Below, piece after piece: positions 1 through 35,071 of a stretch of 35,071 bases of DNA (positions are counted from its first letter, which is position 1; every line of letters begins with the position of its first letter). The notes beneath the pieces are model-generated. The model was not told the DNA's origin and made no database searches. It worked only from the letters and a program-made list of their open reading frames with translations. The translations under genes were made by a program, and so were the position numbers. This DNA comes from Fischerella muscicola PCC 7414 (GTDB taxonomy: Bacteria > Cyanobacteriota > Cyanobacteriia > Cyanobacteriales > Nostocaceae), in NCBI RefSeq assembly GCF_000317205.1, contig NZ_AJLK01000100.1:1-35071 (forward strand). The letters run 5' to 3'.

Positions 1-76
1 ACATAAGTGAATAGTAGTCAAACGTGAGTTCGACGAACCTCTCCCTCACTCCCTCCCTCTCCTAAAAGGCGCTACG

Positions 77-190
77 GTGTATACACAAGTGATTTAATCA
101 CTCCAAATCTCGTTGCGTAGGGTGTGTTAAAGCAACGCGTAACGTACCACCAGAGATTTGCGGTGCGTTGGACGGAACGTCCAACGCACC
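77..190. repeat. Hairpin-rich intergenic repeat downstream of ilvE
   Basis: This gene-free stretch is a chain of palindromes. A 10-bp palindrome lies at 77-86. A 6-bp stem with a TTA loop lies at 88-102. A nested pair follows, with AAATCTC (105-111) opposite GAGATTT (153-159) and CGTTGC (111-116) opposite GCAACG (132-137). A perfect 13-bp stem with a GAA loop closes it at 162-190. Such short palindromic units are common between genes in filamentous cyanobacteria. The last hairpin could also terminate ilvE transcription, which ends at 233, although it has no clear T-run. Nothing else is recognised in 1-232. Confidence 0.6.
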
Positions 191-232
191 CTACCAGACT
201 CAAATTTGTTATTGTCAAACCCAGTTGAATGA

Positions 233-1144
233 TTATATAGAAATTGGATATACCCAATCACGATAATCAGGATCTCTATTTTCTGTAATTGCTATTAATT
301 TTTCTCTCAGTTTTTCAGCGATCGGTCGATGTTCTGGTAAATAATAATTTTCAATTCTGTTGACTGGTACAACTTTAGCTGCTGTACCACATAGAAATAC
401 TTCATCAGCAATCAAAAGCTCAGATTTATCTACAGGACGTTCTACTACTGGAATACCAAAGTCTTGAGCTATTTTGATCACACTATCGCGTGTAATTCCC
501 TCTAGAATATCCTGTTCAAAACCAGGGGTAATTATTTTTCCGTTTCTCACAATAAAAATGTTCATACCAGAGGCTTCACTGACTTTCCCCTGGGAATTCA
601 TTAAAATTGCTTCATCAAACCCAGATTCAACAGCTTCTGTTTTAGCGAGAGAAGAAGTAATATAGGCGGCGCTAATTTTTCCTCGCAATGGAAAGCTAAT
701 GTCTTCTTGTCTACACCACGAACTAATGCGACAACTGACTCCCTCTGGAGATAAATAATCTCCTAGTTCTAATCCATAAATGGCAAAACTTTTATCTATA
801 TTATGCAGCCTGGGAGCAATGCCTAAATCAGAAGTGAAGACAAAAGGGCGAATATAGAAAGAAGTAGTGGGTTGATTTTTTTTTACAAATTCGATTATGG
901 CTGTTTTGATTTTTTCGGCTGAGATATCGTAATGTATGAACTTCCCACTTTGACTTAATCTTTGGCAGTGACGGTCTAATCTAAATAGTAAAACTTGTGT
1001 AGGGTCTTGGGGATCAGGAATACCTCGCATTCCACCAAAAGCGAGGGTTCCATAATGTAATGCGTGAGTAGCAATGGAAATTGTTGCTTCTTGAAAAGGT
1101 ACGATTTTATCTTGGAAGTAAGCAAAAGGTAAGAAATTGTACAT
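233..1144 (-). CDS. ilvE: Branched-chain amino acid aminotransferase (class IV PLP)
   Basis: The 303-residue protein has the usual length and layout of a fold-type IV PLP aminotransferase. IlvE transfers the amino group between glutamate and the keto acids of leucine, isoleucine and valine in the cytosol. The lysine near residue 156, in RGKISAAY, aligns with the Schiff-base lysine of E. coli IlvE. It is followed by the family motifs SSLAKTEA, SEASGMNIF, GITRDSVI and ADEVFLCGTAAKVVPV. The start is the ATG at 1144. Upstream on the same strand, 78 bp away, is the McdB-like gene, with a hairpin between the two that may separate the transcripts. A D-amino acid aminotransferase or aminodeoxychorismate lyase is less likely, given the GTAA motif and the overall resemblance to IlvE. 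Confidence 0.88.
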   Translation of the reverse strand: MYNFLPFAYFQDKIVPFQEATISIATHALHYGTLAFGGMRGIPDPQDPTQVLLFRLDRHCQRLSQSGKFIHYDISAEKIKTAIIEFVKKNQPTTSFYIRPFVFTSDLGIAPRLHNIDKSFAIYGLELGDYLSPEGVSCRISSWCRQEDISFPLRGKISAAYITSSLAKTEAVESGFDEAILMNSQGKVSEASGMNIFIVRNGKIITPGFEQDILEGITRDSVIKIAQDFGIPVVERPVDKSELLIADEVFLCGTAAKVVPVNRIENYYLPEHRPIAEKLREKLIAITENRDPDYRDWVYPISI

Positions 1145-1182
1145 GAGAGATCTGACAGAATATCTATTGAACTATGGATTTT

Positions 1183-1215
1183 AGATTTGAGATCTATATT
1201 AGCTATCTCAAATCT
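1183..1215. terminator. 11-bp perfect hairpin between the McdB-like gene and ilvE
   Basis: AGATTTGAGAT (1183-1193) pairs perfectly with ATCTCAAATCT (1205-1215) across an 11-nt loop. The element begins 7 bp past the stop of the McdB-like gene, so it is placed to end or attenuate that minus-strand transcript before ilvE. A T-run (GTTTTT) follows the stem only on the plus strand. Minus-strand termination is therefore an inference from position, not from a classic U-tract. Confidence 0.45.
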
Positions 1216-1222
1216 CAAGTTT

Positions 1223-1855
1223 TTAATCAAGCAACCACATTTGATTAGAATTATCTGTGGGTTCGGTGGGTGTTTGAGGTGGTAGTTTTTCTGGTGTAGG
1301 TGTGCGGTATGATTTTCTGTAAGTTAATGCTTTGGGAATTGCTTTTTCCTTTTTAGAATTATTCAAATTATTAATCTCTTCTGTGAGTTGAGAATTTGCC
1401 TGTGCAAGTTGTACAGCAGCTTGCTTAGCATCATCAAGTTCTTTTGTCAGGCGTTCCACTAATTTATCTTTTTCAGATAAGGCTGATTGCAACTCACTTA
1501 TTTGGGATTGTAATTTTTTTTGATTTTGCTGTGTTTCGGTAACAGAAGCCTGCAACTGCTTGATGAGTGTATTTTTTTCAGACAAAGCTGACTGTAAATC
1601 ACTCAGTTGCTGTTGGAGATTTGCTTCGTTTTGACGTGTCTGTTCTAGAGAAGTTTGTAACTGATTGATAGTTGCTTCTAAATCAGTTTTAGTTGAATTG
1701 GTACGTTTATTTTTAGCAATAGATTCTTCTGTAGTTGGAGTATTTTCGTCTGGTACTTCCTCAGCAGCAACATCAATAATAGATTCTACTTCTGGTGATG
1801 ATATTTTATGCGCTTCTTCTTGTACTACGTCGGCAACGCGTTTTCTAGTAGCCAT
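1223..1855 (-). CDS. Coiled-coil partner of ParA-type ATPase, candidate type 2 McdB
   Basis: This 210-residue acidic protein has three parts. Residues 1-60 are a charged, probably disordered N-terminus. Residues 60-170 are a glutamine-rich coiled coil. Residues 170-210 are a basic then proline-rich tail ending in MWLLD. The coiled coil contains two tandem 35-residue copies (63-97 and 98-132), each exactly five heptads long. It begins 5 bp after the ParA-type gene, so the two are co-transcribed. McdB proteins, which bind carboxysomes and recruit McdA, are described as having a charged N-terminus, a Gln-rich coiled coil and a tryptophan within the last few residues. Here Trp is at 207 of 210. 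That match plus the McdA-like neighbour supports the call, but McdB is poorly conserved in sequence. A generic ParA-associated coiled-coil adaptor is the alternative. Confidence 0.6.
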   Translation of the reverse strand: MATRKRVADVVQEEAHKISSPEVESIIDVAAEEVPDENTPTTEESIAKNKRTNSTKTDLEATINQLQTSLEQTRQNEANLQQQLSDLQSALSEKNTLIKQLQASVTETQQNQKKLQSQISELQSALSEKDKLVERLTKELDDAKQAAVQLAQANSQLTEEINNLNNSKKEKAIPKALTYRKSYRTPTPEKLPPQTPTEPTDNSNQMWLLD

Positions 1856-1860
1856 GATTT

Positions 1861-2493
1861 CTATTTTCTCCAGTCACGTTGTAATTCTTCAGCTACGCGG
1901 CGGTAGTCTGATTCTGCTTCTTTGGCATTTTTGCCTCGCCATTGAGTAATCGCCACACCCTCTAGTGCTGCTCGTTCGTGAGCTTTGTAAGTACGGATAA
2001 AAGCATTACAAACTGGAATACCAAACTGCATAAGTGTATTTTGTGCTTCCAATGCTTCCCCTAAACTACGTGTATCTACTTTAGTTAAAAGCACCCGATG
2101 GGCAATTCCCAAAGGAGTAACTGCTTGACTTACTGTATCAATTAGAACAGCTAAGTCCATCGGTGCTGGCGGTGTGGGCAAAACTAAATAGTCTGCGATC
2201 GCTACTACCGCTTTCAAGCTTGTAGAGTGTAACGCTGGAGGCGTATCGACTACCACTAAATCGTATCCTTCTATCTTACGCAAACCAGCTAAATATTTGG
2301 GATCTGTCACTTGAGATAGATCAAATCCCATGCTGTTTTGACTACGCCTATACCACCAACTAGCAGAACCTTGAACATCTGCATCTACCAGAAGAACTTT
2401 TTGTGCTTCTGCAAAAGTCGCAGCTAGATTAACTGCGGTAGTTGTTTTCCCGACTCCGCCTTTACCGTTGAGGATAGCAATAATTCTGGGCAC
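1861..2493 (-). CDS. ParA-family ATPase, candidate type 2 McdA (carboxysome positioning)
   Basis: This is a 210-residue Walker-type ATPase starting at a GTG codon. The deviant Walker A box GKGGVGKTT lies at residues 10-18 and includes the signature lysine K11. A Walker A' region [12 protein letters not shown] lies near 36-47, and Walker [10 protein letters not shown] near 78-86. ParA-type ATPases dimerise on ATP, coat the nucleoid and space cargo through a partner that stimulates hydrolysis. The short single-domain form, with no DNA-binding N-terminus and no ParB gene nearby, argues against chromosome ParA. The downstream gene, 5 bp away, is a Gln-rich coiled-coil protein with a near-terminal Trp, as expected for McdB. 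I infer carboxysome positioning; a plasmid-like or other cargo-positioning ParA is possible. Confidence 0.68.
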
Positions 2494-2591
2494 GGATTAA
2501 TTTACGATGCTCTCTTCACCTGAATATACCGCGTTGTGTGACACCCAGAGTAGAGTTGTCTTGAAAATAAGGCAGAGGGCACGACGTCAAC

Positions 2592-2693
2592 TGGCACAAA
2601 CCCCCAGAGGAGGCGCTCTTTGCACTGCGCTGCGGGCAAACAAGGAGCGCTGTGGCAGAAGGGGTAAGAATTTTCATGTCAAGGTTTGTGCCA
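2592..2693. mobile_element. 102-bp MITE-like element with 11-bp terminal inverted repeats
   Basis: TGGCACAAACC (2592-2602) and GGTTTGTGCCA (2683-2693) are perfect inverted termini. Inside them GCGCTC-TTTGC (2613-2623) pairs with GCAAA-CAAG-GAGCGC (2636-2650) apart from a 4-nt bulge, so the whole unit can fold into one long hairpin. No target-site duplication is evident. The open reading frame that crosses it has no recognisable protein features. A non-autonomous element or a decayed repeat is the best description. It ends about 65 bp before the P450 remnant. Confidence 0.5.
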
Positions 2694-2757
2694 AAACCTA
2701 GTGTGATTGACTATGTTGAAATGGCTGTGGGGGATCTGTAAGAAATCTAGTAGATGA

Positions 2758-2964
2758 AATCGTCGCTGTGTAGGTATGGCGTTTGCCATGTATGAAATGA
2801 AATTAGTATTAGCAACTATTGTGTCTCAGTATCAAGTTTCTTTAATGAAGAAACGTCCAGTACATCCAGTGCGTCGTGGTTTAACTGTAGCCACACCGGC
2901 AGGAATGCGGATGATTGCAACACCACAAAAGAAGCATGTAAGTTCAGCATTGATAGATTTTTAG
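2758..2964 (+). pseudogene. Cytochrome P450 C-terminal remnant
   Basis: The frame reads NRRCVGMAFAMYEMKLVLAT, followed by the typical C-terminal tail with RPVHPVRRGLTVATPAG and a stop at 2962. This is the end of a bacterial or cyanobacterial P450: the heme-binding loop is normally FGGGxRRCIGxxFA, with Cys as axial heme ligand. The glycine-rich part of the loop is missing. The codon just before the Asn (2755-2757) is a TGA, so homology stops abruptly at 2758. About 390 N-terminal residues of a normal P450 of about 450 are absent, and no other P450 piece was seen upstream. The remaining 68 codons cannot form an enzyme. Recent 5' deletion next to a MITE-like element is inferred. Confidence 0.82.
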
Positions 2965-3035
2965 AAAATTATTAATTTCTATAACTGTTGAGCGATGTAC
3001 GATTTTTAACGTATTTCTAACATTGAAAGGACATC

Positions 3036-3041
3036 TATACT
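3036..3041 (+). promoter_or_regulatory. Possible -10 box for crtO
   Basis: TATACT at 3036-3041 lies 12 bp before the crtO ATG at 3054. No good -35 hexamer stands 16-18 bp upstream (ATTTCT is the closest), and the leader would be extremely short. This is only a weak promoter candidate. Confidence 0.22.
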
Positions 3042-3053
3042 AAAATCTCCACT

Positions 3054-4754
3054 ATGCAAGAGTACGATGTTGTAATTATTGGTGCTGGACACAATGGACT
3101 GGTTTGTGCTGCCTATTTATTGAAAGCAGGGTATAGTGTTCTGTTACTGGAAAAACGCTCTGTTCCAGGAGGCGCAGCAACTACAGAAGAATGCTTGCCA
3201 CAAGAAGCACCAGGATTTAAATTTAACCTATGTGCGATCGACCACGAATTTATTCACCTTGGGCCAGTAGTTGAAGAACTAGAACTGGAAAAATATGGTT
3301 TGGAGTACCTTGAATGTGACCCAGTCGTATTTTGTCCTCATCCTGATGGTAAATATTTTTTAGGTCATAAATCTCTGGATAAGACTTGTGCAGAAATTGC
3401 CCGTTACAACGAACGTGACGCCAAAAAGTACAGAGAATTTACAGAGTATTGGCAAAGGGCATTAGGTGCAATGATTCCCATGTTCAATGCACCACCAAAG
3501 TCAATCTTAGATATCCTTGGCAACTACGACGTCACCAAAATCAAAGATTTATTCTCTGTAATTGGTTCTCCTAATAAAACGCTGGATTTTATTCGCAACA
3601 TGCTAACCAGCGCCGAGGATCTCCTGAATGAGTGGTTTGATGAGGAATTTATCAAAGCACCCTTAGCCAGACTTGCTTCTGAACTTGGTGCACCACCTTC
3701 ACAAAAAACCATTGCCATTGGGGCAATTATGATGGCAATGCGTCATGATCCTGGTATGGCCAGACCTCGTGGTGGTACAGGTGCTTTGGTGCAAGCTTTG
3801 GTAAACTTGGTCAGAAGCTTAGGTGGTGTGATTCTGACCGATCAGCATGTTCGGAAAGTGTTGGTTGATGACGGTCGTGCTGTGGGTGTGGAAGTAGCCA
3901 ATGGTACAGTATATCGTGCCAAACACGGTGTCATTTCTAACATTGATGCCAAAAGACTATTTTTACAATTGATGGATGAAAGTGATGTAGATGCTGCTGA
4001 TGCGGATTTACGGGAAAGATTAGAAAGGCGCATCGTTAACAACAACGAAACCATCCTCAAGATTGACTTGGCATTAAACGAACCACTGCGCTTTGAACAC
4101 CACGAACATAAAGATAAATATCTAATTGGTTCTGTATTAATTGCAGATTCAGTTTCTCACGTGGAACAAGCCCACAGTAAATGTACCTTGGGAGAAATCC
4201 CCGATTCTGATCCATCAATGTACTTAGTAGTGCCAACAATGTTAGATCCATCAATGGCGCCACCAGGCAAACATACTGCATGGATTGAGTTTTTTGCCCC
4301 CTATCAAATTGCTGGTGCAGAAGGTACAGGTTTGAATGGTACTGGTTGGACAGATGAGTTAAAAAACAAAGTTGCTGATCGGGTAATAGATAAATTGGCA
4401 GACTATGCACCGAATGTCAAAAATGCCACTATTGCCCGTCGTGTGGAAAGTCCAGCAGAATTGGGTGAAAGATTGGGTGCGTACAAAGGAAATTACTACC
4501 ATGTTGATATGACACTTGATCAAATGGTATTTTTCCGTCCCTTACCGGAAATAGCAAACTACAAAACACCAATCGAAAATTTATTCTTGACTGGTGCGGG
4601 AACTCACCCCGGTGGTTCTATTTCGGGAATGCCAGGACGCAACTGTGCGCGGGTGTTCTTGCAGACTAAGCATCCGATCGCCCAAACTTTCAAAGATGGC
4701 TGGGGTTCGATTAAGTCTACAGTTGGATCAGTGTTTGGGATTAATGGTAAGTAA
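3054..4754 (+). CDS. crtO: CrtO-type beta-carotene ketolase (echinenone-forming)
   Basis: The 566-residue FAD-dependent carotenoid oxidoreductase belongs to the phytoene-desaturase superfamily. CrtO introduces a keto group at C4 of beta-carotene, giving echinenone, in cyanobacterial membranes. An N-terminal Rossmann dinucleotide motif, VVIIGAGHNGLVCAAYLL, lies at residues 6-23. VPGGAATTE follows at about 37-45. Conserved internal blocks include DVLNEWFD-like LLNEWFDEEF, ARPRGGTGAL, GVISNIDAKRLFLQL and VNNNETILKID. The C-terminal FAD/substrate signature is NLFLTGAGTHPGGSISGMPG. These blocks follow the Synechocystis slr0088 and Anabaena all3744 CrtO proteins as I recall them, with similar length. 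Its function is distinct from the unrelated CrtW ketolase. A rho-independent terminator lies 20 bp after the stop, so it is probably monocistronic. Confidence 0.92.
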   Translation: MQEYDVVIIGAGHNGLVCAAYLLKAGYSVLLLEKRSVPGGAATTEECLPQEAPGFKFNLCAIDHEFIHLGPVVEELELEKYGLEYLECDPVVFCPHPDGKYFLGHKSLDKTCAEIARYNERDAKKYREFTEYWQRALGAMIPMFNAPPKSILDILGNYDVTKIKDLFSVIGSPNKTLDFIRNMLTSAEDLLNEWFDEEFIKAPLARLASELGAPPSQKTIAIGAIMMAMRHDPGMARPRGGTGALVQALVNLVRSLGGVILTDQHVRKVLVDDGRAVGVEVANGTVYRAKHGVISNIDAKRLFLQLMDESDVDAADADLRERLERRIVNNNETILKIDLALNEPLRFEHHEHKDKYLIGSVLIADSVSHVEQAHSKCTLGEIPDSDPSMYLVVPTMLDPSMAPPGKHTAWIEFFAPYQIAGAEGTGLNGTGWTDELKNKVADRVIDKLADYAPNVKNATIARRVESPAELGERLGAYKGNYYHVDMTLDQMVFFRPLPEIANYKTPIENLFLTGAGTHPGGSISGMPGRNCARVFLQTKHPIAQTFKDGWGSIKSTVGSVFGINGK

Positions 4755-4774
4755 CCGATAAATTGTTATTACTC

Positions 4775-4808
4775 CCCCTCAACTTTTTTCCAAGTGAGGG
4801 GATTTTTG
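4775..4808 (+). terminator. Rho-independent terminator of crtO
   Basis: CCCCTCA (4775-4781) pairs with TGAGGGG (4795-4801). CTT and AAG can extend the stem inside a bulge, and a GATTTTTG tract follows. It begins 20 bp after the crtO stop codon. Confidence 0.75.
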
Positions 4809-5001
4809 TCCTGATTCGACTTGGTGCTTTTGTTAGCAGTTGACATCCTCCCAGAGATGAATAAATGCGATCGCACACAATCGCATCTTTTCTAAACTCA
4901 CAAAAATTCTACCTATTAGATTATTAACGTCATACTTGCTAGTGATGACAACCATAACTAAAAATTGATGTAATAAAGCTGCTGTTGCCAATATTGGAGC
5001 A

Positions 5002-6093
5002 ATGACAGATCGGGTTTTAATTCTTGGCGGAAGGGGGCGAATTGGTGGTAGTGTTGCCCAGGATCTACTCACCCACACACAGGCAGAAGTTGTCATCACC
5101 GGGCGCACGCCTGCACAGATGCAAGACAATACGTCTTTGCAATACATGGTGTTGGACTTAGCAGAAGTGGAAAAATTACGGCAGGCAATCGCTTCTGTGA
5201 ATGTAGTAGTTCATTGTGCAGGCCCGTTTCACTATCGAGATGCCAATGTTTTGAAAATATGTATTGAACACGGTGTTAACTATATAGATGTTAGTGACCA
5301 CCGTTCTTTTACTATTAAAGCCTTACAATATCATGAAGAAGCTATGGCTGCGGGTGTAACAGCAGTAGTTAATACTGGGATTTTCCCTGGTATTTCTAAT
5401 AGTATGGTGCGTCATGATATCGAACAATTTGATATACCAGAAAAAATACATTTGAGTTATTTGGTATCTGGTTCTGGTGGTGCTGGCATTACCGTGATGC
5501 GAACCACATTTCTTGGTTTACAAAATCCTTTTGAAGCTTGGATAGATGGTAGATGGCAAACAGTTAAACCTTATAGTGAAAGAGAAGTTGTTGAGTTTCC
5601 ATCTCCTTACAAACGCAGTGGGGTTTACTGGTTTGATATGCCAGAAACTTTTACCCTACCCCATGCTTTTCCAGAAGTCAAAACTGTAATTACTAAATTT
5701 GGTTCTGTTCCCGATTTTTATAATCATCTAACTTGGATAGCAGCCCATGTCTTTCCGAAATCATGGATAAAGAACCCTAAAGGTGTAGAATTTTTATCTC
5801 ATGTTAGCCATGCAATGACAGATTTTACTGACCAATTTACTGGTATTGGGGTGGCGGTTCGTTCAGAAGTAACAGGGCAAAAAAACAATCAACAAGCGGT
5901 TTATTGTTCTACTTTAACTCATGCAAATACAGCTGCTGCTGCTGGTTGTGGTACGGGTAGTATTGCTCAATTTTTATTAGAAGGAACACTCAAAAAACCA
6001 GGAGTTTGGCCTGTAGAAGAAGCATTACCTACTGATTTATTTACTAAAGCAATACAAAGTCGCGGGGTAACTATTCAGGCTAATTGGCAATAA
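5002..6093 (+). CDS. Saccharopine dehydrogenase-like NAD(P)-dependent oxidoreductase
   Basis: The 363-residue protein has an N-terminal Rossmann fold. VLILGGRGRIGGSVAQDLL at residues 5-23 is the dinucleotide-binding loop. A VVHCAGPF motif near 70-77 and a YIDVSDHR segment near 94-101 are typical of the saccharopine dehydrogenase NADP-binding family (Sacchrp_dh_NADP). The C-terminal half holds the HAMTDFTDQFTGIGVAVRSE stretch common to cyanobacterial and plant members, whose substrates are mostly unknown. TTGGAG about 7 nt before the ATG is a good ribosome-binding site and supports this start. It follows crtO by 247 bp on the same strand, but the crtO terminator makes a separate transcript likely. 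A lysine-pathway role is not implied, because no lysine genes are nearby. Confidence 0.75.
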   Translation: MTDRVLILGGRGRIGGSVAQDLLTHTQAEVVITGRTPAQMQDNTSLQYMVLDLAEVEKLRQAIASVNVVVHCAGPFHYRDANVLKICIEHGVNYIDVSDHRSFTIKALQYHEEAMAAGVTAVVNTGIFPGISNSMVRHDIEQFDIPEKIHLSYLVSGSGGAGITVMRTTFLGLQNPFEAWIDGRWQTVKPYSEREVVEFPSPYKRSGVYWFDMPETFTLPHAFPEVKTVITKFGSVPDFYNHLTWIAAHVFPKSWIKNPKGVEFLSHVSHAMTDFTDQFTGIGVAVRSEVTGQKNNQQAVYCSTLTHANTAAAAGCGTGSIAQFLLEGTLKKPGVWPVEEALPTDLFTKAIQSRGVTIQANWQ

Positions 6094-6343
6094 AAAATCA
6101 TTTGTGTGCATCGGTGTTTGATTACTAAAAATATCGTAGTTTGCGAGCAAATTGAGTAGAGGAAAAAAACGTAGACGCGCTCATAGGCTTCCCGGAGGGT
6201 ACACAGATTAACACAGATTAACACCGATAATGCCACACCGCTAAACCACCAATGCACAATGCATCGGTGTCCATCGCCTTGCACGGTGTTCGCTTTTAAA
6301 ATTAACTTGTGTGCGCCGTTTTAACTCATAACCAAATACAACT
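6094..6343. repeat. Intergenic region with dispersed repeat (shared with 31012-31032)
   Basis: No gene is visible between the convergent ends of the dehydrogenase and prxQ. Positions 6170-6190 carry CGTAGACGCGCTCATAGGCTT. Its reverse complement recurs at 31012-31032 with only two differences, so this is a dispersed repeat. It is followed by ACACAGATTA in two near-tandem copies (about 6200-6220). GCATCGGTGT occurs at both 6109 and 6261. These units look like decayed interspersed repeats; no terminator with a T-run is evident. Confidence 0.5.
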
Positions 6344-6832
6344 CTAAACAGCTGACAATTCTTGTAACTTAGCCAGTACAGCTGCAACATGACCTTTAAC
6401 TTTCACATTCGACCAAACATAAGCTAATTTTCCATCAGGAGCAATCAAAAAAGTTGAGCGCACTACACCCATGTATTCCTTACCCATGAATTTTTTAAGT
6501 TGCCACACACCATAAGCTTCGCATATTTGATGTTCAGGATCACTTAATAATTGAATTGACAAATTATGTTTTTGAATAAATTTGCCATGCGATTTTTCAG
6601 TATCAGGACTGACGCCAACAATTTTAGCTCCCAAGGCACTAAATTCTTGAGAGAAATCAGTAAATTCTTTGGCTTCAGTTGTACAACCGGGCGTATCATC
6701 TTTAGGATAAAAGTACAAAATCAGCCATTGTGATTGAAAATCATTCAGACTAACTAAATTACCATCTTGATTCGGAGCAGTGAAATCAGGTGCTTTTTCT
6801 CCTGCTTGGGGAAGATTTTTCAGGGAAGTCAT
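6344..6832 (-). CDS. Peroxiredoxin, BCP/PrxQ type, lacking the usual resolving cysteine
   Basis: This 162-residue thioredoxin-fold peroxidase reduces hydrogen peroxide and alkyl hydroperoxides. The peroxidatic Cys50 lies in YPKDDTPGCTTEAKEFTD, with Thr47 and Pro43 of the active site. Arg at VVRSTFLI is the usual catalytic Arg. Typical PrxQ/BCP has a resolving Cys five residues after the peroxidatic one; here that position is Lys55. The only other cysteine is in HQICEAYGVW. It is therefore probably a 1-Cys or atypical 2-Cys enzyme, as in the PrxQ-B group of cyanobacteria. It lacks a signal peptide and is likely cytosolic. The gene is divergent from the FAD monooxygenase, with 63 bp between start codons. 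Confidence 0.88.
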   Translation of the reverse strand: MTSLKNLPQAGEKAPDFTAPNQDGNLVSLNDFQSQWLILYFYPKDDTPGCTTEAKEFTDFSQEFSALGAKIVGVSPDTEKSHGKFIQKHNLSIQLLSDPEHQICEAYGVWQLKKFMGKEYMGVVRSTFLIAPDGKLAYVWSNVKVKGHVAAVLAKLQELSAV

Positions 6833-6895
6833 TAAATTATGTTAAGTTCGGCAGAGATAATAGTATCATCTGCTGAACTAAATGCGATCGCTGTT

Positions 6896-8242
6896 ATGAA
6901 GTTAGAGAAAACTGTTGTTATTGGTGGTAGTATCGCGGGTTTGTTGGCGGCACGTGTACTTGCAGAATACTGTGATTCGGTGACAATTGTAGAAAGGGAT
7001 AAACTACCTTTGCAGCCTCACAAACGCACAGGTGTGCCGCAATCAGTGCAACCTCATGTTTTATTAGTACGAGGATACAGAATTTTAGAGGAACTGTTTC
7101 CCGGTATTGGTTCACAGTTAAGTGCAGCTGGTGCGCTAACGATTGATTGGTTACGAGAATTTTATTTGTTTGCCCAAGGGCAATGGAGTAATAATGCTGT
7201 TGCACCTTCTGAGATAATTTCCTTTACCTGTTCTCGTCCTTTGTTGGAATGGACAATTCGCAAAAGACTAGCAGAGTTTTCCCAGATCAAGTTTATTGAA
7301 CAACATCGAGCGATCGCTCTACTGACAACTTCTCATAAAACCCAAGTTACGGGAGTCAAGCTGCAATCTCTCACAGGTGATGGTACACAAGAGTTACCAG
7401 CTAGCTTGGTAGTTGATGCTAGTGGACGTAGTTCTCATACACCCCAGTGGTTAGAAGACATAGGATTGACACCACCTCCAGAAACTATAGTCAATCCATT
7501 TTTGGGATATGCTACTAGGCGTTATAAACCACCAGAAAATTTTACAGCAGGCTGGAAAGTAATGCTAATTTCTCAGGAACCTCCGCAAAATACCCGATTA
7601 GGATATTTGGCAAAAATTGAAGGTGGAGAATTAATCGCTACTGTTGGCGGTTACGGGCGTGACTTTCCACCATTAGATGAACAGGGCTTTTTGGCATTTG
7701 CCCGCAGTCTTTCCAGTTCGTGCTTTTATGAAATAATTAAGGATGCAGAACCAGTCTCGCCTATTTATGCCCATCGGGCTACTGCCAATAGATTGCGTCA
7801 TTATGAACAAATTCTAATGCCTACAGGCTTTGTGGTAATAGGCGATGCAGTTTGTGCCTTGTGTCCAGTTTATGGTCAAGGAATGACAGTTAGTGCTTTA
7901 TCAGCAATGGTTCTTAAAGACTGGTTGAACAATAGTCAACTTGTAACTTCTCGCTTCCAAAAGAACTTAGCAAAAAATAATTCACTGCATTGGATGCTAG
8001 CAACAGGACAAGATTCTCGTTTTCCCACCACAGCAGGTAGAAAACAGCCCAACAGGCTTAACAAACTCTTGGCTGGATATAATCAAAAGCTGATGCAAAT
8101 TAGCAATGTAGATACTGAGTTGCGTACTCTGTTTGTAGAGGTCAGTCACTTCCTTAAATCACCTCTAGCTTTTTATCATCCTCAAGTCATATTCCGTGTA
8201 ATTAGAAGTAGTAAACAGAAGATAAAAGAAATCACTAACTAA
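6896..8242 (+). CDS. FAD-dependent monooxygenase / oxidoreductase
   Basis: This 448-residue flavoprotein belongs to the FAD_binding_3 (p-hydroxybenzoate hydroxylase-like) superfamily. VVIGGSIAGLLAARVL at residues 7-22 is the FAD/Rossmann motif. LVVDASGRSS near 185 matches the middle DG-type motif. VVIGDAVCALCPVYGQGM near 313-330 is the GD FAD-ribose-binding motif. The frame is open from 6839, but I prefer the ATG at 6896, which places the FAD motif at the very N-terminus as usual. The extra 19 codons contain HIP1 and the likely promoter shared with prxQ. The substrate is unknown. Similar proteins include geranylgeranyl-reductase-like and aromatic monooxygenase-like families. The next gene lies 106 bp downstream on the same strand. 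Confidence 0.78.
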   Translation: MKLEKTVVIGGSIAGLLAARVLAEYCDSVTIVERDKLPLQPHKRTGVPQSVQPHVLLVRGYRILEELFPGIGSQLSAAGALTIDWLREFYLFAQGQWSNNAVAPSEIISFTCSRPLLEWTIRKRLAEFSQIKFIEQHRAIALLTTSHKTQVTGVKLQSLTGDGTQELPASLVVDASGRSSHTPQWLEDIGLTPPPETIVNPFLGYATRRYKPPENFTAGWKVMLISQEPPQNTRLGYLAKIEGGELIATVGGYGRDFPPLDEQGFLAFARSLSSSCFYEIIKDAEPVSPIYAHRATANRLRHYEQILMPTGFVVIGDAVCALCPVYGQGMTVSALSAMVLKDWLNNSQLVTSRFQKNLAKNNSLHWMLATGQDSRFPTTAGRKQPNRLNKLLAGYNQKLMQISNVDTELRTLFVEVSHFLKSPLAFYHPQVIFRVIRSSKQKIKEITN

Positions 8243-8348
8243 AAATTTTTGAAAAAATTAGTATTTTTTACTAAAAATTATCTTAGAAATATTAACATAA
8301 TTTACTGACTAAATACACTCCAAGTGTAATTTCAATGGTACAAATTAC

Positions 8349-10760
8349 ATGGCATGGACACCATTAAGAGAACGAATTACTCAATTACCGCTCGTTCTCG
8401 CAGGCCCAATTTTACGACATACTGCACCAAATTCTGTAACTGTGTGGGTAGCTTTGAAAGAAAGCCGCATTGTTACTCTCAAAGTATTTGATCCAAATCA
8501 AGATTTATTACTAATAGGTAGTAAAACAACTATTAAATTAGGAACAAATTTATATATAGTTGCTGTCACTGCTCAAGCAAGCAAAAATATACTTTTGTAT
8601 GGGGAAGATTATCTTTATAATTTAGAATTTGGTAACGAAGACAATTTAAGTAGTCCTGGGATATTAAATACAGAAGGGTCAATTACAGAAATTACATATC
8701 CTCCCTATGATTTGCCTAGTTTTGGGCTTGTACCTCATGACTTAAAAGATTTACGCCTTGTTCATGGTTCTTGTCGTAAGCCACATGGCGAAAGCTTGGA
8801 TGCATTTCCAGCTTTAGACAAAATGATTAAAGAAGCGCTCATACAAGACCCTAAAAAACGACCACATCAACTCTTTCTTACAGGTGATCAAATTTATGCA
8901 GATGATGTAGCTGATGCCTTGCTTTTCATGTTAATAGATGCTGGCGAAACATTATTAGGATGGTCAGAAAAATTACCAGATGTCACCAATAATGAAGAAT
9001 TGCAAGCTGGTCAACGTAATCATTTAGCAACCTATACTGCTGGCTTAACAGCAAGCATTACTAAACTCAATAAAATTTCTAATATAGCTAAAAGTCATTT
9101 ATTCACATTCAGCGATTTTTGTACTATGTATTTATTCGCTTGGTGTGATGTGTTATGGCCGCAGCCAGAGGATTTACCCACATTTGCTGATGTGAATCGA
9201 AATTTACCCCCGCTTAGCAGTGGTGAAGATTTATTTTTAGAAGAAATTGAAGATTTAAAAAACTTTCAGACAACACTTAAACAAGTCAGACGGACTTTAG
9301 CTAATATTCCCACTTATATGATCTTCGATGACCATGAAATTACCGATGATTGGTATTTAAACATGGCATGGTGCGATCGCGTCCTTAGTAAACCCTTGGG
9401 TAGACGCATCCTCCAAAATGGTCTACTCGCCTACGCAATTTGTCAAGCTTGGGGCAATACACCAGCAGAGTTTACAGACGATAAACCAGGAGAAGCATTA
9501 TTAAAAGCTGCTGTTGGCTGGTTTGCTTCCCAAGGACAAAACCCCAAATACGAACAGGAAATTACTCGCCGGGTTGGTTTACCATCCCTTACAGATATTA
9601 GAAATAGTAACCCTAGACAGTTACCCCACACAAATGCTTCTTTAAAATGGCATTACACTGTTGTCGGACCAGAATATGAAGTCATAGTACTTGATACTCG
9701 CACTTGGCGGGCTTTTCCAGGGAAAGATTTTGATTTTCCAGCACTTTTGAGTGAAGAAGCTTGTGATCAGCAAATCACAAAACTAGTTCATCCTCAGAAT
9801 GCTAAAGTTACCTTTGTCGTTTCACCAGGACCTGTAGTTGGTGTACCATTTTTAGAAACAATTCAAAAGACAGCTAAAGCTTTCGCAGAAAAATTTAATA
9901 GTGCTGCTTGGGGTTTTGATCCCGAAGCTTGGGGTTTAGAAACAACAGCATTTGAAAGACTGATAGCTTGTTTAGCATTACGAGCATTACCAGCAAAACA
10001 AAGCCGTGTCATTATCTTATCTGGTGATGTCCACTATAGTTTTGCAGCTAGCCTAAAGTACGCAGCTATCCGTCCTTTTCAACATTCCAAAAATATCAAT
10101 ACTGAACTACTTGCTATTCAATTTACTAGCAGTTCCTTTAAAAATGAAGTAAGTGGTACAGGTGGAAGCCATTCACTACATAAAAAAGGTTTTCTTCCGA
10201 TTGAGCAGATAAACTATTTACCTAAAGCAGAGATTTTAGGGTGGGAAAATCAAGAAGAGAAAGAATTAGAAATAGGTGTGATGCATGTGTATGTTGATCA
10301 TGTCCCACAATGTATTCCTTGGATTATTAAGACGAATCCCGCCATCATAGATTTAGTGCAAGAACGCAGTTGGCATAAAGGATTACAAGTTATTAAACAA
10401 CCCGAATGGTGGTATAAAATTAATTTCTTTTTAGGTAAAGATGAAAAAGTAAAGGAACCAGAAGATGTTAATTTTCTCCAACCCCAATCTATAACTGCTC
10501 CCCTACCAGGACAAAATCGCAAGCTACCTTTAGAAAAATATTTAGCGATGGCTAAAAACCATCGTGATTATCGCGGAAAATGGGGTGCTGGTAAAGCAGT
10601 TGTGGGAGTCAATAATATTGGTGAAATCACTTTTGAGGTGGTTGATGGTAAACAAATAGCTGTACAAACCCTCTGGTGGCGACTGCAAAGTTGGGAGAAA
10701 GGTGAATTATTAGAACCTTTCCCATTAACTCGGTATGAAGTGCCATTGGAGGATGTCTAA
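8349..10760 (+). CDS. PhoD-like metallophosphatase (alkaline phosphatase D family)
   Basis: The 803-residue protein has the metal-binding blocks of the PhoD-like metallophosphatase superfamily. LFLTGDQIYADDVADAL lies near residue 175-190, YMIFDDHEITDDWYLN near 322-337, and VIILSGDVHYSFAAS near 553-567. An N-terminal beta-rich domain, PILRHTAPNSVTVWVALKES, resembles the PhoD N-terminal domain. PhoD enzymes are Ca/Fe phosphodiesterases or phosphomonoesterases, often Tat-exported. Here I see no twin-arginine or Sec signal, so a cytoplasmic enzyme is suggested. It is much longer than B. subtilis PhoD (about 580), with extra regions near residues 220-310 and after 620. The substrate and any Pho regulation are unknown; no Pho box was recognised upstream. 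Confidence 0.8.
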   Translation: MAWTPLRERITQLPLVLAGPILRHTAPNSVTVWVALKESRIVTLKVFDPNQDLLLIGSKTTIKLGTNLYIVAVTAQASKNILLYGEDYLYNLEFGNEDNLSSPGILNTEGSITEITYPPYDLPSFGLVPHDLKDLRLVHGSCRKPHGESLDAFPALDKMIKEALIQDPKKRPHQLFLTGDQIYADDVADALLFMLIDAGETLLGWSEKLPDVTNNEELQAGQRNHLATYTAGLTASITKLNKISNIAKSHLFTFSDFCTMYLFAWCDVLWPQPEDLPTFADVNRNLPPLSSGEDLFLEEIEDLKNFQTTLKQVRRTLANIPTYMIFDDHEITDDWYLNMAWCDRVLSKPLGRRILQNGLLAYAICQAWGNTPAEFTDDKPGEALLKAAVGWFASQGQNPKYEQEITRRVGLPSLTDIRNSNPRQLPHTNASLKWHYTVVGPEYEVIVLDTRTWRAFPGKDFDFPALLSEEACDQQITKLVHPQNAKVTFVVSPGPVVGVPFLETIQKTAKAFAEKFNSAAWGFDPEAWGLETTAFERLIACLALRALPAKQSRVIILSGDVHYSFAASLKYAAIRPFQHSKNINTELLAIQFTSSSFKNEVSGTGGSHSLHKKGFLPIEQINYLPKAEILGWENQEEKELEIGVMHVYVDHVPQCIPWIIKTNPAIIDLVQERSWHKGLQVIKQPEWWYKINFFLGKDEKVKEPEDVNFLQPQSITAPLPGQNRKLPLEKYLAMAKNHRDYRGKWGAGKAVVGVNNIGEITFEVVDGKQIAVQTLWWRLQSWEKGELLEPFPLTRYEVPLEDV

Positions 10761-10865
10761 AAAGTTTTGGCGAATATATGTAATTCGCTACTAGACAGGC
10801 AAAGCCCATCTCCATAGGCTAACGTCAGTTGTCTTGATAATGTTGGGTTAAAGCTATCAGAGTAA

Positions 10866-10985
10866 CTACTTTGGTATGAAATCCAGAAAAACTTGTCTGT
10901 TCAGGTAACTGGTGATTTCATCTTAGAACACTTCAAACAGAAGTTGGGCTTAGACGCACATAATGCAAATTATGTCAATGGGTAA
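10866..10985 (+). pseudogene. Short open fragment, faint HAD-phosphatase (SerB-like) resemblance
   Basis: Between the PhoD-like gene and the AraC gene a 39-codon frame has no start codon. It reads TGDFILEHFKQKLGLDAHNA and ends in YVNG. This faintly recalls the GGFTxFxxxLxxxLGLDxxxANxxxxxDG segment of phosphoserine-phosphatase-like HAD enzymes. If real, it is a stump lacking all catalytic motifs. The resemblance is short and may be chance. The rest of 10761-11019 shows nothing recognisable. Confidence 0.22.
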
Positions 10986-11019
10986 GTCCTACCTGGCTCA
11001 ATACTAGCTTCAGTCATTT

Positions 11020-11934
11020 ATGATTGAGGCAATTGGAATAAAGATAACTGTGAGTGATCCTGCCAAGAACAATCTGCTTCTGATTCTCCCCCATTCACCG
11101 ATTCTGACTAGTGATGGCGCTAACTGGAAAAACATTCACTTTGCTCACTTTCGACAACCACCCTGTGATGTTCCAGAACATGTGTCGTCCCAGCACATCA
11201 TTTGTATGAATGTCGGTAAGCCGGTGTGGTTGGAGCAAGCAGTTGATGGACGACATGAGACGGCTTATTCACTACCAGGAGATTTGGCAATTTACCCGGC
11301 ACATCTTAGCCAACAGTTCCACTGGGACAAAGAAGTTGAGTTTTTCAATCTGTATTTAGAACCCTCATTTTTGGCTCAGGTTGGTTATGACGTGTTTGGA
11401 GGCGATCGCTTTGAACTAATTCCGCAGCTCACTAGCTTGTGCGATCCATTAGTTCAGCAGATAGGCTTTGCGCTTAAAACCTCCCTGGAGATTGATGGGA
11501 AAAACAGCAATCTTTATGCTGACTCAATGGCACATGCGCTTGTCGTTCATCTTTTATCTAGATATTCAACCAATTCACGTCAAATAGAGATTATCACAGG
11601 TGGTTTTACCCAACAACAATGGAAACAAATTGTTGATTTTATTAATGCAAACTTAGATAGAAATATTAGTTTAACAGAGTTAGCAGAAATTGTGCGGTTG
11701 AGTCCATATCATTTTGCTCATTTGTTCAAGAAATCAACTGGTATTTCACCTCATCAATATTTAATTCATTGTCGAATTGAAAGAGCTAAACAATTGTTAG
11801 TTTTGGGCAATTTGTCGATTGTGGAAGTTGCTCAAGCCGTTGGTTTCGCCAGTCAAGGGCATCTCAACCTCCATTTCAAACGCCTTGTGGGAGTTACCCC
11901 CAAGATTTTTCGTAGCGATCGCAAGAACGTTTAA
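11020..11934 (+). CDS. AraC-family transcriptional regulator
   Basis: This is a 304-residue regulator. The N-terminal 190 residues are a cupin-like sensing domain (DLAIYPAHLSQQFHWDKEVEFFNLYLEP). Residues about 200-300 form the AraC double helix-turn-helix. The first HTH covers NISLTELAEIVRLSPYHFAHLFKKSTGISPHQYL, and the second covers LSIVEVAQAVGFASQGHLNLHFKRLVGVTP, the AraC signature. The effector is not predictable. The gene lies 79 bp upstream of the azoreductase gene in the same direction, so that enzyme is a plausible target. The start is the ATG at 11020, just after TTCAGTCATTT; no strong ribosome-binding site is seen, and an in-frame later start cannot be excluded. Confidence 0.9.
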   Translation: MIEAIGIKITVSDPAKNNLLLILPHSPILTSDGANWKNIHFAHFRQPPCDVPEHVSSQHIICMNVGKPVWLEQAVDGRHETAYSLPGDLAIYPAHLSQQFHWDKEVEFFNLYLEPSFLAQVGYDVFGGDRFELIPQLTSLCDPLVQQIGFALKTSLEIDGKNSNLYADSMAHALVVHLLSRYSTNSRQIEIITGGFTQQQWKQIVDFINANLDRNISLTELAEIVRLSPYHFAHLFKKSTGISPHQYLIHCRIERAKQLLVLGNLSIVEVAQAVGFASQGHLNLHFKRLVGVTPKIFRSDRKNV

Positions 11935-12013
11935 AATGATCGCAAGAACATTGAAGAAAAGCTTTCTAGAATTAGTGGACACTGAATGCGTAACCTGATT
12001 TCAAGGTTTGCTT

Positions 12014-12625
12014 ATGAGACGCATTCTTCACATCGATGCTAGCTACAGCAGTGAAAATTCGGTATCACGAGTTTTGTCTGGTGCTTTCATCACTGCTTGG
12101 AAAAAGTTCCACCCTGAAGATGTCATCCTCTATCGGGATTTGGGACATTTTCCAGTTCCCTATATCAATGAAACCTGGATTACAGCAGTTCATTCGCCAC
12201 CTGAAACTCACACACCAGAGATGGTTGAGGCTTTAAAAGTGTCCAATCCACTGCTGGAAGAATTTTTGTCTGTCGATTGCTATGTCTTTGGGATACCGAT
12301 GTATGGCTTTACTATTCCTGCAACTCTTAAAGCCTATATCGAACATTTGATTCAGATTGGACGCACCTATGAGGTAAATGAAAATGGTGTTCAAGGACTA
12401 GTTCAGGGGAAAAAAGCTCTGTTTATCACTAGTCGTGGTGGCAACTATCTTCCTGGTTCTCCCTTTGGTGAGGATCATCAAGAACCCTATCTGCGAACAA
12501 TTTTTTGGTCATTTGGAATTACGGATGTACAGTTTGTCAATGCCAGTAATCTGGTTTTAAGAGATCGAGAAAAGTCTATTTCAACTGCTCAAGCTCATCT
12601 TCAAACACTTGCAGCTCAATGGTAA
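12014..12625 (+). CDS. azoR: FMN-dependent NAD(P)H azoreductase / quinone reductase
   Basis: The 203-residue flavodoxin-fold enzyme is of the AzoR/AcpD family, which reduces quinones and azo compounds by two-electron transfer using FMN. MRRILHIDASYSSENSVSR at the N-terminus is the FMN phosphate-binding loop. GIPMYGFTIPATLKAYIEHLIQIGRTY matches the family block around the FMN ring. ALFITSRGG matches the loop over the isoalloxazine. I choose ATG 12014 rather than the in-frame TTG 12008 because AAGG lies about 8 nt before it and the conserved N-terminus begins there. The preceding AraC gene suggests induction by an electrophile or other small molecule. It converges with the Fur-family gene. Confidence 0.87.
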   Translation: MRRILHIDASYSSENSVSRVLSGAFITAWKKFHPEDVILYRDLGHFPVPYINETWITAVHSPPETHTPEMVEALKVSNPLLEEFLSVDCYVFGIPMYGFTIPATLKAYIEHLIQIGRTYEVNENGVQGLVQGKKALFITSRGGNYLPGSPFGEDHQEPYLRTIFWSFGITDVQFVNASNLVLRDREKSISTAQAHLQTLAAQW

Positions 12626-12632
12626 GGAATAT

Positions 12633-12660
12633 CCATCCCCACCGCTCCCGTCGGATGGGG
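12633..12660. terminator. Hairpin between convergent azoR and fur-like genes
   Basis: CCATCC (12633-12638) pairs with GGATGG (12653-12658), with a GC-rich partially paired interior. It sits in the 51-bp gap between two convergent genes and could serve both. No T-run follows, so termination is inferred from position. Confidence 0.35.
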
Positions 12661-12676
12661 AATTCCGTTGAATGCG

Positions 12677-13105
12677 TTAAATCCCTGCTTGCGGCTTATG
12701 TGCAAAAAATTCAATCCGATAGTCCTTCACCTCAAGACCGATCTGCGCTTCTACAGCAGCGATAATCTCTTGAGGAAGCATTACCATCACATCAATCACT
12801 TGTCCATTATCCAAACAATGCACATGGGAGTGGCAAAAACTAGGATGGCTATAAAGACAACCTTCTGCCTTTTCAATACGCTCAATCACCCCAGCCTTTA
12901 CCAAAGTATCTAAATTTTGATATATCGATGTATAACCAATTTTCTTGCCTTGTTGACGCAGGCGATGGTAGATATCGCTTGCAGTTAGATGCTCATTAGT
13001 ATCCCACAGTAACTTGAGGATGAACTGGCGCTGCTTACTTAAGCGCATTCCTCGTTCACGGCAACACTCTAGAGCATCCTCGTAGGATTTAGGTTGAGGA
13101 GCCAT
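12677..13105 (-). CDS. Fur-family metalloregulator (subclass unresolved)
   Basis: This 142-residue Fur-like repressor has an N-terminal winged helix: LSKQRQFILKLLWDTNEHLTASDIYHRL, then IGYTSIYQNLDTLVKAGVI at about residues 55-75. The C-terminal half carries the His/Cys-rich segment EGCLYSHPSFCHSHVHCLDNGQVIDV. That corresponds to the Fur metal-site strand, but the CxxC zinc motifs seen in most Fur, Zur and PerR proteins are absent. The sensed metal or oxidant (Fe, Zn, or peroxide as in PerR) cannot be assigned. TAGGAG precedes the ATG, overlapping a 19-bp palindrome at 13117-13135 that may be an autoregulatory operator. It is divergent from the ferritin-like gene across 482 bp, so it is a candidate regulator of that gene. 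Confidence 0.85.
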   Translation of the reverse strand: MAPQPKSYEDALECCRERGMRLSKQRQFILKLLWDTNEHLTASDIYHRLRQQGKKIGYTSIYQNLDTLVKAGVIERIEKAEGCLYSHPSFCHSHVHCLDNGQVIDVMVMLPQEIIAAVEAQIGLEVKDYRIEFFAHKPQAGI

Positions 13106-13116
13106 GAGATTAAGCT

Positions 13117-13135
13117 CCTAGAATAATTTTCTAGG
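13117..13135. promoter_or_regulatory. 19-bp palindrome over the fur-like gene's ribosome-binding site
   Basis: CCTAGAA-TAATT-TTCTAGG is a perfect 7+5+7 inverted repeat starting 12 bp before the start codon and including the TAGGAG ribosome-binding sequence of the minus-strand gene. Nineteen base pairs is the size of classical Fur, Zur and PerR operators, and the centre is AT-rich as in those boxes, but the arms do not match the GATAATGATTATC-type consensus. Autoregulation is inferred. Confidence 0.45.
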
Positions 13136-13367
13136 GATAGATACTATGTTACACAAAATTAGCCCACAATGCGTACCCGGTATGACTTGATGTTACAAAT
13201 TAACAAACTGCTAAAGCCATACTCATATCGACTATGAATAATTATAAAAACTAATGATACTTTCCACTTGATTCTTACAAAATTGAAGTAGGCAACATAG
13301 TGAAAAAAGTAATTTTCTCAATGTTGTACAACTACAGTACATAGTTTCCACGTAACCTAAAGTTCAC

Positions 13368-13475
13368 TAGTGGTTCATGTTATTAATTTTGATGGGCTTT
13401 GAGATCCCCGATTTTTTAAAAAAGGCGGGGATCTGGCCCCTCGCAAAGAGTCAGAAATAATGACATAGACCACTA
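13368..13475. mobile_element. 108-bp MITE-like palindromic element
   Basis: The outer 18 bp (13368-13385 and 13458-13475) are inverted repeats matching at 15 of 18 positions. The centre (13402-13434) is a hairpin with AGATCCCC/GGGGATCT arms and an inner TTTTTT/AAAAAA pairing. The GATCCCCG...CGGGGATC core is of a kind seen repeatedly between genes in Nostoc-like genomes. No transposase or clear target duplication is present. It lies between the fur-like and ferritin-like genes and could affect the latter's promoter. The rest of 13136-13566 is AT-rich with no other signal recognised. Confidence 0.5.
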
Positions 13476-13587
13476 ATCTGAGAAGAACAATGTGTGGAGA
13501 GGAGGGGTTACGGGAACGGTATTCACCGGCTAAGCAGTTTAATTAATTTCATTTAAAATATCGGCTTTGAAAAATAAGGAGGCCACC

Positions 13588-14265
13588 ATGCCTAAAGTTG
13601 CAATGCAAATGGTGGAGCAGTCGGGAATTGATGTGAAGGAACTCGTGGACAAGTTAGTCCGAGCAGCAGCAGCAGAGTTCACAACATACTACTATTACAC
13701 AATCCTGCGAGCTAATGCCATTGGTTTTGAAGGTGAGGGATTGAAAGAAATTATTGAGGATGCACGACTAGAAGACCGCAACCACTTTGAAGCTTTGGTT
13801 CCGCGTATCTACGAGTTAGGCGGCGAGTTGCCGCGAGACATTCGCGACTTCTCCAATGTTGCCGCCTGTCCTGATGCTTACCTACCAGAACGTGGTCGCA
13901 GCAATGAAAGTACCTCAGCACGCGTAGGCTTTACCAGTGGCGGAACTGAAGAAGCCAAGGAAGCAGTCTCAGAGGTGAAGCAAGGAATTGAACAAGGTGA
14001 TCTCAGACCAATGCTACAGGTATTGGTAGAAGCTGAGCGTTGCGCTATCCGGGTTTATACTGATATCTGCAATATGACCTTTGGCAAAGATCATCGTACC
14101 TACGAGTTGTCCCTAGCTATTTTGAATGAAGAAATAGAACACGAAGCCTGGTTTAGCGAGTTTCTCGGTGAAGGGCCTTCAGGCCACTTCCGTCGAGGTG
14201 CGCCGGGTGAATCACCTTATACCTCTCGGTTCTTAGTAGTGCCTAATAGCCATAACGGTCATTAA
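13588..14265 (+). CDS. Ferritin-like diiron protein, DPS-like family
   Basis: The 225-residue four-helix protein has ferritin-like iron ligands. Glu30 lies in [15 protein letters not shown]. Glu62, Asp63 and His66 lie in [10 protein letters not shown] Glu lies in [13 protein letters not shown]. The final ExxH lies in [16 protein letters not shown]. The layout is longer than classical Dps (about 160-180) and resembles the DPS-like or bacterioferritin-like proteins that oxidise Fe(II) with peroxide and store iron. A C-terminal tail of about 30 residues is Gly/Pro-rich. A strong AAGGAGG 5 nt before ATG 13588 fixes the start; the frame is open from 13567. A Fur-family regulator lies divergently upstream, and a Rieske protein gene follows after 212 bp. 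Confidence 0.78.
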
Positions 14266-14270
14266 AGAAG

Positions 14271-14298
14271 GCAGGAGGCAGGAGGCAGAAGGCAGAAG
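14271..14298. repeat. Heptameric tandem repeat (GCAGRAG)4
   Basis: Four copies of GCAGGAG/GCAGAAG start 6 bp after the ferritin-like stop codon. Such short tandemly repeated heptamers are a hallmark of heterocystous cyanobacterial genomes. The same heptamer occurs at 27155-27251 and near 33729. Confidence 0.85.
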
Positions 14299-14327
14299 GC
14301 GAGGGTTCCAGGGGGATTGGGTTCCGA

Positions 14328-14350
14328 CCGTTAAATCTACGATTTAACGG
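14328..14350. terminator. 10-bp perfect hairpin downstream of the ferritin-like gene
   Basis: CCGTTAAATC (14328-14337) and GATTTAACGG (14341-14350) form a perfect stem with a 3-nt loop. A second smaller hairpin, AGGTATA/TATACCT, lies at 14373-14390. Neither has a T-run. They separate the ferritin-like and Rieske genes and may stabilise or end the upstream message. Confidence 0.4.
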
Positions 14351-14477
14351 GGATCTTAAGCCCAATGGGGCAAGGTATAAGGGTATACCTGAAAGCATCA
14401 TTATCCCAACTGAACCTTCTGCCCTCTGCCTTGCCCGAAGGGCTGATAAAATCTACTGAGTGTTGGAGTAACAGATA

Positions 14478-14843
14478 GTGGGCTATGTCACAGTGGCAAG
14501 GGTAGAGGAGATTCCACCAGGACATACACAAATGGTGCAAGTGGGGTCATGCCTGATTTTACTTGTGAATGACCAAGGAGAATTCTATGCTTTACAGGGT
14601 TTGTGCGGACACCAGAAATTGCCACTAGCCGGAGGTAAGGTGTGGCAAGGAGTACTGGATTGTCCTTGGCATCATTTTCAGTATGATATTCGCACTGGGG
14701 AAAATCTTTACCCTAAGCGTATCTACCCACTAAATGCTCTTCCTAAACTACGTGAGCAAATCTCTCCCCTACGTACCTATCCTGTGCAAGTAGTCGATGA
14801 ACAAGTGCAAGTGGGAGTACCAAAAAGCTGTGACTCAGGATAG
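14478..14843 (+). CDS. Small Rieske [2Fe-2S] ferredoxin-like protein
   Basis: This 121-residue single-domain Rieske protein has Cys43 and His45 in LCGHQ and Cys62 and His65 in CPWHHF. These are the Cys-X-His and Cys-X2-His ligands of a Rieske cluster. There is no transmembrane helix or attached oxygenase domain, so it is likely a soluble electron carrier of the type that feeds oxygenases or other redox enzymes. The start is the GTG at 14478, with TTGGAG about 9 nt upstream. It stands between a ferritin-like gene and a pentapeptide-repeat gene, all in the same direction. A partner is not identified here; iron oxidation or release by the upstream ferritin is a speculative possibility. Confidence 0.85.
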   Translation: MGYVTVARVEEIPPGHTQMVQVGSCLILLVNDQGEFYALQGLCGHQKLPLAGGKVWQGVLDCPWHHFQYDIRTGENLYPKRIYPLNALPKLREQISPLRTYPVQVVDEQVQVGVPKSCDSG

Positions 14844-14912
14844 GAAATAACCAACACAGTATGCAAGGGTGGCACTCTACAAGCCCAGAGATAACGTTGA
14901 GAGGCAAATCAT

Positions 14913-15857
14913 ATGAATGCCGAAGACCTCCTGAGGCGCTATGCAGGAGGAGAAAGGGATTTTCATACCGCAGATTTATGTGGAGTAAACCTGCGAGAAG
15001 TAGATCTAAGTGGGATAATTCTGAAAAAAGCAATCTTGTGTGAAGTAGACCTAAGTGGGGCAAACCTGGTTGGCGCAGACCTGAATGGGGTAGTTCTGAA
15101 GCAAGCTAACCTAAATGGAACACGTTTAAATGGATCACACTTGATTGGGGCAGACCTATATGCAGCTAACCTAACCAATGCTGACCTCAATGGAGTAATT
15201 TTATGGAGAGCAGGTCTGAGGAAAGCAATTTTGTATCAGGCTGACCTTAGTAGGGCAAACCTGGATGAAGCTAATATTACTGAGGCAAACTTGAGTAGAG
15301 CAAACTTAAGGGGAGCAAAGCTGAGTAAAGCCAACCTGAGTCAGGCAAATCTCACCGAGGCAAACCTTTCTAGGGCAACTCTGGTTGAGACAAAACTAAT
15401 TTTAGCAGACCTACGTGGAGCAAATCTGGAGTTGGCAGAGTTAATTAAAGCAAATCTAACAGAAGCAGACCTAAGTCGGGCAAACTTAGAGGGGGGAAAC
15501 TTGAGCGAAGCAAACCTTACGAGGGTAAACCTGAGTGGGGCAAATTTAACTGGAGTCAATTTGCACAGAGCAAATTTAATTGAAGCAAAATTGATTCTGG
15601 CTGGCCTGCGGGGGGCAAACTTGGAACAATCAGAGTTGACTAAGGCAAACTTAACTGAGGCTGATTTAAGTTGGGCACGTTTGTATAATACAAATTTGAG
15701 TGGAGCATACTTACGCCGAGCAATTCTCACAGATGTAGATTTGGATTCAGTAGTTCTGCGTGGTACAGATTTAGTAGAGGCAAAACTGAATCAAGTAAAG
15801 ATGAATAACGTAGACTTAAATTGGGTAACAATGCCTGATGGAACAGTCCACTTCTGA
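14913..15857 (+). CDS. Pentapeptide-repeat protein (long right-handed beta-helix)
   Basis: The 314-residue protein consists almost entirely of tandem A(D/N)LXX pentapeptides from about residue 20 to the end. Examples are GADLNGVVLKQANLNGTRLN and GANLEQSELTKANLTEADLS. This predicts a right-handed quadrilateral beta-helix of roughly 14 coils. Residues 1-19 (MNAEDLLRRYAGGERDFHT) are a short capping segment common in cyanobacterial members. There is no signal peptide or membrane helix, so it is cytosolic. Function is unknown; some pentapeptide proteins mimic DNA and block gyrase, but most cyanobacterial ones have no known role. GAGAGG precedes the ATG. The DNA repeats make long antisense frames that are not genes. 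It lies 69 bp after the Rieske gene, possibly in the same operon. Confidence 0.9.
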   Translation: MNAEDLLRRYAGGERDFHTADLCGVNLREVDLSGIILKKAILCEVDLSGANLVGADLNGVVLKQANLNGTRLNGSHLIGADLYAANLTNADLNGVILWRAGLRKAILYQADLSRANLDEANITEANLSRANLRGAKLSKANLSQANLTEANLSRATLVETKLILADLRGANLELAELIKANLTEADLSRANLEGGNLSEANLTRVNLSGANLTGVNLHRANLIEAKLILAGLRGANLEQSELTKANLTEADLSWARLYNTNLSGAYLRRAILTDVDLDSVVLRGTDLVEAKLNQVKMNNVDLNWVTMPDGTVHF

Positions 15858-15888
15858 TTGCAAACGGGGAAATTTCAGATACAAGGGG

Positions 15889-16848
15889 TTAATGGCTGAT
15901 GTTGTGAAATTCTCTATTTCTAGCATCCAAAAACTTCAGTTGATGATACAAACAACTAATCAAAGGTAAAGTAACACCAGCGGTAAGGGCCTTTTTTAAG
16001 GGATTCCCAAAAATTGCTTCTACTTCCAATGGGCGATGTTCATCATAGTCTATCTTCATGCTGGTACGGTAAGGCTTCATGTTATCGGTGTAATCTAACA
16101 TTTGTTGCACAAAGCGATCGCTAATTATCCGTCCCGAACTTTTTGCCCCTGCTATCACCTCATACATCAATTTTTCTACTAAATTACGGCTGTGAATATT
16201 TGCCATTAACTCGGTTGTTGTCGCATTCAGAATCACAGACAGCCCATTGTAGGGAATATTCCACACCAATTTTTGCCAACGCCCTAACAGTAAATCCTCT
16301 GACAATTTCACAGGGATACCAGCACTCTCAAAATCATTAGCAATTTGACGCATCCTGTCTGTCGTACCAACTGGATGATAGTTAGCTGCATATTCTCCTA
16401 AAATAATTTCTCCATAGTCCAAGTGATGGATATGTCCCGCCCCTACCTTGTTAGAACACAGAAAGCACAACCCACCCATTACCCGATCATTTCCAACAAT
16501 TTGGGCGATTTCCTCTTCAATGCCCAGCCCATTCTGTAATACTAGTACAACACCATCATTTTTGATTACCTGGGGCAACATTTGCGATAGTAAATGATTT
16601 TGCGTCGTCTTCAGTGCGACCAGTATTACATCACAATACGGCATACTTGCCACGTCATTGTAACCATTGACTTGAGGTAGGGTAAAATCACCATCTTTAG
16701 ACTCAACCACTAAACCATGTTGAATCACATGTTCGTAGTCACTGTTCAGTAAAAAATGGACATCCAACCCTGCTTTTTGCAGTTTGGCTCCGTAAAACCC
16801 ACCTAAAGCACCTGTCCCAATTACAGCATATCTACTGATAGACATCAT
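15889..16848 (-). CDS. Ketopantoate reductase family (ApbA/PanE) oxidoreductase
   Basis: The 319-residue protein has the PanE layout. YAVIGTGALGGFYGAKL near residues 7-23 is the NADPH-binding GxGxxG loop. VLVLQNGLGIEEEI near 100-114 is the family's NG motif. LLGRWQKLVWNIPYNGLSVI near 188-207 contains the expected catalytic lysine. RPLEVEAIFGNPLKKA near 270 has the conserved Glu and Asn-type motif. PanE reduces 2-dehydropantoate to pantoate in pantothenate and CoA synthesis. Many genomes hold paralogues of uncertain substrate, so I do not assign a symbol. It is divergent from the fasciclin gene, with 66 bp between starts. Confidence 0.8.
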   Translation of the reverse strand: MMSISRYAVIGTGALGGFYGAKLQKAGLDVHFLLNSDYEHVIQHGLVVESKDGDFTLPQVNGYNDVASMPYCDVILVALKTTQNHLLSQMLPQVIKNDGVVLVLQNGLGIEEEIAQIVGNDRVMGGLCFLCSNKVGAGHIHHLDYGEIILGEYAANYHPVGTTDRMRQIANDFESAGIPVKLSEDLLLGRWQKLVWNIPYNGLSVILNATTTELMANIHSRNLVEKLMYEVIAGAKSSGRIISDRFVQQMLDYTDNMKPYRTSMKIDYDEHRPLEVEAIFGNPLKKALTAGVTLPLISCLYHQLKFLDARNREFHNISH

Positions 16849-16914
16849 TACTGAATAAAAATGAATAATAATTTACTCTCATTTAAAATCTTTTTAGAGT
16901 TTATGGTGAAACAA

Positions 16915-17316
16915 ATGGCTGATATAGTTGATATTGCTGTCAGTGCAGGTTCTTTTACAACTTTAGTAACTGCTGTACAAGCCGCAGGATTAGTAGATGT
17001 ATTAAAAAGTCCCGGCCCATTTACAGTATTTGCACCTAATGATGATGCTTTTGCCAAGTTACCACCGGGAACTATACAGACTTTAGTGCAAAATATTCCC
17101 CAGCTAACACGCATTTTAAAGTATCATGTTGTGCCTGGAAAACTTAAGCAAGCTGATTTAGCTCAACTTGGGACTGTGACTTCCGTAGAAGGTTCAACAA
17201 TTAAAATTGACTGTTCTGACGGTTTTGAGGTCAAAAATGCTACTGTGTTAGCAGCAGATATTGAAGCTGATAATGGTGTCATTCACGTTATCGATAGAGT
17301 AATTTTAATGGGTTAG
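16915..17316 (+). CDS. Fasciclin (FAS1) domain protein
   Basis: This 133-residue single FAS1 domain has the H1 motif [17 protein letters not shown] near residues 38-54, [11 protein letters not shown] in the centre, and the H2 motif [14 protein letters not shown] at the C-terminus. FAS1 domains mediate adhesion or protein contacts; the small cyanobacterial versions have no assigned role. The frame is open from 16861, but the ATG at 16915 gives the usual [13 protein letters not shown]-terminus. Longer starts at 16861 or 16903 would add a hydrophobic segment ([13 protein letters not shown]) and cannot be excluded. I see no signal peptide with the chosen start. A strong terminator lies about 105 bp downstream. 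Confidence 0.88.
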
Positions 17317-17421
17317 TTTAGAAGTTCCTACGGTAGGATGGAGAACTGATTCTGAATTACTACTAACTGCATAATCCACAGTTACTACCACCCAAATAAG
17401 ATTAGACAACATTAAACATCC

Positions 17422-17463
17422 AAAATGCTGACGAGCATACAGCCCGCCCGTCAGCATTTTTTT
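17422..17463 (+). terminator. Strong rho-independent terminator after the FAS1 gene
   Basis: AAAATGCTGACG (17422-17433) pairs perfectly over 12 bp with CGTCAGCATTTT (17449-17460) around a 15-nt loop. The run of seven T's at 17457-17463 overlaps the end of the 3' arm. Confidence 0.88.
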
Positions 17464-17552
17464 ACTACTGTATGTTTAAAATGAACTTAGCAACTAGTTG
17501 ATTAAATTCATTAAGAGAAGTAATTTAATAGGTCATATCAAAAAATATATCT

Positions 17553-18731
17553 ATGCGTCTCACTTCTCTTGATGTTTTTCGTGGGATAACCATTGCTGGC
17601 ATGATCCTTGTTAACATGGCCAGTATCGCTGAACCCAATGTCTATCCACCATTACTTCATGCGGAATGGCATGGTTACACACCAACTGATTTAGTATTTC
17701 CCTTTTTTCTCTTCATTGTCGGTGTAGCAATGAGTTTTTCTCTTTCTAAGTACACCGATGTTAAATTGGACAGGGAGAGGCGGAGATTAAAAGACGCGGA
17801 GAATGAAAAAGTCTTCGTGTCTCCGCCTTATTGGCGTATCATTCGTCGCGCTGCTATTCTCTTTGCTTTAGGCTTACTTCTCAATGGCTTTTGGAATCAA
17901 GGTGTTTGGACTTTTGATTTCAATAGCATCCGCATCATGGGAGTATTGCAACGTATCAGCCTCACTTACTTATTAGCTAGTCTGGTAGTTCTCAATTTAC
18001 CGCGTAAAGGTCAATGGATATTAGCGGGAGTGTTACTCATTGTTTACTGGTTAGCAATGATGTATGTACCCGTGCCTGGTTATGGTGCTGGTGTGCTAAC
18101 ACGAGATGGTAATTTAGGTGCTTACATTGACCGTTTAATTATTCCGAAGGCGCATTTATATAAAGGTGATAATTACAACTTTATGGGAGATCCGGAAGGA
18201 CTTTTCAGTACTATTCCCGCTATTGTTAGTGTCTTGGCTGGATACTTTGCTGGACAATGGATACGTAGGCAAAAACAGATTAATTCTAGAACCAGTATGG
18301 ATTTAGTTTTGTTTGGTTTAAGTTGCTTGGTGGTTGGCGGAGTTTGGGATTTGGCATTTCCAATTAATAAAAAGTTGTGGACAAGTTCTTACGTAGTTTT
18401 TACTAGTGGTTGGGCATTATTGTTACTTGCTTTTTGTTACGAATTAATTGATGTTAGAAGAGTGCGGCGCTGGGGAAAACCTTTTGAAATCATGGGATAT
18501 AACCCAATATTTCTTTTTACAGCTTCTGTGTTGCTAATTAAGATACTAGTAAAAACTACTGTCGGCACAGGAGAAAATGCTCCTAGTACCTATAATTGGA
18601 TTTACCAAAATGTATTTGTACCTTGGGCAGGTGCATCTAATGGTTCACTACTTTTGGCGATCGCAACTGTTTTATTATGGCTAGTAATTGCCTATGCCAT
18701 GTATCGGCGACGGTGGTTGATTAAAGTCTGA
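17553..18731 (+). CDS. HGSNAT-like membrane acyltransferase (DUF5009/DUF1624 type)
   Basis: The 392-residue polytopic protein begins RLTSLDVFRGITIAGMILVN, followed by WHGYTPTDLVFPFFLFIVGVAMSFSLSK. These are the N-terminal signature of bacterial heparan-alpha-glucosaminide N-acetyltransferase-like proteins. The conserved His in AEWHGYT is in the position of the acetyl-carrying histidine proposed for human HGSNAT. About nine to ten membrane helices are visible. A cytoplasmic loop at residues about 70-90 (KLDRERRRLKDAENEKV) is coded by an imperfect DNA hairpin at 17779-17827 and looks like an in-frame repeat insertion. The substrate is unknown; acetylation of a cell-envelope sugar is the family-level guess. 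No clear ribosome-binding site is seen. Confidence 0.8.
   Translation: MRLTSLDVFRGITIAGMILVNMASIAEPNVYPPLLHAEWHGYTPTDLVFPFFLFIVGVAMSFSLSKYTDVKLDRERRRLKDAENEKVFVSPPYWRIIRRAAILFALGLLLNGFWNQGVWTFDFNSIRIMGVLQRISLTYLLASLVVLNLPRKGQWILAGVLLIVYWLAMMYVPVPGYGAGVLTRDGNLGAYIDRLIIPKAHLYKGDNYNFMGDPEGLFSTIPAIVSVLAGYFAGQWIRRQKQINSRTSMDLVLFGLSCLVVGGVWDLAFPINKKLWTSSYVVFTSGWALLLLAFCYELIDVRRVRRWGKPFEIMGYNPIFLFTASVLLIKILVKTTVGTGENAPSTYNWIYQNVFVPWAGASNGSLLLAIATVLLWLVIAYAMYRRRWLIKV
17779..17827. repeat. Palindromic repeat inside the HGSNAT-like coding sequence
   Basis: GGCGGAGA (17779-17786) pairs with TCTCCGCC (17820-17827), and AAGAC (17791-17795) with GTCTT (17811-17815). The gagacgcggag / ctccgcctt style resembles intergenic repeats of cyanobacteria. 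It sits in frame and codes for a charged loop between two membrane helices, where related proteins as I recall them are shorter. Confidence 0.55.
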
Positions 18732-18754
18732 AGCTGAAGCTTAGCTAATTTAGC

Positions 18755-19498
18755 TTACTGTAATAATTCTTGAAAGCGCCTATTAGCACGCACTTTATTG
18801 AAATCAGAGTCAGTTTTTGCTAACTTCTCATATTTACCAGGAACCAGCTTCATCGCCTTTTTTAAGTTTTCAGCAGCTAGTTCTACTTTATTCTGTAGAG
18901 CGTAAGTACATGCCTTATTGTAATATGCTAAATCTTTGTCAGGTTTAATGGCGATCGCTCGATCATAGGATGCTATTGCTTCTTGATAGCGTTGCAGTTT
19001 TGTTAGGGCAATGCCTCTGTTAATCCAAGCTTCATATTTATCTGATTTAATGGCGATCGCGCGATTATATGATACTAGTGCTTCTTGATAGCGTTGCAGT
19101 GTATTGAGGGTGTTACCTTTGTTGTACCATGCCTCATCTCGATCAGGTTGAATAGCGATCGCTTGATCATAGGATGCTAGTGCTTCCTGATAATGCTGTA
19201 GTTTTGTTAAGGCATTGCCTCGATTAATCCAAGCTTCAGCAAACTGAGGTTTAATGGCAATAGCTTGCTCAAAAGCTGCGATCGCATCCTTATATCGTTG
19301 GGAGTTTAAGAAAAAATTGCCTTGCTGAAAAAATTTTTCTGCTTTTTGCGTCGTCTCTGCTTCCGAAAATAACTGGGCAACATTAGTTTCTTGGACGACT
19401 TGTCTACTATTTTTCCCTGCTGAATTTGCCCAATCACCACAACCTAATGTCAATAAAGTTATGAAGCCAGAGGCTACAAAGCAACGCCAACAAACCAT
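18755..19498 (-). CDS. TPR-repeat protein, probably exported (possible lipoprotein)
   Basis: This is a 247-residue protein. Residues 1-27 (CFVASGFITLLTLGCGDWANS) are a hydrophobic export signal ending in a lipobox-like TLGC, so it may be lipid-anchored; the -3 residue is not ideal. Residues about 53-210 hold five tetratricopeptide repeats of the pattern AEAWINRGNALTKLQxYQEALASYDxAIAIKP, forming a superhelical scaffold for protein contacts. The four AIAI(K/Q)PD turns are often coded through HIP1 (GCGATCGC), giving a regular DNA repeat inside the gene. The C-terminal 40 residues (ENLKKAMKLVPGKYEKLAKT) are basic. The partner is unknown. It converges with the HGSNAT-like gene 23 bp away. Confidence 0.82.
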   Translation of the reverse strand: MVCWRCFVASGFITLLTLGCGDWANSAGKNSRQVVQETNVAQLFSEAETTQKAEKFFQQGNFFLNSQRYKDAIAAFEQAIAIKPQFAEAWINRGNALTKLQHYQEALASYDQAIAIQPDRDEAWYNKGNTLNTLQRYQEALVSYNRAIAIKSDKYEAWINRGIALTKLQRYQEAIASYDRAIAIKPDKDLAYYNKACTYALQNKVELAAENLKKAMKLVPGKYEKLAKTDSDFNKVRANRRFQELLQ

Positions 19499-20225
19499 CT
19501 TTCACAAAACTCGCTATTCGATTAATAAACAGTTTTTTCTTTCAAGATTGGGAAGGCTGTCTACATTATCATCACCTAATTCAGGTAAATGTGCCTGATA
19601 ACCACTGTCTAAGAGCTATTTTTTTGATGATCACAAATATAACATACCAGCGATTTTTTCTTATATCTTTTGAGATAATTTTCTATCCAAAATATTATTT
19701 CTGCTTTTCTATGAGCTTATTGGCTTGATTTATGCTTGATTCAAGTTTTCCATAAAAGATTAGCTGGTTTATCGATTTCTGATTAACTACATAAATTATG
19801 AATTAGCTTAGTAATTAAGTAATTAAGAAAATAGTTGTTAAAAAGAAAAAATTCCTATTTATATTTAGTGTAATAATGTCATTTCATTAGCCAAAAATTT
19901 AAAAATAGTGTTGGCTAATTACTAACAACCTGAAATATTTAAGTTTAGGCAAAGTGCTAGTAAGTGGTAAGAAAAATACTTGCAGACTAAAGTATAAAAT
20001 AATACTAATAATCTATCCACAAAAATGGAAATGTCAAACAAAGCGATCGCAACACGGGTAGGAACTCTCCTGCGTTCGACCTTCAGTTGTTCCACGGCTT
20101 AAAACCGATGGGTTTTCTGCTTTTATTGTTGTAATGGATGAAGAAGCGAAAATTCATACTGCCATACTGCAACGGCTACTATAGGACAACTGTTGATCTG
20201 CGAATGCTGGTGCGAAAATATATCT
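19499..20225. other. AT-rich intergenic region with one inverted repeat
   Basis: About 700 bp with no convincing gene lie between two divergent genes. ATTAGCCAA (19886-19894) and TTGGCTAAT (19911-19919) form a perfect 9-bp inverted repeat with a 16-nt loop, which could be a regulator site or hairpin. AAAACC/GGTTTT (20101-20116) is a small hairpin. A 16-codon frame at 20134-20184 has no recognisable content. The region presumably holds promoters for both flanking genes, but no clear -35/-10 pair was found. Confidence 0.5.
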
Positions 20226-21575
20226 ATGTCGATTGATTCCAACTCATCCCAAACCCCAAATCCAGAATCCATAACAGACCAAAACTTGCAACCAGATGAT
20301 TTTGAAAATTCATCTAACGGTGATCTGACTTCAGATGAACTGACTAGGCAGCAAGCCTTAGCTGCCATTGCCTCACTACAGTCTCCTCAAAACACATCTG
20401 CTTTACTGCAAGCACGTTCCGCATTCAAACCAGTTTCTGGTAAGGCTATTGGCGTTAAACCAAGGGCTTTGTTGCTGATAGTAGTCGCGATCGCGACTAC
20501 TATCATAGGACTTGCCATCAATAACTGGATTGTTGGTATTCTGGGAACCGTTGTAACTTTGTTATTATCTTTAGCTGTAGTTTGGCCTTGGTTGGAAGAA
20601 CTACAAAAAGAGTGGTTTTCAGCCCAAGAGCAAGCCTTAGTAGTTGGTTTATTGGGGATCATAGTAGCGATCGCTGGCTTAGTCAAATATAGCGGTCTCA
20701 GCAATTTCCTAGTTTCTGTAGGACGCAAAATCAACTGGGAAGCATCTGGAACACTGGCGGAATGGTTTGGTGCTTTAGGACAAATTCTCATTGCCATCAT
20801 CGCCGTTTACATTGCCTGGCGACAGTACATTATTTCTAAAGACCTAACTATTCAGCAAAACTTGCTCACCGTCCAACAAAATATCATTACCCAGCAGCAG
20901 ACAATAGATTCTTATTTTCAAGGTATTTCCGATCTAGTCTTAGATGAAGAAGGATTATTAGAAGATTGGCCTCAAGAAAGGTTACTAGCGGAAGGACGCA
21001 CTGCGGCTATTCTCAGCAGTGTAGATGGTAGTGGGAAAGCAAAAATTCTCCGGTTTCTATCTCGTTCTAAATTGCTTTCACCCTTAAAACGTGACAGCCT
21101 GCTTGGTCGAGCTATTCTTGATGGTACAGGAGGTTACTGTGAAGATCGGCTTCATGGCGTACGCGTGATTGATTTAGGCGTAATGCTTGCAGGTGCAGAT
21201 TTATCTGGCACTGATCTGCGGTGGACTGACTTAAGTGAAGCTAATCTTGTCCGTACTAATCTCAGTCAATGTGACTTAGTTAAAGCTAACCTCAGTCGTA
21301 GCATTTTATATGAAGCTAATCTTAGTGGTGCTGACTTGAACGGAATTCGTTTGTTCTATGGTTCAGCAGAAAATGCAACTCCTCGCAGTCGTACCCATCC
21401 ACCAAACTACAAAACTGGCGAATACACAGGTGCTGTCGTGGAAGATGCAGACTTTAGTGACGTCCAACGCCTGTCTGAAGTTAACCGATACTACTGCTGT
21501 GCTTGGGGTGGGGAAAAAACCAGAAGTACAATTCCTGGTGGTTGCGAAGGCATTCCTAATAAATTAGGAAGGTAG
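20226..21575 (+). CDS. Membrane-anchored pentapeptide-repeat protein
   Basis: This 449-residue protein has three regions. Residues 1-60 are a polar disordered N-terminus with a LTRQQALAAIASLQS stretch. Residues about 80-205 carry four hydrophobic helices: ALLLIVVAIATTIIGLAI, WIVGILGTVVTLLLSLAVVW, ALVVGLLGIIVAIAGL and ILIAIIAVYIAW. Then comes a cytoplasmic part with a Gln-rich coiled coil (LTIQQNLLTVQQNIITQQQ) and about ten pentapeptide repeats (GADLSGTDLRWTDLSEANLV and on) near residues 320-385. The last 50 residues contain Cys pairs (YYCCAWGG). The frame is open from 20193; ATG 20226 gives the polar N-terminus. Function is unknown; the pattern recalls pentapeptide membrane proteins frequent in filamentous cyanobacteria. 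Confidence 0.82.
   Translation: MSIDSNSSQTPNPESITDQNLQPDDFENSSNGDLTSDELTRQQALAAIASLQSPQNTSALLQARSAFKPVSGKAIGVKPRALLLIVVAIATTIIGLAINNWIVGILGTVVTLLLSLAVVWPWLEELQKEWFSAQEQALVVGLLGIIVAIAGLVKYSGLSNFLVSVGRKINWEASGTLAEWFGALGQILIAIIAVYIAWRQYIISKDLTIQQNLLTVQQNIITQQQTIDSYFQGISDLVLDEEGLLEDWPQERLLAEGRTAAILSSVDGSGKAKILRFLSRSKLLSPLKRDSLLGRAILDGTGGYCEDRLHGVRVIDLGVMLAGADLSGTDLRWTDLSEANLVRTNLSQCDLVKANLSRSILYEANLSGADLNGIRLFYGSAENATPRSRTHPPNYKTGEYTGAVVEDADFSDVQRLSEVNRYYCCAWGGEKTRSTIPGGCEGIPNKLGR
20476..20505. repeat. 30-bp perfect palindrome centred on HIP1, inside a coding sequence
   Basis: Positions 20476-20490 (TGATAGTAGTCGCGA) are the exact reverse complement of 20491-20505. The centre, 20487-20494, is the HIP1 octamer GCGATCGC. 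The palindrome codes for IVVAIATTI in the first membrane helix of the pentapeptide protein, where a hydrophobic helix tolerates the mirrored codons. Confidence 0.9.
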
Positions 21576-21626
21576 TTGATTGTTGATTGTTGGTTGTTCC
21601 TCCGAACAACAAACAACAACCAACAA
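21553..21626. terminator. Double hairpin between convergent pentapeptide and desC genes
   Basis: TTCCTAAT (21553-21560) and ATTAGGAA (21563-21570) form a perfect 8-bp hairpin overlapping the last codons of the pentapeptide gene. Next, heptamer-like GTTGATT/GTTGGTT units (21585-21599) face GAACAAC/AAACAAC/AACCAAC units (21604-21624). They pair as a long stem around a CTCC loop, with GTTGTTC/GAACAAC perfect at 21593-21610. The position suits a bidirectional terminator; there is no long T-run. Confidence 0.5.
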
Positions 21627-21636
21627 AGAACAAAAT

Positions 21637-22467
21637 TTAACCATTAACATTTACTTTCTTGGCTAATCCCAGAGTCTGCAAAACTTTAATTGCCCACCAA
21701 GTCATATCTACTTCCCACCAAGACAATCCAGCTTTGGCTACATTTGGGTGAGCATGGTGATTGTTGTGCCAACCTTCTCCATAAGTCAAAAGTGCTGCCC
21801 ACCAAAGATTACGAGAGTTATCATTCACTTGGAAATGACGATAACCACGCAGATGACTTGCAGAGTTGATTAGCCAAGTGCTATGCCAAAGCAATACTGC
21901 TCGTAGAAATACACCATAGACAACAAAAGACCATCCTCCCCAAGCATACAAGAGGACAGCAACAGGAATTTGTAATAGCAAAAAGTAGCGATTTAGCCAA
22001 CGATAGAATGGATCACGATCTAAATCAGAAGCAAATTTTTTGTACATTTCATATTCAAAAAACTCTGGACGCGGGTAAAAAAGCCACAGCATATGACTCC
22101 ACCAAAAACCACGTCGGGAGGAGTAAGGGTCTTTGTCTATGTCTTCGGTATGAAGGTGATGTAGTCGATGTCCAGCCACCCAAAAGATTGGCCCTCCTTG
22201 TAAGGCAAGAGCGCCCAAAGTTGCGATCGCATACTCCAACCACTTCGGTACGTGCAAACTTCGGTGAGTCAAAAGTCGGTGATACCCTAAACAAATACCG
22301 ATGCTGCCAAATAACCAATGCAGGAATATGGTTATTCCCAAAGCAGACCAAGAAAAACACCAAGGAGCAAGCAGTGCTAGGGCGTGGAACGTGCCAAAAA
22401 ATACCACGCTAGTCCAACTCAGAGTCAACGGTTGTTTGTCAACAGCCGCTGTTGAGTGTGTAGTCAT
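21637..22467 (-). CDS. desC: Acyl-lipid delta-9 fatty acid desaturase (DesC type)
   Basis: This 276-residue membrane diiron desaturase has the three histidine boxes of the class: HRLLTH at residues 63-68, HRLHH at 100-104, and EGWHNNHHAHP in the C-terminal third. Flanking blocks GSIGICLGYHRL, GALALQGGPIFWVAGHR and LLWHSTWLINSASH match cyanobacterial DesC as I recall it. DesC introduces the first double bond at C9 of acyl chains esterified to membrane glycerolipids, using ferredoxin as electron donor. The frame is open to 22560, but ATG 22467 has AAGGA about 9 nt upstream and gives the normal length. It is divergent from the TetR-fusion gene, with 192 bp between starts, so that regulator is a candidate controller. 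Confidence 0.9.
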   Translation of the reverse strand: MTTHSTAAVDKQPLTLSWTSVVFFGTFHALALLAPWCFSWSALGITIFLHWLFGSIGICLGYHRLLTHRSLHVPKWLEYAIATLGALALQGGPIFWVAGHRLHHLHTEDIDKDPYSSRRGFWWSHMLWLFYPRPEFFEYEMYKKFASDLDRDPFYRWLNRYFLLLQIPVAVLLYAWGGWSFVVYGVFLRAVLLWHSTWLINSASHLRGYRHFQVNDNSRNLWWAALLTYGEGWHNNHHAHPNVAKAGLSWWEVDMTWWAIKVLQTLGLAKKVNVNG

Positions 22468-22490
22468 AAAATTTTTCCTTTGACGTGAAT

Positions 22491-22521
22491 ACTGTAAATC
22501 AACCAGTGCCAAGCCTGTCAA
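22491..22521 (-). promoter_or_regulatory. Candidate desC promoter
   Basis: On the minus strand TTGACA (22521-22516) is followed after 19 bp by TACAGT (22496-22491), 23 bp before the desC ATG. The spacer is longer than ideal and the -10 matches 4 of 6. A second TTGACA on the plus strand (22554-22559) faces the opposite way and may serve the TetR gene, but it lacks a good -10. Confidence 0.35.
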
Positions 22522-22585
22522 GCATGTACTGTTTATTACATCCCCTGTGTAAGTTGACAAAGACAGCTAAACTAGGAATAGAGGA

Positions 22586-22602
22586 TGCAAGTGCTACTTA
22601 CA
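22586..22602. promoter_or_regulatory. Operator-like palindrome O1 upstream of the tetR fusion
   Basis: TGCAAGT-GCT-ACTTACA is a 7+3+7 inverted repeat with one mismatch. It repeats the motif of O2, 47 bp downstream. It lies 58 bp before the regulator's ATG. Confidence 0.6.
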
Positions 22603-22632
22603 TGCCTAAGTCTAGCAAGGATAAAATTTAAT

Positions 22633-22649
22633 TGCAAGTGTTACTTGCA
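22633..22649. promoter_or_regulatory. Operator-like palindrome O2 upstream of the tetR fusion
   Basis: TGCAAGT-GTT-ACTTGCA is a perfect 7+3+7 inverted repeat ending 10 bp before the ATG at 22660. Palindromes of 15-20 bp next to their own gene are typical TetR-family operators. Two near-identical copies 47 bp apart make chance unlikely. Binding by the adjacent regulator is inferred. Confidence 0.68.
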
Positions 22650-22659
22650 TTTTTCACTT

Positions 22660-23865
22660 ATGTCTAATCAAGTCATTTCTACTCGACAGCGATTAATTAA
22701 TGCAGCCAGATCATTATTTGCGACGCAGGGAGTCACCGAGACTACAACAAAGCAAGTTGCAGAATTAGCAGAAGTGAATGAAGTGACACTATTCCGCCAT
22801 TTTGGCAATAAGCACGGGTTACTCTTGGCAGTAATTTCGGAATCACCAGTATTTCAAGAACTGGATGAGTCTTTAAAAATTCAAGCTAGCCAACCAGCTA
22901 GTGTTCACCAAGCGCTGAAAAACTATTGTGAGGATCGCCTACAGGCTTTAGAAAAAGTCCCCGATCTGGTGCGTTCTGTAGTTGGTGAAGCAGGAAATTA
23001 CCCTTTAGAAAACCGTCAGGCATTAGGACGCAGCTTAACTGAAGCTAATCACTATGTTGCCGAATATTTAGCAACAGTCATGGAACGTGAGCAATTACAC
23101 ACCCATTTATCAGCCAAGAAGTTAGCAAGCTTACTCAATAGTATGTTGGTGGGGTACGCTGTGATTGAATTTACCAGTGAATTTCACCAACTTTGGGTTG
23201 ACAGAGACGAGTTTTTAGAGAATTTGGTGGCGCTGTTTTTAAAAGGAGCAACAAACTCTACAAGTTTAGGAGAATCTATTTCTACAGAAAAGGTGATAGA
23301 TTTACCAGCAAATTTAGTTCACCTGATTTTGCAACGAGCCAAAAAATCAGGACTGCGAGATTATGCCTTAATATATGTCTTATTTGCAGCAGGTTTATCG
23401 ACCGCAGAAATTGTGAATTTAGAGCGATCGCATCAAATCAACGATGCCAATCAGCACTTATTACAAATCACTCAAGGTACTCCTCGACAAGTGCCTGTGA
23501 ATCAGTGGATTATGGGTAAGCGCTATGGCTCCTATACTCGCAATCCCTTAACTCAATGGCTCAAAAGCCGTAAAGATGAACATGCAGCGTTATTTCTCAA
23601 CAATGAGGGAATGCCAATATCTGAGGAAGAAATACAGAGAATTTGGCACATATTAACTGAGGGATTGCTGACACCAGAAGGACAACAGCCAGTCATTGAG
23701 CAAGCTCAACAAACATGGTGTGTAGAAATGCTGATGAAGGGAATGAATTTAGAGCAGATGAGTCTGATTACTGGTTGGAATTTAAGTAAGCTACAACCCT
23801 ATGCTCGTAGGTCGAAAGAGAAATTGGCTTTAGAGCAAGCTATTCGTCTTGATCATAAAGTGTAG
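22660..23865 (+). CDS. TetR-family regulator fused to a tyrosine-recombinase-like domain
   Basis: This 401-residue protein has two parts. Residues 7-60 are a TetR HTH (STRQRLINAARSLFATQGVT, TKQVAELAEVNEVTLFRHF), and residues 60-195 a helical TetR ligand domain; a usual TetR ends there. Residues about 215-395 add a second domain. Its sequence GLRDYALIYVLFAAGLSTAEIVNL resembles the start of a phage-integrase/XerC-type catalytic domain. NEGMPISEEEIQRIWHIL and LITGWNLSKLQPYARRS correspond to later blocks. The first catalytic Arg is Ser247, and the HxxR and GH residues are missing (GW372-373). A Tyr (381) remains near the nucleophile position, so recombinase chemistry is unlikely. ATG 22660 is chosen; the upstream frame from 22585 would overlap the operators. 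The domain may aid DNA contact or multimerisation. Confidence 0.75.
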   Translation: MSNQVISTRQRLINAARSLFATQGVTETTTKQVAELAEVNEVTLFRHFGNKHGLLLAVISESPVFQELDESLKIQASQPASVHQALKNYCEDRLQALEKVPDLVRSVVGEAGNYPLENRQALGRSLTEANHYVAEYLATVMEREQLHTHLSAKKLASLLNSMLVGYAVIEFTSEFHQLWVDRDEFLENLVALFLKGATNSTSLGESISTEKVIDLPANLVHLILQRAKKSGLRDYALIYVLFAAGLSTAEIVNLERSHQINDANQHLLQITQGTPRQVPVNQWIMGKRYGSYTRNPLTQWLKSRKDEHAALFLNNEGMPISEEEIQRIWHILTEGLLTPEGQQPVIEQAQQTWCVEMLMKGMNLEQMSLITGWNLSKLQPYARRSKEKLALEQAIRLDHKV

Positions 23866-23986
23866 ATTTAACTGATGGAGTGAGGAGCAATCACCTGACC
23901 TTGTTGCAGATAATTTGTTCAAGGTCACATAGGGAAAGATTAATCACGCTAAAATCTTCAATAAAATCTGATTGATGTAATTTGTG

Positions 23987-24160
23987 ATGAAAATCAAAGC
24001 AGTTATCTGGCAAGAAGATGGCGTTTGGTGTGGATCTGTACCTGCTCTACCGGGGTGTCACACTTGGGGAAATAGCTACGAACACTTATTAGAAATGCTA
24101 CAAGATGCTATTCAAGGCTGGTTGGAAGTTGCCAGTGAGCAAGAGGAGCTTGAACCTTAA
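23987..24160 (+). CDS. HicB-family (UPF0150) antitoxin-like protein, orphan
   Basis: This 57-residue protein begins MKIKAVIWQEDGVWCGSVPA, with LPGCHTWGNSYEHLLEMLQD next. This is the HicB/UPF0150 fold: a partial RNase H-like strand set followed by a helix, in its short form without a C-terminal DNA-binding domain. HicB proteins neutralise the mRNA-cleaving toxin HicA. No HicA-like gene (a 60-80 residue dsRBD-like protein with GSHxxY) is found on either side, so the antitoxin looks orphaned. A GTG lies just before the ATG. It is followed by about 320 bp of apparently non-coding DNA. Confidence 0.8.
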   Translation: MKIKAVIWQEDGVWCGSVPALPGCHTWGNSYEHLLEMLQDAIQGWLEVASEQEELEP

Positions 24161-24420
24161 CCGAGGAAGATTTGGGTTAATAGCGATCGCACAGTTAGTG
24201 ATGGGTAGGGATGCGATTGTATCATGGGCAAGTAGACTGCGAATTCCTGGCTCACCTCGATTTAGTATATCGATATAAATTATCTTTGTGTCTATGGCAA
24301 AAACGTATATTTTGAGTTGGTTAAGCAATGCAGCAAAATTTTCTGGTTCAGGAGTAGCTACATCGCTTGCAGTCTAACACTTTGTTGCAATAGACAGAGT
24401 AACATTTTAGCCCCGAGAAT

Positions 24421-24445
24421 GTTGGGTGTCGTTCCTCAACCCAAC
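24421..24445. repeat. Short hairpin repeat GTTGGGT/ACCCAAC
   Basis: GTTGGGT (24421-24427) and ACCCAAC (24439-24445) form a 7-bp stem with an 11-nt loop. The unit is of a kind seen between genes in many cyanobacteria. It lies just upstream of the toxin-antitoxin pair. The rest of 24161-24483 shows only short frames without recognisable content. Confidence 0.5.
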
Positions 24446-24483
24446 CTTGTATATTGAGGGAAGTAGTAGAGGTAAAGAGTAAT

Positions 24484-24684
24484 ATGTCAACCATCGAAGA
24501 AATTGAAGCAGCTATTTTAACACTTCCGCCAGAAGACTTCGAGCATCTAAGGCGGTGGTTCTTTGATTTGGATTATCAGCGTTGGGATGAGCAGCTAGAG
24601 CAAGATATTGCAGATGGCAAGTTAGAAGCCTTAGCTCAAGAAGCGATCGCTGAATTCAAAGCGGGGCAGTGTCGAGAGATGTAA
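24484..24684 (+). CDS. Antitoxin of a ParE/RelE-type toxin-antitoxin pair
   Basis: This 66-residue acidic protein begins MSTIEEIEAAILTLPPEDFE, with LRRWFFDLDYQRWDEQLEQD in the middle. This pattern is typical of the small helical antitoxins that precede RelE/ParE-like toxins in cyanobacteria. The C-terminal part (GKLEALAQEAIAEFKAG) would wrap the toxin. Its stop codon overlaps the toxin start (TAATG), a tight translational coupling. The frame is open from 24454; ATG 24484 is preferred because homologues as I recall them begin MSTxEEI. Most such pairs are autoregulated. Confidence 0.78.
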   Translation: MSTIEEIEAAILTLPPEDFEHLRRWFFDLDYQRWDEQLEQDIADGKLEALAQEAIAEFKAGQCREM

Positions 24685-24944
24685 TGCATTATACGACACG
24701 ACGATTTTGGAAGTGTTACAACACTTTACCTGAAAACGCGCAGAAAACTGCTGATCAATCCTATGAGTTGCTTAAAGCCGATCCGTCTCATCCATCGTTG
24801 CATTTCAAAAAGATTGGTAACAAGTATTGGTCAGTTCGCGCAGGGCTAGATTATCGGGCTTTAGGTGTCGAAGTAGAAGGTGGCATTTCCTGGTTTTGGA
24901 TTGGAACTCATGCAGAGTACGACAAGTTAATCGGTAAGTTGTAG
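24684..24944 (+). CDS. ParE/RelE-family toxin
   Basis: The 86-residue basic protein has the RelE/ParE toxin fold pattern. RFWKCYNTLPENAQKTADQS is the N-terminal helical hairpin. HPSLHFKKIGNKYWSVRAGL and DYRALGVEVEGGISWFWIGT form the beta-sheet with conserved Arg and Tyr. HAEYDKLI closes the C-terminus, as in many cyanobacterial ParE-like toxins. Such toxins either cut ribosome-bound mRNA (RelE) or poison gyrase (ParE); which applies here is not decided. The ATG overlaps the antitoxin stop. All expected elements are present, so the pair seems intact. Confidence 0.82.
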   Translation: MHYTTRRFWKCYNTLPENAQKTADQSYELLKADPSHPSLHFKKIGNKYWSVRAGLDYRALGVEVEGGISWFWIGTHAEYDKLIGKL

Positions 24945-24982
24945 CACAGCATAAATATGCTATTAGACCTCTCCAGAAATAG

Positions 24983-25219
24983 GATATCGACCCCCAAAAG
25001 GGAAAGAGACTTGGCGAATTAATGTTAATAGATGCGCTCAAAAAGTTATTAGATACAACTACACAAGTTGCGTCTGTTGCTGTAATTGCAGAAGCTTTGG
25101 ATGAGGAAGCTTTAAGCTTTTATGTTAAATATGGCTTTCAGCATTTTCAGCAGGAGCCTATGAAGCTTTACTTACCCATGAAGTCTGTTGAAGAGCTTTG
25201 CCTGTATCTTGGAACATAG
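24983..25219 (+). pseudogene. Truncated GNAT acetyltransferase toxin (C-terminal half)
   Basis: The frame reads DPQKGKRLGELMLIDALKKL, then AVIAEALDEEALSFYVKYGF and LYLPMKSVEEL. This matches the acetyl-CoA-binding loop and C-terminal half of TacT/AtaT-type GNAT toxins, which acetylate aminoacyl-tRNA. The N-terminal half of about 85 residues is missing; a stop codon at 24980-24982 precedes the homology, and the upstream DNA is the ParE toxin gene. An ATG at 25022 would give only 65 residues without the full acetyl-CoA loop. No ribbon-helix-helix (DUF1778) antitoxin, the usual partner, is nearby. It is most likely a decayed toxin-antitoxin system. Confidence 0.75.
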
Positions 25220-25236
25220 CTTAATCGAGCATGTTT

Positions 25237-25349
25237 GCCAAGAAATAAATTTCTTGGCTTAAAGCTGAAGTAAGCTAAAGCTCACTCAAGGTAATTTTTT
25301 AGTCCGTTAAAACGGACTTTAGTTATTAGCCTGGAACTTTAGTTCCAGG
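25237..25349. repeat. Three consecutive hairpins between convergent gene ends
   Basis: GCCAAGAAA/TTTCTTGGC (25237-25258), AGTCCGTT/AACGGACT (25301-25318) and CCTGGAACT/AGTTCCAGG (25330-25349) are perfect stems of 9, 8 and 9 bp with 2-4 nt loops. The second and third form a pair of a kind often found between genes in cyanobacteria. The first is followed by TT and the second is preceded by a TTTTTT tract. They lie between the GNAT remnant and the map stop codon and probably terminate map transcription. Confidence 0.65.
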
Positions 25350-25360
25350 TGTACTCAGGG

Positions 25361-26122
25361 CTAGGGAATGGTTAGGATTTCTACGCCATCTTCTGTGACA
25401 GCAATTGTATGCTCAAACTGTGCCGAAAGTTTGCGATCGCGTGTTAAAGCAGTCCAGCCATCACTTAAAACCTCGACTTCCCAAGTACCTTCATTGATCA
25501 TCGGTTCAATAGTAAATACCATACCAGGTCTCAATACTCTGCCTTTGCCCCGTGTGCCGTAGTGGGGAATATCTGGTGCAGTATGAAAAACATTGCTAAT
25601 TCCGTGTCCAACAAAGTCTCGCACTACAGAAAAACCCTGTGACTCAGCATATTCCTGAATCGCAGCACCAATATCTCCAATGCGTGCGCCTGGTTTCACC
25701 TCAGCAATACCTCTGTCACGACATTCCTGTGTCACCTCAACTAACTTTTTAGCAGTGGGTGAGGGTGTACCAACAAAAAATGTCTTGGATGTGTCACCGT
25801 GATAACCATCCACAATCAGTGTCACATCAATATTGATAATGTCACCATCCTTAAGAATCTGCTTGGCATTAGGAATACCATGACACACCACCTCATTCAC
25901 ACTAGTACATATGGACTTAGGGTAGCCTTTGTAACCCAAGGGCGCACTTTTAGCCCCATGTGCTTGTGTCCACCTTTCTGCTTCATCGTTGATTTCCAGG
26001 GTGCTAACTCCTGGTTTCACCATCGGTTCTAAATGATGTAACAGTTCGGCTGCCAAGCGACCAGCCTTACGCATTTTCTCTAGTTCTCTTTGGGATAGAA
26101 TGACAATAGTTTGATTTTTCAT
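25361..26122 (-). CDS. map: Methionine aminopeptidase, type I
   Basis: The 253-residue dimetal peptidase removes the initiator methionine from new proteins in the cytosol. The five metal ligands are present: Asp99 (NIDVT), Asp110 (HGDTS), His173 (GHGI), Glu206 (FTIEPM) and Glu237 (QFEHT). His81 (VCHGIP) is the substrate-binding histidine. There is no N-terminal zinc-finger extension, and the length is that of standard bacterial MetAP-I. It lies 16 bp downstream of bvdR in the same direction, so the two are likely co-transcribed. Cyanobacteria usually carry several map paralogues, and I cannot say which one this is. Confidence 0.93.
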   Translation of the reverse strand: MKNQTIVILSQRELEKMRKAGRLAAELLHHLEPMVKPGVSTLEINDEAERWTQAHGAKSAPLGYKGYPKSICTSVNEVVCHGIPNAKQILKDGDIINIDVTLIVDGYHGDTSKTFFVGTPSPTAKKLVEVTQECRDRGIAEVKPGARIGDIGAAIQEYAESQGFSVVRDFVGHGISNVFHTAPDIPHYGTRGKGRVLRPGMVFTIEPMINEGTWEVEVLSDGWTALTRDRKLSAQFEHTIAVTEDGVEILTIP

Positions 26123-26138
26123 ATAATTTTAATTATCA

Positions 26139-27119
26139 TTATTCATCAACAACTACGGTTAGCCCCGTTTCGGCAGAACGCCTCGCAGCATCCGCAACCT
26201 TAAGAGTATACAAGCTTTCTTCTGCGGTAACATACAACGGAGTGCCATCAAAAAGATGGTCTAACACCATATTTGTATCTTTAGCAAATAATCCTCGACG
26301 ACTACCAACCTCTATGGGTGTGGTTCCGTCTGCCTTGACTAAAACTCCAGTATTACCATCGAAAATTAGTCCTCCTTTTTCACCATGAACCTCAAACCTG
26401 CGTTCTGGTTGCCACATAGTTTCGCCTTTGGCATAGATCACTTGTGCTAGCAGTCCACTGCTAAAGCTCAACTGAGCCACACAGAAACAACTTTGATAAT
26501 ATTCTGTTTCCCTGGCCCAAAAACGATTGTGACAATTGACTGTGAGAACTTGACCAAATAAATCAGTCAACCGATGTATTCTGGAAAGCGCACCCATTAA
26601 GGGGAAACCGAAAAGTTCATGGCTGTAAGTCCATTTTCTGGGTGCGGGATGCTCTGGTTTAATTGTGTTGTAGCGCACATAAAACACTTGCCCTACTTGT
26701 TGTAAATTTTGCTTCAGGGCTTGATGCACACCACCCAAAAGTTCGATGTGTTCTACATGTAAGAGTTTATTTTGGGTTTTGGCTAGGGCAATAAGTTCCT
26801 TTGCTTCTGCGACATTCAAAGCTAAGGGATACTCAACAATTACGTGTTTTCCACTAGAGAGTGCTGATGCTGCGATCGCACCATGTTCTCGATTCACATT
26901 ACAAATGATCACCAAGTCTAAATCATCTCTAGCCACTAGTTCTGCCCAAGAATTCATGAGTGTACACTGAAATTCTTCAGCAAAGGCTGCGGTTTTTGTG
27001 GGTGTATTTCCAGCAACAGCAACAAGGTGCGATCGTTGATCACACATTAATGCCTCTGCACGTAGCTTTGCCGCATATCCAGTACCAACCAAACCAATAC
27101 GCACTTTTGTTTTATCCAT
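26139..27119 (-). CDS. bvdR: Biliverdin reductase, Gfo/Idh/MocA family
   Basis: The 326-residue protein starts with the Rossmann motif VRIGLVGTGYAAKLRAEAL. It has the BvdR-type VIVEYPLALN in place of the general EKP motif, then LLHVEHIELLGGVHQALKQN, APRKWTYSHELFGFPLMGAL and VGSRRGLFAKDTN. These blocks match Synechocystis BvdR (slr1784) as I recall it, at nearly the same length (328). The enzyme reduces biliverdin IX-alpha to bilirubin with NADPH. In Synechocystis it is needed for normal phycobilisome assembly. A generic sugar-dehydrogenase of the same family is the alternative, but the HIELLGGVHQA block is distinctive. The gene precedes map by 16 bp. Confidence 0.88.
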   Translation of the reverse strand: MDKTKVRIGLVGTGYAAKLRAEALMCDQRSHLVAVAGNTPTKTAAFAEEFQCTLMNSWAELVARDDLDLVIICNVNREHGAIAASALSSGKHVIVEYPLALNVAEAKELIALAKTQNKLLHVEHIELLGGVHQALKQNLQQVGQVFYVRYNTIKPEHPAPRKWTYSHELFGFPLMGALSRIHRLTDLFGQVLTVNCHNRFWARETEYYQSCFCVAQLSFSSGLLAQVIYAKGETMWQPERRFEVHGEKGGLIFDGNTGVLVKADGTTPIEVGSRRGLFAKDTNMVLDHLFDGTPLYVTAEESLYTLKVADAARRSAETGLTVVVDE

Positions 27120-27154
27120 TCTTACTATTTTTGGGGCAAAGCAAATTCATCAAG

Positions 27155-27251
27155 GCAGAAGGGGTTCCCCACAAATTCGCTCTCCGAATCGCGAATTTGT
27201 GGGGGCCCCGCAGAAGGCAGAAGGCAGAAGGCAGAAGGCAGAAGGCAGAAG
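27155..27251. repeat. GCAGAAG heptamer array split by a 48-bp hairpin element
   Basis: One GCAGAAG copy lies at 27155-27161 and six perfect copies at 27210-27251. Between them, 27162-27209 holds a hairpin with 14-bp perfect arms, CCCCACAAATTCGC (27167-27180) and GCGAATTTGTGGGG (27191-27204), around a 10-nt loop. The hairpin seems to have inserted into the array. The rest of 27252-27666 is AT-rich, with TTCACACTTC/CTTCATCCTT direct repeats at 27270-27325, and contains the petF promoter region, in which no clear -35/-10 pair was recognised. Confidence 0.8.
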
Positions 27252-27666
27252 GATTAAAATTAATACTTTATCTTTCACACTTCTATACTTCATCCTTTAC
27301 CCTTCACACTTCATCCTTCATCCTTATTTTCTTAGCCAGCTTGGCTTATAGTCTAATCAGATATTAGTATCATGAGATTCTATCGGCAAATTAAACAATG
27401 TATTTATACATTCAAACTTTTTTCCCAAATTATAAATTTATCTAATAGTTTAACTATTCGGTGTTTTATTTTATAAGTAAAACTTATTATTATCAAGTAA
27501 CTAAATTTCATTACTAATCGGCTTGAAATTCCGGTTACATCCTTTTCTTTTTCTCGTAGTATCAGAAGTGAAGCAAAATATAACAAACGACTAATCCTAT
27601 AGGAGTAGCCGGACTGTTTGCTTCAAGATAACTTATACTGCCGCTTGCAAAAGAGAGGATTACTGC

Positions 27667-27969
27667 ATGGCAACTTACAAAGTTACACTCATTAACGAAG
27701 CTGAAGGGCTAAATACAACTATTGACTGTGACGACGATACCTATATCTTAGACGCTGCTGAAGAAGCTGGTCTTGACTTGCCCTATTCTTGCCGTGCTGG
27801 TGCTTGTTCCACCTGCGCTGGTAAACTTGTATCTGGCCCTGCTCCAGACCAATCTGACCAGTCATTCTTGGATGACGATCAAATGGAAGCTGGGTATATT
27901 CTGACTTGTGTAGCTTATCCAACTGGAGACTGCACCATCGAAACCCACAAAGAAGAAGAACTCTACTAA
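27667..27969 (+). CDS. petF: Plant-type [2Fe-2S] ferredoxin (vegetative type)
   Basis: This 100-residue soluble ferredoxin has the cluster ligands Cys42, Cys47, Cys50 and Cys81 in [14 protein letters not shown] and LTCVAYP. It accepts electrons from photosystem I and passes them to FNR, nitrite reductase, thioredoxin reductase, desaturases and others. The sequence closely follows Anabaena ferredoxin I as I recall it, ending HKEEELY, with one extra residue in [12 protein letters not shown]. Two further cysteines (21 and 89) are unusual for the main PetF, so this may be a paralogue. AGAGAGG lies about 9 nt before the ATG. Long hairpins follow the gene. Confidence 0.92.
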
Positions 27970-28038
27970 AAATTAGGCGCCTCACACCCATATCTCTTGC
28001 AAGAGTGATCGATGTCCTAAAAATAGGGAAACAAAAAA

Positions 28039-28079
28039 GCAGCACAAACAGAAAACTTGTTTTCTTCTGTTGTGTCTGC
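28039..28079. terminator. Imperfect long hairpin downstream of petF
   Basis: GCAGCACAAACAGAAAAC (28039-28056) pairs imperfectly with GTTTTCTTCTGTTGTGTCTGC (28059-28079) about 70 bp after the petF stop. It is A-rich before and not T-rich after, so it suits minus-strand termination or message stabilisation. A second perfect 9-bp hairpin, AAAAGCTTG/CAAGCTTTT, lies at 28195-28217. The rest of 27970-28300 shows no gene. Confidence 0.45.
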
Positions 28080-28300
28080 CCTGAAAACCTAATTTGGCAA
28101 AAATTCAAGTTGTATTTTAGCAAGACGGCAGGTAATGCATTCGCGTGCGTTCCTGCCTTATTGACTTTTAGTGCAGCTAAAAAATCCATAGACAAAAAGC
28201 TTGCTGTACAAGCTTTTCACCTAGATTACAACTGCCTTCTTCTACTAGTTTAAACTACCTCTACTAGAATAGTGTTTTGCTGACAGCAGTTTTTATGGGA

Positions 28301-28323
28301 GGGCAAACAGCTAGCTGTTGCCC
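28301..28323. terminator. Hairpin at the 3' end of the SpoIID/LytB gene
   Basis: GGGCAAACAGCT and AGCTGTTGCCC (28301-28323) pair with a single-A bulge and essentially no loop, a near-perfect palindrome. It lies 12 bp beyond the stop of the minus-strand SpoIID-like gene. No T-run follows on that strand immediately, so terminator function is inferred from position. Confidence 0.4.
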
Positions 28324-28335
28324 ATATAACGCGGT

Positions 28336-29967
28336 TCATTTGAAAATCGCTGTAGTATGTAAAGAGTTTGAGTTTGTTAATTTAATGGTGTTGTTAAGGA
28401 CTTGAATTTGAGTACCAGGATAGTAAAACTCAAGTATTTTTGCATTCGACCAGCCTAGTTTAGCTAAGTTTTGTGCGCCTGTTTGACTCAAACCAACTCC
28501 GTGACCGAGTCCACCGCCAACAAAAGCATATCCCCACAGCTCTGGTTGACCTTTATTAAGGGGTTGCAAGTAAAATAGTGTACTGACAGGGGCAGCAAAA
28601 GCACTACGGACTTCATCTTTATATAAGTAAAATGTACCAATATCAGTATCAACTGCGAGTTTGAGAATACGTCCGCTTCTACTGCGTTCCAATACTTTCA
28701 TCCCCTTGATGGTTTTAAATTTGGCATAAGGACTGTTTTTGACTTTCAGAAATTTCTGTAAACCTTTAGTAATATCTTCTAGTTTGGTTTCTCTACGCCA
28801 CCGGAAAAGATCCCATTCGCTTTCATTAAAGCCCTTTTTCAGGCTGATAAACCGCTGGAAATTATTTTCATCTGCAAGATTTTGTCCAGGTAAGTTCCAA
28901 ATATTACTGGGAGAATCGATTATGGGTTGCAGATAAGGACGATCATCTCCATTCCAAACGTCGCTAAAAGCAGCCGTAACACCGCCAGTGGTGGAAGAAT
29001 AAAGAGCGTCTACCAACTCATCATTGTAAGTTAGTACCATACCCTGTGTAGTAGCGATCGCCCGATCTGTAACGGCAGTGGCTCCCTTCAATCCATAATA
29101 AACTTGACAGTGAGTGTCAGCACACAATTGATACCCATCTGCTTCAAATCTATGTATATTTCGCAAAGCATAAGTACGAGCAATAATTGCTTGTGCTTCC
29201 AGTGAGGCTTTTGGAGCTTGCGTACCTATTTCATAGGGTAGTACTCCACGTAAGTATGTTTCTAAAGGTACTTCGTTTACTAAAGTATAAGTACCATAAG
29301 CGTTTGACTGTAACTGTAGACGTCCAGCATAAATTCTGGCATTTTGTGGTTTTTTGCCTTCGTTTACCTTAATTAAATTTTTATCGCTGTTAATTTCTAC
29401 GTAGTTACGACTGTAACGCTTGCCATCTATTAGCCAACTCACCTGTGGCACTTGTTGCAAAACTCTTGTAGAAATAAATACTTTTTTCTTACCAGCAGCC
29501 TGCAAGCTTTCTAATAGTAAGCGACGTAGCAGAGGAGTGCTGTAAACATCCCGTTTTGCCCACACTTGCCAACGTTCTGGCTGAGTTATTTCTACTTCTA
29601 TACCCTTGGCACGCCAATTTCTCGCGCTATCTTCGGCGGTTTCATAAGTGCGGTAGGTTCCCAGCACCACCCGTTCCTCAACTACTGGTTGTGCTAACCG
29701 CTGCATTGCCACTTCCAACTTCACTGGTTTGTTTGTAACCAGAGTTTGCTGCTGATTATTACCTTTTTGAAATTTTAGCCGCAAGCGATCGCCCTCTGTA
29801 GGTTCGAGTAGCAATTGCTCTTTCGGATCATCTCCAAATCGCTGTACAATCCCGATCCTCAGTTCTATGTCATTTGCCAATCCCTCAGGACGCGATGCAG
29901 CCGTCAAGCCCAATAAACAAAATGTTGTCAGTACAGTATACGAACAACGCCAAAGCGATATTTTCAT
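28336..29967 (-). CDS. Exported SpoIID/LytB domain protein (probable peptidoglycan lytic enzyme or amidase enhancer)
   Basis: The 543-residue protein starts with a Sec signal (residues 1-31, SYTVLTTFCLLGLTAASRPE). The SpoIID core at about residues 228-345 has VPLETYLRGVLPYEIG, then SLEAQAIIARTYALRNIHR, HCQVYYGLKGATAVTDRAI, TTQGMVLTYN and DALYSSTTGGVT. A C-terminal block VGGGLGHGVGLSQTGAQNLA near 480-499 completes the domain. SpoIID of Bacillus is a lytic transglycosylase that cuts denuded glycan strands; LytB enhances amidases. In heterocystous cyanobacteria, members of this family could act in septal wall remodelling, but no specific role is shown here. The N-terminal 200 residues, including a YRTYETAEDSARNWRAKGIEV stretch resembling a SPOR domain, may bind wall glycan. 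Confidence 0.88.
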   Translation of the reverse strand: MKISLWRCSYTVLTTFCLLGLTAASRPEGLANDIELRIGIVQRFGDDPKEQLLLEPTEGDRLRLKFQKGNNQQQTLVTNKPVKLEVAMQRLAQPVVEERVVLGTYRTYETAEDSARNWRAKGIEVEITQPERWQVWAKRDVYSTPLLRRLLLESLQAAGKKKVFISTRVLQQVPQVSWLIDGKRYSRNYVEINSDKNLIKVNEGKKPQNARIYAGRLQLQSNAYGTYTLVNEVPLETYLRGVLPYEIGTQAPKASLEAQAIIARTYALRNIHRFEADGYQLCADTHCQVYYGLKGATAVTDRAIATTQGMVLTYNDELVDALYSSTTGGVTAAFSDVWNGDDRPYLQPIIDSPSNIWNLPGQNLADENNFQRFISLKKGFNESEWDLFRWRRETKLEDITKGLQKFLKVKNSPYAKFKTIKGMKVLERSRSGRILKLAVDTDIGTFYLYKDEVRSAFAAPVSTLFYLQPLNKGQPELWGYAFVGGGLGHGVGLSQTGAQNLAKLGWSNAKILEFYYPGTQIQVLNNTIKLTNSNSLHTTAIFK

Positions 29968-30150
29968 ATAAGTAGATCCGCAGCCAGTGTCATCTTAAAT
30001 TTAGACGACGAATTTCTTTTGTAGTTTAGTAGCTTTATAAGGTTATTTAGCTATTAATATTCGCTACATTTTAAACTCTTTTAACAATTTCACTTGCAAT
30101 ATAAACTCATAACGACTATGATTTATATAGGTGACTGGGAGATAGTAATA

Positions 30151-30411
30151 ATGGTAAGAGTCCAAGAAATACCTTTAAATCAGATTAGGCGACCCTTGCC
30201 GCGCCAGAACGATCCCAACAAAGTGCAAGTCTTAATGGAATCAATTCGTGAAATTGGGCAGCAAGAACCGATAGACGTTATAGAAGTAGATGGACAGTAC
30301 TATGGCTTTTCTGGCTGCCATCGTTATGAAGCTTGTCAACGTCTAGGCAAAGAAACAATTTTAGCCCGAGTCCGCAAAGCACCTAAGAGTGTGCTAATGA
30401 AGCATTTAGCG
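30151..30411 (+). CDS. srx: Sulfiredoxin
   Basis: This 86-residue ParB/sulfiredoxin-fold enzyme has the signature FSGCHRYEACQRLG, with Cys56 as the catalytic residue. The N-terminal part has RPLPRQNDPNKVQVLMESI, and the ATP-binding region precedes the cysteine. Sulfiredoxin uses ATP to reduce the sulfinic form of 2-Cys peroxiredoxins, restoring peroxidase activity. The frame is open from 30094; ATG 30151 is chosen because GGGAG lies upstream and homologues start MVRVQEIPL. The gene precedes dps by about 70 bp in the same direction. A ParB-like regulator is unlikely at this length. The stop codon is at 30412-30414. Confidence 0.87.
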
Positions 30412-30414
30412 TAA

Positions 30415-30470
30415 TAGTCATTAGTCATTGGCATTAACAAATGACAAATGACAAACAACCATTAACTATA
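30415..30470. repeat. Inverted heptamer-like repeats between srx and dps
   Basis: AGTCATT occurs twice (about 30416-30430), and AAATGACA-type units occur twice in inverse orientation (about 30440-30456), so they can pair as a hairpin. The element lies in the leader of dps. Confidence 0.45.
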
Positions 30471-30483
30471 TTTGGAGAAAACT

Positions 30484-30963
30484 ATGCAATCTCTACCAGT
30501 AAACATTGGTATTGACGAAACCAACAGAGCAAAAATAGCTGAAGGGTTGTCTCGTTTACTAGCTGATACGTACACTCTGTATCTGAAAACCCATAATTTT
30601 CATTGGAACGTCACTGGGCCCATGTTCCAAACATTACACTTAATGTTTGAACAGCAGTATACAGAATTAGCTATGGCAGTTGATTTAATTGCCGAACGAA
30701 TCAGGGCGCTTGGTTATCCAGCGCCAGGAACCTACAGCAAATTTGCTCAACTCAGTTCAATACCAGAAACTTCCGGAGTACCCAAAGCTACCGATATGAT
30801 TCGCTTACTAGTAGAAGGACAAGAAGCTGTTGTACGGACTGCACGGTCTATTTTTCCTCTAGTAGAAGAAGTAAACGACGAACCCACAGCCGACTTGTTA
30901 ACTCAGCGGATGCAAGTGCATGAAAAAACTGCTTGGATGTTGAGAAGTTTACTGGAAGAATAG
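30484..30963 (+). CDS. dps: Dps-family DNA-binding ferritin-like protein
   Basis: The 159-residue protein has the Dps ferroxidase ligands: His40 (HNFHWNV), His52 (FQTLHLMFE), Glu56, Asp67 and Glu71 (VDLIAERI). Dps dodecamers oxidise Fe(II) with hydrogen peroxide at the subunit interface, store iron and protect DNA. The start is ATG 30484 with TTGGAGA 7 nt upstream; the open frame begins at a TTG at 30472. The polar N-terminus ([15 protein letters not shown]) is short, without a lysine-rich DNA-binding tail. With srx just upstream, the pair fits an oxidative-stress unit. It is one of two ferritin-like genes in this window. Confidence 0.92.
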
Positions 30964-30969
30964 TTAATA

Positions 30970-30990
30970 GTTAGTGGTTAGTGGTTAGTG
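30970..30990. repeat. Heptameric tandem repeat (GTTAGTG)3
   Basis: Three perfect copies follow the dps stop codon. Further degenerate units (GGTTAGTTATTAGTTGATAG) continue to about 31066, interrupted by a dispersed repeat at 31012-31032 also found at 6170-6190. The heptamer is nearly complementary to the AACTACY array at 31161-31230. Confidence 0.75.
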
Positions 30991-31079
30991 GGTAGGGGTG
31001 TATTCTACGAGGAGCCTATGAGCGTGTCTACGCCCGTACAGTGGTTAGTTATTAGTTGATAGTCGTTAACTATATCGCC

Positions 31080-31155
31080 GTAAGTCCAAGATGCGGCAAT
31101 CTTCTGTGAAGTTGGAAGCCCACACTGTACCGTCAGGTCAGTGTGGGTAGTTCAC
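31080..31155 (+). mobile_element. Orphan IS200/IS605 right end with omega-RNA 3' scaffold
   Basis: The stretch begins GTAAGTCCAAGATGCGGCAA, runs through CTTCTGTGAAGTTGGAAGCC and ends in a hairpin CCCACACTG (31119-31127)/CAGTGTGGG (31139-31147) followed by TAGTTCAC. AAGAT/ATCTT (31088-31103) inside CCAA/TTGG forms a second stem. This arrangement, with GGAAGCCC...GGGTAGTTCAC around a hairpin, is the right end typical of cyanobacterial IS200/IS605-type elements. It is also the 3' part of the omega-RNA (reRNA) that guides TnpB. No TnpB or TnpA gene and no left end were found, so it is a solo end or remnant. It is embedded in heptamer repeats. Confidence 0.75.
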
Positions 31156-31160
31156 CAGAT

Positions 31161-31230
31161 AACTACCAACTACTAACTACCAACTACTAACTACCAACTA
31201 CTAACTACCAACTACTAACTACTAACTACC
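31161..31230. repeat. Ten-copy heptamer array AACTACY
   Basis: Ten perfect AACTAC(C/T) heptamers lie back to back, largely alternating C and T at the last position. The array starts 5 bp after the IS605 end and stops 9 bp before the GTG start of the HTH/GrpE-like gene. Confidence 0.93.
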
Positions 31231-31239
31231 AACTAGTAT

Positions 31240-31902
31240 GTGAAAATGCCCCAAACTGATTTCACCCAAAAGTTACAAGATTTAATGCAACGAGTGGGCA
31301 TTTTGAGTTATAAGACACTCAGTCGTACTGCTGGTGTTTCCGAACGACAAATTTTGCGGTTGCGGCAGCTTGGAGTCGAGCAGATGCGCTTAGATGTGCT
31401 GCTCAAACTGTCGCAAGTACTCCAGATATCATTACAGGAATTAGTAGCAACTTTTTCTGGGCAAGAATTATTACCAAATAAAGCCGCCACACCACCTCAA
31501 GAATTATTGCAACAAATCACAGATTTAAAAACAGAGTATGATCGCTTGCAATTACAACTACAACAGCAGCGTTTGACTTTGCAGCAAGAGTTCCAGCAGT
31601 CAAGTTTACAACTGCTGGAATCTTTGTTATTGCAATTTCCCACAGCAGCTCACAAAGCGCGAGAAAATCCCCAGTTAAGTGCTGTCAACATTGTGCCGTT
31701 GGTACACAAACCCCTAGAAAGACTTTTGCAGCAGTGGGGAATAGAAGCGATCGCATCTGTAGGAGCAGAAATACCCTACGATCCCCTGTTGCATCAACTG
31801 ATGGATGGGATTGCACAACCAGGAGATATTGTTAGGGTACGCTACATAGGTTATCGCCAAGGGGACAAGTTGCTTTATCGAGCCAAGGTAAGTCCCTTAT
31901 GA
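31240..31902 (+). CDS. HTH domain fused to a GrpE-like C-terminal domain
   Basis: The 220-residue protein has three parts. Residues about 15-70 are an XRE-like HTH (LSYKTLSRTAGVSERQILRL, then LDVLLKLSQVLQISLQELVA). Residues 85-130 are a Gln-rich coiled coil (LKTEYDRLQLQLQQQRLTLQ). The C-terminal 80 residues have PLERLLQQWGIEAIASVGAE and PYDPLLHQLMDG, then VRVRYIGYRQGDKLLYRAKVSP. The last part resembles the beta-domain of the DnaK nucleotide-exchange factor GrpE (xPFDPxxHxAV...GYxxGDRVLRPAxV). It may be a DNA-bound regulator that recruits DnaK, or a diverged regulator only. The start is GTG 31240 or ATG 31246; no ribosome-binding site is visible because the heptamer array occupies its place. 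Confidence 0.72.
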   Translation: MKMPQTDFTQKLQDLMQRVGILSYKTLSRTAGVSERQILRLRQLGVEQMRLDVLLKLSQVLQISLQELVATFSGQELLPNKAATPPQELLQQITDLKTEYDRLQLQLQQQRLTLQQEFQQSSLQLLESLLLQFPTAAHKARENPQLSAVNIVPLVHKPLERLLQQWGIEAIASVGAEIPYDPLLHQLMDGIAQPGDIVRVRYIGYRQGDKLLYRAKVSPL

Positions 31903-32153
31903 GAAGTTATTAAGTATTAGTTATTTGTTTATTACAACGAAGAAAAAATATACACACTGTTAAGATGCCAAAAATTTCGGGAATACTAATAAAGGTGAAT
32001 GAATTATATGTTATGTATACGATGCAGCAACTTAACCTATAGTTAATTAGAAAGGAATTCTAGTCTAATATTTTGAATATGGCAACAAATGGTATTAGCA
32101 ATTATACTTGGAGATGTCATGCTAAATTTAGGAAATTATTTCAATAGTGGGAA

Positions 32154-32504
32154 ATGATGAATAATTCAGTCAAAGTTATTCAAATAGACGGAATTCTGGA
32201 TTCTACTAAATCACAAGAGTTTCGCGATAAAATTACCGCAGAGTTAGAAAGCGGTGTCAAGACTGTATTAGTTGATTTTAAAGAAGTAACATCTATGGAT
32301 AGTTCTGGTCTTGGTGCTTTAGTGTTAGCATTTAAAGCTTTACGAGCAGCAAATACCAGACTTGTTATATGTTCTATTAATGAACAGGTCAGAATCGTAT
32401 TTCAACTAACAGGTATTGATAAGGTTATTGAAATTTTTACAAATCAAGATGAATTTCATCAATCTATTAATAATCAAGAAAATTTAAATCAATTTTCTAA
32501 TTAG
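32154..32504 (+). CDS. STAS-domain anti-sigma factor antagonist
   Basis: This 116-residue single STAS domain of the SpoIIAA/RsbV type begins VKVIQIDGILDSTKSQEFRD. The phosphorylation loop is VTSMDSSGLGALVLA, with Ser50 as the expected phosphoserine. LVICSINEQVRIVFQLTGID is the second half. In partner switching, the unphosphorylated antagonist captures an anti-sigma kinase; a PP2C phosphatase reactivates it. A REC-PP2C gene converges 72 bp downstream, a likely functional partner, but no anti-sigma kinase (HATPase_c) is in the window. Two ATG codons are adjacent (32154, 32157). The C-terminal tail is Asn/Gln-rich. The gap 31903-32153 upstream shows no other gene. Confidence 0.88.
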   Translation: MMNNSVKVIQIDGILDSTKSQEFRDKITAELESGVKTVLVDFKEVTSMDSSGLGALVLAFKALRAANTRLVICSINEQVRIVFQLTGIDKVIEIFTNQDEFHQSINNQENLNQFSN

Positions 32505-32576
32505 TGTTTATGAGAATAAAATTACATCTTAAATCTATATATTTTTAATTTAATTGCTAATGAAAAGAAGATTAGT

Positions 32577-33713
32577 TTAATCAAAATTCATTTGTAGTAT
32601 AGATAAATCATCATCGAAAACTTCTTGGGCATTCACAGCCATCAATTGGTTGACTATTTGGTTAAGTTGGCAATTATGAGGATTCTGTAACCCAACCAAC
32701 ATTTTGATAAAAGCATCCAAACCCCAAAGTGTGCCATCGGATTTGGTGATTTCGTAAACACCGTCACTAAAAATATAAAGAGTGCTATTTTCTTCAATAG
32801 TACAAAAACCGTCAATATATTTTACTTGTGGAAACATTCCGACTGGCATACCAGGGGTTCTCAAAAGTTTAACTTCAGCAGAATTCGTTGATTGAGGAGA
32901 TAATAAAATTGCAGGTGGATGGCCAGCACTAGAATAAATCAATTGACGCTGCACACGGTTATAAACACCGTACCAAATTGTAAAGTATTTATCATTTTGA
33001 TAATTCATCTGAAAAGTATCATTTAATGCCTTTAATACCTCACTAGGTTGGTAGTAATTAAGACCTTTAAGAGCGCGCGATCGCAGTAAATTAAGTACAG
33101 AAATTGAAGGTAGAGTTGCTCTCAGCCCATGTCCAGCAGTATCTAATAAGTAAATTGCCAGATAATCAGGGTCAAGCCAGTAATAATCCAAACAATCGCC
33201 ACCTAGTTGCCGTGAGGGAATAAAGCAAAAATCAATACTAAACGGTTTGGTCATAGGAGGGGGTAACAGCGAACGTACATATTCGGCTGCTTCTGCCAAT
33301 TCTGCCTCTAAAATCAGCTTTTGATTTTGCAAATCTCGACTTAACTGATGCAGACGCAATCCTGCTCTTACCCGTGCTTGCAATTCATTATGCTCAATCG
33401 GTTTGGTGATAAAATCATCAGCGCCAGCATCCAAACCTTTAACGCGATCGGCAACTGAATCGAGAGATGTTAAAAGAATGAAAAATGTAGTGGATAATTT
33501 TGGATCTGCTTTGATGCGTTGGCAAACTTCTAGTCCACTCATTCCTGGCATAATCCAATCACAAATAATCAGGGCTGGATGGCCAGTACATGCTTGTTTA
33601 ATTCCTTCCTCACCGTTGCTAACAGTAACTACTTCATAACCCTGTCTTTCCAGCATTCTTTTCAGCAATATCCGTACTGCTGGATCATCGTCAATTACTA
33701 GAATTTGAAACAT
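32577..33713 (-). CDS. Response regulator with PP2C (SpoIIE/RsbU-type) phosphatase output
   Basis: The 378-residue protein has an N-terminal receiver domain (residues 1-120). Its acidic pocket is Asp8-Asp10, the phosphoacceptor Asp52 lies in IICDWIMPGMSG, the Thr lies in LLTSLDS, and the Lys lies in DFITKPI. A short coiled linker at 121-145 (DLQNQKLILEAELAEAAEYV) joins it to a PP2C-type phosphatase domain. The metal motifs of that domain are QLGGDCLDYY, LLDTAGHGLRA, FSDGVYE and FDDDLSIL. Such enzymes dephosphorylate STAS antagonists when the receiver is phosphorylated. The STAS gene converges with it. The cognate kinase is not in the window. HIP1 occurs in the gene. Confidence 0.92.
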   Translation of the reverse strand: MFQILVIDDDPAVRILLKRMLERQGYEVVTVSNGEEGIKQACTGHPALIICDWIMPGMSGLEVCQRIKADPKLSTTFFILLTSLDSVADRVKGLDAGADDFITKPIEHNELQARVRAGLRLHQLSRDLQNQKLILEAELAEAAEYVRSLLPPPMTKPFSIDFCFIPSRQLGGDCLDYYWLDPDYLAIYLLDTAGHGLRATLPSISVLNLLRSRALKGLNYYQPSEVLKALNDTFQMNYQNDKYFTIWYGVYNRVQRQLIYSSAGHPPAILLSPQSTNSAEVKLLRTPGMPVGMFPQVKYIDGFCTIEENSTLYIFSDGVYEITKSDGTLWGLDAFIKMLVGLQNPHNCQLNQIVNQLMAVNAQEVFDDDLSILQMNFD

Positions 33714-33986
33714 AGGCTCAAATAGAAGGCAGAAGGCAGGGGATGGAAACTCATCGGCCCTACGACCGACAGGGAGAAGCCAGTGCTAAGTAGGGGGTTC
33801 CAAGAGTTGTAGCACAAGCGCGTTGGGGATTAGGGGCGAGGGGACATTTAACACGACGAGAACTATCTTATTTCTTCTCACGCCCCACCCTACGAGAAGC
33901 AGAGTCAAACGCATCTACACACCCGTCATACTCCCCTCTCCAGCATGTATGGGGTGGTTTGTAATTAGCAAACTTCAAATAGCTAA
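33714..33986. other. Intergenic region with short heptamer repeat
   Basis: No gene is recognisable between the REC-PP2C start and the DUF1350 stop. A GCAGAAG/GCAGGGG unit lies at 33729-33742, upstream of the REC-PP2C gene. The reading frame at 33823-34149 has no family features and overlaps the DUF1350 gene. The region should contain the REC-PP2C promoter, but none was identified. Confidence 0.5.
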
Positions 33987-34775
33987 TTATAGCGGTGATG
34001 ACAGGGGGTTAAGCCAAAAAAGTATGGTGCGTTTCAGCTGCTGTAGGTCACGATATACTTCTTGTTTGAACCATTGTCCGATCGCATCCAAGGGATTAAA
34101 ATCTTTACCTGTTTGCCATTTCACATCTTGTCCCAAAGGCGTGAGGTGATTTCCTGGGAGTATTTGTGTTGTCACCATTTCTGGAAAGCGCTTTTGCAAC
34201 AGTTCAGCCAGAGGTGCTGATTGGTCAATCGTATCATTGTTAAATTTAATTAATAAGTTACGACGGACACTATAGCGTTCCTGGATGAGTTGTTTGGTTT
34301 CTAAGGGTGAAGGGGTAAACTCAACAGCAAAGCTGGAATTATACTGAAATGTAGAGTTGAACTGTTCTATCAAAGGAATTGCATCTCGTGCAGCATAATT
34401 GTTAAAAGAAATGAGGATATTACCTGCACGTTCTACCGGGAAAAGACTACCAATCAGTAAATGCAACTTGCATCCCATGCTGTGTCCGATTCCATAAATA
34501 GGAAGGTATTTTTTGCCTAACATCCCTCTGTCTTCTAAGCGTAGTAAAGTACGTTCAAAATTGAGGAGGGTCTGTTGGGCGATCGCTGTATGATCTAGAG
34601 TATTTATAAAAGGTGTAGCTACGATCACAAAACCTTTTTCTGCTATATTTTCCAACAACAAACGGTATGTGATATGGGGTGCGGTGGCAACAAACGCACC
34701 ACCGAGGAAATGAATTATACCTGTAGGCTTTCCAGGAATCAATACCCAGTTACCAGAGATTTCTTTCCATTCCAT
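33987..34775 (-). CDS. DUF1350 family protein (alpha/beta-hydrolase-like)
   Basis: The 262-residue protein is of a family found in cyanobacteria and plastids. It starts WKEISGNWVLIPGKPTGIIH, with FLGGAFVATAPHITYRLLLE next. The nucleophile-elbow sequence YGIGHSMGCKLHLLI near residues 94-108 has a Ser in GHSMG. A late ILPGNHLTPLGQD carries a possible catalytic His. These features fit an alpha/beta-hydrolase fold of unknown substrate. No signal peptide or membrane helix is seen. It starts at ATG 34775 on the minus strand, with no close partner. Confidence 0.82.
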   Translation of the reverse strand: MEWKEISGNWVLIPGKPTGIIHFLGGAFVATAPHITYRLLLENIAEKGFVIVATPFINTLDHTAIAQQTLLNFERTLLRLEDRGMLGKKYLPIYGIGHSMGCKLHLLIGSLFPVERAGNILISFNNYAARDAIPLIEQFNSTFQYNSSFAVEFTPSPLETKQLIQERYSVRRNLLIKFNNDTIDQSAPLAELLQKRFPEMVTTQILPGNHLTPLGQDVKWQTGKDFNPLDAIGQWFKQEVYRDLQQLKRTILFWLNPLSSPL

Positions 34776-34843
34776 ACTGATAGGCGATCCCTAGCTAATT
34801 CTAAATATAAGTTAGTTAATACTTTTTTATCTTAGATCGTTGA

Positions 34844-34957
34844 GAAGATCCCATACGCGCTTTACAAGTATCACAAGCAGTGGGATTAGAAGATCATGCT
34901 AATGAATGTCCTGCTGTTCTTTCTTGGGGACAACGCCAACGGGTGGCGTTAGCACAA
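34844..34957 (+). pseudogene. ABC transporter ATPase remnant (signature-motif fragment)
   Basis: The frame reads RALQVSQAVGLEDHANECPA, then VLSWGQRQRVALAQ. This is the helical subdomain and ABC signature (LSGGQRQRVALARAL) of an importer-type ATPase, with Gly to Trp at the second signature position. The Walker A and B regions are absent: a stop codon lies at 34841-34843, and after LAQ the frame loses similarity. It resembles nitrate/taurine-type transporter ATPases. A second frame (34963-35070, starting NQDLHILHDYGKLWTQLQTD and ending in a stop) follows but is not recognised. The piece is most likely a decayed gene fragment. Confidence 0.6.
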
Positions 34958-35071
34958 GTGCGAACCAAGACCTGCACATTCTGCATGATTACGGTAAACT
35001 CTGGACTCAACTGCAAACAGACATTGCTTTATGCGATCGCACTCTTACCCAGATGCAACTAAGTAAGTAGG

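Follow-up and report, generated by a model that had tools for sequence, protein, structure and literature searches.

A TetR-type regulator carrying a degenerate tyrosine-recombinase domain, with paired predicted operators and a divergent desaturase gene in cyanobacteria

TetR/AcrR regulators (for example, EthR and the FadR of Bacillus subtilis) combine a helix-turn-helix (HTH) with an all-helical core and palindromic operators in a divergent promoter, an arrangement shared, with operators that are predicted, by the cyanobacterial protein described here. This protein, however, is twice as long, has a domain of recombinase fold attached behind its ligand core and keeps its operators in a fixed pair. 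Xer-type tyrosine recombinases such as XerA and XerH share the fold of the catalytic domain, whereas the fusion lacks the catalytic set, has a TetR regulator in place of the core-binding N-terminal domain and has yielded no close viral or phage relative in our searches. Dead tyrosine-recombinase domains are already known from eukaryotic transcriptional regulators, as set out in the available part of PMC3212892. The Crypton-derived DUF3504/GCR1-type proteins treated there (KCTD1, ZMYM2, QRICH1 and Gcr1) may be regarded as analogues of the present fusion. According to the same portion of that source, these cases are old and the function of the domain is not known; they are eukaryotic and have other partner domains, and the animal ones have lost the catalytic tyrosine, whereas the fusion mostly keeps it.

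The earlier note on this DNA had proposed a novel architecture. As far as the available part of PMC3212892 goes, the reuse of a dead recombinase in transcription factors has eukaryotic precedent and is not novel in itself; the bacterial, TetR-fused form of the pseudo-recombinase, on the other hand, appears to be new. PMC8987985, which reviews how prokaryotes have recruited genes of mobile elements, showed no such case in its accessible part, and no earlier description of a TetR-recombinase fusion was found in the open-licence literature. The locus would thus offer a bacterial case of a mobile-element enzyme fold in a transcription factor, with target gene and operators in hand.

The window (the whole stretch of DNA analysed, 35,071 nucleotides) holds on its forward strand an open reading frame (ORF) of 401 aa, from an ATG at 22660 to a stop at 23865. 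A longer in-frame start (ATG 22585, 426 aa) was rejected; it abuts operator 1, so 22660 is probably the better start. A Pfam scan with the whole protein placed TetR_N at residues 12-58 (E 5.6e-13) and Phage_integrase PF00589 at residues 219-386 (E 2.9e-10), each scoring above its curated cut-off, and the latter reached E 5.2e-11 when the C-terminal domain was scanned alone. NCBIfam models point to both halves as well, though none reaches its curated cut-off (TetR, 1e-12 to 1e-11 for the best models; XerD, 3.5e-10; XerC, 3.3e-9). With the whole-protein model, Foldseek matched the TetR half to EthR and B. subtilis FadR (TM 0.70-0.76 by target length), matches that support the all-helical core, the pLDDT of this half being moderate; phmmer matched it to 3dew (E 3.2e-8). 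The presence of FadR among the best folds provides a possible link to fatty acids, although EthR and others rank alike. In the whole-protein model (pLDDT 82.2, pTM 0.50) the linker is disordered and the relative placement of the halves is not fixed; the equivalents of residues 198-213 span 14-40 aa across 52 members. The coordinates of the features are collected in Table 1.

Table 1. Features of the regulator locus, with their positions in the window
Feature	Position	Strand	Basis
Membrane fatty-acid desaturase gene, presumed target	21637..22470	-	Pfam FA_desaturase E 6.9e-23; PDB acyl-CoA desaturases E 2.3e-32
Operator 1, TGCAAGTGCTACTTACA, 13 of 14 bases of the palindrome	22586..22602	+	Pattern match (predicted site)
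Operator 2, TGCAAGTGTTACTTGCA, perfect palindrome with its end 10 bp upstream of the start codon	22633..22649	+	Pattern match (predicted site)
TetR-type N-terminal half, residues 1-200 (HTH 12-58, then all-helical core)	22660..23259	+	Pfam, Foldseek, phmmer
Flexible linker, about residues 198-209	23251..23287	+	pLDDT <50 at 198-209; length range
Pseudo-tyrosine-recombinase domain (integrase catalytic fold), residues 209-401	23284..23862	+	Pfam, model, catalytic columns

The fold of the C-terminal domain is that of a tyrosine recombinase: whether by profile, by sequence or by fold, every search ended in this family, and the outcome that would have refuted the earlier note, an unrelated fold, did not occur. 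Modelled alone from 61 relatives, residues 209-401 gave a mean pLDDT of 95.6 and a pTM of 0.91; the best Foldseek match in the PDB was XerA (E 1.3e-9, TM 0.75 by query length), with XerH, Tn1549 Int and Cre among the other top matches. The closest solved sequence relative is the archaeal Xer recombinase 4a8e, at E 0.0037 for the single sequence and E 1.6e-9 when the 61-row profile of the domain was used in the PDB sequence search. The core-binding N-terminal domain of recombinases is absent from the Pfam scan, residues 1-200 being TetR. In a viral library, the named matches were mostly phage integrases. Regarding the origin of the domain, no close viral relative was found (34 pattern matches, none confirmed), and the single phage match was weak (24% identity, E 3e-4).

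The active site, in contrast, has been lost. The window protein has S247, E347, Q350, W373 and Y381 at the catalytic places, and the claim that it lacks the Arg and His residues is right, with Ser, Glu and Gln standing at those positions. Among 61 aligned members, the Arg-I column holds Ser in 44 and Arg in 2, the His column of the HxxR motif holds Glu in 41 and His in none, the Arg-II column holds Gln in 41 and Arg in 17, and the His/Trp column holds Trp in 43 and His in none, while the catalytic Tyr is kept in 56. Since the catalytic His occurs in none of the 61, no member has the full catalytic set. Two members (L028 and L084) retain four of these five catalytic residues, namely both Arg, Trp and Tyr, and lack the His only; such uneven decay fits descent from an active recombinase. 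The position of the beta-hairpin Lys is uncertain, columns 272-275 being unconserved, with Lys in few rows. Four other residues (R276, Q348, T352 and W353) are invariant in all 61. The description of the protein as a TetR regulator fused to a dead tyrosine-recombinase-like domain is thus borne out by Pfam, the models and the catalytic columns.

The fusion belongs to a conserved family and is no one-off, as the survey of its phylogenetic spread proposed earlier has found. It is present in full in 33 of 60 near genomes (own genome included) and in 41 of 386 genomes drawn from the phylum; one genome (G388) was matched in two pieces and nevertheless has a single ORF of 472 aa. The best 80 of 162 confirmed relatives in the genome collection are cyanobacterial by their records. 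These 80, together with 10 distant members picked from the phylum draw, make up most of the 93 fusion loci compared below, a set in which some genomes possibly occur more than once and in which L087 and L088 share one genome (Mastigocoleus testarum BC008). The latter two lie on separate contigs, do not differ in their regulator match (64% identity, identical E-value) or in operator layout, and are either a duplicate or an assembly copy. A further copy (L190), 62% identical over 99%, lies on the 29-kb plasmid pP742403 (NC_011730.1) of Gloeothece citriformis PCC 7424, where it is annotated as a TetR/AcrR regulator only and is divergent from a fatty-acid desaturase. The neighbours of the pair on this plasmid (an orange-carotenoid-protein N domain, an ssl1498-type light-harvesting-like protein and a fasciclin protein) hint at light stress.

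A divergent desaturase gene accompanies the regulator wherever it was examined: at all 93 fusion loci and beside the three relatives that have the TetR half only (96 of 96), at all 56 loci with long flanks (the next commonest neighbour occurring in 10) and, by coordinates, next to all 41 fusion genes of the phylum draw. In the window, its likely start is the ATG at 22470, with a TTG farther upstream at 22560. Judged by eye, its His boxes are like those of the DesC1/DesC2 delta-9 desaturases quoted in the available part of PMC4390868. Neither half of the regulator occurs near 25 close desaturase genes, and the regulator is therefore not required for the enzyme. At one locus (L185, G254), the desaturase beside the fusion consists of two overlapping ORFs of 183 and 150 aa and is broken or mis-assembled.

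The two operators of the earlier note are present as palindromes in the intergenic region (Table 1). In the window, the pattern with at most two mismatches occurs at these two places only; at least two matches arose in 3 of 100 shuffles of the window. All 93 fusion loci have at least two copies of TGCAAGTNNNACTTGCA (at least 11 of 14 bases) in the gap between the genes; at this threshold, 92 loci have two sites and one has three, and at a threshold of at least 12 bases, 89 have two, three have one and one has three. Operator spacing is 46-47 bp in 77 of 92 loci, 43-52 bp in 91 and 85 bp in the remaining one. When the 96 intergenic regions were shuffled at constant composition, 20 times each, 15 of the 1920 shuffles contained one site and none contained two. 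As a control, 29 desaturase loci without the regulator, 199,224 bp in all, were scanned; 25 of the desaturases are close relatives and 4 are more distant. These loci held 15 sites of 11 bases, one of 12 and none of at least 13, as against 139 sites of at least 13 bases in 20,734 bp of fusion intergenic DNA.

Beyond the fusion locus the pattern is nearly absent. With at most one mismatch, the own genome holds the two operators and one further site inside an ORF of 480 aa. Among the 60 near genomes, the exact pattern occurs in 29 of the 33 that carry the fusion and in 1 of the 27 that do not. Two of its occurrences (G039:C71 and G009:C526) are away from the fusion locus, and a reversed control pattern matched once in two genomes. 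A wider regulon was accordingly rejected; the sites belong to the regulator/desaturase pair, and the regulator looks local.

The relatives with the TetR half only (L144 of G067, L145 of G369 and L146 of G217; 234-254 aa) adjoin the same desaturase, and no remnant of the C-terminal domain was found when looked for in the three. The operator pair does not need the C-terminal domain, as L144 has both operators at a spacing of 47 bp; the more distant L145 and L146 have one operator each. A tree built from the TetR half places L144 with a fusion row, at values of 89/50 that fall short of good support, and puts L145 and L146 on a long branch; this topology does not separate loss from primary absence of the domain.

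Between the operators, about 10-15 bp past operator 1, lies a weakly conserved TA(A/G)CAA element, sometimes with a small dyad, which may be either a promoter element or another binding site. A promoter scan of the regulator's strand found no sigma-70 promoter, and that of the opposite strand gave one weak sigma-70 site, no more than chance. By eye, TAAAAT at 22622-22627 could be the -10 of the regulator's promoter, and the coverage of promoters by the operators was likewise judged by eye.

Taken at the level of sequence, these features are best read, with moderate confidence, as those of a dedicated local regulator, a likely repressor of itself and of the divergent desaturase gene, in which the pseudo-recombinase domain probably serves as a non-catalytic oligomerisation or bridging module. 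A TetR-type dimer would bind each of the two palindromes of 17 bp, which lie in the shared promoter region at a spacing of about 47 bp. Operator 2 lies near the start codon and operator 1 toward the desaturase, so protein on both would block both genes; auto-repression together with repression of the desaturase is the expected outcome. A lipid-type ligand in the helical core would release the regulator, and the desaturase would then be made. As the target gene is a desaturase and FadR is among the fold matches, a fatty-acid ligand is our guess, perhaps an acyl chain on its carrier. The C-terminal domain would represent the catalytic fold of an Xer-like tyrosine recombinase, captured in its entirety and retained as a non-catalytic module after catalysis had been lost. 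Lying beside one desaturase gene with two matching sites, this dead domain suggests that the fold of a mobile-DNA enzyme has been recycled into a regulator of membrane lipids, and the locus points to a specific regulator of a cyanobacterial desaturase gene. In cyanobacteria, control of membrane lipid unsaturation matters in temperature and light stress.

Recombinases pair on DNA, and the preferred role of the C-terminal domain is that it would likewise hold two dimers together across the two operators, followed in preference by a general oligomerisation or DNA-clamp role. The two operators at all 93 fusion loci and the single operator of two distant TetR-only relatives speak for bridging, whereas the pair of L144, 47 bp apart without the domain, speaks against it. 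In view of L144, the DNA looping between the operators suggested earlier is only consistent with the conserved pairing. A spacing of 43-52 bp, with no single helical phase, does not favour a rigid bridge, and the lower basicity of the domain, compared with active recombinases of the own genome (net charges below), likewise speaks against bridging. A more specific version, in which synapsis was kept while the chemistry was lost, so that the pseudo-recombinase domains pair two TetR dimers, on operators spaced by 47 bp, into a small, stable loop or clamp that acts as a lipid-responsive switch of the desaturase, is tentative and seems possible rather than probable. If true, it would be a recombination synapse turned transcription switch, in bacteria. 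The role of the dead domain is directly testable, with one protein, two known sites and natural relatives devoid of the domain as controls.

The C-terminal domain might instead be a second DNA-binding or clamp module, the DNA-embracing surface of the recombinase gripping DNA beside or between the operators and raising affinity with no bridging. In the solved relatives, among them XerA, Cre and XerH, the catalytic fold embraces DNA; R276 and a loop with invariant G286, G290, N295, P296 and L297 have been kept, and the TA(A/G)CAA element offers a possible site between the operators. That element, however, also occurs in L144 despite the missing domain, and it may belong to a promoter. Further, the median net charge of the domain is +2, as against +10, +9 and +5 in the same stretch of three recombinases of the own genome, and this lower basicity argues against strong DNA binding; the clamp is on balance rather unlikely. 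Similarly doubtful is a sensor or protein-interaction domain, one that no longer touches DNA and instead recognises a small ligand or a protein, such as a lipid or acyl-carrier signal, with its output going to the TetR half. The residues that are newly invariant round the old active site (R276, Q348, T352 and W353) would fit a new pocket and the linker is long and variable, although a ligand pocket is already offered by the TetR core.

Apart from these functional roles, the C-terminal domain could be a passenger, an accident of an old insertion kept with no function of its own, as L144, L145 and L146, which work or at least survive without it, might suggest. The domain is, however, free of stops in the 93 loci and under purifying selection despite its broken catalytic set, judging from substitution patterns that resemble those of the N-terminal domain: dN/dS is 0.09-0.14 as against 0.05-0.11 (6 pairs), and mean pairwise identity is 65% as against 67% (1326 pairs). 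The passenger reading, largely refuted by these selection data and by the residues invariant in 61 of 61 members, was rejected as very improbable. Least credible of all is a protein that still acts as a recombinase through an atypical active site, guided by the TetR half. The retained Tyr and the two members with both Arg, Trp and Tyr might be cited for it, but in the window protein both Arg and the His are missing, the His is absent from the whole alignment and the Pfam scan gives no core-binding domain.

Downstream of the regulator, the region 24454-24944 holds an ORF of 76 aa, which may encode an antitoxin, followed by a ParE-like toxin ORF (24669-24944, forward strand; Pfam ParE_like, E 5.1e-7). 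Short ORFs nearby on the same strand, at 23984-24160 and 25022-25219, resemble by eye a HicB-type piece and a GNAT-end piece, and this stretch looks, by eye, like a small patch of toxin-antitoxin genes and their remains. On the far side of the desaturase gene, an ORF at 20193-21575 (forward strand) encodes a protein with a membrane-like N-terminal part and pentapeptide repeats, relatives of which occur in 8 of the 56 loci with long flanks.
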